From NCBI RefSeq assembly GCF_009177095.1, contig NZ_AP021861.1:3578501-3642500 (forward strand): a stretch of 64,000 bases of DNA. The letters run 5' to 3'. Source of the DNA: Lacipirellula parvula (GTDB lineage: Bacteria > Planctomycetota > Planctomycetia > Pirellulales > Lacipirellulaceae). Below the pieces are notes generated by a model. The model searched no databases and had not been told where the DNA came from. It worked only from the letters and a program-made list of their open reading frames with translations. Made by a program: the position numbers and the translations under genes. Shown piece by piece: positions 1-64,000 of the stretch (within the stretch, counting starts at the first letter, position 1; each line of letters opens with the position of its first letter).

Positions 1-2
1 CC

Positions 3-1349
3 GTAGGATTCCCCGTCACGCTCACCTGGAGCATCGCCCCCGACGGCACGCCGCTTTCTAGCGGCGGCGTCAGCAACCTGGTGGCGTTTCTCGACGGCCG
101 GTTCAACTACTCCGGCGGCGGATCTGACCTCACGCTGCGCCCCTGGTTTGGGCAAGTCTCGCAATCGTTTACCCGCTGGACCGACCTCAGCGGGCTAACG
201 TTTGCGTTTGAAGCGACCGACGACGGAGCAACGCATGGCAACTTTGCCGGCGCCCTCGGCATCCGCGGCGATGTGCGACTCGCTGGCAAGTTCATCGACG
301 GCGTCGGCGGCACCAACGCGATGACGGGATTCATCCCCAACGCCGATCTCACTGTCGATACGGGCGATAGCCCCTATTTTGGCAATACGGCGAACAACTA
401 TCGTGCGATGCGAAACACGCTGATGCACGAGATCGGCCACTCGTTCGGGCTGGGGCACGTCGACTCGAACAGCGCCGCCTTCCTGATGGAAGGCTTTTCG
501 AACAACTCGTTCGATGGGCCGCAACTAGACGACATTCGCGGCGTTCAGTGGCTCTACGGCGACAAGTACGAGCGGCTTGCCGGGGCGGGCGGCAACGGTT
601 CGATCGCTCAAGCGACGTCGCTCGGCGTCATTGCGGATGGCGTGACGCTAACGCTCGGCGCCGACGCCGCAACGGGGACGCTCGTTCTGGCAGACGAGAC
701 CAATTTCGTCAGCATCGCTAACGCAAATGACCTCGACTACTTCGCTTTCACTGTCACCGCCCCGTCGAGCGTCGACCTCACGCTGACGCCGCGCGGAGCG
801 AGCTACAACGAGCGGATTGGCGGTACGAACGACAATTACACGACGACGAACGCCGCCCAGGCAAGCAACCTCAGCCTGGAACTGTACGGCCTCATCAACG
901 GCGTCGCCACGCTCCTGGCGTCGGCGGCTCCTCAGCCGATCGGTATCGCCGAGTTGCTGACCGACGTCGAGCTACCAACGGCCGCCGATTACTTCGTCCG
1001 TGTAGCAGGGGACGCCAGCAATCTGCAGTTCTACGAGTTGGCGATTAGCGTCACCCACATGCCCGTGACGACCTTGCCGGGCGATTTCGATCTCGACGGC
1101 GACGTCGATGGGGCCGACTTTCTCGTGTGGCAGCGCGGGTTCGGGAACAGTTACGACGCGGATGACCTCGCCGTCTGGCGCGAGAATTTCGGGGCGACTT
1201 CTGCCACTGCGACCGCTGCGGCCGCAGTGCCCGAACCCAGCGGAGCGCTGCTGATGGCCGCCGCCTTTGCCGGCTTGGGCTTGGTCGCTCGATTGCGGTC
1301 TGCCGCAGGGCGTCGCTGCCTGAACGTCAAACCGGCGTCGTTTTCTTGA
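3..1349 (+). CDS. Matrixin-like zinc metalloprotease with dockerin and PEP-CTERM tail (5' end missing)
   Basis: Secreted peptidase cut by the left window edge; the frame is open from base 3, so the first in-frame GTG at 81 is probably not the start. The visible 448 residues hold a zinc-binding HEIGHSFGLGH motif at about 426-458, matching the HExxHxxGxxH metzincin/matrixin signature. A Met-containing turn (LMEGF) follows about 20 residues later, as expected for metzincins. A beta-rich region follows, resembling a pre-peptidase C-terminal type domain. Next comes a dockerin-like module at about 1081-1200 (DLDGDVDGADFLVWQ and a second helix pair), then a VPEP tail with a hydrophobic segment and Arg-rich end. 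These tails are thought to direct sorting to the cell surface. The catalytic Glu and three His are present, so it is probably active. The substrate cannot be told. Confidence 0.85.
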   Translation, partial: VGFPVTLTWSIAPDGTPLSSGGVSNLVAFLDGRFNYSGGGSDLTLRPWFGQVSQSFTRWTDLSGLTFAFEATDDGATHGNFAGALGIRGDVRLAGKFIDGVGGTNAMTGFIPNADLTVDTGDSPYFGNTANNYRAMRNTLMHEIGHSFGLGHVDSNSAAFLMEGFSNNSFDGPQLDDIRGVQWLYGDKYERLAGAGGNGSIAQATSLGVIADGVTLTLGADAATGTLVLADETNFVSIANANDLDYFAFTVTAPSSVDLTLTPRGASYNERIGGTNDNYTTTNAAQASNLSLELYGLINGVATLLASAAPQPIGIAELLTDVELPTAADYFVRVAGDASNLQFYELAISVTHMPVTTLPGDFDLDGDVDGADFLVWQRGFGNSYDADDLAVWRENFGATSATATAAAAVPEPSGALLMAAAFAGLGLVARLRSAAGRRCLNVKPASFS

Positions 1350-1483
1350 ACACAACCGCCGCTCCGCCTATACTCGCCCGTGACTCCGAACAGATTTCGG
1401 AGTTCCCATCTTCGCTGGAGGCGGCTGAGATTGGCGAGTGGGCGTGTTGAGTTCGCACCATTGATTCGTGTGGAGTAACGCTC

Positions 1484-2134
1484 ATGCAAGTAGATCAAGC
1501 TGCTTCCTCTTTAGCGCCGTCGGTGCTGAAGCGCCGGGCGGCGTACGCCCTAGCTGCCGGCGCTGCTGCCGTCGGCGCGACCGATGCCGATGCTGCCGTC
1601 ATTTACTCGGGCCCGCAGAACATCAGCATCAACTCTGGCAATTCCCAGACGATCAATCTGGACGGCGACGGCTTCAACGACCTGCTGTTGAAGAACTACG
1701 TCTTCGGCGGCGGTTCTTACCAAGGCGCGACCGTTTCTTTTGCTCCCGGCAAACTCGTCGGGTTCACCAGCGGCATTAGCTACGCCTCGGCATTGACCGC
1801 GGGCAGCCCGATCAACAGCGGCACGTTGGGCCCGTCATTTTTTGGCTCGATGGCGTACGGCGCTGTTAATCCGAATGCTCAGTTCAACAACGTCACCAAC
1901 GCGTTTTTGGGTTTGAGCTTCCCCTCGGGTCCGAACACCTACTACGGCTGGGTGCGCGTCGACGTCAACAACGCTGCCAAGACGTTCGTTGTGAAGGACT
2001 GGGCCTACGAGAGCACCGCTGGCGTCGGCATCGCCGCTGGCGCGGGCCTGGTTCCCGAACCCGCCACGCTCGGCCTGTTGGCCTGCGGCGCCGCGGGCAT
2101 CGCGGCCATCCGTCGGCAGAAGGCGGCTGCTTAA
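1484..2134 (+). CDS. PEP-CTERM exported protein, paralogue of the next gene, no dockerin
   Basis: A 216-residue exported protein of unknown function. The N-terminus (about 45 residues) looks like an atypical signal: a polar start, RRAAYALAAGAAAVG, then a cleavage-like ADAA. The middle is beta-rich, with motifs shared with the neighbour at 2274: VIYSGPQNISI, LLKNYVF, GATVSFAPG, SMAYGA, YYGWVRV and KDWAYE. It ends with VPEPATLGLLACGAAG and an Arg/Lys-rich tail, the PEP-CTERM signature. The start is an ATG with GGAG about 10 bases upstream. Unlike the neighbour it lacks the dockerin module. It is separated from the next gene by 139 bp holding a strong hairpin, so the two may be separate transcripts. 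Confidence 0.85.
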   Translation: MQVDQAASSLAPSVLKRRAAYALAAGAAAVGATDADAAVIYSGPQNISINSGNSQTINLDGDGFNDLLLKNYVFGGGSYQGATVSFAPGKLVGFTSGISYASALTAGSPINSGTLGPSFFGSMAYGAVNPNAQFNNVTNAFLGLSFPSGPNTYYGWVRVDVNNAAKTFVVKDWAYESTAGVGIAAGAGLVPEPATLGLLACGAAGIAAIRRQKAAA

Positions 2135-2216
2135 GGCAGTCCGTCGTTGCCGTTCGTTCGCTTCGTCAGTGCATCCCTGCACGACGAGGTGTCGTTTGTG
2201 CTTCGCAATTGACGCT

Positions 2217-2243
2217 GGTTGCCGACCGCTGCGGTCGGCAACC
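2217..2243 (+). terminator. Strong hairpin between two PEP-CTERM paralogues
   Basis: A perfect 12-bp stem (GGTTGCCGACCG / CGGTCGGCAACC) with a 3-base loop, 82 bp after the stop of the gene at 1484 and 30 bp before the next start. Only a short T run follows (ggcgattt), so it is a weak intrinsic terminator or an mRNA-stabilising hairpin. Confidence 0.55.
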
Positions 2244-2273
2244 GGCGATTTCTGACATGGAGTCGATCATCCC

Positions 2274-3080
2274 ATGAGCGTTGAACACGCTTCAAGTTCC
2301 GCGGCAGCGCTGAGCCGTCGCGCTGGCTATGCGTTGGCGGCGACTGTTGCCGCAACAGGTTCAGCCACTGACGCCGACGGCGCGGTCGTCTACTCCGGCA
2401 TCCAAAACATTTCGATTTCGCAGTTCAACTATCAGACGCTCAAAATCGACGGCGATAATAACGTCGACATCGTGCTCAAGAACTACGTCTTCACGCAGGG
2501 CAACTACCAAGGCGGGACCGTTTCGTTCGCTCCTGGGGCCGTCGCTGGTTTCGCAGCAAACGGCTTGAACTACGCCTCGGCTCTCAATGCCGGCGTCACG
2601 ATCGATCAATCGTCCCTGGGCGGGTTCGCATTCTCGATGGCGTACGGCGCGAAGAACCCTTCGGCGCAATTCAACAACGCCGTGAATAAGTACCTTGGCT
2701 TCGCCTTTCCGATCGGCTCGGAATTGCATTACTCGTGGATCCGCGTCAGCGTCAACCAAGCGGCCGGGACGTTCGTCATTCACGACTGGGCTTGGGAAAA
2801 CCAAGCCGACGTTCCGATCATGACCGGGGCCGGCGGCCTGGGCGACTTCAACGTCGACGGCGTCGTCAATGGCGCCGACTTCCTCGTCTGGCAGCGCAGC
2901 TTTGGCGACACCTACGACGCGGCCGATCTCGAAGATTGGAAATCGGCCTTCGGCAACGGCGTCGCAGCCGCGACAACGGTTGCGGCCGTTCCTGAACCGG
3001 GCGCTCTCGGCCTGCTGGCGGCCGGGGCAGGGGGGCTCGAAATTCTGCGGCGGCGCCACGGACGCCGAAAGTCGTCGTGA
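2274..3080 (+). CDS. Dockerin-containing PEP-CTERM exported protein
   Basis: A 268-residue paralogue of the gene at 1484. It shares the N-terminal RRAGYALAA segment and the beta-rich body (VVYSGIQNISI, VLKNYVF, GTVSFAPG, SMAYGAKNPSAQFNN). In contrast to that gene, it carries a dockerin-like cassette at about residues 190-235 (GDFNVDGVVNGADFLVWQ and a second helix pair) before the VPEPGALGLLAAG tail. Dockerin modules bind cohesin partners in cellulosomes; in planctomycetes the partner is not established. It overlaps the next gene by 4 bp (GTGA at 3077-3080), so the two are likely translationally coupled although their functions look unrelated. Confidence 0.85.
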   Translation: MSVEHASSSAAALSRRAGYALAATVAATGSATDADGAVVYSGIQNISISQFNYQTLKIDGDNNVDIVLKNYVFTQGNYQGGTVSFAPGAVAGFAANGLNYASALNAGVTIDQSSLGGFAFSMAYGAKNPSAQFNNAVNKYLGFAFPIGSELHYSWIRVSVNQAAGTFVIHDWAWENQADVPIMTGAGGLGDFNVDGVVNGADFLVWQRSFGDTYDAADLEDWKSAFGNGVAAATTVAAVPEPGALGLLAAGAGGLEILRRRHGRRKSS

Positions 3081-5077
3081 AGCCGATCGAACCAGTTCGA
3101 TCTCCCGGCGGACCGCGGCGCGTGTTGCTCGTCGGGTGGGATGCGGCCGATTGGCAGATGATCCACCCGCTCATCGAGCAAGGATTGATGCCGACCACGG
3201 CGTCGCTCCTCGGGACCGGCGCCTGGGGCAACCTCGCGACGACACGGCCGATCCTCTCGCCGATGCTGTGGAACACCATCGCCACGGGCAAACGTCCCGA
3301 TCAACACGGCGTCCACGGCTTCACCGAGCCTACGCCCGACGGCAGCGGCGTGCGCCCCGCGGCCAGCACCAGCCGTAAATGCAAAGCCCTCTGGAACATC
3401 CTCACACAGAGCGGCCTCCGGTCGAACGTCGTCGGTTGGTACGCCTCGCATCCGGCCGAGCCAATCGCCGGCGTGATGGCGTCGAATCAGTTCGAGCAGT
3501 TCACCGTCGCCGACGAAGTTCCGTCGCCGGTCGCCCTGCACGCGATCCATCCGCCCGAATTGACGGAACAATTGGCGGCGTTCCGCGTGCTCCCCGGCGA
3601 GATCGACGCCACGGCGCTGCTGCCGTTCGTCCCGAGAGCTGCGCAGTTGCTCAATCAGCCTGAGCATCGCCTCGGCAAGCTGCAGCATATGCTCGCTCAG
3701 ACGGCGACGATCCACGCTGTCGCCACCCACTTGATGACCTCGACCGAGTGGGACTTCACCGCGGTGTATTACGAGGGGATCGATCGCTTCGGGCATGAGT
3801 TCATGCACTGCCACCCGCCGCAGATGGAGCAGGTGAGCGACGCTGAGTTCGAGGCCTATCGCCACTGCATGACGGGCATCTATCGCTTCCACGACATGAT
3901 GCTGCAGACGCTGCTGACGCTCGCCGGCGAGGAGACGGCCGTCATCCTGATGTCGGATCATGGCTACTTTAACGACCATCTCCGCCCCGATCCGCGCGAA
4001 GGCAAATCGGGCCCTACCGACTGGCATCGTCCGTTCGGCATCCTCGCGGCCCAAGGCCCCGGCATTCGCCGCGGCTCACGGCTGTACGGGGCGAGCATCC
4101 TCGACGTGACGCCGACGGTGCTCCATCTGCTCGGCTTGCCGGCCGCGTATGATATGCCGGGCCGCGTCCTCGCCGAGGTGCTGGAAAACCAGACGCCGCG
4201 CGAGCGGATCGAATCGTGGGAGGAAGTCGAAGGCGACGCTGGCCTCCATCCGCCAGACTTGCGGATTGATCCGGTCGAAAACCAAACCGTCCTCGCCCAA
4301 CTCGCGGCCTTAGGTTACGTCGACGCCCCCAGCGACGACGTGCAGAAGACGATCCGCGACACGATCGCTTGCAACCAGTTTAATCTTGCCCAGTCGCTCG
4401 CCGATTCGCGGGACTTCGCCCGCGCGATCAAGGTGCTCGACGGGCTCGATGCGAGCGTCCGCGACGCCGGGCCGACGCGACTGCTGGCCGCATCGTGCTA
4501 TCTTGGCGTCGACGATCGCGCGGCGGCGCGCGCCGCCATCGAAGGGCTGCTCGCGGCCGCGCCGAACGAACCGCGGCTCCACATGATGCTGGGAACGCTT
4601 GAGTTTGCGGAGGGGAATGCGGAGGCAGCATTGCGGCATCTAGATATTGTCGCTGCCGCCGAGCCGCGTTTGCCCGGTCTTCACATCAAACTCGGCGAGG
4701 TTTATCTCTCCACGAAGCGGTTCGAACGAGCGATTGCTGCGTTTGAAAAAGCGCTATCGATCGATCCCGACAGCCCGGTCGCCTACGCAGGAATGGGCCG
4801 GGCGAAGCTCGAACTCGGCAACCCGCAAGCGGCGCTAGACGACGCGCTCATTGCGGCCGAATTGGTGCACCACTTTCCGCGCGTTCACCTGACGATCGGG
4901 CAAGCCTTAACGGCGCTCGGCGACGACGCCGGAGCGGTCGAGGCGCTAGAGTTGTGCGTCAAGCAGGCGCCCCGTTTCACCGATGCCCATCAGGCGCTCG
5001 CCGGCGTCTACCGCAACCTGGGAAAGATAGACAAGGCGATGGCCGCCGAACTCCGCGCGAAGGGGACGCTCGCTTGA
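3077..5077 (+). CDS. Type I phosphodiesterase / nucleotide pyrophosphatase-like domain fused to TPRs
   Basis: A 666-residue protein of the alkaline-phosphatase superfamily. The N-terminal half has the expected metal and nucleophile landmarks: [10 protein letters not shown] near residue 15, [12 protein letters not shown] near 70 (the Thr/Ser nucleophile region), [11 protein letters not shown] near 235, [10 protein letters not shown] near 292 and DWHRPFGI near 315. From about residue 430 it becomes helical with TPR-like repeats ([19 protein letters not shown] is the clearest). Such proteins hydrolyse phosphodiester or phosphate-ester bonds, and the TPR part may bind a partner protein. There is no obvious signal peptide, so it may be cytoplasmic. 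It begins with GTG inside the stop of the upstream PEP-CTERM gene. The substrate is unknown. Confidence 0.85.
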
Positions 5078-5208
5078 TTTCCAGCCCTTTGACTACTAGC
5101 TTGAAGCACATCGCCGCCCGTGCAAACACGCAGGGCGCCGACAGCGTCGTCCGCTCGGCGGATGCGAGACGGCGCCGAGCTTTTGCGTTCAAACCCTTTG
5201 AGGTCAGC

Positions 5209-6294
5209 ATGCCGTTGGCATCGACGTCCGCCGTTTCGATCCGCCGCGGCTTCCGCGGCTTCACGCTCGTCGAATTGTTGGTGGTGATCGCCATCATCGG
5301 CGTGCTGGTCGCCCTACTACTCCCAGCCGTTCAAGCGGCGCGCGAAGCGGCGCGGCGGAGCAGTTGCACGAGTAATTTGCGGCAGACTGGATTCGCTGCG
5401 CTCAACTACGAATCGGCGAACAAGCGGTTTCCTTGCTACCTGGCTGGTTTTGACTATTCCGATCCGAAAGCGACGCCTGACAGTCAGGGACGAAATCACC
5501 AGCACACGGGCGTGTTGACAATGCTGCTTCCCTACATGGAAGCACAAACCGTTTTCACCATGTTTGATTCCAACGTCAAGGTTGGCATCCAAACGTACGA
5601 CAAGCCCTATTACGATCTTGCCAAGACGGTCGCGTGGGAGGCCTCCCACGCGAACCTCTCCACACTCCTGTGCCCGAGCGTTGGGAGCGAACCGCCGCAA
5701 ACCCGACGCATCAGCAAGGTCTGGGGCTTCCTGGGCGGCGGCGCTCTTAAGTTCAGCTCCGAGGGATTTGAACCCGAATTCAACATCGGCATCACCCACT
5801 ACTTAGGCAATGCGGGCGTTTACGGGCAAGTTGGCCCTGGTCTCACCTATCAAATGAACGGTATTTCGCGCGTGGTCGATGATGAGCTAATCGGCCTCTT
5901 CGGCATCCGCTCGAAAATTCGCGTTGGACAAGTTCTCGACGGCATGTCGCAAACCATGATGTTTGGCGAAGCGCCTGGCACCATCGGCACATCCATTCCG
6001 GATGACAATGTTGCGGGCAAATTCGACGGCTTCACCCAAGGCTACGCTTGGGCTGGTTGGGGGACGATGCCCACGGAAAAAGGTCTCGACTTGGCGTTTG
6101 AACAGAATCTCGCGCAGGGCGGCAACTATCTCACGAAACGCTGGTACTACGGCTCCGTCCACTCCGGCGACGTCGTCCTCTTCTGCTTCGCCGACGGCTC
6201 GGTTCATCCGCTCAACAAGAACATCGACAAGACGCTGTACCTTTCGCTCTCCACGATCCGCGGCGAAGAGGCGGTGAGTTCCGACGCCCTGTAG
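5209..6294 (+). CDS. DUF1559 pseudopilin-like protein
   Basis: A 361-residue protein with a type IV pilin/pseudopilin leader ([17 protein letters not shown]) and the following [10 protein letters not shown] segment that define planctomycete DUF1559 (SBP_bac_10-like) proteins. The C-terminal half shows the usual SMMLGE-like (TMMFGEAPG) and [11 protein letters not shown] motifs. The frame is open further upstream, but ATG 5209 is preferred because GAGG lies 6-9 bases before it and the leader then starts about 14 residues in. The family is very abundant in planctomycetes and is presumed to be processed by prepilin peptidase. The function is unknown. A tiny lipoprotein gene follows, a pairing seen three times in this window. 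Confidence 0.9.
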
Positions 6295-6343
6295 CCCACG
6301 CTCGCGGTCAATTACCCGTACTAGTTCCCTCGAAGGTCACGCC

Positions 6344-6496
6344 ATGGTCCGCATGCTCACGATTCTGTCGCTGCTGTTCGTCACGATCGGGTGCCTGGGC
6401 TGCGCTGAGGAGAAAAAGGTCACGTTCCCCGACAAAATCTCGTCGCCCCCGGGAACGGCGTCGCAACAGCAGGAGAAGACTGAAGCGAGCCCCTAG
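6344..6496 (+). CDS. Small lipoprotein (50 aa)
   Basis: A 50-residue frame starting at an ATG preceded by GAAGG. The product has a hydrophobic signal (LTILSLLFVTIG) and cysteines in CLGC compatible with a lipobox, followed by a short charged, Pro/Gln-rich mature part. It lies 49 bp after the DUF1559 gene, on the same strand. Small lipoproteins downstream of DUF1559 genes recur at 10751 and 34908, although those are larger. The function is unknown, and so short a frame could be chance. The signal and lipobox argue for a real gene. Confidence 0.6.
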   Translation: MVRMLTILSLLFVTIGCLGCAEEKKVTFPDKISSPPGTASQQQEKTEASP

Positions 6497-6582
6497 AGTC
6501 GCAGCCAAATTGAACGCATAAAACAGCAAGAACTTCGCCACGAACGCGCCCCGTCCGCGGTGTCGTTGCGGCTTTTCTGCAA

Positions 6583-6605
6583 AAAGAGCGTTCCGACCGC
6601 TCTTT
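6583..6605 (+). terminator. Hairpin terminator after the lipoprotein gene
   Basis: An 8-bp stem AAAGAGCG / CGCTCTTT with a 7-base loop, flanked by an A run before and a short T run at the base of the 3' arm. It lies in the 228-bp gap between the lipoprotein gene and the gene at 6725. Confidence 0.5.
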
Positions 6606-6724
6606 CCCGCGCCTTCTTAGTGATTTTCGTTTGGCGAAGAAACCGCAGTACGGTAAAACTCCCGCCCGGAGATACGCCATATTGATTCTGGCTTTATCTT
6701 CGTTGGTACCTTGAGGGAGTCGCT

Positions 6725-7900
6725 ATGAGACGCTGCAGCCATCTTCTTACGTTCGTCCTGCTATTGCTTGCCACGCCCACGGTCGCGGAGGAGTTGGAGC
6801 TGAGAACGACGCTGCTGATCGACTCGCCATATTTTGATGACGCTCGCGTCGAACAAGAAATTGTGCAGCGTATCGAAGCAGGGCTCTACGAAGGATACAA
6901 AGTCGATCTTTGTATTGACGACCCCTCTCAGTGCGACTGCCCGCTCTTCGACAAGTACCGACAGGAGGGCGAAGAAACGCCGATATTGATCATCAAAACA
7001 AGCGAATGGGCCGAACTCCCGGCGCCAGTTCGCGACGCCGCGATACGAGAAATTAAGTACTACACTTGGGGTCACCCGAAACGCGTCGACTCGCCGCGGG
7101 ACGTCCTCATCGCCGAAAATCCACTGCGCACGTCGCCGCTAACGCTGCTCTCTCCCCACTCAGGAGCGGCCTACTTGCAGTTCATAGGCGCTCAGTCGCG
7201 CAAAGGAGGCCTTGGCGAGAATGCGTATGGCCCAAATTGCTGGTATCACGCCATCGCTGCGATTGCCGATTCGCAATCGCGTTACGCGCAGAGTCGGCTG
7301 CTGAAACCCGCCGAGTGGAGTGAACCTAGATTCATGGGCCCGGTAGAGTTCCGACATCACATGCAGCATTTCGTCGAAGTCGAGACTCCCCAGTTCGGGG
7401 ACGTAATTAGGTACTACACGGACGAGCCAATTTTTGACGGGAGCCGCGGTATCGCCAACGGCGAAAAGCATGCGGCGGTTTACATAGGAGCCGAATCTTG
7501 GCTCGACAAAAACGGAGATCGGCAAACGCGACCGATTGCGCTAACGAAGAACGGCAGAAATGAATTGTCGTTCCTAATGTTCCAAGACGTCGCCGGCCTC
7601 GACAGCGAGTATCTGAAACCGCCGACGAGTGTTAGCGCCCCGAGCACATCCGTACCACTGAAGCGTGGCTTCTTCCGCGTGAAACCACGGAGCGACATCC
7701 AAGATCCGGCAGCGAGCGGAGAGCCTGCCGTCGCTTACGATGCCTACATGGTCGACACTCGCAATATGGCCGACCGCTGGCTATTCCTGGCCGGGCTGCA
7801 AAAGCCAGCGAACTCTGGAGACCGCTTCGGTGGATTTCCGAAGGAATGGCTGACGCTCGACGTCGGCACCACCCAATGCCGAGTAATTGCGACGCAGTAG
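6725..7900 (+). CDS. Secreted protein with NlpC/P60-like cysteine peptidase or amidase signature
   Basis: A 391-residue protein with a clean signal peptide (LLTFVLLLLATPTVAEE) and a good SD (GAGGGAG) before ATG. I do not recognise a named family for the whole protein. The middle has the order expected of an NlpC/P60-like papain fold: GPNCWYHAIAAI with a candidate nucleophile Cys near residue 171, FGDVIRYY near 224, and EKHAAVYIG with a candidate His near 247, then LTKNG. The N-terminal 150 residues (LLIDSPYFDD, CDCPLF, a helical segment) are unlike known amidase prodomains. If the reading is right it would cut peptide or amide bonds outside the cytoplasm, perhaps in peptidoglycan stem peptides. 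It stands alone between a terminator-like hairpin and a convergent regulator. Confidence 0.6.
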   Translation: MRRCSHLLTFVLLLLATPTVAEELELRTTLLIDSPYFDDARVEQEIVQRIEAGLYEGYKVDLCIDDPSQCDCPLFDKYRQEGEETPILIIKTSEWAELPAPVRDAAIREIKYYTWGHPKRVDSPRDVLIAENPLRTSPLTLLSPHSGAAYLQFIGAQSRKGGLGENAYGPNCWYHAIAAIADSQSRYAQSRLLKPAEWSEPRFMGPVEFRHHMQHFVEVETPQFGDVIRYYTDEPIFDGSRGIANGEKHAAVYIGAESWLDKNGDRQTRPIALTKNGRNELSFLMFQDVAGLDSEYLKPPTSVSAPSTSVPLKRGFFRVKPRSDIQDPAASGEPAVAYDAYMVDTRNMADRWLFLAGLQKPANSGDRFGGFPKEWLTLDVGTTQCRVIATQ

Positions 7901-8068
7901 TAATACTCACGCGCGAAGGACGTTAAAGTTAAACACGACGCGGTAGGACATGCGGAGCTTGGTTCGCGTCTTCGCACGCTTGAGTTGCGTTCTGGCTCCA
8001 CCGGCGCAAAGCGCAATTCTGCAGACACCGCGAAAACGACTGCATGCGACAACTTCGAGCGTGAGTCA

Positions 8069-9235
8069 TCACCCGCTCGCGACGGTCATTTGCTTGCGGA
8101 ACTCTCCAGGCGTTTGACCTACCTCGCGTTTGAAAAGCACGTTCAAGTATGCGGCATGCGAAAGCCCGCTTTTTGCTGCTACAGTATCCAGAGCGTAGTC
8201 TGTTTCCGCTAACAGCTGCTTGGCACGTGCGACTTTGGTCCTCACGATCTGATCGTGCGGCGACATCCCTAAAAAGTGAGCGAACGTCCGCTCCATCGTC
8301 CGGCGAGAAATACCGCAATGCCGCGCCACGTCGGCGACGTCGACACCCTCGCACGCATGCTGTTTGATGAAACGGACTGCTTTCGCGGTTAGCGCGTCAT
8401 CAATCGCTACGACGTCCGTCGAGCGTCTGGCGATAACGCCTCGAGGTTGAATCATGATCGGCTTTTTGGAGTATTTCTTCCCCTTCATCATGCGGTCGAG
8501 GAGCTCTGCCGCCCGATAGCCCATCAACTCATGATCGAGAATAACGCTGGAAAGGGGCGGATCGCCGTGCATGCAGAGCGGCTCATCATTGTCGACGCCG
8601 ACGACGGAAACTTGCTCGGGCACGTTGAGCGCCCCGCGGCGACAGGCGTCGAGGACGCACAGCGCCCGCAGGTCGTGAGCCGTGAAGATGCCAAGCGGCT
8701 TAGGTAGATCGGCGATCCACTCGGTGAGATCTTGCTGACCGCCTTCCCAACTCTCCGTAAAGCGACGCCGCGACAGCGGGGAGTAGACGTGACAGGGATG
8801 GCCCGCCGCACGCAGCGCGTCGACGAACCCGTCGCGTCGCGCCTTCGACCAGTACGATCGCTCGACGCCGACGAATGCGAAATGCCTGAAGTGTCGTTCG
8901 AGTAGATGTTGCGCCGCCATGACGGCGATGGCGCGGTGATCGGGGATGACGATCGGAACGTCTAAGCCGCTGTACTGGTGCAACGTATCGATCGCGGGGA
9001 CTTTCAGATCAGCGACGATCTGCGCCATCCGCCGGGTCTGTGCGCGCATGATGACGCCATGCCCATTCCAGTCTTGGAGCCATCCAGGCGGCGGATCGTT
9101 GAGGCTGCGCTGATCGATGTACGTCGACCAGTAGCCATGCTCCGTGACGTACTGCGAAATTCCCTTGAGTAGCCCCCGACCATAAGCCATCGAGGTCTCA
9201 ATAATGAGGGCGACGTGGGGAGTCGAAGCATCCAT
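8069..9235 (-). CDS. XylR-like AraC-family transcriptional regulator
   Basis: A 388-residue regulator with the layout of the XylR (xylose) family: an N-terminal periplasmic-binding-protein/LacI-like sensor (HVALIIETSMAYGRGLLKGI; LGIFTAHDLRAL; VSVVGVDNDEPLC; SSVILDHELMGYRAAELLDRM) and a C-terminal AraC double helix-turn-helix (VADVARHCGISRRTMERTF and TVAAKSGLSHAAYLNVLFKREVG). Its length is close to that of E. coli XylR. It probably binds a monosaccharide and activates transport or catabolism genes. No sugar gene is adjacent here, so the target is not apparent. It is convergent with the gene at 6725. In planctomycetes these regulators are numerous and the ligand cannot be inferred from homology alone. 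Confidence 0.88.
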   Translation of the reverse strand: MDASTPHVALIIETSMAYGRGLLKGISQYVTEHGYWSTYIDQRSLNDPPPGWLQDWNGHGVIMRAQTRRMAQIVADLKVPAIDTLHQYSGLDVPIVIPDHRAIAVMAAQHLLERHFRHFAFVGVERSYWSKARRDGFVDALRAAGHPCHVYSPLSRRRFTESWEGGQQDLTEWIADLPKPLGIFTAHDLRALCVLDACRRGALNVPEQVSVVGVDNDEPLCMHGDPPLSSVILDHELMGYRAAELLDRMMKGKKYSKKPIMIQPRGVIARRSTDVVAIDDALTAKAVRFIKQHACEGVDVADVARHCGISRRTMERTFAHFLGMSPHDQIVRTKVARAKQLLAETDYALDTVAAKSGLSHAAYLNVLFKREVGQTPGEFRKQMTVASG

Positions 9236-9716
9236 CTCGCGTTGTTCCTACGGCGAACCGCACGTGCGGAAGTCAGAAAAACGAAAAGACCCAGTCGCAA
9301 AAAAATATTGTGGCGTTGCGCTGGGCGACAGTAGAGTTAACGTTAATGCACGCCGGCGGCGGGTGCAAGCAGCGTCAACAGGCTCCGCAAAGGGCAAGGA
9401 ACGAAGCATTTCGCCGCACTTTTCCCTTTGTGCAGCTCGATGATTCGTCGCTGAATAGCCTTGGGGCATCAGGTTCAGCGCATGAGATGGATCCTCTGCA
9501 GATGTCGCAAAAAGCAATACGTTATCCAATATTTTGCCAGCCCGCGCGGGGCGAATGCAGCAGATCGGGAGAGGTTGGGCGGGTTGTCAGGGGGCAGCGC
9601 CCAACCGACTCCGATCCTGGCTGGTGCGCCGAAGCGAGGGACGGCTGAGTGCGTATGGAGGAGTTTCGGCTCCCGTCAGGAAGTAGGCGTCGTTTTTCAG
9701 GATCAGGGCACTATCG
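9236..9716. other. 481-bp intergenic region between divergent regulator and DUF1559 gene
   Basis: No gene is supported here. It must hold the promoters of the divergent XylR-like gene and the DUF1559 gene. Near 9334-9346 is an AT-rich gagttaacgttaatg stretch with a small palindrome. At 9573-9581 / 9598-9606 there is a 9-bp inverted repeat (GGTTGGGCG / CGCCCAACC) with a 16-base loop, about 110 bp before the DUF1559 start. Confidence 0.5.
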
Positions 9717-10754
9717 ATGTCAGTTTTCACCGAACAACGAAGAGCGAACCATCTCCAGCGTCATGGATTCACGCTGGTTGAGTTGCTTGTGGTCATTGCC
9801 ATCATTGGCGTGCTGGTGGCGCTTTTGCTGCCGGCTGTGCAAGCGGCGCGGGAAGCAGCCCGGCGATCGCAGTGCGTCAACAACTCGAAGCAGATCGCGT
9901 TAGGATGCCAGAATTACCACTCGGCGCATGGTGCGCTCCCGATCGGGTATGGCATGCTCGGGAAGAACGACTATGGCAAGGGAGGGCTCGCGACGGGCGC
10001 TGAATGGTCGTGGGTGGCGCGGCTCTTTGGAGTAATGGAGCAAGCGCCGATTAGCGGAGCGATCGACTGGGACTGGAATCCTGGCATCGTCGCGTCGCCG
10101 TCGGCGACCATCAAAGCGGTCCGAACAGCGAAGATCCCTGGCTTCCATTGCCCTTCAGACGAGAGCGTGAGCACCAACTGGAACGAAGGGTCTCCGTGCG
10201 CTGGCGGAGGAGATATCGAGGGCTGGGGACGGCTCTCTTACGCGGGCAACTTCGGTAGCATTGCGGACACTTCTGATTTTAGAGGCACTGCGGAATCGAG
10301 CTATCTCGAGGCTTCGAGAGAAGTTGGTCGCACGCCGAGAGTTGACGGCGTTTTTAGCTTCAATCACGGCGATGACTTCGGCCAGATCACCGACGGAACG
10401 TCGAACACTTTGCTGACTGCGGAACTGATCGTCGGCGGCGTCTGTTCAATGCGGGGAGCCTTCGCGTACGACGAGGGTCCCGTCTTTATGCAGTTCCGTC
10501 TGCCGAATGATACGACGCCCGATCACGTTCGTTGGTGTGACGAACAAGACAAGATTCCCGGCGCCAAAGCGCCTTGCGACGGCGCTGAGAGTGATTTGAA
10601 CAAGATCCTCCACACGGCGCGAAGCTATCACGCAGGCGGCGTCGTTACGAGTCGCTGCGACGGCTCGGCGAATCTGATCAGCGACAGCGTTGATCTCATC
10701 GTGTGGCGCGCCCTTGGCACTCCCGCCGGCGACGAGGTGGTGACGCTGCCATGA
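9717..10754 (+). CDS. DUF1559 pseudopilin-like protein
   Basis: A 345-residue DUF1559 protein: pilin-type leader [18 protein letters not shown] beginning at residue 17, [10 protein letters not shown], then the family's NNSKQIALGCQNYHSAHG segment, TSNTLLTAELIVGG and, near the end, ARSYHAGGVVTSRCDGS. It overlaps the following lipoprotein gene by 4 bp (ATGA), so the two should be co-translated. The role is unknown. The leader predicts insertion in the inner membrane with processing by a prepilin peptidase and export of the C-terminal domain. Confidence 0.9.
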   Translation: MSVFTEQRRANHLQRHGFTLVELLVVIAIIGVLVALLLPAVQAAREAARRSQCVNNSKQIALGCQNYHSAHGALPIGYGMLGKNDYGKGGLATGAEWSWVARLFGVMEQAPISGAIDWDWNPGIVASPSATIKAVRTAKIPGFHCPSDESVSTNWNEGSPCAGGGDIEGWGRLSYAGNFGSIADTSDFRGTAESSYLEASREVGRTPRVDGVFSFNHGDDFGQITDGTSNTLLTAELIVGGVCSMRGAFAYDEGPVFMQFRLPNDTTPDHVRWCDEQDKIPGAKAPCDGAESDLNKILHTARSYHAGGVVTSRCDGSANLISDSVDLIVWRALGTPAGDEVVTLP

Positions 10755-11164
10755 GCACTGCATTTGTTACCAAAGCCTTGGTACTCGCTGCCATCACGGC
10801 GAGCCTCGCCGGATGCGGAGCGGGCGCCGTTGGTGCGCTTGGCGGGCAAGCGACCGTCGACGGCGCGCCGATTGAAACGGGAACCATCTCGTTTAAGCCG
10901 GCAGATAACCCCGCGGGACGAGGGATCGGCGGCGCTCTCGCCAATGGAACTTTCGAAATTCCTAGCGCTGATAAGGCGAAGCCGGGCAAGTACCTCGTCA
11001 CCGTGCAGGCGATGAAATCGACCGGCAAGACGCGGAACGATCCGCAGCGCGGCCCGGTCCCCATCGTGGAATCGCTCGAACTTGCCGACTCGCCGCAAGA
11101 GGTCGAGATCACGAGCGCGAATGCCCAAGAACTGCAGCTCGCGTTTACTACCAAGAAGAAGTAG
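10751..11164 (+). CDS. Lipoprotein with carboxypeptidase-regulatory-like (transthyretin-like) fold
   Basis: A 137-residue lipoprotein. ATG 10751 lies in the ATGA overlap with the DUF1559 stop, which decides the start over an in-frame ATG at 10703. The signal ends in SLAGCG, a good lipobox. The mature part (ATVDGAPIETGTISFKPAD, then GTFEIPSADKAKPGKYLVTVQA) has the prealbumin-like strand pattern common in planctomycete lipoproteins encoded beside DUF1559 genes. It is probably anchored facing the periplasm-like space, and its partner may be the DUF1559 protein. The function is unknown. The related protein at 34908 has the same layout. Confidence 0.85.
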   Translation: MSTAFVTKALVLAAITASLAGCGAGAVGALGGQATVDGAPIETGTISFKPADNPAGRGIGGALANGTFEIPSADKAKPGKYLVTVQAMKSTGKTRNDPQRGPVPIVESLELADSPQEVEITSANAQELQLAFTTKKK

Positions 11165-11282
11165 CCAATTTGGTTTCAAGCTTCGGCCCGGCGCGGGCGG
11201 ACGCTTGTTTCACGCCAGGCGGTAGTCCCCGCCGCCGATTCATCAACAGCCAATCGTTTGTTCCCTCTCGAGGAGAAACTTC

Positions 11283-12245
11283 ATGAGACGCCAGTTCGCT
11301 ACGTTGAGTTTGCTGTCCGCTTGCCTATCATGTGCGATCTCGACGAATACTTTCGCCGCCTCGGTGCAGACGATTAGCAATCCGGTGCCGAACGGGTTCA
11401 TCAAGCTAGATGGCAACATCTCTGAATGGCTGTCGATCTCCCGCTTCAACGAAGACACGACCGGCGACGGATCGACGGGATCTTTCGTGCCGATCGATAT
11501 CCGCCAAGGCGCCGTCGCGCATGACGACAATTTCTTCTACTTCCTCTACCGCAATTCCGGCGACAATATGGTCACCGGCGCGTCGAACTGGATCTTCATT
11601 GATTTGGATCAGAACGCGACGACAGGCCTGACGGCGGCCGGCGGAATCAACTTCTCGATCGGCGCTGAGTTCAACCTGGGCGGCACCGGCGGCTGGAACC
11701 AGTGGAACGCCGCGGGCGGCCATGCCGGCTCGGCAGCGGGAAAGTTGGCCGTTGCCGGCGATTCGAACGCCTCGGGCGGGGCGGACTTCATCGAGTTCTC
11801 CGTTTCGCGGACAGCAATTCAACCGGGCGGCGGAACGTTCAATCCGCCGGGGACTTCGTTCAATGTGCTCTTCGTCGCTGAAAATACCACGACGCCCGAC
11901 TATTCCCCCAACAACGGCGCCGTCGATTGGTTCACCTACAACGCATCGGGCGTCTACAACCCGGGCGTTGCCGGCGACGCCGACGGCAACGGGATCGTGA
12001 ACATCAACGATTACCTCCTAATCCAGGCCAACAGCTTCACGATCGTTCCGCTGGGAACGCAGGGCGACGTCAACGACAGCGGTTTCGTTGACTTCGACGA
12101 TTTTCAACAGTGGAAGACGAGCTTTCCGGGCGGCGTCGAGGCGGCGGAAGCGGCAATCGCCGCTGTTCCCGAACCGACATCGCTTGCGTTGGCGTTGGGA
12201 GCGGCCGGGATGCTCTCCATGAAGCGACGGAAGCGAGGCGCTTAG
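11283..12245 (+). CDS. Dockerin/PEP-CTERM exported protein
   Basis: A 320-residue exported protein with a signal peptide (SLLSACLSCAISTNTFA). The body is beta-rich (DGNISEWLSISRF, FVPIDIRQGAVAHDDNFFYFLYR), reminiscent of a carbohydrate-binding CBM9-like or DOMON-like fold, though I cannot confirm this. The C-terminal third has paired Ca-loop-like motifs of a dockerin (GDADGNGIVNINDYLLIQ and GDVNDSGFVDFDDFQQWK), a spacing closer to a classic type I dockerin than its neighbours. It ends in VPEPTSLALALGAAGM and KRRKRG. SD GAGGAG precedes the ATG. Likely surface-associated; ligand unknown. Confidence 0.82.
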   Translation: MRRQFATLSLLSACLSCAISTNTFAASVQTISNPVPNGFIKLDGNISEWLSISRFNEDTTGDGSTGSFVPIDIRQGAVAHDDNFFYFLYRNSGDNMVTGASNWIFIDLDQNATTGLTAAGGINFSIGAEFNLGGTGGWNQWNAAGGHAGSAAGKLAVAGDSNASGGADFIEFSVSRTAIQPGGGTFNPPGTSFNVLFVAENTTTPDYSPNNGAVDWFTYNASGVYNPGVAGDADGNGIVNINDYLLIQANSFTIVPLGTQGDVNDSGFVDFDDFQQWKTSFPGGVEAAEAAIAAVPEPTSLALALGAAGMLSMKRRKRGA

Positions 12246-12333
12246 TCCCTCGATCGCAACGGGCGTTGAGTCCGTGCATCGCGCTGGATTATTGGCTTCT
12301 TTCTCCGTTGTTCAGCCTTGAGGAGCATCTTCT

Positions 12334-14211
12334 ATGCGTTCGCTTCAACGTACTTTCTTGTCCCTCGCTGCGGCGACAGGACTATGCGTGGGCAGCCCCT
12401 GGGCCGCCGCGCAAGATATCTTGGTTAGCTTTAACGTCGCCGGCCCAGCGGACTGGAACGCCGGCGCCAATTGGTCGTCCGGTTTCACGCCCGAGGCGCA
12501 ATACAACGAGGTGGCCGTCATCGGCGGCTCGCGGCAGGCCTATGTCGCTGGCGCGACGCCTGCCGTCGGCGGCGTCATCATGGATTCGTCGACGCTCGAA
12601 ATTCGCAGCGGCGGCGACCTGCAGGCCATTGCTAATAACACTGGCGGCAACACGGTCCTCGGCAACATCGTGATGGGGCAATCGGTCAACACGTTTCTCA
12701 CCGTGAAACGCGGCGGTACGCTCTCCGCCCAACAGCTAACGACCGGCGGCGGCAGCGGCACTGCGTTGACGCTTGGCGAAACCACCGGCACGGGAACCGC
12801 CTCGCTGTCAATTGCCGGCGGAACGCTTAACCGCATCACGCGCGTCGTCGGCAACAATGTGAGTTTCACGAGTTCCGGCTCGCTGACGTTTGGCTCGGCG
12901 AGCGTCCTCAATCCCGTCATCACCGGCGCAGCGCATTCGACGATCAACGTCACGGGAACCGCGAACCTGGCCGGCATAGTGCGGCCGGAGTTCAGCGGCT
13001 ACACCCCGGTATTAGGAAACTCGTGGAACTTGGTGACTGCCAACCAGTTGGCCGGCAACTTTACCGTCGATGCGTCGTTGGCGCCGGCCGGCCCGCTCGG
13101 AACGGCGTATGTCGTCAGCAAGACGAACACGACCGCGACGCTCAAGTACACCAACTTGCTCGTCCTCAACGTCGACCGCGCGACTGGCGCCGTTAATATC
13201 CAGAACAAGGTCGGCTCGCCGATCGCGTTTGACGCCTACACGGTCACCTCGCCGTCGGGAGCACTCACCGGCAGCTGGAACAGCCTGCAAGATCAAGGCG
13301 TGACCGCCTGGGATGAGGCGGACAATTCGAGCAATTCGCGACGGACGGAGTTTCGTACGAATGGTTCGTCATCGATCAATGCTGGCAGTCAGCTTGCGAT
13401 CGGCAATCCGTTCATGCCAACAGCGCCCGCCGCGTTGGGAATTGAGCCCGGCGCCGACCTCGGTTTCCAATACAACGTACCGGGGCAGGGAACCTTCAAT
13501 GGCATCATTGAGTACACCGGCCGGCTCAACAACGTCGTCCTGACGATCGATCCGTCGACGGGCAAGGCAGCCATTCAGAACGAGTCCCCGTACTTCTCGG
13601 CAACGATCGACGGCTACACCGTGACGTCGACTTCTGGAAAGTTCCTCACTGCGAATGGAACGTGGAACAGCTTGCAAGATCAAGGAGTCACAGGCTGGGA
13701 TCAAGCTGACAACGCCAATGCGAATCGGCTCACGGAATTCAAGACGAGCGGCACGACGACGCTGAATGGCGGCGGAACGGTGCTTAATCTCGGCACTCCG
13801 GTTTCGTTGGCGAGCGGCGCGCTGTCACTTAGCGACTTCGCGTTCCAGTACAAACTGAGCACTGGCGAAGTGAAGAACGGCGTCGTGAAGTTCGGCACGA
13901 TCCCGACCTTCAACCCGGGGGCTGGCGACTACAACAACGACGGCAAAGTCGATGGCGCCGACTTCTTGGCATGGCAGCGCGGTTTCGGTAGTTCGGTGAC
14001 GCCAGGTTCGGGCGCCGACGGCAGCGGCAACGGCGTCGTCGACGCCGCTGACCTCACGATCTGGAAAAGTAGCTTCGGAAGCGCCACGGCGGCAGGTGAA
14101 GTTGCTACGGCTGCTGTTCCTGAGCCGGCTACGTTGAGCACCTTGCTAATTGCCCTCGGTTGCCTCGGTGGGAGATCTTCTCGCCGAGCGGCTGCCAGAA
14201 CCCGAGGCTAA
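12334..14211 (+). CDS. PEP-CTERM protein with two copies of a WNSLQDQG/WDEADN domain and dockerin
   Basis: A 625-residue exported protein: signal peptide ending near PWAAAQ, an N-terminal beta-rich passenger-like region (WNAGANWSSG, then Gly/Thr-rich repeats) to about residue 270, then two tandem copies of a domain of roughly 110 residues (about 273-389 and 399-524). Each copy carries WNSLQDQG, WD[EQ]ADN and TEF. A dockerin-like module follows (DYNNDGKVDGADFLAWQ) and a VPEPATLSTLLIALG tail. The repeated domain also occurs twice in the next gene. SD GAGGAG precedes ATG. It may be a surface adhesin or carbohydrate-binding protein; nothing catalytic is visible. Confidence 0.82.
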   Translation: MRSLQRTFLSLAAATGLCVGSPWAAAQDILVSFNVAGPADWNAGANWSSGFTPEAQYNEVAVIGGSRQAYVAGATPAVGGVIMDSSTLEIRSGGDLQAIANNTGGNTVLGNIVMGQSVNTFLTVKRGGTLSAQQLTTGGGSGTALTLGETTGTGTASLSIAGGTLNRITRVVGNNVSFTSSGSLTFGSASVLNPVITGAAHSTINVTGTANLAGIVRPEFSGYTPVLGNSWNLVTANQLAGNFTVDASLAPAGPLGTAYVVSKTNTTATLKYTNLLVLNVDRATGAVNIQNKVGSPIAFDAYTVTSPSGALTGSWNSLQDQGVTAWDEADNSSNSRRTEFRTNGSSSINAGSQLAIGNPFMPTAPAALGIEPGADLGFQYNVPGQGTFNGIIEYTGRLNNVVLTIDPSTGKAAIQNESPYFSATIDGYTVTSTSGKFLTANGTWNSLQDQGVTGWDQADNANANRLTEFKTSGTTTLNGGGTVLNLGTPVSLASGALSLSDFAFQYKLSTGEVKNGVVKFGTIPTFNPGAGDYNNDGKVDGADFLAWQRGFGSSVTPGSGADGSGNGVVDAADLTIWKSSFGSATAAGEVATAAVPEPATLSTLLIALGCLGGRSSRRAAARTRG

Positions 14212-14213
14212 GC

Positions 14214-16577
14214 ATGAATCGATTTCGCAACGCTCTCAGGCAGGCGAGCCTTCTGCTTGCCTGCCTGACGAGCGCCGTCTGCTATGGGCAGGACGGATAT
14301 TTCGGAACGGCGAAGGTCAACATCAACCCGCTGACTCCGATCATGCTGAGTGGATACGCTGGTCGAGCGACGCTGGCCGAGTCGACTGGCGTGCAGCAGA
14401 ACATTTTCGTTCAGGCTGCGGCATTCGGCATGGGCGCTGAAACATCGCTACTGCTAACCGTCGACAGCACCGGGTTGCCGGACAACGTCGTCGATCCGTT
14501 GCGGGCCAAGCTGGCCAACAACTTGGGGATCGCGCAAGAGCGAATCGTGATGACCTGCACCCACTCGCACAGTTGTCCGTGCGTGAGCGGGTACTTGCCG
14601 AATTTGTTCGGTGCGCCGCTCCCTGCAACGCAACAGCAGCATGTCGATGCGTACACGGCGAAGCTCGTCGAATGGATGGAAGAAGCGGCGACCGAAGCAC
14701 TCGACAACCGAACGCCAGGGCACGAGATCTCTTGGGCCAACGGTTCTGCTGGCTTCGGCCAAAATCGTCGCGGCGAAGGCGTCGACGACCACGACCTGCC
14801 GGTGATGCTGGTGAAGAACGCCGTCGGCGAGGCGAAAGCGATTATCGCGAGCTACGCCACGCATGGAACCACGCTTAACGCGAGCGACAACCTCGTCAGC
14901 GGCGACTGGCCGGGCTACGCACGGCAGGCGATCGAGACGCTCTACCCTGGCGCGGCGGCGATGATCATGATCGGCGCTGCAGCAGATTCGAATCCGACTC
15001 CGGCGGGAACATCGCTAGCGGCGTTCAATCATGGCCGCACCGTTGCCAACGAAGTGCGCCGATTGATCGATAACAATTTGATGACGCCCGTCTCGTCGCA
15101 GATATCGGCGTTTCAGACGGAAGTGAAGCTCGACTTCGCCACGACGCTGCAGCCGGGAGATCCTCCCGGAACAATGCTGGCGCCATCGCCGAGCTCAATG
15201 AATTACGGCGTTACTTCTTGGACCTTCGGCAAAGACTTGGCAATGGTCTTCATGGAAGGCGAGGTCGTGGCGGACTACTCACTGCGTCTGAAGGCCGAGC
15301 TGGGCGACAAGGTGTGGGTCAACGCCTACAGCAACGACGTGATGGGATACATCCCTTCGGAGAGAGTGCTGAGGGCAGGGGGATACGAGGCCGACTCCTC
15401 GAACTACTACTACGGCAATCCTGGCCGACTCGCGTACGGCCTTGAGGACAAAATCGTTGGCGCCGTGCACGAGCAGTTGTTCGACTTCACTGGGCAAGGC
15501 GACCGGCTGCAACTGTTGGTCGATTGGCGCACTGGCGAAGCATCAATCGTCAACATGGGCGATCTCACGCTCTCCATCGACGGGTACACGATCTCCTCGC
15601 CGGCAGGCAAGTTGAATCCTGCCAATGGAGCGTGGCAGAGTTTCCAAGATCAGGGACTCAGCAGCTGGGATGAAGCCAACAATTCAAACAGCAGTCGCAT
15701 TACGGAGTTCAAAACGGCCGGATCGCAGTTGTTTGCGCCTGGCACGCGGCTCTCAATTGGTCGGCCGGTGATTATCGTTCCTCCCGCCAAGTTTGGCGAC
15801 GACGTCGGCGGCACGGTGGAACTGACGTTCGAGTACTCGCTCGCTGGCGGCGGAACGGAGCAAGGGGGCGTTCGGGCTGAGATTGGCGTCGACGTCATCA
15901 ACAACCTCGTGATGACGATCAACCCCCTCACAGGGGCTGTGGGCATTCGCAACGCGTCGCCGTTCTTCGACGTTTCGATTGCGGCGTACTCGATCGCTTC
16001 GACGGACGGCAAGCTGCGGCGTGCGGTCGGCTGGCGCAGCCTCGCTGATCAGTCTCTCGCTGGCTGGGACGAAGCCGACAACAGCAATGCGTTTCGCGTG
16101 ACGGAGTTCAACCCCACGGGCCAACTCTATCTCGCCGAAGGGGGAACGGTGCTCAATCTCGGGACGTTGCTCGATGTCAGCGGCGGAGCGATCAATCTCG
16201 ACGGACTCAAGTTCGAGTTCTTGTTGAGCAACGGTGAAACGCTGGTAGGCGTCATTGAACTCGCGGAGGTCGGAGCGGCCGGAGACTACGACCTCGACGG
16301 CCGAGTCGACGGGGCCGATTTCCTCGCCTGGCAGCGATCACTCGGTAGCTCGGTCGCCGTGGCGGGCGCGGGCGCCGACGGCAATGCCAACGGCGTCGTC
16401 GATGCTGGCGATCTCGCCGTGTGGCGGAGCCATTTTGGATCTGTCGGCAACGAGGAGGCAGCTGCGAGCGTCCCCGAGCCAGCGTCGAGCACCATCGCGT
16501 GGCTGCCGCTTTTACTTGGTTTCTTGCATCGCCGGCGCGGCGTCTACGCTCGCTTCGCCGATGCGCAGGCATGTTAG
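14214..16577 (+). CDS. Neutral-ceramidase-like hydrolase with repeat domains, dockerin and PEP-CTERM tail
   Basis: A 787-residue exported protein. ATG 14214, two bases after the upstream stop and preceded by GAGG, puts the signal peptide (ASLLLACLTSAVCYGQ) at the N-terminus. Residues about 25-430 match the N-terminal domain of neutral/alkaline ceramidases: AKVNINPLTPIMLSGYAGR, VTCTHSHS-like MTCTHSHSCPC with metal His residues, YATHGTTL, GDWPGYARQAIE. Neutral ceramidases cleave the amide of ceramides; many bacterial homologues have unproven substrates. Two copies of the WDEA[DN]N domain follow (about 430-558 and 560-682), then a dockerin (DYDLDGRVDGADFLAWQ) and a VPEP tail. It lies in tandem with a second ceramidase-like gene. 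Confidence 0.82.
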   Translation: MNRFRNALRQASLLLACLTSAVCYGQDGYFGTAKVNINPLTPIMLSGYAGRATLAESTGVQQNIFVQAAAFGMGAETSLLLTVDSTGLPDNVVDPLRAKLANNLGIAQERIVMTCTHSHSCPCVSGYLPNLFGAPLPATQQQHVDAYTAKLVEWMEEAATEALDNRTPGHEISWANGSAGFGQNRRGEGVDDHDLPVMLVKNAVGEAKAIIASYATHGTTLNASDNLVSGDWPGYARQAIETLYPGAAAMIMIGAAADSNPTPAGTSLAAFNHGRTVANEVRRLIDNNLMTPVSSQISAFQTEVKLDFATTLQPGDPPGTMLAPSPSSMNYGVTSWTFGKDLAMVFMEGEVVADYSLRLKAELGDKVWVNAYSNDVMGYIPSERVLRAGGYEADSSNYYYGNPGRLAYGLEDKIVGAVHEQLFDFTGQGDRLQLLVDWRTGEASIVNMGDLTLSIDGYTISSPAGKLNPANGAWQSFQDQGLSSWDEANNSNSSRITEFKTAGSQLFAPGTRLSIGRPVIIVPPAKFGDDVGGTVELTFEYSLAGGGTEQGGVRAEIGVDVINNLVMTINPLTGAVGIRNASPFFDVSIAAYSIASTDGKLRRAVGWRSLADQSLAGWDEADNSNAFRVTEFNPTGQLYLAEGGTVLNLGTLLDVSGGAINLDGLKFEFLLSNGETLVGVIELAEVGAAGDYDLDGRVDGADFLAWQRSLGSSVAVAGAGADGNANGVVDAGDLAVWRSHFGSVGNEEAAASVPEPASSTIAWLPLLLGFLHRRRGVYARFADAQAC

Positions 16578-16626
16578 AATTGACGGACGGTCGTCAGCAG
16601 ACGCCGTTCGCGGAACGAGAACAGCG

Positions 16627-19600
16627 ATGAATAACTTCACACATTCTCCACGGCATCCGCTGCGTTGGGCCTCGCTGGTCGGGCTGCTATTGGCGTTCGC
16701 GCCGACCTGCATGGCTGAGGAAGCCGTCTACGACGTCGGCGTGGCGAAAATCGACGTCACCCCCGCGTATCCGATTCGTTTGAACGGCTTTGGCGGCCGC
16801 CGCGACGAGTCGGAGGGGGTGACGCAACGCATCTGGGCCAAAGCGATCGCGATCGGATCCGACGAGGCAAAGCCGGCGGTGTTGATCACGCTCGACAGCC
16901 TCGGCGTTCGCGAGGCGATGGTTGACGAAGTGGCGCGACGGCTCAAAGAGAAAGTCGGCATCGAGCGCGATCGCGTCGCGGTGACGTTCAGCCACTCGCA
17001 CACGACGCCGAAGCTGACCAACGTTTGCGACACGATCTTCAGCTCGCCGATTTCGCCCGAACATCAAGCCCATATCGAACGGTACACGGCCGAACTGACC
17101 GATGCGATGGAGAAGGTTGCACTGGAAGCGCTAGCCGATCGCAAACCATCGACGCTGTCGTGGGCGGTCGGCAAGGTTAGCTTCGCGGTCAACCGCCGCA
17201 CGCCTGGCGGCCCCGTCGACCACGACTTGCCGATCCTGGTGGTGAAGTCGGCCGACGACGGCGCCGTTCGCGCCATCTATCTGAGCTATGCCTGCCACTG
17301 CGTGACGCTGTCGGACAATAAGATCAGCGGCGATTGGTCGGGTTACGCGCAGGAGGCGATCGAGCGCACGCATCCCGGCGTCATCGCCTTGGTATCGATC
17401 GGCTGTGGTTCTGATTCGAACCCCGCCTCCGGAGTGACGGGCAGCAACACGGCAGCCGCGGCCGACCAGGGGGCGCAAATCTGCGACGAAGTTGAGCGAC
17501 TGCTGGCAGGGACGCTGCAGCCGGTAAGCGGCGACCTGACGGCTGCGTTGTCGCACATCGACATACCGCTGAATGCGGTGCCTGCTAAAGAAGAATTGGA
17601 GAAGCTCGCCGCTGCGGGCGGGGCACCGGGGTACAACGCTGAGTATCAGTTGGCGAAGCTGCAGCGAGGCGAGCAACTGCAGGCTGCGCTCGACTACCCG
17701 GTGCAGACGTGGGCGTTCGGCGATTCGCTGGCGATGGTATTCCTCGCAGGCGAGGTGTGCGCCGACTACTCCCTGCGCCTGAAAGCAGAGCTCGATCCCG
17801 AGCGGATCTGGATGCACGGCTATTCGAATGACTTCTGTGCCTACATTCCCTCCGAGCGGCTGCTAAAGGAGGGCGGCTACGGCGGTGGCGCCGAGGTCGT
17901 CTACTTCGCACTGCCGAACACGATCGCAACTGGCGTCGAAGAAAAGATCATCGGGCAAGTCCACGCCCAGATTCCGCCGCAGTTCGAAGGCAAGGGGCCG
18001 CGTCAGCAAGTGAGCGCGCAGCCCTGGCCACTAGAGGAAGCGGTCGCGTCGATCGTTCCGAAACCCGGTTTCGTGGTGGAAGTCGCCGCGGCCGAACCGC
18101 TCGTCGCCGACCCGGTGGCGATCGACTTCGGTCCCGACGGCAGGCTGTGGGTGGCGGAGATGCCCGACTACTCGCGGTTCGCCGATGAGGATTTTAAACC
18201 GAACGGCAGCGTGCGCGTCCTGACCGACGTCGATGGCGACGGCAAGTACGACGAAGCGAAGACGTTCGCCGACGGCCTCCGCTTTCCGACCGACGTCAAA
18301 TCGTGGCGGAACGGCGTGATCGTGTGCGATGCACCCGATGTAATCTATCTCGAAGACGCTGATGGCGACGGCAAGGCCGACGTCCGCAAGGTGCTGCTAA
18401 CAGGATTTGAAACGCACAATGCGCAAGCTCGCGTGAACAGCTTGCGGTGGGGGCTCGATAATTGGCTCTACGGGTCGTGCGGCCTGTTCGGCGGAACGAT
18501 CAAGACGTGCAGCGGTCGTGAGATTCAACTCGGCGGCCGCGACTTTCGCTTCCATCCAGATTCGGGCGAACTCGAACCCGTGACTGGTTCGACGCAGCAA
18601 GGCCGCACGCGCGATGACTGGAACAACTGGTTCGGCTGCGACAATTCGTCACTGATCCACCACTACCCGCTCGACGACCATTATCTTGCTCGAAACCCCC
18701 ACATAGCTCCGCCGGCGACGCGGATCTCGGTGCCGGCAGGCCCCGATCCGAGTGCGCTCCATCCCATTGGCGAACCATCGATCTTCCAACTTTCGGGCCC
18801 CCCAGGCCGGCCGACTGCGGCTTGCGGCCTCGATATCTACCGTGATGAACTGCTGGGGAGCGAGTTCTCCAACAACTCGTTTGTAGCCGAACCGGTTAAC
18901 CAGTTGGTGCACCGGCGGATCCTGTCGCCGAGCGGCGCCACCTTCACAGGCGCCCGCGCGGCTGACGAGCCCGACGTCGAGTTTTTAGCATCGACCGATC
19001 CGTGGTTTCGGCCTGTGCAAATTCGGACCGGGCTCGACGGCTGCCTCTACGTCGTCGATATGCACCGCGCGGTCATCGAGCATCAGAAGTTCATTCCGGA
19101 AGAGACGCTGGCGGAACTCGACGTCACCGCGGGTCGCGAGCAAGGGCGAATCTTCCGCGTTCGTCGTGCCGAGGTACCGCCGCGGCCGATCCCCCGCCTC
19201 GATCACCTTAATGCTGCGGGATTAGCGGCGGCGATTGATTCGCCGAACGGACCGCAGCGCGACCTTGCACAACAACTGCTCGTGCAGCGTCACGCAACGG
19301 AAGCGGCGCCGGCGCTGAAGCAGCTTGCTCAAAGAGCGGCGCGGCCTGTCGTACGGCTGCAAGCGCTGTGCACGCTTGATGGTCTGGGCGAACTCGACGT
19401 ACCGGCGATCTTGGCAACGCTGGCTGATGGCGACCCCGCCGTGCGGCGCCACGCGATTCGATTGAGCGAGCCGATGTTGGGAACCGCTCCTAACTTGCTT
19501 GATGCGTTGCTCGCACTGGCCGACGACTCCGATCCGCAGGTCGAACTGCAGTTGACTTACACGCTGGGAGAAACGCAGGATCCTCGCGCCAGCGCGGCGC

Positions 19601-22014
19601 TAGCCAAGATTGCTCTGCGTCGGGCCGGTGAGCCGACTATTCTGGCCGGCGTCTGGAGCAGCGCGAACAGCGAGAACGTGGGGCAGGTCGCCGAAGCGTT
19701 GTTCGCTCAATCGCAAGGCCAGACGATTCCCGACAGCGTCTTGAAGCCCTCAATTCGATTAATCGCGGAACTTGGCAGCGACGCTGATGTTCTCGGAGTC
19801 GCGAAATCGCTTGGCGGCGAGGAAGGAACCGCAGAGTTAGCGAGTTGGCGTTTTGCCGCCGCTGCGGAGTTGCTGGAGCAATCACGACGGCGGAGCGAAG
19901 CCGCGAACGGGCTGCAGAAGCAATTTGCACCGCTGGCCGATCAAGCGCGCACGATCTTGGAAAACCCGCAAGAAGAAGCCGCGAGCTTAGCGGCGCTAAG
20001 AATGGTGGCGGCCACCGGCGCCAATTCCAATGAGTTGCTGGAGCTGCTCACGCCGCTGCTGGAGCCGCAAAACTCGCCGGCGGTGCAGCAAGCTGCGATC
20101 GAAATGATCGCCTCCATCGGCGGCGATGCGGCTGCCGAGACCCTGCTGTCGCCGTGGCGCGGTTACACGCCAGCGGCGCGGTCGCAGGCGTTCGACGTGA
20201 TGCTCGGTAGCGCCGACCTCACGGGTCGCCTTCTAAGCCATCTCGAAGCCGGCACGATTGCCGTCACCGATCTCGATGCCTTACAGCGTCAGAGACTCGC
20301 GAACCACCCTACTGAAGTGCTGCGCGTTCGCGGAGCGGCGATCATGGCCTCGGCCGTCGATCAGAACCGCGACAAGATCGTGAAGGAGTACGTCGTCGCC
20401 GTGGCAGCGCACGGCGAGGGCGATGTCGGAAACGGACGCCAAGCCTTCGCCAAATACTGCTCCAGTTGTCATCGGCTAGAAGATCAGGGGCACGAGGTCG
20501 GTCCCGATTTGGCAGCGCTCACCTCGCGGGCTCCCGCCGCTCTCATCGAGTCGATTCTCGATCCCAACCGTACGGTCGACGAACGCTTTCGCAGCTATTC
20601 GGCGCTCACCATCGACGGACTCGCCCATGCCGGCATCCTGACGGGTGAAACCTCCACCAGCATCACGCTCACCGAGCAACAGGGCAAGCAGCACACGCTG
20701 CTCCGCACTGACCTCGATGCGTTGGAAAATACCGGCAAGTCGCTCATGCCCGAAGGGCTGGAGAAAGATCTCGCACCCGCCGCTGTGGCGGATCTGCTGG
20801 CGTACCTTAACTCCGTCGGGCCGCCTGCGAAAACGGTCGAAGGCAACAATCCGAAGCTGATCGCTCCCGACTACGACGGCACACTCTGGTTGCTCGCCGA
20901 GCATTGCCACATCTACGGAGCCGGCATCACTTTCGAAAAGCCGTTTCGCAACATCGGTTACTGGCATGGCCGCGACGACTACGTCACGTGGCAAATCGAT
21001 GTTCCTGCTCCCCGTGAGTACGAGGTCTACCTCCACTGGGCCACAGTCGATGACACAGCGGGCAGTTCATACATTCTAGAGGGAGGAGAGAAGCCAGTGA
21101 CTGGCCAAGTCGCGGGCACTGGCAGTTACAGTCGCTTTCAAACGCAACGCATTGGGCGCATGAAACTCGTCGCCGGCAAGCAACGCTTGATCCTTCGGCC
21201 AGACGGACTGCTGAAGACGGCCAACTTGATGGACCTACGCGGCGTTTACCTCACGCCTGTGGGCGTGCCGGCCGATCGCGCCATCTCCGGCGATCCGCCG
21301 CAAGGTGGCGAGGACGCCGCCACCGCCATCTCGAAGCTGCTCGACGGGCTCGCCGTGGGCCAGCCGGAAGAATACGAGCGGATCCCAGCGATCTGGGAAC
21401 ACGCGATCGCCGCTGGCCGCCGCAATCAGCAGCAAGAATTGCTGCGCGTGATGGACCTCGCATTGCCCGGCGACGGCGAACCGCTTGCCGACTGGCAAGC
21501 AGTCGTCATTGGCGGCGGGGTCGTCAACGGCGTGAGCCAAGCCGGCTCATGGCCGAATCAACGAGTGATGGAACTGCTGAAGGAGCACCCTCAATTACAA
21601 GCCGAGTGGAATCGCACGATGACGCTCGCCGCTCAGATGGCCGCCAACGAGCAGGTCCATGTAGGTACTAGGTACGATGCACTCCGAATTCTCGGCGCGG
21701 GCAGCTGGGAGGTCTTTGGGCCCGATCTGGCGGAAAAGCTTTCAGTGGAAACCAGCCCTGACTTGCAAATGGGTTTGGTTAGCGCGCTTGCCGACATGGA
21801 CGCCGATGAAGTCAGCGACGTCTTGGTGACTTCACTCTCTTCAATGACCGATCACAATCGAAATTTGGCCGTTGAAGGGTTACTCCGCACCCCCGCACGA
21901 GCAGAGGTTTTCCTCGATGCGGTTGACAGCGGCAAATTGTCGCCAAATTCCGTCACGAGCGATGTTATTGAACGCGCGAAAAACGTTGTGAAGAACGGAT
22001 CGCAAAAGCCGTAG
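16627..22014 (+). CDS. Fusion of ceramidase-like, PVC-type dehydrogenase, HEAT, CxxCH haem and CBM-like domains
   Basis: A giant 1795-residue exported protein. ATG 16627 is chosen because it gives a signal peptide (WASLVGLLLAFAPTCMAEE); the open frame further upstream overlaps the previous gene. Order: ceramidase-like domain (about 30-450; VTFSHSHTTP, YACHCVTLS, GDWSGYAQEAIE); membrane-bound dehydrogenase propeller of the TIGR02604 type from about 474 (IDFGPDGRLWVAEMPDY, RVLTDVDGDG); HEAT-like repeats about 860-1235; a putative haem-binding domain of TIGR02603 type with CSSCH at residue 1278 and HEVGPDL after it; a beta domain about 1418-1545 like CBM6/35 or DUF5077; and a final helical repeat region. 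It suggests oxidation of a substrate released by the hydrolase, with electrons passed to c-type haem. Confidence 0.85.
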   Translation: MNNFTHSPRHPLRWASLVGLLLAFAPTCMAEEAVYDVGVAKIDVTPAYPIRLNGFGGRRDESEGVTQRIWAKAIAIGSDEAKPAVLITLDSLGVREAMVDEVARRLKEKVGIERDRVAVTFSHSHTTPKLTNVCDTIFSSPISPEHQAHIERYTAELTDAMEKVALEALADRKPSTLSWAVGKVSFAVNRRTPGGPVDHDLPILVVKSADDGAVRAIYLSYACHCVTLSDNKISGDWSGYAQEAIERTHPGVIALVSIGCGSDSNPASGVTGSNTAAAADQGAQICDEVERLLAGTLQPVSGDLTAALSHIDIPLNAVPAKEELEKLAAAGGAPGYNAEYQLAKLQRGEQLQAALDYPVQTWAFGDSLAMVFLAGEVCADYSLRLKAELDPERIWMHGYSNDFCAYIPSERLLKEGGYGGGAEVVYFALPNTIATGVEEKIIGQVHAQIPPQFEGKGPRQQVSAQPWPLEEAVASIVPKPGFVVEVAAAEPLVADPVAIDFGPDGRLWVAEMPDYSRFADEDFKPNGSVRVLTDVDGDGKYDEAKTFADGLRFPTDVKSWRNGVIVCDAPDVIYLEDADGDGKADVRKVLLTGFETHNAQARVNSLRWGLDNWLYGSCGLFGGTIKTCSGREIQLGGRDFRFHPDSGELEPVTGSTQQGRTRDDWNNWFGCDNSSLIHHYPLDDHYLARNPHIAPPATRISVPAGPDPSALHPIGEPSIFQLSGPPGRPTAACGLDIYRDELLGSEFSNNSFVAEPVNQLVHRRILSPSGATFTGARAADEPDVEFLASTDPWFRPVQIRTGLDGCLYVVDMHRAVIEHQKFIPEETLAELDVTAGREQGRIFRVRRAEVPPRPIPRLDHLNAAGLAAAIDSPNGPQRDLAQQLLVQRHATEAAPALKQLAQRAARPVVRLQALCTLDGLGELDVPAILATLADGDPAVRRHAIRLSEPMLGTAPNLLDALLALADDSDPQVELQLTYTLGETQDPRASAALAKIALRRAGEPTILAGVWSSANSENVGQVAEALFAQSQGQTIPDSVLKPSIRLIAELGSDADVLGVAKSLGGEEGTAELASWRFAAAAELLEQSRRRSEAANGLQKQFAPLADQARTILENPQEEAASLAALRMVAATGANSNELLELLTPLLEPQNSPAVQQAAIEMIASIGGDAAAETLLSPWRGYTPAARSQAFDVMLGSADLTGRLLSHLEAGTIAVTDLDALQRQRLANHPTEVLRVRGAAIMASAVDQNRDKIVKEYVVAVAAHGEGDVGNGRQAFAKYCSSCHRLEDQGHEVGPDLAALTSRAPAALIESILDPNRTVDERFRSYSALTIDGLAHAGILTGETSTSITLTEQQGKQHTLLRTDLDALENTGKSLMPEGLEKDLAPAAVADLLAYLNSVGPPAKTVEGNNPKLIAPDYDGTLWLLAEHCHIYGAGITFEKPFRNIGYWHGRDDYVTWQIDVPAPREYEVYLHWATVDDTAGSSYILEGGEKPVTGQVAGTGSYSRFQTQRIGRMKLVAGKQRLILRPDGLLKTANLMDLRGVYLTPVGVPADRAISGDPPQGGEDAATAISKLLDGLAVGQPEEYERIPAIWEHAIAAGRRNQQQELLRVMDLALPGDGEPLADWQAVVIGGGVVNGVSQAGSWPNQRVMELLKEHPQLQAEWNRTMTLAAQMAANEQVHVGTRYDALRILGAGSWEVFGPDLAEKLSVETSPDLQMGLVSALADMDADEVSDVLVTSLSSMTDHNRNLAVEGLLRTPARAEVFLDAVDSGKLSPNSVTSDVIERAKNVVKNGSQKP

Positions 22015-22162
22015 ACTTTACGAGCATCATCACTATGCTTGCGCGGCTCGATGATGATCGCATTCGATGACGCCTTCTGTTGGATTCGCAGTTTGCCGAC
22101 GGGGAACGGGGGCGGTAGAGTAATGGCGAATTCGTCTCCGCAAACCTCTCCGCTCGCAATCT

Positions 22163-22396
22163 ATGCTTAAGCGATTAATCGAAGTAATTTCGAAAGGCCC
22201 TCCGCCTGTCGCCGCCGTCCGAAAAGTCATGGACATGAACGCAGAAGTGCGGGCTCACCCCTGCCCGCAATGCGGCGAGCCGCTCGGAGGCAAGCGCCCC
22301 GCGCGTACGAAGTGGACGCAAAGGATGTGGGGAGGCTAGACCTGTCCTGAGTGCGGGTGCGACGTCGATCGGTTTGGAAAGGAACGGGCCAAATAA
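22163..22396 (+). pseudogene. Zinc-ribbon small protein gene interrupted by an amber codon
   Basis: Reading from ATG 22163 gives 58 codons, then TAG at 22337-22339, then 18 more codons in the same frame to TAA at 22394. The two halves together form a four-cysteine zinc ribbon: CPQCG before the stop and CPECG just after it, followed by CDVDRFG. The stop falls right between, in GG*TCPECG, where a Trp codon TGG changed by one base would restore the frame. This looks like a recent nonsense mutation, or a sequencing error, in a 77-residue protein. A product ending at the stop would lose half its zinc ligands. The function is unknown. Confidence 0.65.
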
Positions 22397-22475
22397 ATGA
22401 CTCTCCCCACCTAGTGCACGGTCGGAGAACGCGGATGAATGCCGTGCTACGAGGATGCGGGAAGCAATTGTGAAG

Positions 22476-22718
22476 CTACGGCCGCTCGGCCTCATCGCAT
22501 TGCTTCGCTAGTTCGGCGGTCAGCTGGGCGAGCGTGGTGAGTTCATACTGCTCACATACCTTACTCATTTTGGTGAGTTCGGCTGACGGGTACTGGTTGC
22601 AGTCTGATCGATGTCCATCTAGCAGGATCGCCGACTGCAACAGCTTCCGGTCGTCCGCCGACTGGCAGGCGATGATCTTGCCTTGATACTCAAGCGGGAA
22701 CAGTTTTTCAGTATCCAT
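22476..22718 (-). CDS. Hypothetical 80-aa protein
   Basis: A small protein with no family I recognise. The frame is open upstream to 23030, but ATG 22718 is chosen because a strong SD (GAGGTGG) sits just before it on the minus strand. The product starts MDTEKLFPLEYQGKIIAC, is acidic, contains three cysteines and has a helical C-terminus (YELTTLAQLTAELAKQCDEAE). It has no signal or membrane segment, so it is likely cytoplasmic. It points away from the large gene at 23092. Confidence 0.55.
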   Translation of the reverse strand: MDTEKLFPLEYQGKIIACQSADDRKLLQSAILLDGHRSDCNQYPSAELTKMSKVCEQYELTTLAQLTAELAKQCDEAERP

Positions 22719-23091
22719 GATCCACCTCGATTGCGCCCAGAACTCGAAGTGACCGAAATGCTGCAAGCGGCGCGCCGCAAGGCGACGCGGGCGTCCGTCA
22801 TAGCGTTTCAATAGCTTCGGCCAATTCCCGGTAGATGCCAGCCGAGCCGACCGGGCTGAAAAACGCGCACGATTGAACGCGGCGCTATGGTGGGGATACG
22901 CCGGCAGAAAGATCGTTACTTCCAGGCTCGCGGCCCCCGTATGCCCCTTCTCCATCACTAGCGAACTACGGGAAACAAGGCGGAATTCCGCGAAGTTTGT
23001 AACGAAAATACTTCTTCCTCGCTTTGCCAATTAGTGACGCGACGACCACCGTCGCGCAGGGCGCTTCTTCTTGAAAAGCGAGGTCAGAATA

Positions 23092-25205
23092 ATGTTACTT
23101 CCAAAACGCAGGCACTTGGCGTTTTCCCTAGCAATGGCCGCGGCCGTGGCTATCCCTTCGACGTCGGAGGCTGGCCGGCTGGGCGACATGATCAGCGGGG
23201 GGATGGAGTCGCGAACAGAACTCACGATGCACTGAACGCCGTCGCAGCGATCCCGCCCAGAGTGGTCGATGGGGCTGGCCGCGTCGCCCAGGCGACGGGG
23301 CTGCCCGCACTCCCTGCCAACTTGCAGCGAGCTGTCGACGATGTCGCAGCATTGCCGCAGGTGGCGGCAAATATCCCGGTTGGCGCCATCGTGCGGTCGA
23401 AAGTCCGCCAGCTTGAGGGCGCCGTCGGCGAAGGGCAGTTGCTCAACGGAGTGGCCGTCGCGGGCGAACAAGTGCTCGCGGGCAACGGGCTCGCGGCCAA
23501 TGCACTGCAAGCGGCGGGCGCCATTCAAAACGCAGCAATCAATCCGGTTGACGATTTGGCCGCCAACGGCGGCGCGGTTGGCGCCGCGCTCGCTGCCGAC
23601 GGCCTAGCGGCAGGGATCGTTGACACGGTCGACGCGGCTCAGCCCGACCTCTTGGCGGCTCCGATTCCGTTGGGGACCGTTCGCTCGATCGTCGCCAACC
23701 GCCCCCTGAGCGGCGGTGCTTCTGTGGCTCCGTCGCTTGAGTCTGCGTCGATCGCTCCGGCGGAGGAAGCGTTTGTCGAGTCCGCCCCAGTGGAGTCGGC
23801 GGAAGCGTTTGCCGCGATCTCAAACGCGGACCTCGTGCTAGAAGACCTGCAACTCGCTGCGAACGCGACGGCGATCGCCGGCCCGGCATACCGCGTCCAG
23901 TTTCGCAATCAGGGCTCGGCGCCTGCTCGCGACTTTTACGTCGCCGTGCTCGCCGGAATCGCCGCCACTCCAACGGAAGACGCGCCGCGAGCCGTGCTGC
24001 ATGTGGCCAGCGTCGCCCCCGGCGAAGCGGTCGAAGCCGTCCTGCGCCTGCCGGCAACCGCGATGCGGATGACCGACGCTAGCGGCGCACGTCGCGAGGA
24101 CACGTTCATGCCCATCGTCAATGAATACCGCGTTCCCGCCTCGGTCCGCGCTCAAGCGGGATACGTTGCCGCCGGCGCCGCCGCGCAGGAAGACCAGCGA
24201 CGCTACGCCGACCAACTGGGCGAGCAGCAGCGGCAATTCGATCTTGAGTACCAGTTCCAGCAGGACCAGGCGGCGCTGACCAACCAGTTGCAGCGGTCGC
24301 AACTCGACCAGCAGCTGTATCAGTTCAATGCGAACCAATCGCAGAACGCGTACCAGTTCGGAGCTCAGAATCAGCTGCAATGGGCTGGGCTCAATCAGAA
24401 CGCCAATCGGATCGCAGCTGACATCGACCTGCAGCAACAGGGGATCGATCAGAACGCCTGGCAGGTCGACCGCGAAGCTCAGGCCCGCGAGGCACAGGCA
24501 AACGCCGCGGTCGACGCGCAGCGAATGAAGCTGGCCGCGCAACAGCAACAGAAGGTCGAGGAGCGAAACATCGCCCAAGCGATCCGGTCGCAAGAAGCGA
24601 TCATGAAGTTCCCGTTCACGTCGCAGGCGCAGTTCGACGCGGCGATCAATGGCTGGCAACAGAAGTTCGGCATCGACTGGGATTTCCCAAAGAGAGCTGT
24701 TGCCGAGCAGCAAGTGCTCGACGGCGAAGTCCGCAAGCAGAACTTTATCGACTCCTGGTCGCAGTTCACTGGGCTCGACGCAAGCATCATTTCAGGGATG
24801 ACAGTCGACACACCGTCGGGGCCACAACTCTCCGTCGACCCACAAGTCGTCACCAGCATGGCCAAGGCCAGAATTGACGACGCTCGCCTCCGCGACAATA
24901 AGACCAACGAGATTGAGGCGAAGACCAAGTCGAGCGAGGCGATGCTGCAGCAGAAGCAAGCGGAAGCTCGTCAAAAGTATGACGCCGAAGTGAACATCGC
25001 CCAGGGAGCTGTAGTCGCCCGCTACCACGAGCTACTGAAAGAAGAGGCCGAGGCGCTCACGGACATGGGCGAGCGTGACCCCGCAACCGGAAAGGCATTT
25101 ACGGCTCTGACTCTTCCCGACAGCGTCAAGCTCCGCCTTCGCCAGCAGGCGATGCAGGAAAACCCAAAGCCGATCGCGCCGGTGGGACTTAGCGACGGTC
25201 TGTAA
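23092..25205 (+). CDS. Large Gln-rich exported protein with apparent N-terminal frameshift
   Basis: The body of this protein (about 660 residues to the stop at 25205) is in the frame open from 23034, but the credible N-terminus is in another frame. ATG 23092 encodes a signal peptide (HLAFSLAMAAAVAIPSTSEA) and then GRLGDMISGG before running out of frame to a TGA at 23230-23232. A run of six G near 23197 sits between; one extra base there would join the frames as SGGDGVANRTHDALNAV. The body has Ala/Val-rich repeats (about 60-200), a CARDB-like beta region (VLEDLQLAANATAI, VQFRNQGSAPARDFYV), then a long Gln/Asn-rich coiled segment and a helical C-terminus. It may be an envelope protein; the function is unknown. 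Confidence 0.65.
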
Positions 25206-25208
25206 TGT

Positions 25209-25943
25209 ATGTCTTTTGAAGCTCTCCAGGCGCCAATTATGCTGGAACCCAAGCAACTCGCACTTGCGCTCGGCGAAGCCAACGTAACTTTTAGGGATGC
25301 CTTCAACGGGTCTCTGGCCTACCTACATACAGGTCGGATTAGAATTGGATATTCCAAAGTCATTCGAGTGACGTCCACGCTGCGATCACCGTTGACGGTA
25401 AAGGGCAGGGCGTTCATCGAAGTGCATGGAGACGTCCGCGCTCCAATCGTTCTGCCCGACGGCGGCCTGGTTCTCATTCACGGCAACTTGGACGCGCCAC
25501 TGAAGACTTCTGGGATAGCCGAGATTGTAGTGGCCGGTAGAGTCGAGCCCGCTGCAGAGATTGAGGCGTCTGAAATTGTGTGGTTGTTCGTCGCCGATGA
25601 TTTCGACGGCCAGGTGTCCGCGAGAAGCATGGCGACAATGTGCGTTGGAGGTGGCGTCACTGGAGTCATTCGGACTGGCGAACCATCGGCAACTATTGCC
25701 ATCGGTGGCGACATGTGCGGGGTGATACTACCAGTAGGTACTGCCGGCCTGTTGCGCCTCCAGGTTGGAGGATTCATGTCGGCAGAGGCAATCAGCATTA
25801 TCGACTCCCTTCGCTACCTTGAGTTCAAGGCTCTGATTGGATCTAGCGACCAACCAGCGGGCGTATATCCTGAGGACGCAGATGAGAAATCAAGCTTGAA
25901 AGGCATCGTCAAGCGACGATGGGTGGTGTTAGCAACGGCGTAG
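25209..25943 (+). CDS. Beta-solenoid (bactofilin-like) hypothetical protein
   Basis: A 244-residue protein, 3 bp after the previous stop, so probably in the same transcript. It has no signal or membrane segment. From about residue 45 it consists of short beta repeats: LTVKGRAFIEVHGDVRAPIVL, GGLVLIHGNLDAPL, IAEIVVAGRVEPAAEIEA, with VxGxV-type spacing as in polymer-forming bactofilins or other right-handed solenoids. The C-terminal part (LRLQVGGFMSAEAISIIDSL) and the basic end (KRRWVVLATA) are not bactofilin-like. It could be a cytoskeletal or scaffold-like protein; no catalytic motif is seen. Confidence 0.6.
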   Translation: MSFEALQAPIMLEPKQLALALGEANVTFRDAFNGSLAYLHTGRIRIGYSKVIRVTSTLRSPLTVKGRAFIEVHGDVRAPIVLPDGGLVLIHGNLDAPLKTSGIAEIVVAGRVEPAAEIEASEIVWLFVADDFDGQVSARSMATMCVGGGVTGVIRTGEPSATIAIGGDMCGVILPVGTAGLLRLQVGGFMSAEAISIIDSLRYLEFKALIGSSDQPAGVYPEDADEKSSLKGIVKRRWVVLATA

Positions 25944-26030
25944 AGCGGCGAGGACGTTAGAGGGTTAGCCGTTCGTTTAAGATTGCATCGGACTAGCACG
26001 CTGCGACTAATGCTATGGCTGATCTCAATG

Positions 26031-27365
26031 TCACGCGAGACGCGCAAACCCGATATGCTTAACTTTCCCGTCAATCCGAACTTCGGCGTCGCCTCGATTG
26101 ATCGCTTGTTTGATCTCCGGGAGCGTAGCGTCGGTCGCCGACAGGTACGTCTCGACATGCTCCAGCGTGTGCGCGACGCTTGGGTAGAATCCGCTGCCGC
26201 AGAGAATTCCTCGCTCCAGCATTCTCACGGTGAACAGCGTAGCAAGAGCAGGCGCGTCGGCTGCGTTGAATGCAATGGACGTTAACGCTGGGGGGCCGGA
26301 AGTCTTCAGAGGAACGTCGTGAGCGACCGCCAATTGGCGCAAACCTTCTTGAAACTCCAGACCAATCGCACTGACGTGCTCCGGCACGTCGATTTGTGAA
26401 AATCGCTGCAGCGTTGCGACCGCCGCCGTCGGTCCGACGCCTTCGGTCCAATAGGTGCTTGAGATAAACGAATCTTGAGCCGCCGACATCGCCGTAGCGC
26501 GACCGATGATGGCGGCAATCGGGTGGCCGTTGCCGAGGGCTTTGGCGAACACCGCAATGTCAGGCTGCAGGCCGAGCTTCAAATGAAGTCCTCCGTTCGC
26601 GAATCGGAAGCCGGCAGTGATTTCATCAATGACGAGCAGGGCGCCGCTTCGGTCGCATAACTCGCGCACGCCCTCCAAGAAACCAGGTTGCGGAGGCGTG
26701 CTCCGCATCGGCTCCATAACCACCGCCGCTAACCGGCCGTTGGCCTGCTTCGCGATCGCCTGCAAAGCCTCCAGATCGTTGTAAGCGAAAGCGGCCGTCG
26801 TTCCCGCCAGCTGAACGGGCACCCCGTCGGGCGAAAGACCGCTAAGCAAATGGCCGCCAAGCGCGTCGCTCGCTGCGTCTGTCGTGCGATTCGCGGCGAG
26901 ATACCAATCATGCCAACCGTGGTAGCCGCAGATGGCTACCACCTCTCGCCGCGTAGAGCTGCGCGCGATGCGCACGGCGGCTGCCATGGCTTCGCCGCCG
27001 GTCCGTAGAAATCTTGCTTGCTCAGCCCAGGGGTGTAAGGCTGTCAGACGCTCAGCCAGCTCCACTTCTTCTGGCGCATTTAGAGTCGACATTGCTCCGT
27101 CGGCAACTCGCCGTTGCACCGCTTCGGTCACCGTCGGATCAGCGTAACCCAACAAGCAAGAGCCAATCCCCATGAGCGACATATCGAGAAATCGATTGCC
27201 ATCGAGATCGACGATTTCACAGCCCTTCGCCGATTGATAGTAGGCAGGCCAGCGATCCGGCGCGAACATCTCGGGGCGTTTGCTAAGTAACTGCGTTCCG
27301 CCGGGGATCAGTCGCTTAGCACGTGCGTAAAGCTTTTGCGACAAGCGGGTGGAAATTTCTGACAT
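26031..27365 (-). CDS. Class III aminotransferase, glutamate-1-semialdehyde aminomutase-like
   Basis: A 444-residue PLP enzyme of the class III aminotransferase family. Landmarks: RLIPGGTQLLSKRP near the N-terminus, RTGGEAMAAAVRIAR for cofactor phosphate binding, GYHGWHDWYLAA, LLVIDEITAGFRF with the Asp that contacts the pyridine, and VFAKALGNGHPIAAI with the Schiff-base Lys. The overall pattern is close to HemL-type aminomutases, but the gene sits in a sugar-type cluster behind two secreted proteins. It may therefore act on an amino-sugar or keto-sugar-derived aldehyde, not in haem synthesis. It is the last gene of the minus-strand group at 26-30.5 kb, 67 bp from the gene before it. Confidence 0.85.
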   Translation of the reverse strand: MSEISTRLSQKLYARAKRLIPGGTQLLSKRPEMFAPDRWPAYYQSAKGCEIVDLDGNRFLDMSLMGIGSCLLGYADPTVTEAVQRRVADGAMSTLNAPEEVELAERLTALHPWAEQARFLRTGGEAMAAAVRIARSSTRREVVAICGYHGWHDWYLAANRTTDAASDALGGHLLSGLSPDGVPVQLAGTTAAFAYNDLEALQAIAKQANGRLAAVVMEPMRSTPPQPGFLEGVRELCDRSGALLVIDEITAGFRFANGGLHLKLGLQPDIAVFAKALGNGHPIAAIIGRATAMSAAQDSFISSTYWTEGVGPTAAVATLQRFSQIDVPEHVSAIGLEFQEGLRQLAVAHDVPLKTSGPPALTSIAFNAADAPALATLFTVRMLERGILCGSGFYPSVAHTLEHVETYLSATDATLPEIKQAINRGDAEVRIDGKVKHIGFARLA

Positions 27366-27432
27366 GACAGATCCCAGGTATCAACTAAAGGGAAGCATGG
27401 ACGACGGAGAACGGAGGGCAAGCAGCAGACAT

Positions 27433-28881
27433 TTAGCGGCGAGATGGCGAGCGAAGACGGGTGACGCTGCATCCTATCGCGCCGCAACCGCAGCCGAACA
27501 GCACTGCAGAAGCAGGCTCTGGCACGGCGACCGTCTTAATGCGGAATACGTTGGAGTCGAAGGCAGAGAATGCGTATCTAAACTTTCCGTCCGCCAGCAA
27601 AGTTGGTGATGCATCGCTTGGCTCGAATAGCAGTTCCACGCCGGATAGTTCCTTCGTGAAATCAAAAGTCACGTCCATCGAACGGTTATCCAAATTAACG
27701 GCCAACAGCAGATAGTCGCCGTTCTGATCTCGCTTCAAGATCGTTCTTATGGGATTCGCAGCAAAATCAGGCGAGTTCGGCGCCGAACGATTGGAGATCG
27801 CCACGCCATAAGACAGATCTGCAGGCGCCACCGTCGGCGACAACAAAGCGGGCGTCATCGTACGGATCTCATCGTTAACCGCCGCCACGGCGTACCACAA
27901 GTCGCGAGACTGCTGCGCCTGTTGTGGAGTGATCGAAATTTCGTCGGATCGCCTGCCGTAACCGTTCAGCGGTGGATTGGGGGAGATACCGACAAACCCT
28001 TGCGCTCGGGCGTGCCAGCTGTCCCACATTTCGTAGTGAATGCCGGTGGCTCCATGAATCAGCGCGCTGTAGACCTTCACCCGCATCTGATCGGGCGTGA
28101 TGAAGTGGTTCGTCCCTTGCGGATTGTCGAAGACGCCGATTAGCGCCCAAACGGGCTTATCTCCTCGAACCGCTGAATTAGCAGCCGAGATCTGATCAGG
28201 CACGCCGATCGGATTGGCTGTCCGCCCCAGCGTCGTCAAGCTGTTTGTGTTGTAGGTAAAGTTGTCTTGCGTCGTGAGATCGCCGGAGGCAGCGAAGTCG
28301 GCCCACACCTGCTCGAAGCCGCTAGGCGGCATGTACGAGTCGGTCACAAACACCGGTAAATCGGGAAACTCAGCTTTGATCGAGTTTCGATAGTTCACGA
28401 ACGTCTGATGCTGACCCCGGACGTCCGACAAGCTACTGGAGGCGAATGTCGGTTCGTCGAGATACTGAATCCCCAACAGGTGCTCGAGCTGCGCCGGCGA
28501 ACGCTGCTTGAGCGACGCCGCCGTCGGCAGGGCTGCGTGCATCAGCACGACCTGCATATCCATCCTGGTGCCTTCGTTGAGCGAGTCGACCGTGTCGTCG
28601 AACCACGGCCAAGCCGTGTTGAATCCTGCCTGCTTCAGCTCGTTCCAATTCGAGTTATCGTAGCCGAGCGCAACGCCCCACATGCCAATAGGGAAGAACG
28701 AACGCTGCGGATCGTACTCAGTGAGCGCGCGGCCATTTTTATCCGTGTGCGGCACGATCGAGCGATGCACCGTTTGCACTGGCGATCGCGAAACCTGGTA
28801 CGGAATTTGAGCTGGGGCTTGCGCCGCGATCATCCCGAAGATAGCGATTGCCCCCAAAGCAATGTGCGACTGTTGCTTCAT
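27433..28881 (-). CDS. PEP-CTERM secreted protein with TIM-barrel glycoside-hydrolase-like domain
   Basis: A 482-residue protein with a signal peptide (ALGAIAIFGMIAAQAPAQ) and a C-terminal tail AVPEPASAVLFGCGCGAIG with Arg-rich end. The body reads like a beta/alpha-barrel hydrolase: FPIGMWGVALGYDNSNWNELKQAGFNTAW, LLGIQYLDEPTF (an acidic DEP at a strand end, as seen at acid/base positions), FVTDSYMPP, KPVWALIGVFDN, and HYEMWDSWHARAQG. A beta-sandwich follows (YLLLAVNLDNRSMDVTFDF). I cannot name the GH family. It is probably a surface-anchored enzyme acting on polysaccharide, co-transcribed with the propeller protein upstream and the aminotransferase downstream. Confidence 0.72.
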   Translation of the reverse strand: MKQQSHIALGAIAIFGMIAAQAPAQIPYQVSRSPVQTVHRSIVPHTDKNGRALTEYDPQRSFFPIGMWGVALGYDNSNWNELKQAGFNTAWPWFDDTVDSLNEGTRMDMQVVLMHAALPTAASLKQRSPAQLEHLLGIQYLDEPTFASSSLSDVRGQHQTFVNYRNSIKAEFPDLPVFVTDSYMPPSGFEQVWADFAASGDLTTQDNFTYNTNSLTTLGRTANPIGVPDQISAANSAVRGDKPVWALIGVFDNPQGTNHFITPDQMRVKVYSALIHGATGIHYEMWDSWHARAQGFVGISPNPPLNGYGRRSDEISITPQQAQQSRDLWYAVAAVNDEIRTMTPALLSPTVAPADLSYGVAISNRSAPNSPDFAANPIRTILKRDQNGDYLLLAVNLDNRSMDVTFDFTKELSGVELLFEPSDASPTLLADGKFRYAFSAFDSNVFRIKTVAVPEPASAVLFGCGCGAIGCSVTRLRSPSRR

Positions 28882-28949
28882 CGTTGAAAAATCCCAGAGA
28901 TGTTATGGCGGCTGAATTTGACGGCGTCTCGCCGGCTGCAAGCTATTCG

Positions 28950-30482
28950 CTAGCGGAACTGGAATGAGTAGAGTTCAGCGTCCCGCAAGACGAAACGCAG
29001 CCGAACGACCTGCCCCGCTAGCTCCTTCACCGACGCCGTCCCCTTCCAACGGTAGATCCCATCGATGTCGTTTCCGACTAATTCAACAGCGTCGTCCAAC
29101 GAGTAGCCCGGCAACGGCTTCCCGTCAGCGTCCTGAATCTCCACGCGCACGTCGCCCGCGGCGGACGTCGAGAAGTTCAGCGACAGATCAGAGCCGTCGA
29201 ACGTCAACGGCTTCGTCGTCACCTCGCCTCCCTTACGAGATGCGCTGATCGCAGCAAAGCCATCGGTGCGCATCGCGTAACGCCGCAGATGATGCGTCGG
29301 CTGGCCGTAACCCGCCTGGACGTACAAGGACATCTCGTCGGGGCCAGAGGGAACGACGTTCAACGCCGGAAAATTAGTCCGCGACACCCAGTTGCTCAGT
29401 CCGATGCCTGGCTTGATCAAGGCGTCGGTGAACTTGCGGTCGTACACGGCCCCACCGCGACTCGACATGAACATCACGTCCGATACGTCGCCGAAGTATG
29501 ACGGATGGACGCCAATCTCCTGCGCCTGCTCGTCGGTGACGACGCGGCGATTGGGGACGAAACGCCCCACGGTCGAGACGTACAGATGCGGGGCGCGAAA
29601 GTAGGGCTGCGTCTGCGTAATGTAGAGGTGATCGCTCGGCGTCGTTGAGTTTGTATCGCTATACGACATCAACTCCGGCTCAGACCAGTTAATGAAATCG
29701 CCGGATGTCACTCGAGCGGCACTCCGGACGTCGTCGACGTAGACGCGGTAGTAGGCGACGTACTTTCCTTCCGCTTCGGACCAGAAGGCGACGTTTTGCG
29801 AGTCAAGCGCGCCGCCGACGATTACCGGCGCCTCGCGCAATTTCTCCCAATGGATGCCGTCGGCCGAAATGTAGGCGACGAGGCCGCGCTGATCGACGCC
29901 ATGCGCAACTGCCAATGCCTTGAACCTTGCCTCCTTCGACGCCGCAGGATTGGAGTCCAGGAAAGGCGAGAAGTTGTGACTGTTCGGAGCGGCATGAGCC
30001 AGGAGGACGTTATTCCGCTTTGAACCGTCGACTTCGAAGAGGCCGAGTTCCGGCTTCGTCCAGCGGACGCCGTCGGTCGATTCCGCGTAGCATGTTACCT
30101 CAACGTCCGACTCGTCTTTCCCGGCGACGGGCAAGCCGCGGTAGTAGAGGCTTAACTTGCCGTCATGCGGGATCACCGTCGCGTAGCCTGCAAATGCTCC
30201 CTCCCATGGCTTGTCAAAGGCGAGGACTTCGCCGCGATCTTGCGGCTTGCAGAGCCTCCAGTCGACATTCTGTTGCTTCTCGACCAGGCGATCATCGGTG
30301 AACAACTCACGCCTTCCGCCGAGCTCAATTGGCTCGGCCCGCGTCGCCTGCGAGATGACGAGGAACGCCAAGCCAGCGGCTAGCCAGCCCCAGCAGTAGC
30401 CGCCGATCTGGCGGGAAAGCGAGATGTAACGCCAACGCCCTGTAAGCTTGGAACCGATTTCGAATGGAAAGCCCAATGGCAT
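28950..30482 (-). CDS. Exported five-bladed-propeller glycosidase-like protein
   Basis: A 510-residue protein with N-terminal membrane/signal segment (WGWLAAGLAFLVISQATRAEP). ATG 30482 is chosen over an upstream in-frame ATG because GGGGAA lies just before it, and the upstream one overlaps the operator. Motifs such as ELFTDDRLVEKQQN, YYRGLPVAG, CYAESTDGVRWTKPELGLFEVDGS, YISADGIHWEKLREAP and NVAFWSEAEGKYVAYYRVY match the GH43/GH32-like propeller proteins common in planctomycetes. A C-terminal beta domain ends at LYSFQF. Catalytic acids cannot be assigned by eye. It is the first gene of the group controlled by the divergent promoter at 30.5-30.7 kb. It is related to the protein at 35550. Confidence 0.75.
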   Translation of the reverse strand: MPLGFPFEIGSKLTGRWRYISLSRQIGGYCWGWLAAGLAFLVISQATRAEPIELGGRRELFTDDRLVEKQQNVDWRLCKPQDRGEVLAFDKPWEGAFAGYATVIPHDGKLSLYYRGLPVAGKDESDVEVTCYAESTDGVRWTKPELGLFEVDGSKRNNVLLAHAAPNSHNFSPFLDSNPAASKEARFKALAVAHGVDQRGLVAYISADGIHWEKLREAPVIVGGALDSQNVAFWSEAEGKYVAYYRVYVDDVRSAARVTSGDFINWSEPELMSYSDTNSTTPSDHLYITQTQPYFRAPHLYVSTVGRFVPNRRVVTDEQAQEIGVHPSYFGDVSDVMFMSSRGGAVYDRKFTDALIKPGIGLSNWVSRTNFPALNVVPSGPDEMSLYVQAGYGQPTHHLRRYAMRTDGFAAISASRKGGEVTTKPLTFDGSDLSLNFSTSAAGDVRVEIQDADGKPLPGYSLDDAVELVGNDIDGIYRWKGTASVKELAGQVVRLRFVLRDAELYSFQFR

Positions 30483-30533
30483 AGTAAATTCCCCGTAGTT
30501 TCCCAACTCAATCGCCGCATCAACAGTGACGCA

Positions 30534-30551
30534 GCAATGGTGTATAGTTAA
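30534..30551 (-). promoter_or_regulatory. Operator-like site, minus-strand copy
   Basis: Read on the minus strand this is TTAACTATACACCATTGC, matching the copy at 30652-30669 (TTGACTATACAAGATTGC) at 15 of 18 positions. The two face each other across the divergent intergenic region, each in the sense of its own downstream gene. This one is 52 bp from the start at 30482. Confidence 0.65.
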
Positions 30552-30651
30552 GACAGGCCGTTGAGCGACCATCCTAGCTACCACGAATCATTCGGTTAAC
30601 TAGCGTAAACCACTTTTTTCGGCAATTTAATCAAATAATCATAACTAACTG

Positions 30652-30669
30652 TTGACTATACAAGATTGC
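30652..30669 (+). promoter_or_regulatory. Operator-like site, plus-strand copy
   Basis: TTGACTATACAAGATTGC. It overlaps a -35-like TTGACT at 30652-30657. A -10-like TAAATT follows at 30675-30680 after a 17-base spacer, and ATG 30688 comes 7 bases later, so the regulator mRNA could be leaderless. Binding here would block its own promoter. Confidence 0.6.
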
Positions 30670-30687
30670 GTCAGTAAATTCCAAACC

Positions 30688-31815
30688 ATGTCGACCGCCG
30701 TCCCCCCAAAATTCGAGCTGATCAAGCGGCAAATCATCGCCGACATCGAATCCGGCGCTCTCTCTCCGGGGGACCGCATCGCTTCGGAAACGGAGTTGAT
30801 GGAGCAGCACGGCGTCGCACGTATGACAGTCGTTCGCTCATTGAACGATATGGTCAACGAGGGCTATGTCGTTCGCGTGAAGGGGAAAGGGACGTTCGTG
30901 AAGGTCCACCCAGGCAGCGGCGACGCGCAACGCAAGCTTTCAGCGTTCGCGCTGCTTGTTCCTGAAATGCGGAGCGGGTTCTACCCGTCGCTGATCAAAA
31001 GCTTTAGCGACGCAGCGGCCGAGTTGAGCCACCAGACGATGACTTGCAACACCGCCAACAGCGTAGAACGGCAAGGCAACGCCATCCTGCAATTGATCGA
31101 TAACCGCGTCGCCGGAGTGGCGCTCGTTCCCAATACTCACGGCGCTCCGCCCGACTATCACGTCCGCCAGCTGCAGAAGAACGGTATCCCCGTCGTCCTC
31201 TTGCATCGCGACGTCCCGGGCGTTTCGGCTCCTTTGATCCACCTCAATCACGAGCAAGCCGGTTTTATGGCCGGCGAAAAGCTCGTTGAAACAGGCCATT
31301 GTCGCGTCGCGTTCTTCGGTACCCATGCGTCGATCGTCTCTGACGCGTACGCCGAGGGCTTGCGACGCGCCTTGCGGCAAGCAGGCTGCGAACTGCCCAG
31401 CGAATTGATTCACTACGGTCAGCGCGATCGAGAACTAGATATTTCTGCGGACCATCAGGCCGGGCTCGACGCCGCTCTTGAACGGATGTTCAAACTTCCA
31501 GTTGAACAACGCCCCACGGCGATCTTTAGCACCTGGGCGCCCGACGCCGAACTCATTTACCTGTCAATCAGCCGACTTGGATTGCGAATTCCGAGCGACG
31601 TTTCGCTCCTGAGCATCGACGGCGTATACCGCTCGAGCGCAATCAGCAGACAACTCACCGGCATTGCAGCCGATGAAGAGCAAGCAGGGAAACTAGCTGC
31701 TCAGTTACTTGAGGAAATGTCGAACGGTTATCGTCCGTTCGACGATCAGTTCCGTGCAAGCGTGCCGTTGGGATTCTATCCCGGGGCAACGTTGGAACGC
31801 CCGCCCAGCCGCTAA
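30688..31815 (+). CDS. GntR-type DNA-binding domain with LacI/GalR-type ligand-binding domain
   Basis: A 375-residue regulator. The N-terminal wHTH is of GntR type (FELIKRQIIADIESGALSPGDRIASETELM, then VARMTVVRSLNDMVNEGYVVRVKGKGTFV). The rest is a periplasmic-binding-like domain as in AraR-type regulators (SAFALLVPEM, LIDNRVAGVALVP, GIPVVLLHRDVP, GHCRVAFFG, RIPSDVSLLSIDG). ATG 30688 is preferred; a TTG at 30652 would add 12 residues and overlap the operator. It is divergent from the propeller/barrel/aminotransferase group and probably represses both directions until a sugar or oligosaccharide binds. The local operator pair supports this. Confidence 0.87.
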   Translation: MSTAVPPKFELIKRQIIADIESGALSPGDRIASETELMEQHGVARMTVVRSLNDMVNEGYVVRVKGKGTFVKVHPGSGDAQRKLSAFALLVPEMRSGFYPSLIKSFSDAAAELSHQTMTCNTANSVERQGNAILQLIDNRVAGVALVPNTHGAPPDYHVRQLQKNGIPVVLLHRDVPGVSAPLIHLNHEQAGFMAGEKLVETGHCRVAFFGTHASIVSDAYAEGLRRALRQAGCELPSELIHYGQRDRELDISADHQAGLDAALERMFKLPVEQRPTAIFSTWAPDAELIYLSISRLGLRIPSDVSLLSIDGVYRSSAISRQLTGIAADEEQAGKLAAQLLEEMSNGYRPFDDQFRASVPLGFYPGATLERPPSR

Positions 31816-31827
31816 ACGGCCGCGGGC

Positions 31828-31854
31828 AACGGCGACTCCTAGGCAAAGTCGCCG
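31828..31854 (+). terminator. Hairpin after the GntR-type regulator
   Basis: A 9-bp stem ACGGCGACT / AGTCGCCGT with a 9-base loop, 13 bp after the regulator's stop. No long T run follows, so it is a weak intrinsic terminator. Confidence 0.5.
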
Positions 31855-32005
31855 TCGCAAAAGTGAAGGGAATCTTCGCGTCGCCGCAAGGCGATTTCAG
31901 GCGGATGGAAGCTGGATTGCGCGGCGATGCGCGCACTCCTGGGCGGTCTGTCGTTATTGTTTTGAACTCAGCCTACTTATCTAAGTCAACTTAAGAGGAG
32001 TCAGC

Positions 32006-32956
32006 ATGAGTCTTCGGGCTTTGCTTCGATCTGGCGCGCTGCTCGCGCTCGCCGCATGGGGATTGCCTCCCGCATACGGCATCGAAATTACAGTCGATGG
32101 TGTCGCTGTTTTCAAGGACAACTACGAAGACGGAGACGCCGGAGCCGCCTTCGGTCCGGCGCAATTAGGAAATTGGGAATTTACTTTTATAGGCTCAAGT
32201 CGCGTTTCCGTAACTGATGCGGCAATTCCTGGCGCCTTTGAGGGCACAAATTACGGACATCTTGTACGTCAAATCGGCAATCAGCAGAGCGCCGCCTACG
32301 CAAGACTCGGCACCGACTTAGCGGATGGCGCCCACGTCAAAGCAACATGGATGCTGTACGTACCTGCCGGACACCCGGACTACGGCTTCAACGGCGGTTT
32401 TGCCGACAACACTGAGAACCGTGGCGTCGCTCTCGCCACTAGCGCAAGCGGTAACGTTCTGCTACTCAACAAGGGAATCTCCTGGGACGATACTGGACTC
32501 GATTTTTCGTTCGACACATGGCAGAAATGGGAGCAAGATTGGGTCGTAGGCTCGAACTCCATGACAATCACCGTTGGCGGAAATACCGCGACGGTCAATG
32601 ACTTCGATTCTGGCGGCGGCGCCATCACCCAGTTCTACTTCTCAACGGTTCCCGGCAGTAGCTATTTTGTCGATGCGGCCCAGGCCGCAGCGGTTCCCGG
32701 CGACTATAACGCCGACCTCAAGGTTGATGGCGTCGACTTTCTGCTTTGGCAGCGAAGCTTCGGGAGCACCGTCAATCTCGCAGCAGACGGCAACGATAAC
32801 GGCATTGTTGATGCGGGCGACTTGGGTGTCTGGAAAGAACACTTCGGAACAGGCGGCTCAGCCGCGCCAACTGCCGCCGCAATACCTGAACCTTCGGGTG
32901 TTTTTCTCGCCGTAGCAGGAATCGTAATTTCGTCATTGAGGCGCCAACGTCGCTGA
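32006..32956 (+). CDS. Dockerin/PEP-CTERM exported protein, tandem paralogue A
   Basis: A 316-residue protein with a signal peptide (SGALLALAAWGLPPAYG), SD AGAGGAG before the ATG, and a beta-sandwich body resembling a concanavalin-like lectin/glucanase fold (DNYEDGDAGAAFGP, ATWMLYVPAGHPDYGFNGGF, TGLDFSFDTWQKWEQDWVVG). A dockerin-like module (DYNADLKVDGVDFLLWQ, NGIVDAGDLGVWKEHFG) and an IPEPSGVFLAVAGIV tail follow. The next gene is its paralogue without dockerin. It is probably a surface-exposed glycan-binding or glycan-cleaving protein of the sugar locus. No catalytic residues can be assigned. Confidence 0.8.
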   Translation: MSLRALLRSGALLALAAWGLPPAYGIEITVDGVAVFKDNYEDGDAGAAFGPAQLGNWEFTFIGSSRVSVTDAAIPGAFEGTNYGHLVRQIGNQQSAAYARLGTDLADGAHVKATWMLYVPAGHPDYGFNGGFADNTENRGVALATSASGNVLLLNKGISWDDTGLDFSFDTWQKWEQDWVVGSNSMTITVGGNTATVNDFDSGGGAITQFYFSTVPGSSYFVDAAQAAAVPGDYNADLKVDGVDFLLWQRSFGSTVNLAADGNDNGIVDAGDLGVWKEHFGTGGSAAPTAAAIPEPSGVFLAVAGIVISSLRRQRR

Positions 32957-33020
32957 CCGTCGGAGCTCTAGCGATTGTTTACGCCTAACAACTCACTTCG
33001 CAAACAAAGGAAGTCGTCGT

Positions 33021-33818
33021 ATGCGACGCCACTATCTCACATATCAATTGCTGTTTGCAGGATTTCTACTGCTCACGGCCGGCAGCAACTCACTCGCCGT
33101 GACGGTCACGCTCAACGGCAACCAGGTGTTTCATGATAATTTTGAATCTCGGACGCCTGGAGCGACGTTCGGCGTGCCAACTCCAGCAACTGCAAATTGG
33201 GCGCTTAATTTTCGAAACGGCAACAACGTTTCGATATCCGACGCACTAACGCCAGGCGCCGCCGAAGGATCTCAATATGGTCGCCTTGAAAGAACCGTCG
33301 GCAATCGCAGTTCGTACGCGATGGCGCAGTTCAATGTACCGGTTGTCGACGGCGATCAACTCCATGCCGAGTGGATGATGTACATTCCGGCGGGCCAACC
33401 GCAGTTCGGATTCAACGGCGGCTTTGAGGATGTGAGTGAAAATCGTCCCGTGGCCATCGCTTCGGGAACAGATGGCGACGTATTTGCCCTGAATGAAGGC
33501 CTGTTCTGGTCTGACACGGGCCTAGATTTTGCCTTCGATACTTGGCAAAAGTGGGAGCAAGACTGGGTGGTCGGTTCCGCGAATATGGCGATCACGGTCG
33601 CCGGCACTTCAATCACTGTGGGTAACGCTGACCCGGGCGGCGCCGAGATCACTTGCTTCTACCTCTCGACAGTGGTCGGCAGCGATTTTTACGTTGACGC
33701 TGTTCCTGCAGCTGCGACGGCTGTCGTGCCAGAACCGGCTAGCGCCCCATTGATCGCCGCTGGCGTCGCGGTCGCTGCGAGCTTTCGCCGTCGCATAGTT
33801 CGGCAGGTCGCTGCCTAA
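33021..33818 (+). CDS. PEP-CTERM exported protein, tandem paralogue B without dockerin
   Basis: A 265-residue paralogue of the preceding gene, 64 bp downstream: HDNFESRTPGATFG, AEWMMYIPAGQPQFGFNGGF, ENRPVAIASG, TGLDFAFDTWQKWEQDWVVG. The body runs straight from the last strand (GSDFYVDAVPAA) into VPEPASAPLIAAGVAVAASF with RRR. The dockerin-like cassette of paralogue A is absent. Signal peptide LLFAGFLLLTAGSNSLA. It may share a ligand with paralogue A but differ in partner attachment. Confidence 0.8.
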   Translation: MRRHYLTYQLLFAGFLLLTAGSNSLAVTVTLNGNQVFHDNFESRTPGATFGVPTPATANWALNFRNGNNVSISDALTPGAAEGSQYGRLERTVGNRSSYAMAQFNVPVVDGDQLHAEWMMYIPAGQPQFGFNGGFEDVSENRPVAIASGTDGDVFALNEGLFWSDTGLDFAFDTWQKWEQDWVVGSANMAITVAGTSITVGNADPGGAEITCFYLSTVVGSDFYVDAVPAAATAVVPEPASAPLIAAGVAVAASFRRRIVRQVAA

Positions 33819-33844
33819 GAGATCAAGAACCTTAGTTGGGTGCG

Positions 33845-33937
33845 AAGTTCCCGCGGCGGTTCAGTGAGACGTATGTAACTGACGCTCGATTTGCTGAAGC
33901 TGGGGGGCAGCTTCGCTGATCCGCGCCGCGGGAACTT
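33845..33937. repeat. Multi-branched inverted repeat before DUF1559 gene
   Basis: A perfect 14-bp closing stem AAGTTCCCGCGGCG (33845-33858) / CGCCGCGGGAACTT (33924-33937) encloses two small hairpins: TCAGT/ACTGA, and GAAGCTG (33896-33902) / CAGCTTC (33908-33914) with a GGGGG loop. It lies 27 bp after the previous stop and 48 bp before the DUF1559 start. It could be a terminator, a structured leader or an inserted palindromic repeat. Confidence 0.55.
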
Positions 33938-33984
33938 TCCCCCGCGCTATCGGTCGCCCAATTCCCGTCACTTGGAAATCTCCC

Positions 33985-34905
33985 ATGCCTGACACGCAGA
34001 TTAGCCAAACACCACTTTCCGCCAGAAGATTTCGTCACAGGCACAGAAACCCATCTAGCGGCTTTACCCTCGTTGAACTGCTCGTCGTTATCGCAATCAT
34101 TGGCGTCCTCATAGCGCTTCTATTGCCAGCCGTGCAATCGGCTCGCGCGGCGGCTCGGCGAATGACTTGCACGAACAATCTCAAGCAGATTGGTTTAGCG
34201 CTGCACAACTACCACGCGGCCAAGGGCTCCTTCCCCGCGGGTGCGGGTTATGAAAATGACGCAATTACCTGGAGCTGGTCCGCAAGAATTCTCCCGTACT
34301 TCGAACAAGCGAGCGCCTCGAGGCTCATCGACTACACGAAGAACTACGGCGATCCGGCGAACTCGGCTGGAATCAAAACCTTGCTCGATATGTATTACTG
34401 CCCAGAAGCGCCGCCCAACGTGCTAGTCGGCTGCTGCCCAACGCTGCCCGGCCCCGACGACGTGGCGGAAACAAATTACTCGGCGATCGGAACTCATCGA
34501 AAACTTTACTACGCTATCGACAACGACGGCACCGGCGTGATGTTCGATAATTCTAACATCGACTTCAAAGACATTACGGACGGTTCCAGCAATACCTTGC
34601 TTGTAGGCGAGGTCGACCATGACCACAACGACCCTTGGAAGAAGACCTATCCAACTTATTGCCCGGGAGACGGCTGCGCGGTCGGCAAGTTTTGGGTCAC
34701 CGAGAATCGCATTTCAACGTGGCGTGGCATCAACTCTCTTCCGACGTTCGAACAAACCGGCATTCAAAGCTGGCATGTGAACGGCGCCCACCTCCTGTTC
34801 GCTGACGGGCACGTTGGTTTCCTTCCGCAATCAATGGAGCAAACGACGCTTACGGCGCTAACGACGCGCAATGGCGACGAAACGATCGATATGACGGGGT
34901 ACTAG
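33985..34905 (+). CDS. DUF1559 pseudopilin-like protein
   Basis: A 306-residue DUF1559 protein. The leader [18 protein letters not shown] starts about residue 26 and is preceded by a basic segment. The family pattern follows: [54 protein letters not shown], and a C-terminal [18 protein letters not shown]. It is followed after 2 bp by a lipoprotein gene. The conserved pairing suggests they work together at the cell envelope, but the function of the family is not known. Confidence 0.9.
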
Positions 34906-34907
34906 AG

Positions 34908-35363
34908 ATGATGAAACACATGTTGACACATCGGCTCTCGATTGCCCTCGTACTCATAGGCTTGTTACACGCGGTATCGGCGATCGGCTGTGGGAAGCAC
35001 GGTACATCCAACGTGGTCGTCCGGGGCGACGTGAGCGTCGGCGGGGAGCCAGTTGAATCGGGACAAATTCGATTCGTACCGATTGATGGGAACGCTGGCC
35101 CAATCGGCATCGGCGACATTTTGGCGGGGAGGTACGAGATTTCAGCACGCGGAGGCGTTCCACCAGGCAAACATCGGGTTGAGGTGGAACCCTTGAAGAA
35201 GACTGGACGTAAGGTCCCCGGCAAACCTCCATTCAACGATGGAAGCATAGATGAACTGCAGCCAACCGGTGCCTTGCTTTACCGCGGCGAGAATTCGCCA
35301 TTAATCGTGGACACGGCCACGAGCGTTGATGGCGAGATTGATTTGGAAATTCCGGCCAAATGA
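34908..35363 (+). CDS. Lipoprotein with prealbumin-like fold
   Basis: A 151-residue lipoprotein: signal (LSIALVLIGLLHAVSAIGCG) with a lipobox-like AIGC, then a beta-rich part with VVRGDVSVGGEPVESGQIRF and GRYEISARGGVPPGKHRVEVE, matching the strand pattern of the protein at 10751. It starts 2 bp after the DUF1559 stop, so it is almost certainly co-translated. Likely lipid-anchored in the envelope. No enzymatic residues are seen. Confidence 0.82.
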   Translation: MMKHMLTHRLSIALVLIGLLHAVSAIGCGKHGTSNVVVRGDVSVGGEPVESGQIRFVPIDGNAGPIGIGDILAGRYEISARGGVPPGKHRVEVEPLKKTGRKVPGKPPFNDGSIDELQPTGALLYRGENSPLIVDTATSVDGEIDLEIPAK

Positions 35364-35549
35364 CGCCGTCGTTGACGTTACTTTGACGATCGACGATCAA
35401 GGCTATACGAAGAACGATAACGTTACGATTAGCTGCTACGCGACGTCGAACGAACTCGAAATCGCATGCCTGAATGTTCTTGTGCCAGCGATGCGATCGC
35501 TCGCGCGAATGTGCCCACTCGCCTGTTCATTTGGAAGGTTGCACCAAGC

Positions 35550-37130
35550 ATGTTGAAGGCGCTTCTATTTGCCGCTATCTGCGGGCTGCCGCTTTGCGCG
35601 GCTGCTCAAACTCCCGAAGCTATTAAGTTCCCAACGATTGGCTCCCAGGCTATCGGGCGCGCAACGCTCCTGGCAATCGACGACTATTCGCTGCCGCTGC
35701 GCAAAAACCTGTGCTACTACATGACGAAGCCTACGGTGCGAGAGGAGCCGCTCTTGACTCCCCGTCGCGGCGACACGAGCGCCCCCGATCATGTTGCATG
35801 CCATTTCTACGGCACCGTGCTTCAGGAAGAGGGCAAATTTAGAATGTGGTACTACGCAGTCGGTTGGATCAAAGAACCGACAGACTTCCAGGAGGGCCCT
35901 ATTTGTTACGCTGAGAGCGACGACGGCATCCATTGGACCCGCCCCAACTTGGGCCAAGTCGAAATCAACGGCAGCCGCAACAACAACGCGATTGACCTTC
36001 CCCGTCAGAAAACTCAGGGAACATTCATTGTCCGCGACGACGACGATCCTGATCCGCAGCGTCGCTACAAGATGGTCTATGAGAACAGACCGAAACATGA
36101 CAAGTACATGTCCGTGCGTATGGCGACAAGCCCTGACGGCATTAAGTGGACGGCGGGCACCGACTATCCAATCGACGATGGGTTGGAACCGTGCGCCTTC
36201 TACAAGCACGACGGCTTCTACTTCATCAATGCACAGTTCGCGCCAAACGGCTTCAGCGAAGGCGGGCATAAAGCTGGTCGGCAAGGCTTCGTCTGGCTGT
36301 CCACCAACTTCAAAGACTGGCTCCAAGAAAGCGGCGAATCCTTCACGTTGCCGGAGCCGAAAGACCCCATGGAACGCGGCCTCGACAAGCCGGGCGACCA
36401 AGTCCACTTAGGTTGCGCCCCAGTAAGCATGGGCAACGTCTTGGTCGGCTTCTACGCGATTTGGCACGCTCATCCCAATCCGGGCGACTGGTTCGGAGAC
36501 GGTACGACTTCTGGAGATTGGGGCCTCGTCGTTTCTAACGATGGGCAACATTTCCGTGAGGCCGTGAAAGGCCATGTTTACTTGCACGGCAGTGAATCGG
36601 GCGTCAAGCATCCCGACGGCGTCGACCACCAGATGATCCTCGCCCAGGGCAACGGCATCATTAACGTAGGCGACGAGACGCGGATCTACCATGGACGCTG
36701 GGCTAATACGAAGGAGTGGAAGGACTACTACGGCGAGATCGCGCTTGCGACATTGCCTCGCGATCGATGGGGAGCCTTAGGCCTCATCCCTGGAGCGCAG
36801 GCAGGCACGGTGTGGACAGCCCCTTTCATTGTTCCCGCCAACGGTTGCCGCGTTACCATCAACGGAGAACAAGTCGACGACATGCAGGTGGAGGTGGCCG
36901 ACGAACGCTTCGCATTCAATCCGGCGCTCTCAGGCGCTAATGCCGGTACATCGAACAAGACAGACGGCTTGGATTGCCCAGTCGCGTGGGCGAGCGGCGA
37001 TCTAAAATCACTCGCAGGCAAGACGATAAGGCTTCGCGTCCATCTCAACCGTAAAGAAGCAACAGATGAGCCGCGGCTGTTCGCCGTCTATATTGAATCC
37101 TCCACTGAACCGCTCGCCCAAGCGAAGTGA
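35550..37130 (+). CDS. Exported five-bladed-propeller glycosidase-like protein
   Basis: A 526-residue protein related to the one at 28950. ATG 35550 gives a clean signal peptide (ALLFAAICGLPLCAAAQ); the open frame starting 84 bases earlier would bury it. Motifs: FYGTVLQEEGKFRMWYYAV, CYAESDDGIHWTRPNLGQVEINGS, MATSPDGIKWTAGTDYP, GFVWLSTNFKDW, YHGRWANTKEW. A C-terminal beta domain (CRVTINGEQVDDMQVEVAD) resembles that of the paralogue. Probably a secreted glycan hydrolase or lyase-associated protein that starts the plus-strand catabolic run; the next start follows 3 bp after its stop. Confidence 0.77.
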   Translation: MLKALLFAAICGLPLCAAAQTPEAIKFPTIGSQAIGRATLLAIDDYSLPLRKNLCYYMTKPTVREEPLLTPRRGDTSAPDHVACHFYGTVLQEEGKFRMWYYAVGWIKEPTDFQEGPICYAESDDGIHWTRPNLGQVEINGSRNNNAIDLPRQKTQGTFIVRDDDDPDPQRRYKMVYENRPKHDKYMSVRMATSPDGIKWTAGTDYPIDDGLEPCAFYKHDGFYFINAQFAPNGFSEGGHKAGRQGFVWLSTNFKDWLQESGESFTLPEPKDPMERGLDKPGDQVHLGCAPVSMGNVLVGFYAIWHAHPNPGDWFGDGTTSGDWGLVVSNDGQHFREAVKGHVYLHGSESGVKHPDGVDHQMILAQGNGIINVGDETRIYHGRWANTKEWKDYYGEIALATLPRDRWGALGLIPGAQAGTVWTAPFIVPANGCRVTINGEQVDDMQVEVADERFAFNPALSGANAGTSNKTDGLDCPVAWASGDLKSLAGKTIRLRVHLNRKEATDEPRLFAVYIESSTEPLAQAK

Positions 37131-37133
37131 TTC

Positions 37134-38780
37134 ATGAACGTCGTTCACCCAACCAAGCATCGGCGAGCCTTACGGCTAAAACTGCTGGCCGCAATCTCCA
37201 TCGCGGCTGCGCTGTCATCGATGGCGAGCGGGGTGGAGTACCTCGCTGAAGAGCAGACGGCGAGTGCAGCGTCAGCTTCGACGGCGACCCCGTACTTGCT
37301 CTATCGGCCGGGTGCACCGGGCGATCATGCCAAGTCGCCTGTCGTCGTGGCGCTCTACGGCGCCGGCGGTTCGATGAACGCTTCGAACTTCGCCAGCGAA
37401 GAGTTTTCGGAAATTCGCCGCGAGTTGAGCCAAGCCGGCTACGTGACGATCGTGCCGGAACTGGGCCCGTCGCATTGGATGAATGACGACGCCATTGCGA
37501 GAGTTGATGACGTGCTAAATATGCTCTCTCGCGACGATTCACTCGATGCCCAGCGCGTCCATTTCCTCGGCAGCAGCATGGGGGGAGGTTCGGCACTCGC
37601 CTACGCGGTGCGTCGACCCGCCCGAGTCGCTTCAGTAATCAGTCACATGGGGATGACCGACTTCGCCGCATGGATTGCTGAGAACCCAGGATACTCTTCG
37701 ACACTAGCGAAGGCCTACGGCGCTGCCTACCCGCAAGACGCCCAGGCGTACGATAGCCGCTCTGCCATTCGAAATGCTAAACGACTAGCTGACGTTCGAG
37801 TGCTGCTGATTCACGGCATGGACGACGAAAACGTCTTACCGAACCAGAGCATCGCTCTCTATCGTGCCATGATCGGTCGCGGCGGAGATTGCTCCCTCCG
37901 TCTGGTTAGGAACGCTGGCCACACGAACGGCTCCATCGCGTCGCTTGGTAAGAAGATCGTCGCATTTCTTGCTAACGAATTGCCGGAACAGCCAGTGATG
38001 GTCGATAGCTCTGGCCACGCTTGCGTGGAGACGACTACGACTCCTGGAGGAATCCAATACAAGGTCTTGCGACGAGACGACGCTGAGCCCGCGCCAGCGC
38101 TCATCGTCCTCTCCGGCGATGCGAACGAGTCGCTCGGCAACCCCTACTTTCTTCAGTGCGGGTTGGAGTTGCAGGCGCGAGATTACGCCTGCATTTCCCT
38201 GGATTTACCAAGTCACGGAAATGAGCGCGAAGGCAACGAACCGGAAGGCCTCGTAGGCTGGAGCGATCGAGTCGACGCAGGCAAACCTTTCGTGCAAGAA
38301 TTCACCGAGAAGGTCAGCCAAGTGCTCGACGATCTTGTGGCTAAGCATATCGTCGACGTCGATCGTATCGCGATTTGCGGAACTTCACGCGGCGGCTTCC
38401 TGGCTTGCCATGCCGCCGCAGCCGATCCGCGCATCAAGGCCGTCGTCTGTATGGCGCCGGTTACTTCGCTGAACACCTTGAGTGAGTTCAAGAACATCGA
38501 TCATCCCGAGCTAGCGGACCGCATTTCGCTCGCCTCGATCGCCCCGAAGCTCGCTGGTCGGCCGATCTGGATCGCCATCGGCGACCAGGACGAACGCGTC
38601 GGCGTCGACGACGCAATCGAGTTTTCACGCTGCTTAACCGCTGAGTCGCTCAAACAAGGCGTTCCCTCGCAAGCTGAGCTACACGTCGTACCGGAACCAC
38701 GCGGTCATACGACGCCGCCGCGCGCTCCCGCACAGGCGGCCGACTGGATCGAGGAGATCTTGCGACAGCCCACTGATTAA
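37134..38780 (+). CDS. Secreted protein with two alpha/beta-hydrolase domains
   Basis: A 548-residue protein with signal peptide (LLAAISIAAALSSMASG) and two serine-hydrolase domains in tandem. Domain one, about residues 50-280, has VVVALYGAGGS for the oxyanion hole, FLGSSMGGGSALAY with GxSxG, and DENVLPNQSIAL and GHTNG for Asp/His. Domain two, about 300-545, has ICGTSRGGFLACHAA and IGDQDERVGVDDAIEF, then RGHTTPP. Both keep a credible Ser-Asp-His set. It probably deacylates or cleaves ester-decorated glycans or uronate esters outside the cytoplasm, feeding the transporter and enzymes downstream. It follows the propeller gene after 3 bp. Confidence 0.8.
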   Translation: MNVVHPTKHRRALRLKLLAAISIAAALSSMASGVEYLAEEQTASAASASTATPYLLYRPGAPGDHAKSPVVVALYGAGGSMNASNFASEEFSEIRRELSQAGYVTIVPELGPSHWMNDDAIARVDDVLNMLSRDDSLDAQRVHFLGSSMGGGSALAYAVRRPARVASVISHMGMTDFAAWIAENPGYSSTLAKAYGAAYPQDAQAYDSRSAIRNAKRLADVRVLLIHGMDDENVLPNQSIALYRAMIGRGGDCSLRLVRNAGHTNGSIASLGKKIVAFLANELPEQPVMVDSSGHACVETTTTPGGIQYKVLRRDDAEPAPALIVLSGDANESLGNPYFLQCGLELQARDYACISLDLPSHGNEREGNEPEGLVGWSDRVDAGKPFVQEFTEKVSQVLDDLVAKHIVDVDRIAICGTSRGGFLACHAAAADPRIKAVVCMAPVTSLNTLSEFKNIDHPELADRISLASIAPKLAGRPIWIAIGDQDERVGVDDAIEFSRCLTAESLKQGVPSQAELHVVPEPRGHTTPPRAPAQAADWIEEILRQPTD

Positions 38781-38856
38781 ACCAGCCGAATCGAACGCGT
38801 CCCGTGGGAATTTTTTGCACTCCTCGCACTCGCCAGAAAATACTTCTAGAAGCACG

Positions 38857-40092
38857 ATGAAGATTGTTGACGTCAGAACGGTGCTTCTTACGGGGCCATG
38901 CACGAACGACCCGTTTCTCTCCGAAGCGAGGCAACGCCGTAGCGCTGCCTTCATCGAGGTCATCGTTGATAGCGGAATTGTTGGAATCGGAGAAACCTAC
39001 GCCGGCTACTTTCTCCCCGAAGCCATTCCCAGCATCGTCGAATTCTTCAAGCCGATTCTCGTTGGCCAACCACTCCAAGCGGTTGATCAACTCTGGCAAC
39101 GAATGTATCACTGCGGCAACTTCTGGTGCCGCGTTGGCTTGGGACTAAACGTCCTCAATGGGATCGAAGCTGCCCTCTGGGACGCCTTGGGAAAAGCGCA
39201 AGGCCTCCCAGTGCATGCGTTGCTCGGAGGAGCCAAGCACGACAGCTTGCCTTGCTATGCCACCGGCGGTCCAAGCAACGGCCCTCACGATCGCCTGCAC
39301 GCGAAGATTGATTTCTACCTGTCGCTTGGCTTCAAAGGGATCAAGATCGGCGCCGGCTGGATTCTCCCCGACGGCTCCTATCAAATCCCTAACACGCCGG
39401 CAGCAGCAGCTGAGTTGGAAGCTGAAAAGCTCTATCGAATTCGCCAACGATACGGCAACGAGTTGGCGATCATGATCGACGGCCATATGGGCAACAGCCC
39501 CACGGCCACCTGGGACCTCGCGACCGCCGACGCCGTCATGGCGGCAGTACAGCCGTACAACCTGCTCTTCTTCGAAGAACCGCTCCACTACTGCAATCTC
39601 GAAGGCTACCGCGAGCTTTGCGATCGCAGCGCGGTTCCCATTGCCGCCGGCGAATGCCTGACAGGCGTCAGCGAATGGCAATCCTTCGTCGACAAATGCG
39701 ACGTTGGACAGCCCGACGCCTCATTCACGGGCGGTCTCGGTGAGTTCCTGCGAGTTGCCAAGCTGCTAGAAGCGGCCGACAAGCAAATCGCCACGCACGC
39801 CTGGGGGGCGGGCGCGAGTTTGATGCAAAACATCCACTGCGGCTTCGCGGCCGCGAACTGCCTCATCCTCGAGGTCCCTCCAGCTTTCGGCCCGCTTCAC
39901 CAGGAGCTCATCGGCGATTCGTTCCAGATGGTCGACGGTCGCGTCCTGACGCCACAAAGTCCAGGCCACGGGATTCAGCTGACTGATTCGATGAAACAAA
40001 AGTATTCCTTCGTACCCGGCAGCGGCGAATTCAATAGCGTCCCTGGTAAGGTCATGCTGGAAGAGCAGGGCAGCTTTTACGCCACACAGTAG
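38857..40092 (+). CDS. Mandelate racemase / muconate lactonizing enzyme family protein
   Basis: A 411-residue enolase-superfamily enzyme. ATG 38857 fits the family start (KIVDVRTVLL), whereas the open frame 42 bases earlier adds no conserved sequence. Metal ligands are visible as Asp in IMIDGHMGNS, Glu in LFFEEPLHY and Glu in IAAGECLTG. The Lys pair in GFKGIKIGAG and the His in ATHAWGAG fit the MR-type acid/base pair. Family members abstract the alpha-proton of a carboxylate; sugar-acid dehydration (for example of galactarate or galactonate-type acids) is common. The context supports sugar-acid dehydration in the cytoplasm, but the substrate is not identifiable. Confidence 0.87.
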   Translation: MKIVDVRTVLLTGPCTNDPFLSEARQRRSAAFIEVIVDSGIVGIGETYAGYFLPEAIPSIVEFFKPILVGQPLQAVDQLWQRMYHCGNFWCRVGLGLNVLNGIEAALWDALGKAQGLPVHALLGGAKHDSLPCYATGGPSNGPHDRLHAKIDFYLSLGFKGIKIGAGWILPDGSYQIPNTPAAAAELEAEKLYRIRQRYGNELAIMIDGHMGNSPTATWDLATADAVMAAVQPYNLLFFEEPLHYCNLEGYRELCDRSAVPIAAGECLTGVSEWQSFVDKCDVGQPDASFTGGLGEFLRVAKLLEAADKQIATHAWGAGASLMQNIHCGFAAANCLILEVPPAFGPLHQELIGDSFQMVDGRVLTPQSPGHGIQLTDSMKQKYSFVPGSGEFNSVPGKVMLEEQGSFYATQ

Positions 40093-40158
40093 CTCGCTGC
40101 TAAGCCATCGGCCCCCAGCGTCCATGAACTTTTACAACAAAGCAACATGCTCTAGACC

Positions 40159-41184
40159 GTGAACGAACGCCTGAAGATTCTTGTCGATGTTCCAGCGGAT
40201 ACCGCTGCGTTGGAACGATTGAAGCAGCGATTCTCCGTGGATCCTGTTATCGTCGACCCTATCGCGGAAGAGGAAGCGATCTGGCGATCGCCCGACTTGA
40301 TCCAGGAGTGCCGAATTTGTTTCTGCACATTCCCGCCGACGAATCTGGCCGACATGCCGAACCTGCAGCTGGTGCAGATTGCCTCATCGGGCTACACGCA
40401 ATTGGCGGGAATCGGGTTGGTTGAACGCGAAGTTCGCGCGTGCAACGCTCGCGGCGTCTTCGACACGGCGATCGCCGAGTGGAATATCGCCATGATGGTG
40501 GCTATGGCCAGACGCCTGCCCGAGATGCTCGCGAATCAACGACAAGCGATTTGGGATCGCTCTGCTCGGTTCCAAACCGAGTTGCGAGGATCAACCGTCG
40601 GGCTCTGGGGATACGGCGGAATTGGTCGGCAGACTGCACGCCTGTGCAAAGCACTCGGGCTTCGCGTCCATGTGCTCACCCGGTCTCCGGTTGTGAGTCG
40701 TGAGAACATCTACCGAGCGGCCGACTCCGGCGACGTCGATGGTTCGCTACCCGATCGCGTCTTCACCATGGATCAATGGCCGGAGTTCCTGCGTGACCTC
40801 AATTTCTTGATCTTGTGTATGCCGCTGAACGAGCAAACACGGGGCATCGTACAAGCTGAGCACCTGCAAACATTGCCGCGTCAAGCGTACTTACTGAACC
40901 CTGCGCGTGGCCCGCTCGTTGAGGAGCACGCCCTCATCGCAGCGTTGCGCGAACGCCGAATCGCCGGGGCGGCCCTCGACACTCACTACTACTATCCGAT
41001 GCCCGCGGACCATCCTCTCTGGGGAATGGACAATGTAATCCTCACTCCGCACATCTCGGGTTCGAGCGAAAGTTCGTACTTTCTCGAACGGATCTGGGAC
41101 TTGTTCTCGCAGAACGTCGAGCGCTTTCTCACGAACAAACCGCTCCTAAACGAATTAACTTCCCGCCAACTCTCTGGCGCTTAA
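40159..41184 (+). CDS. D-isomer specific 2-hydroxyacid dehydrogenase
   Basis: A 341-residue NAD-dependent dehydrogenase starting with GTG. The Rossmann motif GLWGYGGIGRQTARLCKALG is clear, NPARGPLVEEHAL contains the catalytic Arg region, and ILTPHISGSS holds the catalytic His. The usual catalytic Glu stretch (VFExEPLP) is replaced by LDTHYYYPMPADHPLW, so the Glu is not obvious; activity may differ or an alternative residue may serve. It probably reduces a 2-oxo acid or oxidises a 2-hydroxy acid in the pathway of the neighbouring enolase-family enzyme. Confidence 0.85.
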   Translation: MNERLKILVDVPADTAALERLKQRFSVDPVIVDPIAEEEAIWRSPDLIQECRICFCTFPPTNLADMPNLQLVQIASSGYTQLAGIGLVEREVRACNARGVFDTAIAEWNIAMMVAMARRLPEMLANQRQAIWDRSARFQTELRGSTVGLWGYGGIGRQTARLCKALGLRVHVLTRSPVVSRENIYRAADSGDVDGSLPDRVFTMDQWPEFLRDLNFLILCMPLNEQTRGIVQAEHLQTLPRQAYLLNPARGPLVEEHALIAALRERRIAGAALDTHYYYPMPADHPLWGMDNVILTPHISGSSESSYFLERIWDLFSQNVERFLTNKPLLNELTSRQLSGA

Positions 41185-41233
41185 GTTAGTAGCTCTGTTA
41201 TGCAGCGCTGAAAGAGAAACACAAGAAGTAACC

Positions 41234-42433
41234 ATGGCAGTATCGGAAGTAATCGTCATCGGAGGCGGCGTCCTCGGCCTAAGCACCGCCTACCAGCTCG
41301 CCCAGCGCGGCGTCTCTCGAATAACTCTCTTGGAGAAGGGCGCCATCGGCCACGGTTCCAGCATCCGCGCGGCTGGCATCGGGACGCACCTACTCTGGAG
41401 CGAGACCGGCGTCCGAACCCGGAAGCGCGCTTTCGAACTATACGAACAATTCTCCGCGGAATGGGATGACTACACATTTCACAGCGAACACGGGTGCTTG
41501 AATCTGTTCACGCAGAACGACTGGAGCGGCCGCGAGCCGTTGCTGCCGCTGTATGACCGCCTTGACGTTCCTTATGAAGTTCTTTCGGGCGATGAAATTC
41601 ATCGCCGTTGGCCCGCCCTCACGCCTCCGAGCGATTTTGTCGGTCTGTACGATCCGCGCGGCGGCTACAGCGAACCAGACGAGTACGTCGCTGCACTCGT
41701 CGCTCGCGTAAGAGATCTCGGCGTACGCGTCATTGAAGGCGCGACGGTGCTGGGCTTCGAGAAAGCGGGCGATCGCGTAGCTGGCGTGAGAACTGCCGAG
41801 CAATCTTTCCACGCCGACGCCGTCGTCTCGACAGTGCACGCCTGGAGCTTGCCGCTGCTTAACGAGCTTGGCATCTCGCTGCCGATCAAACATTTCGTTC
41901 ATCAACGCTACGTGACTGTTCCACAGCCGAATCCGCACATGGCCCCTCCGGTCAACGCCGACCCGTACTGCGGCTATGTCCGCCCTGCTGCGGGAAATCG
42001 CTTACTGATGGGCGTGGAAACGCCGCTGCGGGAGGAGCAACGGGTCAACCGGTTCGATTTTCGCATGAGCGATCTCGAAACACCGTCCAGTGTTCGAGAG
42101 GAGGGTCGGCAGAACTGTCAGCAGTTGGTGCCAGCGTTGCAGGATGCTCGCTGGGAGAGCGAGCAGGTCGGTCTCATCTGCTTCACCGTCGACGGCGAAC
42201 CGGTGCTAGGCGAGGCGCCGGGTGCCGCCGGGCTGTTCATCGCGGCCGCATTCCACTCCGGCGGGTTCAGTTACAACTCCGTCGTCGGCGAACTCATGGC
42301 GGACTTAGTTGTGAAAGGCGAATCGTGGCTCGATCTCGCTCCGTTCTCTCCAAGCCGTTTCGATATGGAATCGACCTACGATTACTTGCTCAGTACGGTT
42401 CAGCAAGCGCAGGCCGTCAGGCGACGCCACTAA
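41234..42433 (+). CDS. FAD-dependent oxidoreductase (DAO / SoxB-like)
   Basis: A 399-residue flavoprotein of the D-amino-acid oxidase superfamily. The dinucleotide motif VIVIGGGVLGLSTAYQLAQRG is at the N-terminus. YDPRGGYSEPDEYVAALV is the typical second-domain segment, and VDGEPVLGEAPGAAGLFIAAAFHSGGF near the end is the conserved FAD-contact region. It oxidises an amine or hydroxyl compound, perhaps a hydroxy acid given the adjacent dehydrogenase. No signal peptide, so cytoplasmic. It starts 49 bp after the dehydrogenase in the same direction. Confidence 0.85.
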   Translation: MAVSEVIVIGGGVLGLSTAYQLAQRGVSRITLLEKGAIGHGSSIRAAGIGTHLLWSETGVRTRKRAFELYEQFSAEWDDYTFHSEHGCLNLFTQNDWSGREPLLPLYDRLDVPYEVLSGDEIHRRWPALTPPSDFVGLYDPRGGYSEPDEYVAALVARVRDLGVRVIEGATVLGFEKAGDRVAGVRTAEQSFHADAVVSTVHAWSLPLLNELGISLPIKHFVHQRYVTVPQPNPHMAPPVNADPYCGYVRPAAGNRLLMGVETPLREEQRVNRFDFRMSDLETPSSVREEGRQNCQQLVPALQDARWESEQVGLICFTVDGEPVLGEAPGAAGLFIAAAFHSGGFSYNSVVGELMADLVVKGESWLDLAPFSPSRFDMESTYDYLLSTVQQAQAVRRRH

Positions 42434-42481
42434 GCCTCATCGCACGATCACCCGAGACCCCAAACTCGAGAACTATCTACA

Positions 42482-44848
42482 GTGAGACTCCTTCTCCCAT
42501 TCATGCTCGCAGCGGCTCTCCATGGCAATGGCGGGTTCGCACGCGCGCAAGACGCTCCGCCGACGGTGACGCCCTCCGCCGCAGCAGAGAAAACCCTGTC
42601 CGAGCTTTCCAAGCACCAGCAACCAGAAGTCGCCGTCGACGCCATAGCGCGACTCGCGAGCTTGGGCTACCGGAACGCGACGCAGCCTCTCCTTACGACG
42701 CTTCATCCAGAGGCATCGGGAACGCTAGCTGCCGTCGTAGCCAATCGTACGATCGCTCAATCCGACGATCACCTAGACGCTCGCGACGAAGCAATTCAGC
42801 ACCTCATAGCCGTCGCAGTTAATGCTGCTTCGCCAGTCCGGCAAGCTGCGCTGGCGTCACTGACGGCGGTGAGCGGAAAACCGAGCGATCAACAGATCAA
42901 ACAATTGCGCGATGGCTGTATTGACCCGGTCGGAGAGGCCTACATAGCTTTTATCTTTCCAGAAGTCGCAGACAAGCAAAAAATCGTACAGAGCATCAAT
43001 CTTCTTAGTTCCCAGCAGAGTGACGATCGTACTAATGCCGCTTTCGCTCTTCAGCACAGCCGCAACGATCCAACATTTAATCTGTCGACCCACGATATCA
43101 CCGCAGCTGAGCTCACTCCGGACGACAGCGTTGTTGCAGCCTATGCGACGCTACTTTTCGCCGACTCCGCTAACTTGAGCCAAGCGAAAAACGCCTTACT
43201 TAGTTTCGCTACAGGCGATGCTGTCGATCGCGCCATCGTCTGCGAAGGACTTGCCGAGCGTGGCAATCAGTCCGACCTGTCGGTGCTAAATCGATTCCTG
43301 CAAGACGAGAATCCCGCCGTGCAAGCCTCCGCAGCCACCGCGATGCTTCGCATCGATCGACGACAAGAACGTTCGTTCGGTTGGCTCGATTGGTCGGTGC
43401 TGGCAATCTACGCCGTCGCCATGCTCGTCGTGGGGTGGATGTTCTCTGGCGTCACGAGCGCAGAGGAATACTTACTTGGCGGCCGCGCGATGAAACCTTG
43501 GGCCGTCGGCGTCTCGCTCTTCGCCACGCTTATGAGCACGATGACTTACTTGGCTTTTCCCGGCGAGATGATTCGCCACGGTCCGCTTATTCTCAGCTCA
43601 TTTTTCAGCTTTCCGCTGGTTTACTTGGTTGTCGGCCGCTTGATCATCCCCTTCATCATGCGGCTACGAGTGACGAGTGCCTATGAGATCCTCGAACAGC
43701 GATTTGGGCTGAGCGTCCGCATGCTCGGTTCGAGCATGTTCCTCATGCTTCGCCTGTTCTGGATGGCGACGATCGTCTACGCGACGGCCGACATCGTGCT
43801 CGTGCCGCTGCTCAACCTCGACTCCAGCGCCACGCCGCTGGTGTGTGCCGCGATGGCGATTCTCACGATCGCCTACACCTCGATGGGAGGGCTGCAGGCC
43901 GTCGTCGTCATCGACGTCATTCAGACGTTCATTATGCTCGCCGGAGCGCTGCTTTCGCTGGCGTTGATCTCGATCAAAATGGGCGGCGTTGGCGCTTGGA
44001 TTCCGACGGAATGGCTGCCCGCCTGGGAGTCTCCCACCTTCTTCTCGCCCGACTCACGCATCTCCGTCGGAATGGCAATCGTTTCCACGTTCACTTGGTA
44101 CATCTGCACTGCTTGCTCAGACCAGATGGCCATTCAACGGTATCTCGCGACGCGTGACGCCCCCTCCGCGCGAAAGATGTTCGGCGTCTCGCTAGTTTGC
44201 GATTTCGGCGTCGCCGTCATCCTATCGCTGCTTGGACTCGCGCTGCTGGCCTACTTCACCGCTCACCCGGAGATGCTGCCAGACAAGGCGACGATTTCGA
44301 GCAGTGCCGACGAGTTGCTGCCTCGGTTTATCGTTCGCGTCCTGCCCGCCGGCGTTGCGGGTTTGGTGGTAGCCGGCATTCTCTCGGCGGCGATGGATAG
44401 TCTCTCCTCAGGCTTAAACTCAGCCTGCTCAGTCATTAATGAAGACTGGATCAATCGCTTCTGGCCTGGCCCGCGGCGCAACGAACTGCGTCAAGTGAAG
44501 GCTATCTCTTGGATCGTTGGTATAGCAGTGATCGCCGTGAGTTTCATCACGGCCTACGTGCCCGGAAATCTAATGGAGCTTTGCTACAAGGTGATCAACC
44601 TGCTGGTGACTCCGCTGGCATCGCTCTTTCTCCTCGCGATGTTTGTGCGATGGGCCACAACGCTGGGTGCCTGGGCCGCTACCGCAACAAGCCTCGCGGT
44701 CGCAGTCGGTGTCGCGTTCTTCGAGATCGGCGGCCTTTCCTTTATCTGGATCATGCCCGCTTCGCTGCTAACTGGGATTGGCATGGGATGCGTCGCCAGC
44801 CTGCTGCCCGTGGGTGATCGGCCGCCATCGTTGGCAGGTGCGGACTAA
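42482..44848 (+). CDS. Sodium/solute symporter with N-terminal HEAT-like domain
   Basis: A 788-residue transporter of the SSS family. The N-terminal 290 residues start with a hydrophobic signal (LLLPFMLAAALHG, then ARAQ) and are helical HEAT-like repeats (VDAIARLASLGYRNATQPL, AIVCEGLAERGNQSDLSVLNRFL). From about 300 there are roughly 13 hydrophobic segments with SSS motifs: GWMFSGVTSAEEYLLGGRAMKPWAVG, MAIQRYLATRDAPSARKMFG, and AGILSAAMDSLSSGLNSACSV at the conserved Na-site region. It imports a small molecule with Na+, most likely the sugar acid or sugar used by the preceding enzymes. It starts with GTG, 48 bp after the oxidoreductase. The periplasmic-side repeat domain is unusual. Confidence 0.85.
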   Translation: MRLLLPFMLAAALHGNGGFARAQDAPPTVTPSAAAEKTLSELSKHQQPEVAVDAIARLASLGYRNATQPLLTTLHPEASGTLAAVVANRTIAQSDDHLDARDEAIQHLIAVAVNAASPVRQAALASLTAVSGKPSDQQIKQLRDGCIDPVGEAYIAFIFPEVADKQKIVQSINLLSSQQSDDRTNAAFALQHSRNDPTFNLSTHDITAAELTPDDSVVAAYATLLFADSANLSQAKNALLSFATGDAVDRAIVCEGLAERGNQSDLSVLNRFLQDENPAVQASAATAMLRIDRRQERSFGWLDWSVLAIYAVAMLVVGWMFSGVTSAEEYLLGGRAMKPWAVGVSLFATLMSTMTYLAFPGEMIRHGPLILSSFFSFPLVYLVVGRLIIPFIMRLRVTSAYEILEQRFGLSVRMLGSSMFLMLRLFWMATIVYATADIVLVPLLNLDSSATPLVCAAMAILTIAYTSMGGLQAVVVIDVIQTFIMLAGALLSLALISIKMGGVGAWIPTEWLPAWESPTFFSPDSRISVGMAIVSTFTWYICTACSDQMAIQRYLATRDAPSARKMFGVSLVCDFGVAVILSLLGLALLAYFTAHPEMLPDKATISSSADELLPRFIVRVLPAGVAGLVVAGILSAAMDSLSSGLNSACSVINEDWINRFWPGPRRNELRQVKAISWIVGIAVIAVSFITAYVPGNLMELCYKVINLLVTPLASLFLLAMFVRWATTLGAWAATATSLAVAVGVAFFEIGGLSFIWIMPASLLTGIGMGCVASLLPVGDRPPSLAGAD

Positions 44849-45046
44849 CAATCACTGCAAGATGTCATTGATTTGCACTATGCAATGATCGGATCAGCGC
44901 GTGCGCTTCGCTTTCGCGATCCTCTTATGCAGCCTTTCGTTCTAATCAGAAGCCTCGATGACGGCGTTATAACGATGGATCATCTCAAGCAATTTGCGCC
45001 GTAAATGGCTCATGCAGTTCTCCCGCCCGCCTCGGCGGCGGTTAGA

Positions 45047-45247
45047 ATGGGCGTCATGGTAAGCCAAGCTATAACCCTGTTTCTGATCGTTCTTGCAGTA
45101 TTCTGCTTTGCGTGCGTTCCCGCGGGACTCTTCGCCGCGTACAGAGTCTACTGGGAGGGGGCCACGTGGCCGATCCTAGTCGGAACAGCCTTCTGGGGAC
45201 TCCTCGGAATTGGATGCGCGGTGGCAGTGTATCGTCGACTTCGCTGA
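45047..45247 (+). CDS. Small two-helix membrane protein
   Basis: A 66-residue frame with two hydrophobic segments (AITLFLIVLAVFCFACVPAGLFAAY and WPILVGTAFWGLLGIGCAVAVY) and a basic end. Start is uncertain: ATG 45047 and ATG 45056 are both in frame, and an ATG at 45005 would add 14 residues; none has a strong SD. The function is unknown. Confidence 0.5.
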   Translation: MGVMVSQAITLFLIVLAVFCFACVPAGLFAAYRVYWEGATWPILVGTAFWGLLGIGCAVAVYRRLR

Positions 45248-45276
45248 CGCTCGACCAGTCACCCGCGGAAGCCGCG

Positions 45277-45756
45277 TTAGATCACCTGCTCGACCAGCAC
45301 GGGCTCGCGGTCGCGCTTGGTCATCATCTGGTAGTAATGCGTCGACGGCTGTGTGAGTACGAACACATGCGGCCGTTCTTGCTCGTCTCGCACGACGATG
45401 CCGCGGACTCCCTCGACGATCGCGAACCAGACGCCTCGCTCGAAACCGTAGTCGGCGGGGATGACGACCGGCTCAGGCTTTAGGTAGCGCCAGTTGTCCG
45501 CCCGCAATCCTTCCTCTTTGCAGTAACCGACGCGGAAGCATTTGCGGTTCTTCTCAAACGCCATGCCCCACTCGTAGATGACGAGTTGGCCGTCGTGGAC
45601 CACCGGCAATTGCGGGCGCCGCTCGGCGAACATGAAGCGAGCCTCGAATCGCCCGCTATGATCGAGCGATCGGTCATGCAGTCGCCAGCCTAGCTCATGG
45701 CGCAGAATGAGCGGGTCGGTCAGCTTGTCTCGGAGGATGGCAACGCCGCTGCACAT
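45277..45756 (-). CDS. SRAP-like protein (HMCES/YedK family), divergent
   Basis: A 159-residue protein. ATG 45756 is chosen because the upstream polymerase stop and this start share bases as TAATG, and because it puts Cys at position 2, the catalytic residue of SRAP proteins after Met removal. Other SRAP-like stretches follow in order: FMFAERRPQLPVV like the AP-x-VPVV segment, YEWG, PEPVVIPADYGFE like the IPADGFYE motif with the catalytic Glu, GVWFAIVEGVRGIVV, and a C-terminal THYYQMMTKRDREPVLV, where the His lies earlier than usual. SRAP proteins form a thiazolidine link to abasic sites in single-stranded DNA and protect them. Coupling to a Y-family polymerase fits a damage-tolerance role. 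Confidence 0.7.
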   Translation of the reverse strand: MCSGVAILRDKLTDPLILRHELGWRLHDRSLDHSGRFEARFMFAERRPQLPVVHDGQLVIYEWGMAFEKNRKCFRVGYCKEEGLRADNWRYLKPEPVVIPADYGFERGVWFAIVEGVRGIVVRDEQERPHVFVLTQPSTHYYQMMTKRDREPVLVEQVI

Positions 45757-46949
45757 TAGAAGCACGTCTTTCCGTGGATGTCGGGAATATCGTAGGAGTT
45801 GGCCGGGTCGTCGTACACGTCGGTCAGCGGCAACGTCGAAGCGCTCCGCAGCGCGAACCGGCCGACGACGTCGTTGATGCTGCGCTTCACGAATTCGATG
45901 CGCTCATCCTTCACTGTCCGCCGTTCAAAGAGACTGCGTTGGCGATCGGTGAGCGGTCGCAGCCGGTCGGCAATGACGTGCATGTAGTGAACTGTCGCCG
46001 ACGCTGGGCGCCAGACCCGCGGTAGGAGCCATAGTGCTGCGTCTCGCAAATCACCGGTGTCGGCGGTACTTCCAAGTAGGCTGCACCGAATCGCTCGCCC
46101 GGGGGCGCCCCTGAAGTCGAGCGACAGCGTCAGTTGGTCGCAGGTGACTTGATAGTAGAAGAGTGCTTCCACAACGCGCTCGACGTTGCGGACGACGAAC
46201 GCCGCCACGCGGGCGGGGTCGCGGGTCGCGCGGCCAATCGAGCCGCCGCGGGCTATCCGCTGATGAGCGGCGCGGCTGATGAGAACGGGCAGCACCGGCT
46301 CGCCCCGCAGTTCGTACCAGAGCCGTTCTCCCACCACGGTCAGCAGTTTGCGAATCAGCCGGTTGTCGGCGGCGACGAACTCGTCGCAGGTGGTGATGCG
46401 ATGGGCGGCGAGCTTGATCGCTGCCTTGCCGGCAATGCCGCAGACTTCGGTGACGGGGATGCCCGCTAGCAGTTCGCGACGCTCGTCGTCGGACGTGACG
46501 ATGCGGACGCCGAACGGTTTACTGGAATCTGAGCAGAGTTTGGCCAGCGTCTTCGTCGGGGCGATGCCGACGCTCACCGGGACGCCAACGCGCTCCAGGA
46601 TGGCGGCCTGCAGGCCGTGAGGGTCGATCACTTCGACTTCATAGAACGATTCGTCGATCGAGTAGAACTCAACCCGCGGGCTGACTTCTTTCACCAGTTC
46701 GAGCATCTTCCTGCTAAGGGCTTCGTACCAGCGAAAGTCACGCTTCACATAGACGGCGTCGGGGCAGAGCGTCACGCCTTCCCAGATCGGCGTTCCCGTC
46801 TTGATGCCGGCGGCCTTTGCCTCGTAACTCTTGGCGATGATGCAGGCGCCATGGTTGCCGATGACGCCGACCGGTACGCCGGTCAGATGAGGGAACCTCA
46901 CCCGCTCCGCGGAGACGTAAAAGCAATCTGCATCGACGTGGCCTATCAT
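45756..46949 (-). CDS. Y-family DNA polymerase
   Basis: A 397-residue translesion-type polymerase. HVDADCFYVSAERVR carries the first catalytic Asp and the steric region, GVIGNHGACIIAKSYEAKAAGI the next motif, and FYSIDESFYEV the SIDE motif with the catalytic acidic pair. VSVGIAPTKTLAKLCSDSSKP and the HhH region (EVCGIAGKAAIKLAAH) follow, and a little-finger-like domain extends to residue 350. It is near the usual DinB/UmuC length but lacks a clear C-terminal clamp-binding motif. It probably bypasses damaged bases. The start of the SRAP-like gene overlaps its stop by 1 base. Which subfamily it belongs to (UmuC, DinB or a planctomycete branch) is not resolved. Confidence 0.88.
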   Translation of the reverse strand: MIGHVDADCFYVSAERVRFPHLTGVPVGVIGNHGACIIAKSYEAKAAGIKTGTPIWEGVTLCPDAVYVKRDFRWYEALSRKMLELVKEVSPRVEFYSIDESFYEVEVIDPHGLQAAILERVGVPVSVGIAPTKTLAKLCSDSSKPFGVRIVTSDDERRELLAGIPVTEVCGIAGKAAIKLAAHRITTCDEFVAADNRLIRKLLTVVGERLWYELRGEPVLPVLISRAAHQRIARGGSIGRATRDPARVAAFVVRNVERVVEALFYYQVTCDQLTLSLDFRGAPGRAIRCSLLGSTADTGDLRDAALWLLPRVWRPASATVHYMHVIADRLRPLTDRQRSLFERRTVKDERIEFVKRSINDVVGRFALRSASTLPLTDVYDDPANSYDIPDIHGKTCF

Positions 46950-47135
46950 GGCTCACCAATCTACCGACTGATGAACAAATAGCCACCATCGCAAAAACTA
47001 CAGAATCTGGTGGCCAGTAGGGCGATGGCACACTACGCGGGGACATAAAACGAGAAGAATTGGTCCGCGCTCCTGGTTCGCCACGTCCCTAGCTGCTGAA
47101 TCTTTCGACAAAGAGGGGTAAATATACTAAGCGCA

Positions 47136-47147
47136 CCACATATGTGG
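47136..47147. promoter_or_regulatory. Palindromic candidate operator
   Basis: CCACATATGTGG, a perfect 12-bp palindrome, 67 bp before the start at 47215 and about 190 bp upstream of the divergent Y-family polymerase. It could be a regulator site for either gene, or chance. Confidence 0.35.
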
Positions 47148-47214
47148 GGATTGCTGCTCCGCACGGCGCTCGCCAAGCTACTCGCCCCTTCATTGAGTAG
47201 CAACAGGGTGCAAA

Positions 47215-47574
47215 ATGAGAGACATGTTCTTTGTCGCAGAGATGCGACTCGCTGGCCCGGGGCAGCGGCTAGTTGTGAGCGCTAGAGACATCGGCAACAT
47301 CGTCGTGCCGGTGTTCCTCGTCGATCCAGAGTTCTACGATGACTTTCTGGAGTCGGCCGAATACCTGCATGACTATCCCGCCGCGAATACTTGTTCGGAA
47401 CTCTCACGGGAGTGCAATCGAGCTTTGTGGTATCCGAGCTACCGCACACGCTGGCGAATCGTCTACGCTCCAGGGCCGTTTGAGATCGACGTGGAAGTCG
47501 AGCTGATCTCGCCCCTCAGTGCCGTGCCGCCTTTGCCAGCGAGGCTGCCGAGCGGAAGAACCGCCGTCACCTAG
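47215..47574 (+). CDS. Hypothetical 119-aa protein
   Basis: No family recognised. SD-like AGGGTG lies just before the ATG. The product begins MRDMFFVAEMRLAGPGQRLVVSARDIGNIVVPVFLVDPEFYDDFLESAEYLHDY, is acidic in the middle and ends in a Pro-rich stretch. No signal or membrane segment. Its end overlaps the end of the convergent nuclease gene by 8 bp. It faces away from the DNA-damage pair, sharing the 265-bp divergent region. Confidence 0.55.
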   Translation: MRDMFFVAEMRLAGPGQRLVVSARDIGNIVVPVFLVDPEFYDDFLESAEYLHDYPAANTCSELSRECNRALWYPSYRTRWRIVYAPGPFEIDVEVELISPLSAVPPLPARLPSGRTAVT

Positions 47575-48535
47575 TGCCCTCGCGCCAAATTGCCGCGAGC
47601 CGCTTGCCAGCAGCTACAGCGCGGAGTTGAGCCAGTTTGCCGGCCTGTTTAAGGTACGCTTCGGAGAAGTAGATTTCGGGAAGTTCGCCACCCTCTTCCA
47701 TCGTCGCCTTCACGGGGCCGAGAACCTCGTGCGTGTAAGCGTGGTCGACGGCGGCGGAGCGACTTTCGGCCAGCCAGACGAGCGGCTCAAGCGGGTTCTC
47801 TGCCGCCATCGCCGCATTGCCGGCAACCGCGAACTCGGGCGCAGCAATTTCCTTCACACGGCGATCTAGAGTCCCTTCGCTATAACGACCGCCGAGCAGT
47901 CCATCCCACAGCGCGTGCATATTGTTCTTCTGCCGCGTCGGGATCGAGTTGGCGCCGCGGTCGCCTTCGGGGAACAAGCGAGCGGCGTAGAGGCTGCCCG
48001 CGTGGCATGGTTGGTGAGCATCGCCAACCAGATGGCCAAGCCAGCAAAGTGCAATCGCTCGATCGGCGGGTGGCGCCGCTTGGTCGTTGAAAATGCGCCG
48101 GCTCAGTTCGATCGCTTGAGCGATGTGGAGGTCCTGCGTCTCAAGAGTGGCGTCCGTCGGCAATTCACCTGGCGTCTTGGGAACCTGATACTCTGACGGC
48201 TCGCCAAGGGTTAGCGTGGCTCCGAGTTGGTAGTGCCAAGAGGGACGGTTGTACTCCGGCAGCTTCCGAGCGATGTCGGGCCAGTAGCCAGCTGTGCCGA
48301 CGCGGAAACGATCGGCGTTCTTGATCTTCTCTGGCGGCGTGAAGTCTTCGGCGTATCGCGGGTGAGCGGCGAGGATCGCGAGAAGCTTCTGCTGCTCTTC
48401 GGGCGTCAGCTCATCGAACGCGAGCAGAGCGACTAAATGGTGCCCGGACTCTGACCAAGCGCCAGCACGCTGGGTTGCCATCAAAACGAAGACGGCGACA
48501 AACAAAGCGAGAAAGCTGCGAGCAGCGGAGCGCAT
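47567..48535 (-). CDS. S1/P1-family nuclease
   Basis: A 322-residue secreted zinc nuclease. ATG 48535 is chosen because GGAA precedes it and it gives a signal peptide (SFLALFVAVFVLMATQRAGA) that, once cleaved, leaves Trp at the N-terminus. The mature WSESGHHLVALLA matches the family's N-terminal Trp and His zinc ligands. HLVGDAHQPCH and DRGANSIPTRQKNNMHALWD supply the remaining ligands. S1/P1 enzymes cut single-stranded DNA and RNA or remove 3' phosphates, needing three zinc ions. It is probably extracytoplasmic and used for scavenging phosphate or nucleotides. It lies downstream of an Rrf2-type regulator gene with an 87-bp gap. Confidence 0.88.
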   Translation of the reverse strand: MRSAARSFLALFVAVFVLMATQRAGAWSESGHHLVALLAFDELTPEEQQKLLAILAAHPRYAEDFTPPEKIKNADRFRVGTAGYWPDIARKLPEYNRPSWHYQLGATLTLGEPSEYQVPKTPGELPTDATLETQDLHIAQAIELSRRIFNDQAAPPADRAIALCWLGHLVGDAHQPCHAGSLYAARLFPEGDRGANSIPTRQKNNMHALWDGLLGGRYSEGTLDRRVKEIAAPEFAVAGNAAMAAENPLEPLVWLAESRSAAVDHAYTHEVLGPVKATMEEGGELPEIYFSEAYLKQAGKLAQLRAVAAGKRLAAIWREGTR

Positions 48536-48622
48536 GGCAAGTTCCACGGGGCGGGCATGATGGAAACGAAAACGCCGCTCAGTGTATAGCCAATCGTGAA
48601 GACGGGGTGAAGTAGGCGGCGT

Positions 48623-49027
48623 CTAGGCCGCCTTCGCCACCTTCAACTCTGCGAGCGTTATCGCCGCCAGCCGCTTCCGGGTATCGGCTGCAACGGCCGC
48701 CATCGCCTTCGAGACCGCGTTGACAGAAGCCGGCGCCATCCCAGTCAACTCCAATGGCGTGCCGTCGATCGGCCCGTCGATCGCCTCGACGATCTCCAGC
48801 AGCGTAATCTTCGACGCCGGCCGTGCGAGCTTGTAGCCGCCCGACACGCCGCGGACGCTTAGGAGAACCCGTTCGTTGACTAGCGTCCGCAGCAACTGCA
48901 GGACGTAGCGAGTGGGCAGGTTGGCCGCTTTGCAGATGCTCGTGTTCGAGACGACCGATCCGGCCGGTTGGGCGGCGATGTGCGACATCGCTGAAATAGC
49001 GTAGCTGCAGGTGTTGCCAAGCTTCAT
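48623..49027 (-). CDS. Rrf2-family transcriptional regulator lacking the Fe-S cysteines
   Basis: A 134-residue winged-helix regulator. The Rrf2 pattern is clear: MKLGNTCSYAISAMSHIA, SICKAANLPTRYVLQLLRTLVNERVLLSVRGVSGGYKLA, TLLEIVEAIDGPI. Classic IscR or NsrR members have three cysteines after the wing to hold an Fe-S cluster. Here the C-terminal region (GTPLELTGMAPASVNAV to the end) has none, so it is probably a cluster-free member sensing something else. Targets are not evident. Confidence 0.85.
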   Translation of the reverse strand: MKLGNTCSYAISAMSHIAAQPAGSVVSNTSICKAANLPTRYVLQLLRTLVNERVLLSVRGVSGGYKLARPASKITLLEIVEAIDGPIDGTPLELTGMAPASVNAVSKAMAAVAADTRKRLAAITLAELKVAKAA

Positions 49028-49080
49028 CTGTGGAGTTCCTGGGGTGGGATCTCCAGATTAGGCACATGGCGGGTGGGTGT

Positions 49081-49404
49081 TCAAGGAATTTCAGGTTCCG
49101 GGAGGCCCTCGAAGACTTCTGCCTCGGGGAAAAGTCGCTGGACCATTGCCTTCTTCGTTTTCCAATCGCCTTCCAGCGGAATATAGACGTAGCGAATCGG
49201 CTTGTCGCCAAGTAGTTCGCGGAAAGTATTCACCGACGGCGAGGCTTTGCCGAGGAGGTTAGGCGATTCGATAGCTGCAATAAACGCAGGCCCTGAGCTC
49301 ATCGCCTCTCGCCGCTGCCTCACGATGCTCAACTGCCATAGAGGAAAGGCCGCGATGGCGACCAGGGCGAGTGCAAGGCGGAGGGTGAAGCGGGGGCGAG
49401 GCAT
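49081..49404 (-). CDS. Hypothetical membrane-anchored protein (107 aa)
   Basis: The N-terminus has a single hydrophobic segment after a basic start (RFTLRLALALVAIAAFPLWQL), the FTLR-type membrane motif frequent in planctomycetes. A soluble part follows (AFIAAIESPNLLGKASP, KPIRYVYIPLEGDWKTKKAMVQRLFPEAEVFEGL). It may be partly homologous to small planctomycete proteins of unknown role. It starts 1 base after the stop of the gene at 49406, so the two form an operon. Confidence 0.6.
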   Translation of the reverse strand: MPRPRFTLRLALALVAIAAFPLWQLSIVRQRREAMSSGPAFIAAIESPNLLGKASPSVNTFRELLGDKPIRYVYIPLEGDWKTKKAMVQRLFPEAEVFEGLPEPEIP

Positions 49405-49405
49405 T

Positions 49406-49876
49406 CTACAAGGTTGCCACTAATCCAAGGATCAATGCCAGCGCGGTGGTGACGAGCATCGCCGAGCGTAGCGAGAATTGATTTGTTCGCACTCGGAATG
49501 CAACAACACCCGGCAGCATCGCCATGATCGCCGCGAGCCAGTGCGGGATGTCGATCCAGTAAGATGAGTACACGTTGCTCGATTGCGAACCTAAGTGACT
49601 CGGCGACGCATTCTGCTTGCGGTACTCGTCGAGCGACTGCATACCCGCCAGTTTCGTCGACGATCCGCGCCACGTCGAATTAGTGCAACCAAACAGTTTG
49701 AAGGTGCGTCGTACCAGAAAGCTCCCTTCAATCGATCGCACCAGGTATGACGTCCCGTGCTGCGGCTCGAAGACAACGGCGTCGCAGACGGAATAGCTGC
49801 GGACCATCAGCCCAAGGAATGCAACCCCGAGTGAGAAACTAAGTGCGATGACGGTTGTTCGAATAAACCCAACCAT
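49406..49876 (-). CDS. Hypothetical membrane protein (156 aa)
   Basis: A protein with N-terminal (TTVIALSFSLGVAFLGLMV) and C-terminal (IPHWLAAIMAMLPGVVAF; FSLRSAMLVTTALALILGLV) membrane segments around a polar middle with Cys and Ser/Thr. The FSLRxxLxxTTxxA segment is a recurring planctomycete C-terminal motif of unknown role. ATG 49876 is preferred over 49897, which would add only seven residues, but neither start is decided by an SD. Pairs with the next small gene. Confidence 0.6.
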   Translation of the reverse strand: MVGFIRTTVIALSFSLGVAFLGLMVRSYSVCDAVVFEPQHGTSYLVRSIEGSFLVRRTFKLFGCTNSTWRGSSTKLAGMQSLDEYRKQNASPSHLGSQSSNVYSSYWIDIPHWLAAIMAMLPGVVAFRVRTNQFSLRSAMLVTTALALILGLVATL

Positions 49877-50131
49877 CCCTCGATCGTATGCGACCACTCC
49901 GCCAATTGGTTAGTCGCAGGGAAACATCACGGGTAACGAGCGATTGAATCGACGCATCCGTGACCAGCGATTCTTCAGCGAGACCCTCGAACGGGTGCGC
50001 CGGTCTCCCCGAACATTGAGTTGCGAAACGGGAGGCGAGCAAACCCAGGCGGCGATGCTGGCGGATCCCGGAGCGTGGACGGCGCCGGCGGTGGAGTTCG
50101 ACGGCGCGGCGGCTGTCGGCGATCAGTGAGG

Positions 50132-50154
50132 CAGGTCCCAACCGTTGGGACCTG
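50132..50154. repeat. 23-base palindrome
   Basis: CAGGTCCCAAC, one base, GTTGGGACCTG. As RNA it would make a 9-bp stem with a 5-base loop. Either a hairpin between two minus-strand genes or a regulator site. Confidence 0.5.
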
Positions 50155-50278
50155 AGCGAGTGGTAAGAATCGACGATTCCGCGCTGCGGATGTCAGCATG
50201 CTGAATCGGGGTTCGCGGAATCGCGAAATTGTACCACTCGAGTCTTTCGGGCCTGATCTTTGACAATTGAAAAAAGTA

Positions 50279-50312
50279 GCCCCGCCGCGGAAGTCGTGAG
50301 CCGCGGCGGGGC
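50279..50312 (-). terminator. Intrinsic terminator of the beta-helix protein gene
   Basis: A 12-bp stem GCCCCGCCGCGG / CCGCGGCGGGGC with a 10-base loop. On the minus strand it is followed by a T-rich run (tacttttttcaa), 18 bases after the stop of the gene at 50330. A textbook intrinsic terminator. Confidence 0.85.
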
Positions 50313-50329
50313 GTGAAGACAAGATTCGG

Positions 50330-53300
50330 TTAAGCGTAAAGCTCACCGACTGCGAGTTCGACGGCGCCGATATCGATGCCGTCGCCGAAACCGTAGACAT
50401 TGTCCGCGGTGCGATCAAAGCCGCGTTGATCGAAATCGATTTCCCACAGGTCATCGATCGTATCGTCGCCAGCATCAACAGCAGCGCTGTCGTACATCAA
50501 CGCATGGGTCAATGTTGGGCCGCCATTGTCGGCGAGTGGCATCAACTTAGCATCTAGAGCGGATATCGTACCGCGAATATTTCCCTTCAGATCCGAGAAG
50601 TAATCATCAGGATCGTACCCAATAAGATTGTACGAACTATCTGAGTCGATATCGCCATTGATGTGCACGTAAAGGTCGCTGTCTGATGTCCCGGCGTAGT
50701 TACCTGCGAGGATCGTGTTGTGTAGTATCGCTGTGGTGTATGAGCCCACCATCAACCCACCCGAATAGCCGCTCGTATCGGCCGAATTGTCTGTGATCGT
50801 CGAATTTATTATTGAAAGAGATGTTCCGCCGAACGCAGCAACACCTCCAAACCAATATCCCGTATTACCTGATATAGTGCTATTGAGAATGGATGCAGGC
50901 TCGGCGCTGAGAAGATAGATGCCGCCGCTGTCCGGCCCGCCGTTACTGCTAATCGTACTTCCGTAAACATTGAGTTCCGCTGCCAGAACCTTCACTCCTC
51001 CCACCAAGTCACCCTGGTTGTCATCAACTGTAGAGTTGATGATCGTCAGCACCCCGGTATCCACGAGCACCCCGCCTGTATCGGCGCCAGTGTTCCCTGA
51101 GACGCTCACTTCATCGAGTGTCAAATTTGAATCAGATGCGTAAATCCCTCCCGCGTCGTCTCCATTGCCGCCTGTGATGGTAATTCCACGCATAACCACC
51201 GTCGCGCCGTCAATAACAAATACGGAGCTGTTACCGAAAGCGTTAATAGTTACTGGCAAAACGTCGGAGGCGTAAATCGTAAGATCGCTCGTAACATCGA
51301 GACTTCCCAAGATAGAAGATAGCGCGATTTCGTCGTCATTCCACTCTATGAAGTCGAAAACAATAGTCTCTTTGCCAGCCAAATCTGCCGACAATGCGAT
51401 CGCTTCTCGGAGCCTGAGAGAATCCGTCGTGGCTTTTAAGTTGACGGAGTTATTGCGATCATCATCGCTACGTACGATTAGCGTTGTACCAGTGCTGGCT
51501 TCGTAAGCGCCGATGTCGCGGTAACCTCCTCCCCCGTTCGGGTATGTGCCGTCCGGAAGATCGTACTTACCCGTGAAACCGAGTCCGCGCTGGTCGTAGG
51601 TTGTCGCATATGCATTACTTCCCTTGTCGATCGCCGGGCTGGTTGTCTTCAGGGCGTGCGTCTTCGTCTTACCGCCGTAGTCGCCGAGCGGCGCCAGTCC
51701 CGCGGTATTGGGACTGCTCAGTATGATGTTGCCGTTCGTGTTGCTCAGACCGCCGGCTCCCCCGCTGCCGATGAGGTTGTAGGTGCTGTTAGTTAAATCG
51801 ACTGAGCCCAAGATATCCAGCTTGGTACTGGTCGAGTGAGCCGTGTTCTCAGAGACGATCGTGTTGTGGAGAACCGGGTCCGACGTGTTGTTGAGACGCT
51901 GGAGACCGCCGCTATCGTTGCCGATGTTGTAAGCGATCGTGGAGTTGACCAGACTGAAGGAAGCCAAGCTGTTCTGCAGGCGAATGCCGCCGCTATAGAA
52001 CGCATGGTTTCCTGAGAACGTGCTGTTCGTGATCTCGATCGATGACGTGTTCGTGCTGTCAGCGGCAAGGCCGCCGCCGGCCGAATAGGTCGAGGTCGCA
52101 AGTCCAAGAGCAACGTTGTTGGAAATGGTGCTGCCGGTGATCTCCACTTCGCCGTCGTCGAGGCTGAGGTAGAGGCCACTACCGATCGCCGCATGATTGC
52201 CGTCGACGGTGCTGTTACGGAGGTAGAGCGAGGCGGTTCCCGTCAATCCGTTCTGGGTGAGAATGCCGCCGCCATAGCCTAAGGCGGTGGTGGTATTACC
52301 ACTAACGACGACGCTCTCCAGCGTCAGCACGCCGTTGTTGAGAATACCGCCGCCAGTGGAGACGTTGCCGCCGCCCGTCACAGTGAGGCCGCTGATGGTT
52401 ACTTCGGTGCCGGCGTTGATCGTAAATACGCGGCTTAGGCCGCCGGCATCAATAACCAACTTCTCCGCATCAGGCCCATTGATCGTCACGTCGTTCGACA
52501 GAACCAAGGCGCCGAGCGCGAGTTCTATAGTTCCAGTCAGCCCGCTGGCAAAGACAATCTCCGTGACGCCAACTGCCTCGGAAGCGATTGCGATCGCTTC
52601 GCGGAGGCTAAGTCGACCTAGGCGATAGTCGCCATCATCCTCATCCTCAAGAGTTGAGACGAGAATAGTTCCACTGGTTAAATCTCCAAACTCATCATTA
52701 CCACCGTTGTAGGACCACCCCCCCGCTTCATCGCTGAAGCCGATCTGCCAAGCTAAGAAATCGAACTCATCGACGTCACCGTCTGCGTCCGCATCGCCGG
52801 TCGAAAGCGTAGCGCCGGTCGACGTGCCGAAGTATGTCATCCAAGTAAGAAAGTCATCCCTGTCGACATGCCCGTTGGTGTCATAATCTGCGGAAGGGAT
52901 ACTCCCCATTCCGCGACCGAACTGTTGTTTCCATATATCAAGATCGTTGCTGTCGACATCGCCATCGAAGTTGGCATCCCCTTGACTGTGAGTCGCACCC
53001 GTTGCGATGCCAAAACCTCGCTGCCAGATAAGAAAATCGGCGCCGTCAACGCGGCCATCGTTGTTGAAGTCGGCGTTATAGTCATCCGCGTCGATCGGCT
53101 GCTTCTCAAAAGCTCCGATGTCAATGACGGCCTCACCAATGCCGTCGCCGTTGAATATTCGTTCGTAGGGTGTCAACCGTTGATCGAAGTCGGGCGGATT
53201 GATGATATCTTCATCCCCGGAATCAATGGCTAAGCTACCTGTCCGTAGAGCATGGGTCTGAATTCTTGATCCGTCTGGTAAGAAAAATCCACCGTTTGCA

Positions 53301-54871
53301 TCGAGTCGTTCGAGCGACGGGTCCTGACTTAAGATATTCCCGTTGCCTGAGAGGCTGGAGCCAACGTCGAACGTTTCGATAAGCGAGTACTCTGAATCTA
53401 ACGCTTCGGCATAGCCGCCCGGGTAGTAGCGTGTTGATAAGTCTTCACGCACAACTTGACTCGTGTTCACTCTACGAAAGTCGTTGTCTCCTAACAACAC
53501 ATGATTGAGAGAAAGCCCCGCTGAAGCCTGGAGTCCAGCTCCGGTCATTTCAACCTTCCCCCAGCCTTCACCAGTCAAGATGTGGTTGTTAGCGATAGTG
53601 GAGTGGCGTATATCGAACGCATTGTCGATCCCGGACAAATAGATACCTGCGCCTTGTGAAATGAAAGCGTGTGGTAAGAGGTGCAGGTTTAAGCTATTTC
53701 GAAGCTCGGAGACAATCTGGTTGCCACTAAAAGTGCTTGAATCCACAACGGTGTCACCAACTAGATATGCGCCCGCCCCGAACGCTTCGAACTGCAACCA
53801 CGAACTCACGCCAATAAAACCGATATCCCATTCGGCGACATTATTGCTGATGGTCGTGTACGAAACGTTGTACGCTCCTCCTACCGCGTAGATGCCGGCT
53901 CCCGTAACGATGCCCGTGTTGTCGGCAGACTGCGAATCAATCCCTTGGCCTGCAATTTTTAGCGAATTGCCATCAACTACGGTGCGGGTCACATTTAATT
54001 CGCCGGTGTCAATTGCGATACCGCCCCCTCTTAGAATTGGGGTGTGGCCGCTCTGCTGGTCTATGTCATCGGTAGCATATGACATATCGATAAAAGATGA
54101 ATTTTTGCTGACGATACTGTCCGTGACCGTCAGATTGCCTCCTGAGTAGACTCCGGCTCCTGTGAGCGTTATGCCGACGAGTTCAACCCCACTCACGAGA
54201 GCAATTAGCTGGTTGTTGGTGACGATCGAGCTGCTAATAGTTAGTTCTGCACCGTACAGAACCGCAATTCCACCGCCGTAGAACTGCTCACCTGCGGCTA
54301 GTCCATTGGAGGCTAATCCGACTATCGCGTTGTTGGAGATGACGGACTCGTGCACTTCCAGGTCCTCTAAAGACCGTATAGCGCCTCCCTCAGCGCCTAG
54401 AGTTCCATCTACATCTCCACCGGTTAGCGTGACGCCCGCGATTGTGGCTAGAAATCGACTGCCGCCATTCCCATCGTCGATACTGAAGATGCGACTTCCG
54501 TTGCCGTTCTTTATTCCATCGACATCCGTCGCGCGTACGGTAAGGAGGTTGGCGCCGGGCCCGCTTACCTCGAGCTCATCAGTTATGTTTATCTGGCCTG
54601 TGGTGAGGGCAATCACTCGCGGTACATTAAATGATGCATCAAACTTAATTTCGTCCGCGCCACTATGTGCATTAGCTTGCCCGATCGCATACCGCAACGA
54701 CCCTGACCCGCTGTCAAAATCGTTGCTTACCCAATAGGTAGTGAGGACGCGCCGTTCCTCAAGCTGTTCATGTCTCAGCTTTTTACCCCTTGATGAATTC
54801 GTCTCGCGCTTCGAGAGACGCCAACCAAGCTTCGCCATCGTTCGGACCCAAGAGCTAGGAAGTCTGCGCAT
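50330..54871 (-). CDS. Giant beta-helix surface protein (1513 aa), choice-of-anchor-Q type
   Basis: Starts at ATG 54871 with SD GAGAGG six bases before it. The N-terminus has a basic stretch and QLEERRVLTTYWVSN, a planctomycete LExR-type export signature. The body is a large right-handed beta-helix: repeated ITGGxVxGxxGAIRS and LTVTDSIVSKNSS-like rungs, with GDGIDIGAVE-type ends typical of choice-of-anchor Q domains. Around residues 600-710 there are two or three dockerin-like Ca-loops (DYNADFNNDGRVDGADFLIWQ, GDANFDGDVDSNDLDIWK, DTNGHVDRDDFLTW, DADGDVDEFDFLAWQ), in the middle instead of the C-terminus. A second and third SLREAIAIASEAVG-type beta-helix follows. It ends without a PEP tail. Probably an adhesin or polysaccharide-binding/cleaving protein. 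Confidence 0.85.
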   Translation of the reverse strand: MRRLPSSWVRTMAKLGWRLSKRETNSSRGKKLRHEQLEERRVLTTYWVSNDFDSGSGSLRYAIGQANAHSGADEIKFDASFNVPRVIALTTGQINITDELEVSGPGANLLTVRATDVDGIKNGNGSRIFSIDDGNGGSRFLATIAGVTLTGGDVDGTLGAEGGAIRSLEDLEVHESVISNNAIVGLASNGLAAGEQFYGGGIAVLYGAELTISSSIVTNNQLIALVSGVELVGITLTGAGVYSGGNLTVTDSIVSKNSSFIDMSYATDDIDQQSGHTPILRGGGIAIDTGELNVTRTVVDGNSLKIAGQGIDSQSADNTGIVTGAGIYAVGGAYNVSYTTISNNVAEWDIGFIGVSSWLQFEAFGAGAYLVGDTVVDSSTFSGNQIVSELRNSLNLHLLPHAFISQGAGIYLSGIDNAFDIRHSTIANNHILTGEGWGKVEMTGAGLQASAGLSLNHVLLGDNDFRRVNTSQVVREDLSTRYYPGGYAEALDSEYSLIETFDVGSSLSGNGNILSQDPSLERLDANGGFFLPDGSRIQTHALRTGSLAIDSGDEDIINPPDFDQRLTPYERIFNGDGIGEAVIDIGAFEKQPIDADDYNADFNNDGRVDGADFLIWQRGFGIATGATHSQGDANFDGDVDSNDLDIWKQQFGRGMGSIPSADYDTNGHVDRDDFLTWMTYFGTSTGATLSTGDADADGDVDEFDFLAWQIGFSDEAGGWSYNGGNDEFGDLTSGTILVSTLEDEDDGDYRLGRLSLREAIAIASEAVGVTEIVFASGLTGTIELALGALVLSNDVTINGPDAEKLVIDAGGLSRVFTINAGTEVTISGLTVTGGGNVSTGGGILNNGVLTLESVVVSGNTTTALGYGGGILTQNGLTGTASLYLRNSTVDGNHAAIGSGLYLSLDDGEVEITGSTISNNVALGLATSTYSAGGGLAADSTNTSSIEITNSTFSGNHAFYSGGIRLQNSLASFSLVNSTIAYNIGNDSGGLQRLNNTSDPVLHNTIVSENTAHSTSTKLDILGSVDLTNSTYNLIGSGGAGGLSNTNGNIILSSPNTAGLAPLGDYGGKTKTHALKTTSPAIDKGSNAYATTYDQRGLGFTGKYDLPDGTYPNGGGGYRDIGAYEASTGTTLIVRSDDDRNNSVNLKATTDSLRLREAIALSADLAGKETIVFDFIEWNDDEIALSSILGSLDVTSDLTIYASDVLPVTINAFGNSSVFVIDGATVVMRGITITGGNGDDAGGIYASDSNLTLDEVSVSGNTGADTGGVLVDTGVLTIINSTVDDNQGDLVGGVKVLAAELNVYGSTISSNGGPDSGGIYLLSAEPASILNSTISGNTGYWFGGVAAFGGTSLSIINSTITDNSADTSGYSGGLMVGSYTTAILHNTILAGNYAGTSDSDLYVHINGDIDSDSSYNLIGYDPDDYFSDLKGNIRGTISALDAKLMPLADNGGPTLTHALMYDSAAVDAGDDTIDDLWEIDFDQRGFDRTADNVYGFGDGIDIGAVELAVGELYA

Positions 54872-55002
54872 TAGTAGCCTCTCATCCTGTGATTGCTGAA
54901 AGACGCAAGTTCCGCACGGTGCAAGAAGAAGGGCAACCGAAAAGCGCGAAGCTCAAACAGTTGCGCGGAAGCCACGGCGGTGTTTGTAGCTCAATCGTAT
55001 GA

Positions 55003-55275
55003 TCAAATCAACAAGTACTCAGACTTGTTGAGATACAAATCAGTGGCGTTAAGATCTCGCGATGGAAGAGTTTGTGTATCCTGTCCAGCTAGCCATTTAG
55101 GTGTCGATCGCGTCGACAGCAATGCAGACTTGACGACCTCCCACCGGATCGCCTCGAGACACGTGCCGACGGTCCAGGTGTCGATCGTCCGGTTGACCAG
55201 GCGGATTCCGACCTGCCAGCCGTCAGAGCCTCGTGGCGGCCGGTAGGTGATGACGTACGAGGGCGGTTTGTCCAT
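55003..55275 (-). CDS. Small hypothetical protein, possibly decaying
   Basis: A 90-residue frame from ATG 55275. The first 50 codons are GC-rich at third positions, as in local genes, and read YVITYRPPRGSDGWQVGIRLVNRTIDTWTVGTC. The last 35 codons are AT-richer and have no such signature, so the 3' end may be a frameshifted or decayed tail. It lies between the beta-helix gene and the TPR/PIN gene. No family recognised. Confidence 0.4.
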   Translation of the reverse strand: MDKPPSYVITYRPPRGSDGWQVGIRLVNRTIDTWTVGTCLEAIRWEVVKSALLSTRSTPKWLAGQDTQTLPSRDLNATDLYLNKSEYLLI

Positions 55276-55312
55276 GCGGATAGGCTAGGCGATAGATTCG
55301 CCGCGTGCGCTA

Positions 55313-58300
55313 CTATAGGTGGCTTTTGAGCAAGTAGCCAATTAGTCCGTCGCAATCGCTGTATGCATCAGTGTCACAGTCGAAGAGTCGATGGAGGTTT
55401 TTTCGGATGGCTCGCAGGATGTATTTCCCCTCACCGATGGTGAGCACGCCTTCCAACATTGCCTTCGACATGCGATGCGCGGCATCGACACTCGGAGCTG
55501 CAGCATAAAGTAGGGGTAAGGCGTGAGCGGAAACCTTCGCTATGCCAAATCGATTGACTTCTGGCCGCCCACACCATGTGACAACTGACGGAAATGGCCA
55601 AGCTGAGTAGTCCCAATTCGCGATTTGTGCCGAAGCCAGTATCGCATCAGGTGTGAGACGCGCGTGGGTGTAGCGGCATCCGTTCAGTCGTGCAATGTTC
55701 TCGGTGAGCACAGCTGCGGACAGTTGCCCAAGATTCGCGAGGTTCTGCACCACAATCTCGGTCCACGTGCGTTCGACATTGAGCTCAATCCGACTGACCT
55801 CGGCAATTGTTAGGTCATCAGTCCACAACACAAGATTGAACTTCATTGCAGTGGCGATAGTCTGAGCAGCTCCAAACCCAAAAAACTCTGTAAGGTACTT
55901 TCGCTTGTGGGGTGAAAGGTCGGCGAGCGCCAGCCCGTTTTCTGCTTGCGAGTGTGAGGCCAACCATTGATAGAAGTCTCGAAATTCCGTATCTCTGGCA
56001 TTGATTAACTCAGGGTCATATTCGTCGTAGCGGTATTGTTCTCCTACTTTGGACAGGAAGCCTTTTCCGAGAAATGTGCCATCTAACGCTTTGCGGCGAA
56101 CTTGCTGCATTACGCCTAGATTCACAATGAGCGTAGGTGTGTGATTAAGAGACTTCCAGATTTGCGTCTGCCACAATGTTGCTATAGCGCTCTCGCACAG
56201 GACCAACTGAGACGACAAACCTGTCCTTAGGAGGGCTTGGTCATACTCCAACTCATTTCCCTGACAGCACCGAATGTCGATGTCACCCTGGGCGGCAAGA
56301 TGCGATGTTGCGTCGAACGCGTCTACACCGCTCATTGCTGCGAAACTCGTCACCGATAGTGGGTTGTCCTTGTAGACTTTGTGCAACTGAGCTGTTACTG
56401 CGGCTCGGTGATCGAGTATCTGAAAGATCGGCGAGAAGTCAGGATCGCCATCTGCATTAACGGAACTAAAACGCTGAACTTGAGGGTCATCTGGAAATCG
56501 CTCCTGCCAGTTATCCATGATGTCTTTGTAGACATATTGGTACTTGCTGATAATCCGGAGGATGCGTCCGTGGTGGCGTTGCGTTCCACTTGTACGTAGC
56601 AGAAACTCGTCGCCGAGCGACTTGCCTAAAAGGTCTTGCGCTGTCGGATGACTGAGGTCCAGTTCGCGCCGGTTACGATCGACTAAAGAACTATCCTCGA
56701 GAATCCATGCAGCGATATCTCCGCTCGATACGTCCATGTACTCGACTGCGGCGCCAGGTTGTGCTGACTCGAATGACGGTAAGGAGTGTTCTTTGCCGGG
56801 TTCGCCACATGCCGTTAGAAACGCACGGTGGGCATCGGCGGAATCGTGGTTCTTTTGGAGTAGACGGTAGGCGTAATCCAGCGCTAGCTCGCTGTCGCCC
56901 CGTTCCCGCAGTAGTACGACGACCATCTTTCCGATCTCGGGCGTCGCTTCTTCCCAAGTCGGAAGCTCCTCGATGGGCAGCTTTGCCACTTCCGGACGAT
57001 CGTGAATCGCGCCGATAAGTGCTTTTCTAAGCTTCACGAGCTTCGTGAAGTCATCGTTGTTGTTGAGAGCGATATAGGCGTCGAGTACTTCCAGTGCGCC
57101 GTCTATGTCGCTGTATTTCTCCCTATTGTAAACTTCCAAGTCGATCGCTTCCTCAAGGAATACCCCATCCTCGCGAAGCTTTGAGCAGAAGTTCAAGATC
57201 GCACCGACGCTGTCGCTGTGATACGCGGACTCTAGCAGCCACTCGATTTGATTGAGAGGGCTCTGGGGAGTGACGATTTGCGAGAAAGCCGCTACCGCCT
57301 CTGCGTGAAGTTTGCAGCCCCTGCAAGCGAGGGCTGCATCGATCCACGCCGTTTCATCATCTGTCGGTAAAAGTTGCGACACTGCAAGGCGTGCGTGGCT
57401 ATCTGCTTCCTCGAAGTTTTTTGCCACCCCGTAACACGTTGCAATTAGGGCGTCGCGATGTGCTTGACTTAAGTCAGCGCGTGAGAGCGTGCGAATCTTG
57501 TCGATGACACCATCGACGCTACCCTGCTTACTTCGAAGCAGCCCAAGCAGTTTGATTGCATTGCTTAGCTCTCTCAAATCAACTTCAACGCCATCTTGCA
57601 CGACGCCGCTCAGAAGCTCCGCCGCCACTTCACGGTCTTCGTGAGTATCGCGATCGGCGAGAAGAAATGATAGGAATACGCAGCTCTTCGGGTCGCTGCT
57701 GTGGAATGAGTTCGCTTGGAGAGCTTCAATCGCCTCATCGATTTCGCCAAGGTCACGAAGAAGCTGTGCGTACTGGCGGCCAATGTCCGTGGCAGCGGGC
57801 CATGCTCGGACCGCCTGCTTGTAGACGTGAGATGCTTCCTGCGCTTTCCCTAGTAGTCGAAGTGCACCGGCGTAATAAAAGTAAAATTGTCCTCTGTGCT
57901 GCCGACCTGGCTCGGCGACGATTTGCTCCGCTAAAGTCTCGAATCTACTGATCGCCGCTTCTAGGACCGACGTTTCCTCAGGAGATCGCACTAGGTGGTT
58001 TTCGTGCGCGACGTATATGCGATTGACCGCTACGACATTTTGAAGCACCTCAAAGCCCAGGCGGTTCGCTTCATCCTTAATGCCTTCGCTAGCGAGAAAC
58101 AGAGCGAAGTCAAACTCCATGAGTCGGTGAGCGCGCCATGCTGTTGTGGCGAGTATGTTCACGTCGTATTTGACGGAGGGTGGCAGCCCGTTCCAGATGT
58201 CTTCGGTGCTGGTATCGGTGTCATCGAGACGAATTAATACGAGGTGAGCGAAAGGCGTGTCTGGGTGCTGCTCAAGAATTTCGCGAGCCCGACGCTCAGC

Positions 58301-58879
58301 TTCCTTGTCGTCGCCCGCGGAGAAATGAGCCGTCGCCACCAGGGCTTGCGCTTCGATATCGTCCGGCTGGTGAAGCAACGCTTCCTCGAAGTAAGCAAGT
58401 GCTCGGCCGAATTCCTCGATCCGGGTCTTGCATTGCCCCAAATTTGCGACAATTCGAAATCTCTGGCGCGGCGTCATGCTGGGCCAGTGGGGGGAATTTC
58501 GTAACTCGAGTAGTTTCTCGGTCGCAACTTCGAGGATGTTGCGTCTCATGTAGGATACGGCCTCCTCGATCAATGCTGTCACCCCGGCATCAGTGGCGGC
58601 TGTGATTGCAGATGGTTCCGTCTGGGGCGTAGTCGATGGATGCACCGAGCCGGCGATCAATTCCTCCAGTCCTTCTAAGCGGGTATCGACATCAAGTAGC
58701 CGCTTCTCGACGCGAGTCGTTATGACTGTGTCTTCGACAATTAGTCGCTTGAATTCATCGTCCTGTCGCACGCGAATCCAACCAGCGATTTGCGATTTCG
58801 CAGCATCGGCTCTCTCTTTCTGCTCCGCCTTGAGCATTCGCAAGAGGCTTGCCAGTGTGCTGATTCCTGGAATTGACAT
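55313..58879 (-). CDS. TPR / GreAB-C-like / PIN-like protein, predicted conflict-system effector
   Basis: A 1188-residue protein. The first 90 residues are a short helical/coiled head, then about 600 residues are TPR-like helices (MTPRQRFRIVANLGQCKTRIEEFGRALAYFEEALLHQPDD is the clearest). Near residues 745-800 a GreA/GreB C-terminal-like stretch appears (AQDLLGKSLGDEFLLR, HGRILRIISKYQYVYKD). From about 870 there is a PIN-like nuclease fold: VLCESAIATLW, PTLIVNLGVMQQV, LVLWTDDLTIAEVSRIEL with Asp pair at residues 1021-1022. Iyer, Burroughs, Aravind and colleagues described this TPR-GreAB-C-PIN combination as a predicted RNase effector in biological conflict systems. It could cleave RNA or transcripts on sensing infection. 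It lies beside a zinc-ribbon membrane protein gene and an element with recombinase. Confidence 0.65.
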   Translation of the reverse strand: MSIPGISTLASLLRMLKAEQKERADAAKSQIAGWIRVRQDDEFKRLIVEDTVITTRVEKRLLDVDTRLEGLEELIAGSVHPSTTPQTEPSAITAATDAGVTALIEEAVSYMRRNILEVATEKLLELRNSPHWPSMTPRQRFRIVANLGQCKTRIEEFGRALAYFEEALLHQPDDIEAQALVATAHFSAGDDKEAERRAREILEQHPDTPFAHLVLIRLDDTDTSTEDIWNGLPPSVKYDVNILATTAWRAHRLMEFDFALFLASEGIKDEANRLGFEVLQNVVAVNRIYVAHENHLVRSPEETSVLEAAISRFETLAEQIVAEPGRQHRGQFYFYYAGALRLLGKAQEASHVYKQAVRAWPAATDIGRQYAQLLRDLGEIDEAIEALQANSFHSSDPKSCVFLSFLLADRDTHEDREVAAELLSGVVQDGVEVDLRELSNAIKLLGLLRSKQGSVDGVIDKIRTLSRADLSQAHRDALIATCYGVAKNFEEADSHARLAVSQLLPTDDETAWIDAALACRGCKLHAEAVAAFSQIVTPQSPLNQIEWLLESAYHSDSVGAILNFCSKLREDGVFLEEAIDLEVYNREKYSDIDGALEVLDAYIALNNNDDFTKLVKLRKALIGAIHDRPEVAKLPIEELPTWEEATPEIGKMVVVLLRERGDSELALDYAYRLLQKNHDSADAHRAFLTACGEPGKEHSLPSFESAQPGAAVEYMDVSSGDIAAWILEDSSLVDRNRRELDLSHPTAQDLLGKSLGDEFLLRTSGTQRHHGRILRIISKYQYVYKDIMDNWQERFPDDPQVQRFSSVNADGDPDFSPIFQILDHRAAVTAQLHKVYKDNPLSVTSFAAMSGVDAFDATSHLAAQGDIDIRCCQGNELEYDQALLRTGLSSQLVLCESAIATLWQTQIWKSLNHTPTLIVNLGVMQQVRRKALDGTFLGKGFLSKVGEQYRYDEYDPELINARDTEFRDFYQWLASHSQAENGLALADLSPHKRKYLTEFFGFGAAQTIATAMKFNLVLWTDDLTIAEVSRIELNVERTWTEIVVQNLANLGQLSAAVLTENIARLNGCRYTHARLTPDAILASAQIANWDYSAWPFPSVVTWCGRPEVNRFGIAKVSAHALPLLYAAAPSVDAAHRMSKAMLEGVLTIGEGKYILRAIRKNLHRLFDCDTDAYSDCDGLIGYLLKSHL

Positions 58880-58914
58880 AGAGGGGTCTCAAAACGAATC
58901 TTGCGTAGGGGCTT

Positions 58915-59724
58915 TCACTTAGATTCGGTAGGCCAATCAACGTCCCTCACCGAAACAATGAACTTCGCATCCTTCGGAGCTTCCTTCACCCTGTACCAGC
59001 CTCCATCAAACTGATTGGGCGTGTACTCCAACTCCTGCGTTTCCCCCCGTTCAAGGCCGCCCGAAATGAGCTTGCTAAATTTCACCTCAGCCCACGGAAC
59101 TGCGCGATTGGGTGATTTGACAGTGGCCGCGAAGTAAATTGCGGAGATCGGTTCATTGCTGTCGTTGCGCACCTTCACGTTGACGATGAGTTCGTCCCCG
59201 CCGAATTGCTGCGGCACTGTCCGAATGCTCGCACCGAGAATCTTGACCTTCGGTACTAATTCGGCAGTGCGGTCGTCGCGCTTGTCAATGTTACCGACGG
59301 TTCCACCGCCGCCGAGGCTCTTGGCCAAGCCTTCCTGAAATCCCTCCGCAGCTTTCTCGAACGCGGAGCGAATCTCCCACTTGAGATACTCGCGGCCGAG
59401 GAAGAACCCAACGATCAAGCAGAGCGCGCCGACTCCTGCAATTGGCGCCCATGCGGGCCATTGCTTGCGTTGAGTTGATTTCTCTTTGGGAGTCGTCGGG
59501 AAATCGAAATTGTGGTCAGCGACGGGGGCGGGCGTTGCGATCGGGTCGGGTGGCGGCGGAGGCGGCGCGCTGACTGCCAGTTGTTGTGGTAGTGAAGCGT
59601 CCGCCGGCAGGCCGCCGATCGTTAGCTGCTGGCCGCATCCGGGGCACTTAGCTCTCGTACCCGCGCGATTATCTGGCGCGTTGATTCCCTTGCCGCAACC
59701 CGGACAGACGACTCGGATGGCCAT
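58915..59724 (-). CDS. Zinc-ribbon membrane protein
   Basis: A 269-residue protein. The N-terminal zinc ribbon (VCPGCGKGINAPDNRAG, then RAKCPGCGQQL) has two CPGCG pairs, as in many planctomycete proteins with an MJ0042-like ribbon. A Pro-rich linker follows, then one membrane helix near residues 90-110 (WAPIAGVGALCLIVGFFLGREYL). The C-terminal part, with a beta-sandwich-like feel, reads GASIRTVPQQFGGDELIVNVKVRNDSNEPISAIYFAA. It likely sits with the ribbon in the cytoplasm and the domain outside. It is 35 bp upstream of the TPR/PIN gene in the same direction, so could be co-transcribed with it. The role is unknown. Confidence 0.7.
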   Translation of the reverse strand: MAIRVVCPGCGKGINAPDNRAGTRAKCPGCGQQLTIGGLPADASLPQQLAVSAPPPPPPDPIATPAPVADHNFDFPTTPKEKSTQRKQWPAWAPIAGVGALCLIVGFFLGREYLKWEIRSAFEKAAEGFQEGLAKSLGGGGTVGNIDKRDDRTAELVPKVKILGASIRTVPQQFGGDELIVNVKVRNDSNEPISAIYFAATVKSPNRAVPWAEVKFSKLISGGLERGETQELEYTPNQFDGGWYRVKEAPKDAKFIVSVRDVDWPTESK

Positions 59725-60121
59725 TCATACTCCCAAAGAAGAGCCTGCGATCTTGCAGTCGCCGTCTACTTTATTCGGCGGGCAATGCGAAGGCTAGCAA
59801 CGTTGACAAAAACTGAGAGTTCGGCACAATGGCGAGCGTTGCCAGTTGGCAGCCGGGCCTAGTAAACCCGAAGTGAAGGACATATTCGATGATTGCAACA
59901 TCTGGCAACAGGCCCGGACGCGCGGGCCGACGTACAAGCTTTGATCCACGTCGGTGGGGAGCGAGGCGTCGGCGGGTGACTTCACTCACCTTTACTACCG
60001 CGTTTCCGGGCCTGTTGCCATTTGAGGCGTCGTCGAGTTGTCGAAGCGCCCAGGACGGGCGGTGGCCACCTGGGCGCTCTCTTCTCGCCACTCTGGCGAT
60101 GCCCGGGAAGGGTTTCAGTCC
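59725..60121. other. 397-bp divergent intergenic region
   Basis: No gene is supported; a frame from 60038 into the next gene overlaps the inverted repeat and is not favoured. Most of it is the multi-branched inverted repeat at 59903-60020. A related TTGGCAGCCGGGCC sequence lies at about 59847-59860. Confidence 0.5.
59903..60020. repeat. 16-bp inverted repeat closing a multi-branched structure
   Basis: TGGCAACAGGCCCGGA at 59903-59918 pairs perfectly with TCCGGGCCTGTTGCCA at 60005-60020. Inside are a 7-bp hairpin CCGACGT (59927-59933) / ACGTCGG (59948-59954) and a 5-bp hairpin GGTGA (59975-59979) / TCACC (59986-59990). It lies directly upstream of the HEPN-like and recombinase genes. Confidence 0.65.
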
Positions 60122-60538
60122 ATGGTCGGTATCTGTGCTGACATGGCCCAGCGAAGGTCGCTTCGGCGCGAAGCGTACCAGTTGCTCGATAGGGCCAGGA
60201 GTTCTCTAGCTCAGCAAGCATTCATCGAGTGCGGTTGTTGCCTGCGCGAGGCGGTGCGAATTTACCTGCACGATGAGTGCACGCATCACGGCTGCTTGCC
60301 AAAAGAGAAGCCGGGGATCTACCGCACGCCTCCGCGCGTCCTCGCGAAGCGACTCACTAAAAAAGGAGTTCTCGGACCGAAGCTTGGGCAGTGGATAGGT
60401 GAAATCATTGAGATGTCGAACAAGGCTGCACACCTCAGCTTTGTTCCTCCACGTGAACTGGAAGCAGGCATCGTGATGACGAAGTTTTTTCTAGACGGAA
60501 CTCACCTCATTCCAACGAAGACTGGAGGTCAGGCATGA
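60122..60538 (+). CDS. HEPN-like small protein overlapping the recombinase gene
   Basis: A 138-residue protein. ATG 60122 is preferred as it has GAAGGG 9 bases upstream; an ATG at 60143 is also possible. The product is mostly helical: EAYQLLDRARSSLAQQAFIECGCCLREAVRIYL, then WIGEIIEMSNKAAHLSFVPPRELEAGI. The last stretch resembles the DUF4145/HEPN-like motif (xxNxAAH), but the RX4-6H nuclease motif is not clear. The stop overlaps the recombinase start by 4 bp (ATGA), so they are translationally coupled. It may be an accessory of the recombinase or a regulator; no function is proven. Confidence 0.6.
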   Translation: MVGICADMAQRRSLRREAYQLLDRARSSLAQQAFIECGCCLREAVRIYLHDECTHHGCLPKEKPGIYRTPPRVLAKRLTKKGVLGPKLGQWIGEIIEMSNKAAHLSFVPPRELEAGIVMTKFFLDGTHLIPTKTGGQA

Positions 60539-62100
60539 TCGCAACAGAAGCCAAGGCTGATCGTTTACTACAACGAATTCTCGATGAAATGGTTGAGGCG
60601 CGACAGTACGAGAATAAATCGGCGCGCGAGATGCGCCGAATGATCAAGCGGTTCGACGAATGCTTTGATGCGCCACTCCACGCCAACGAAGTGACGCTGG
60701 AATCGATTAAGCGTTCAATCGGTTTACTACTCCAGGGTGGCATGACTCTCAAGAGCGCCAAAAAAGTCGCGCAGTCTGTTGCCACCGTTGTTCGGTACGC
60801 GGATCCGACGATGCTACCGCGGTGGCAACGTATCCCGCTCCTTTTTGACGGCGCCGATGCGGACGTTGCCCAGCCGAAAGATTGGCCGCTGGTCCGTATT
60901 GTGAATCAGTTGTTTGTAGCAAGCGGGAAACGTTCGAAAACAACCATTGTGAAGTACCGGCAGGCATGCCGCAGATACTGTCGGTTTGCTAAGTCGATGC
61001 AACGCGCCTCTGACGTCACGCCTGAACGGCTAGAAGAGTTCCGCCATTGGCAACTCAAACAGGGTTACAGCGAAGGCACTGCAGAGGACGGATGCGACCA
61101 TGTTGCCGCCGTCGTCAGGACCGCCGACGCCGGAATTCTGCCACCAAAGTATCGACGGAAGTTGTTCGCTGATGCAAAGCGACCAGCGTTCGATGACGGT
61201 GAGATAGGCGGAACTATCGAATGGATCATGCTGAATGAGTATTTTCCGATGAAGCAGCGGATCGCAAGTAAGCAGACGGAACGCATGTATGCTGCCGCAA
61301 CTGCTAAGTTCAGTCGCTTCCTTGAGCGGCCGGCTACGCTTGCGGATCTCGATGATTTAGTCGTGTCTCGCTGGCTGCGTTCGATGCGGGATGATTTGGC
61401 CCCGGCAACAATCGCTGGGTACGCGAAGAATATCCGGGCCTTCTGGGACTGGTGCGCTAGGACGGAGAAGATGCGTCGCTTTCCGACGTTCGCGGATCCG
61501 CCAATTCCGCGGCACATTCCACGGGCGTGGTCGATACCGCAGTTGAACGCACTACTTAGCGCTTGCGGGCGGATGGAGGGTGCGATCGCAGGTGTACCGG
61601 CGCCCCTTTGGTGGGGCTGCTTATTGCTTGTCGCACTTGATACCGGGGAGCGACGAGGCGCTCTCTTCCAACTGGCATGGGAGCACTACGATCCCGAGAC
61701 TGGGCGCCTGGAAGCGCCTGCAGAGATTCGCAAAGGTCGCGGCAAATCAGCCATCTATTGGCTGCGAGCGCCTAGTATCGAAGCACTCGCTGCGATTCGC
61801 CCCCCAAAGCGAGAGTTGATCTTCGAGTGGTCCAGCGGTGCGTTCGACACTTACTTCCGGAAACTGGTAGAGCTCGCCGGTCTGCCATACGAACCGCATA
61901 AGAGCGGGCTGCAGAAGTTGCGGCGTAGTTTTGCAACGCTGGTCGAGGCGAACGGCGGCGATGCAACGGCCGCGCTGATGCATACCGCCCGGAAAGTTAC
62001 GGAGCAGTCCTACTTGGACACACGGCTCATTGATCGGCCGTCTCCCAATCTGTTGCTTCCGAGTTTCACAATGTCGCCCGACGTCCCAACCGAGGGATAG
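60535..62100 (+). CDS. Tyrosine recombinase (phage-type integrase)
   Basis: A 521-residue site-specific recombinase. The catalytic set is spread in the usual order: Arg in GERRGALFQLAWEHY, Lys in RKGRGKSAIYWLR, then LQKLRRSFATLVEANGG in place of HxLRxT (the first His is Gln/Lys), His in LMHTARKVTEQSYL and Tyr in QSYLD. The N-terminal 380 residues include SAM-like/core-binding helices; they are longer than in small phage integrases. It probably integrates or excises the element it lies in. A hairpin follows at 62164-62193. Confidence 0.82.
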   Translation: MIATEAKADRLLQRILDEMVEARQYENKSAREMRRMIKRFDECFDAPLHANEVTLESIKRSIGLLLQGGMTLKSAKKVAQSVATVVRYADPTMLPRWQRIPLLFDGADADVAQPKDWPLVRIVNQLFVASGKRSKTTIVKYRQACRRYCRFAKSMQRASDVTPERLEEFRHWQLKQGYSEGTAEDGCDHVAAVVRTADAGILPPKYRRKLFADAKRPAFDDGEIGGTIEWIMLNEYFPMKQRIASKQTERMYAAATAKFSRFLERPATLADLDDLVVSRWLRSMRDDLAPATIAGYAKNIRAFWDWCARTEKMRRFPTFADPPIPRHIPRAWSIPQLNALLSACGRMEGAIAGVPAPLWWGCLLLVALDTGERRGALFQLAWEHYDPETGRLEAPAEIRKGRGKSAIYWLRAPSIEALAAIRPPKRELIFEWSSGAFDTYFRKLVELAGLPYEPHKSGLQKLRRSFATLVEANGGDATAALMHTARKVTEQSYLDTRLIDRPSPNLLLPSFTMSPDVPTEG

Positions 62101-62163
62101 TTGGGCCTTAAGGGCTAACGACATCGCCGCGGGCAGGCGGCGGCCTTAGCCCTCGCAACGCCT

Positions 62164-62193
62164 GAGAACCGACCAGCAATAATTGCGGTTCTC
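62164..62193 (+). terminator. Hairpin after the recombinase gene
   Basis: GAGAACCG / CGGTTCTC with a 14-base loop, starting 64 bp after the stop at 62100. No T run follows, so termination is not certain. Confidence 0.4.
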
Positions 62194-62359
62194 CGAAGGT
62201 AGGCGATGCTACGCGCGTATCATCGCCTTATATTCGACGATTCGGGTGTCCGCTGTGGGTTGCAAACCGCGGCGGCAAGCGGCTCGCGGCGACTCGGCCT
62301 TCCCATCCTTCGGCCAGTCGCCGCGCGTCGGCCCGATTGAAGAAAGGGTGGATTCGGCG

Positions 62360-63352
62360 ATGACTTCTCAGTGGCGCGACACACAGCCTGGCCTACACAA
62401 GTTCAATCGTCAAGTTCACGATCTTTTCAACACTCCCTCACGGCTCGCGTGGCTTCACGAACAACTCCTTGAATGTGCTAAGCATCGCTCGCAATCTCGG
62501 CATGCCGAGCAAGAGTGGGAGGAAGGCCGGCGCAAGTACTTCGAAGAGTCCGTCCAGAAAGTAGGGGCGAGCGTTCTTCGGGATCAAACAAAGCCGCACA
62601 AGAATGACACGGTTTGGGATCATTACCGACGGGACTTACCTGCGGCGGAAGTTGTCGTAATCCCGTACTCCTACCGCAAGAACATCTACATCAGGTCTGA
62701 AACGGGTTCCGATGGCGCGGAAGTACAGAGCCGCACAAATTGCTTCCGAGAATTTCCGGACGGTCGAGGTGCGTTCGACCTGTGCGCCTGGACTCCGCTA
62801 GCATTTGTTAGTTTCGATTCTCGGCTGCGGTTTTATCTTCCGCTACCGCCAGATGACATACCGAGGGATTATGCAATCAACGAGATCTGTTTCGCACTGA
62901 CCGCGCTCCATGATGCAGATGGCGCTTACGATGCCCTCGTGCCATCGCACTCCGCTCTTCGCGCGGAGCTCGGGAGTGCATTCAGCTTCTTATTACAACG
63001 GCTGAGACACGATGCTCGCTCTTCCTGGGTCGTTAGCATCGAGCCGCTTGCTGATCGAGTTTCCGGAGCAATCCTCGCGTTTGAAACATCTTCTCAGGAA
63101 GTTGAATTGCCAATCGCATTTAACGGAGTGGTTGATAAAAAAGCTCGGGATCGATGGCTGTACACGCTACGCAGTTCGGGACGAGTGTGGAAAGAGATTC
63201 ACTCAGCTTGCAAGAATCGCGCTGCTAGTGAGGGGTGGTTTAACGACCTCCATAAGGAGTCGTCGGTTCGCGCAGCAGTGACCAGATACGCGGAAAACAA
63301 TAGTCTTCCGCTTGACAAAAAGGCTTCGGGGCGACCCCCAAAAGTCCTTTGA
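62360..63352 (+). CDS. Hypothetical protein (330 aa) of the recombinase region
   Basis: No family recognised. ATG 62360 has AAGGGTGG about 8 bases upstream; the frame extends 177 bases further upstream without any start signal. The product is mixed alpha/beta with charged N-terminal helices (EWEEGRRKYFEESVQKV), a beta-rich central part (AEVVVIPYSYRKNIYIRSE) and a basic end (KKASGRPPKVL). Absence of signal and membrane segments suggests a cytoplasmic protein. Could be a DNA-binding or replication-type protein of the element, but nothing proves it. Confidence 0.6.
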   Translation: MTSQWRDTQPGLHKFNRQVHDLFNTPSRLAWLHEQLLECAKHRSQSRHAEQEWEEGRRKYFEESVQKVGASVLRDQTKPHKNDTVWDHYRRDLPAAEVVVIPYSYRKNIYIRSETGSDGAEVQSRTNCFREFPDGRGAFDLCAWTPLAFVSFDSRLRFYLPLPPDDIPRDYAINEICFALTALHDADGAYDALVPSHSALRAELGSAFSFLLQRLRHDARSSWVVSIEPLADRVSGAILAFETSSQEVELPIAFNGVVDKKARDRWLYTLRSSGRVWKEIHSACKNRAASEGWFNDLHKESSVRAAVTRYAENNSLPLDKKASGRPPKVL

Positions 63353-63467
63353 GAAATCACCGTGCGCCATTCTGCGCCATCCTGCGCAATTTTTTGAGAC
63401 GCAGACTTCAGAACAATGTCCTCAGAGTCGCACTCCGCGGCACAGTCTTTCCAATGAGGGTCAAATC

Positions 63468-63677
63468 ATGTCCAGCGCCGTAAGCTCTGAGTCTCCGCAA
63501 CTTCTCACCACGCCGCGTGAGGCCGCCGAACTTCTCCGAATCAGCGAGAAAGCGCTCTGGAATCTGACGGTGCCGCGTGGCGACCTACAATGCGTCCGGC
63601 TTGGCCGGTCAGTCCGCTATAGCCTCGCGACTCTTCGCAAGTACGTCGAGCAGCAACAGAACGCTGCCGCGGGCTAA
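63468..63677 (+). CDS. Excisionase-like helix-turn-helix protein
   Basis: A 69-residue protein. ATG 63468 with SD GAGGG is chosen over an open frame 156 bases longer. It is a MerR-like/HTH_17 DNA-binding domain: LTTPREAAELLRISEKALWNLTVPRGDLQCVRLGRSVRYSLATLRKYVE, the pattern of excisionase-family proteins. Together with the recombinase at 60535 it would direct excision of the element. Confidence 0.8.
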   Translation: MSSAVSSESPQLLTTPREAAELLRISEKALWNLTVPRGDLQCVRLGRSVRYSLATLRKYVEQQQNAAAG

Positions 63678-63788
63678 TTTCTCCACCCAGCCCGTGTAGC
63701 TGCCGGCGTGCCAGAATGCGAAGCGCGCCGGCCCTCTGCCTAGATTTAGCGGTCAACGGCAGGGGACCGGGCGCTTCCACGGCGACAG

Positions 63789-64000
63789 CCATGAAGTCTC
63801 TCATAGCGGAGGCAAGCGGTCAACGTTTGCCCCAATCCGACGTTACAGCTAACCGTCGATGGAATGCCGAACTCTGGTCGCTCTACTGCGCGAAGTGCTT
63901 GGCGCCGAACATCGATGGCGATTACTTTCCTCAGTTCGTCGACGAACTCGTCGCGCGTTGGCGGGAACACGATGAACTCTATCAGGAGTTCATCAACGCC
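63789..64000 (+). CDS. Hypothetical protein, cut by the right edge
   Basis: ATG 63789, with CAGGGGA upstream, opens a frame to the window end (70 codons). Product MKSLIAEASGQRLPQSDVTA, with two cysteines in YCAKC and an acidic helical part (YFPQFVDELVARWREHDEL). No family recognised; probably another gene of the mobile block. Confidence 0.5.

Follow-up and report, generated by a model that had tools for sequence, protein, structure and literature searches.

A short, divergent SRAP-like protein encoded beside a Y-family DNA polymerase in Lacipirellula parvula and other planctomycetes

In the umuDC operon, the gene for the small partner precedes that for the polymerase. The extreme C-terminus of UmuC binds UmuD′, as described in passages of two papers (PMC6511836, PMC11791011), and passages of a 2013 paper place SRAP genes beside UmuCD, DinB and ImuB-DnaE2 (PMC3765255). 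In passages of a 2026 NAR survey, a specific link is drawn between a UmuC-like polymerase and one group of SRAP-related proteins, this group is named a putative polymerase-binding small subunit, and the module complexes are modelled by AlphaFold (PMC12926913); for the group, the same passages specify neither taxon nor motif, nor the state of the active site. Literature searches on SRAP proteins with UmuC or Y-family polymerases found nothing closer than the works cited here.

The 64-kb stretch of L. parvula DNA analysed here (the window) also holds a UmuC-like polymerase gene adjoining a SRAP-related gene, and since the survey passages report a link of this sort (PMC12926913), we place the pair within a known kind: it is a real, recurrent damage-tolerance module of a recently recognised type. 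As far as those passages characterise it, the SRAP-related group of the survey is likely the family described here; new are the tail motif of the polymerase, the LexA-type box, the His and Cys tallies and the atypical copy in the window. Compared with DNA polymerase V (UmuC-UmuD′), the module likewise combines a Y-family polymerase with the gene for a small partner and, probably, with LexA control, and differs in that the modelled partner has the SRAP fold instead of the LexA/UmuD peptidase fold and that its gene comes after the polymerase. A search of Pfam for a UmuD-type partner gave no peptidase family match for the window protein, and at Z > 3 its predicted fold matches SRAP only. With the SRAP family (YedK of E. 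coli, human HMCES), the small protein shares the fold, Cys2, the acid in the PA-x-x-x-x-E position and the RMP region, whereas it goes undetected by PF02586, ends right after RMPVL, has His at the catalytic-His position in 21 of 52 homologues (Arg in the window) and is tied to one polymerase clade.

Both genes lie on the minus strand. The polymerase (45756..46949, 397 aa) is a UmuC/DinB-like member of the Y family; it passes PF00817 (118.5 bits versus a cut-off of 23.2) and PF11799, matches PHROG 1268 (E 5.9e-69) and has intact catalytic motifs (HVDADCFY at residues 4–11, SIDE at 97–100). The SRAP-like gene (45277..45756, 159 aa including Met) is joined to it through TAATG (45754..45758), in which polymerase stop and SRAP-like start share one base. 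Reading the sequence confirmed the coupling reported in the earlier note at these positions, together with the placement of Cys at residue 2 that it sets (codon 45751..45753) and the motifs YEWG (61–64) and IPADYGFE (99–106) that follow MC at 1–2. The ATG start was preferred over a GTG nine bases upstream, given in the program-made list of reading frames, because Met-Cys is shared by 18 of 19 aligned homologues, the exception (L018) starting with MD. By motif, Glu106 (45439..45441) is the counterpart of YedK Glu105, and Arg148 (45313..45315) stands at the catalytic-His position of canonical SRAPs (YedK His160). The residue and neighbour counts below are based on 52 distinct planctomycete homologues, after exclusion of identical duplicates, fragments (L020, L055, L056, L138, L140, L142), two diverged polymerase-less copies (L139, L141) and one copy at a contig edge with no start codon and QS instead of MC (L041); plasmid relatives were not counted. 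Since the 1-base overlap is found in 11 of these 52 (the window included), the coupling is not unusual, as had been supposed when it was called unusually tight; otherwise, in the 46 homologues whose gene directly follows a polymerase, the gap is 2–597 nt, with some polymerases cut by contig ends.

The assignment of the small protein to SRAP had to be decided against its profile. With E values of up to 10 allowed, the window protein matched nothing in Pfam, NCBIfam or PHROGs; this includes PF02586, whose silence had been named beforehand as refuting the assignment, so that by profile the protein fails as a SRAP. Among 19 homologues, the best PF02586 value was E 0.066, for one protein only, and scanning them singly against Pfam and NCBIfam gave no convincing match. 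We nevertheless kept the assignment because fold comparison and shared motifs overrule the profile test. The AlphaFold2 (AF2) model of the SRAP-like protein (19 sequences) reached pLDDT 90 and pTM 0.85. Foldseek ranked five SRAP chains at the top (E 0.005–0.03, none at E ≤ 0.001), and re-examination of its list with VIA-align gave 15 SRAP entries at Z 9.3–11.1 with rmsd 3.1–4.1 over 124–143 residues; the next entry was unrelated (Z 2.7), and matches at Z > 3 were exclusively SRAP. As modelled and compared with solved structures, the small partner has the SRAP fold. Most homologues share an N-terminal MC, a WG motif, TGWxxxES, IPAxxxLExGVWF and HDRMPVL, which parallel canonical motifs in an alignment with 24 canonical SRAPs, whereas hhalign of the family profile against canonical SRAPs was weak (probability 57%, over 43 columns at the C-terminus). 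The protein ends five residues past RMPVL, and a stretch of ~50–60 residues found beyond the RMPV motif in canonical SRAPs is absent; three canonical SRAPs compared at this point continue for ~55–65 residues. The 52 short homologues measure 136–174 aa versus 220–254 aa for the 24 canonical SRAPs of relatives, excepting one canonical SRAP cut by a stop codon (174 aa). The description of the protein as SRAP-like, short and divergent is borne out. The window's genome also encodes a canonical SRAP elsewhere.

Chance neighbourhood of the two genes was ruled out: 46 of the 52 SRAP-like genes immediately follow, on the same strand, a gene for a close relative of the window polymerase. The exceptions are a gene that by eye follows a ribosomal gene (L017), two with no polymerase in the 6 kb upstream (L030, L049), one whose polymerase is 2.7 kb off (L043), one at a contig edge (L046) and one with the polymerase on the opposite strand (L047). 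Across 97 genomes (the window's included), a SRAP-like homologue was found in 19 at E ≤ 0.001 and the polymerase clade (no match below 279 bits, whereas the best match outside it had 129) in 20, with both in 18, the SRAP-like gene alone in 1 and the polymerase alone in 2; in both polymerase-only cases the polymerase lies near a contig end (125 and 180 nt). This co-occurrence has a Fisher p of 2e-16, calculated over genomes that are not independent. Canonical SRAPs were present in 63 of the 97 genomes, the window's among them, and showed no link to the module (11 of 19 genomes with the SRAP-like gene versus 52 of 78 without it). A canonical SRAP gene even adjoins the pair at no fewer than five loci (L016, L018, L019, L053, L054). 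Because of this lack of association and the adjoining canonical genes, the short protein is no simple replacement of canonical SRAP. At two of these loci (L018, L054) the short protein no longer has Cys2. Of the genes that flank the pair in the window, the transporter was found in 4 of 8 genomes and the nuclease in 3, never both in the same genome.

The likeliest reading, which we consider somewhat more probable than not, is that the pair is a two-gene DNA-damage module, made of an active-looking translesion polymerase and a small subunit dedicated to it, for which a shortened SRAP fold was used. In the mechanism we envisage, LexA would repress the operon until DNA damage; the SRAP-like protein would bind the polymerase through its C-terminal tail, as the C-terminus of UmuC binds UmuD′; and the SRAP pocket would bind single-stranded DNA or abasic/aldehyde lesions at a stalled fork, holding the polymerase there. 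Members with Cys2 and the acid could also capture an aldehyde lesion covalently and slowly, and in members lacking Cys2 the role would be binding only. The combination of abasic-site protection with translesion synthesis put forward in the earlier note is a plausible hypothesis, and the interpretation given there is supported in part.

The tail itself is a conspicuous feature of the family. Polymerase C-termini end in GKxCF in 38 of 38 cases, plus 13 more from a second set, and the motif is absent from the tails of four other Y-family polymerases that were compared. In the window the tail reads SYDIPDIHGKTCF (45759..45797, minus strand), and among the 38 polymerases it is the only one with Pro for the first Cys of the family consensus YDICDxxGKxCF. 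By analogy with UmuC, we propose that GKxCF is a docking site for the SRAP-like protein; it might bind something else. AF2 modelling of a read-through fusion of one pair (L004; single chain, 37 sequences) reached pTM 0.54 without confident docking, and the two blocks that hold the tail had pLDDT 46 and 29. The failed docking thus lends no support to the tail proposal, and a single-chain model from 37 sequences does not exclude docking either. Upstream of the tail, the polymerase carries QRSLF (45927..45941, minus strand; found by eye), which we take to be a pentapeptide of the beta-clamp-binding type. A further segment, SINDVVGRFALRS (45843..45881, minus strand), resembles by eye the RecA-NT motif of PolY polymerases described in passages of two papers (PMC6511836, PMC12926913), and Pfam DUF4113 gave no match.

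Upstream of the polymerase in many relatives we noticed the palindrome TGWAC-N4-GTWCA, lying by eye between −35- and −10-like boxes. In 36 promoter stretches (the row of L031 being left out, as its upstream stretch is an extraction artefact), TGTACN4GTACA was found with at most one mismatch in 14 (0.1 expected from mononucleotide shuffles), with two mismatches in 11 (2.1 expected) and with three mismatches at best in 11 (13.2 expected), the window being among the last; the pattern was picked after inspecting the promoters, and this tally is descriptive. A matrix was subsequently built from 12 polymerase promoter sites only, leaving lexA promoters as an independent test. Of 10 genomes, 8 have a site scoring at least 11.5 before lexA, and the window's genome is one of them; two lexA promoters fail the matrix (L112 weak, L121 none). 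LexA control of the polymerase/SRAP-like operon is probable in many relatives, because the matrix from polymerase promoters also marks lexA promoters, and damage induction is likely for many relatives with a LexA-type box. The 12 relatives themselves score 11.7–17.8 (leave-one-out); in the whole 64-kb window only one position, within a regulator gene, scores as high as the lexA sites, and no LexA-type box lies within 600 nt of the window polymerase (46950..47549, minus strand), where the best site, at 46972, scores 3.9 (chance level). When TGWACN4GTWCA was counted across 10 whole genomes, it was more frequent than its reversed control in just two, with 24 versus 10 in the window's genome and 14 versus 13 in G026. 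Literature searches on planctomycete LexA motifs found nothing closer than the works cited here, and the module supplies a candidate LexA-box consensus for these planctomycetes. In 7 of the 10 lexA upstream regions (L113–L119) there is also a TGTACG-NN-CGTATA palindrome, a candidate planctomycete LexA box.

Judged by the clade-conserved positions that it breaks, no SRAP-like protein of its clade has diverged further than the window copy. Of 76 positions conserved in this clade of 15 members it departs at 23, against 8 of 74 for the next in line, and as it is the outermost branch of the clade, this count is inflated. The polymerase of the window breaks 22 of 213 clade-conserved positions, similar to L007 (23 of 215) and L006 (19 of 213). 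Arg148, the Pro in the polymerase tail, the lost clade-conserved positions and the missing LexA-type box lead us to suspect that the partner subunit may be drifting in the window's genome. It is conceivable, if on balance doubtful, that the SRAP-like gene is decaying here, the polymerase being kept while its partner, together with LexA control, is disappearing. The breakage in the clade combined with a polymerase resembling that of L007, the change of His to Arg at 148 and of Cys to Pro in the tail, and the promoter, which is alone at three mismatches among the 14 promoter stretches of the clade, would all fit such decay. However, apart from the inflation of the clade count, when all 52 homologues are considered, 5 of 28 conserved positions are broken in the window protein, the same count as in L017, L053 and L054, which places it among the worst four and not alone; both reading frames are open, Cys2 and Glu106 are retained, and Glu at 151 is found in nine other sequences as well. 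In five same-genus genomes that were searched (68–94% complete), the SRAP-like gene was found in none.

Cys2 is present in 46 of the 52 homologues, in line with the conservation that the earlier note expected, and an acid stands at the YedK Glu105 position in 51 (E 41, D 10; the remaining one R), with Cys2 and acid together in 46. At position 148 the residue is H in 21, S in 20, Y in 8, N in 2 and R in 1, the window, so that 31 of 52 lack His. The fold alignment ends with model residue 157 at YedK 169 and HMCES 219, which would put 148 at YedK 160 if the alignment is gap-free. On the same assumption, Arg148 would be the equivalent of His210 of HMCES, which we take to be its catalytic His. The canonical Asn (NARxET, YedK Asn75; 24 of 24) falls on residue 65 in one alignment with a large gap, where 34 of 41 homologues have Asn and the window Met, an equivalence that is uncertain. 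In a rapidly built tree, several branches of which are weak, parsimony gives at least four losses of Cys2 and at least five changes of His, and no single chemistry therefore fits all members. For YedK, passages of one study describe Cys2 and Glu105 as the most important residues, cross-linking as ~tenfold slower but still occurring in H160A and H160Q, reversal as severely slowed in H160Q and the effect of N75A as modest (PMC9436759). Set against these mutants, the tallies indicate that the family retains both residues that YedK needs most and frequently drops the His.

A more specific version of the dedicated-subunit reading, which we offer as a tentative and rather unlikely proposal, is that the SRAP fold was turned from a free-standing abasic cross-linker into a structural subunit of the translesion polymerase held by GKxCF, so that an unrelated fold would have taken on a role like that of UmuD′. 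Cross-linking would be optional in such a subunit, because Cys2 has been discarded at least four times and the His of ring opening and reversal in over half of the members; members in which both Cys2 and the acid persist would tether the polymerase by slow, nearly irreversible captures. HMCES is reported, in passages of the YedK study, to guard cells against breakage of strands at abasic sites and to act as an inhibitor of translesion synthesis that is mutagenic (PMC9436759). If the proposal is true, lesion capture would tether the polymerase instead of shielding the lesion from translesion synthesis, the opposite of that action.

Alternatively, the small protein could be an ordinary abasic-site shield of the HMCES/YedK type that is merely co-transcribed and acts alone, forming a thiazolidine cross-link to single-stranded AP sites through Cys2 and Glu106. 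The frequent retention of both residues and the SRAP fold of the model agree with a shield, as does the Asn that most homologues have at residue 65 in the one alignment; in the YedK passages (PMC9436759), cross-linking survives H160A/Q at a roughly tenfold lower rate and N75A alters it modestly. Against it, position 148 is other than His in most homologues and Cys2 is missing in 6 of 52, a canonical SRAP is already available in 63 of 97 genomes including the window's, and near-constant pairing with a polymerase is unexpected for a free-standing shield. We therefore regard a plain shield as unlikely. An autoproteolytic switch, in which the protein cleaves its own N-terminus and then activates the polymerase, follows the idea that gave SRAP its name in passages of the 2013 paper (PMC3765255) and is very improbable here, as Cys directly after Met leaves hardly anything to cut off, Met is still removed in active-site mutants of YedK according to passages of PMC9436759, and the proposed catalytic His is missing in 31 of 52 homologues.

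Under the favoured reading of a polymerase with a dedicated SRAP-fold subunit, the family provides natural SRAP variants, with cross-linking residues kept or lost by lineage beside one polymerase, in which shielding versus delivery of lesions can be tested. It also provides a candidate SOS polymerase partner that annotation would miss, as neither Pfam, NCBIfam nor PHROGs gives a match.

Beyond these genomes, a phylum-wide search found a match in 14 of 392 genomes drawn evenly, and the family is therefore patchy in the phylum. A phage origin was considered and rejected, as searches of phage records and IMG/VR, at the sensitivity used, brought up no relative that convinced, and viral structure models gave no significant fold match; the family profile did not confirm the sole IMG/VR match (L021, 32 residues). 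Two plasmid proteins of Methylophaga match the family profile (probability 98–99%), and tblastn from one of them found relatives on plasmids of Pseudomonas and Nitrosomonas (45–53% identity). On the Methylophaga thalassica plasmid NZ_CP143310.1 (positions 2132–6297), the order is lexA, Y-family polymerase, SRAP-like gene, unknown gene and ssb; the SRAP-like protein starts with MCGG, its gene shares a 1-base TAATG overlap with the polymerase stop, and the polymerase is only 26% identical and lacks the GKxCF tail. Plasmid SRAP-like copies with no adjacent polymerase occur in Pseudomonas, Nitrosomonas and M. pinxianii (L147, L148, L124). The copy on Pseudomonas pXWY probably starts with MCGC, the annotated start being probably late in view of an upstream ATG TGC GGA TGT, the Nitrosomonas copy starts with MYGG (Tyr for Cys2), and the M. 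pinxianii copy is truncated.

Some further copies were observed in planctomycete genomes. One genome (G479) has two very diverged stand-alone SRAP-like paralogues (L139, L141), which begin with MCD and whose loci hold no polymerase. Another (G027) carries a broken second copy of the pair (L020), with a stop codon and the polymerase pieces apart, so that the module may be prone to duplication and decay. In the window's own genome, a second locus (L143, G000:C1:6272500-6277500) shows no SRAP-like remnant within 5 kb and holds at 2377–2595 a relic of a second polymerase copy, in which 73 residues, 68% identical to polymerase residues 57–129, lie within an otherwise unrelated frame.
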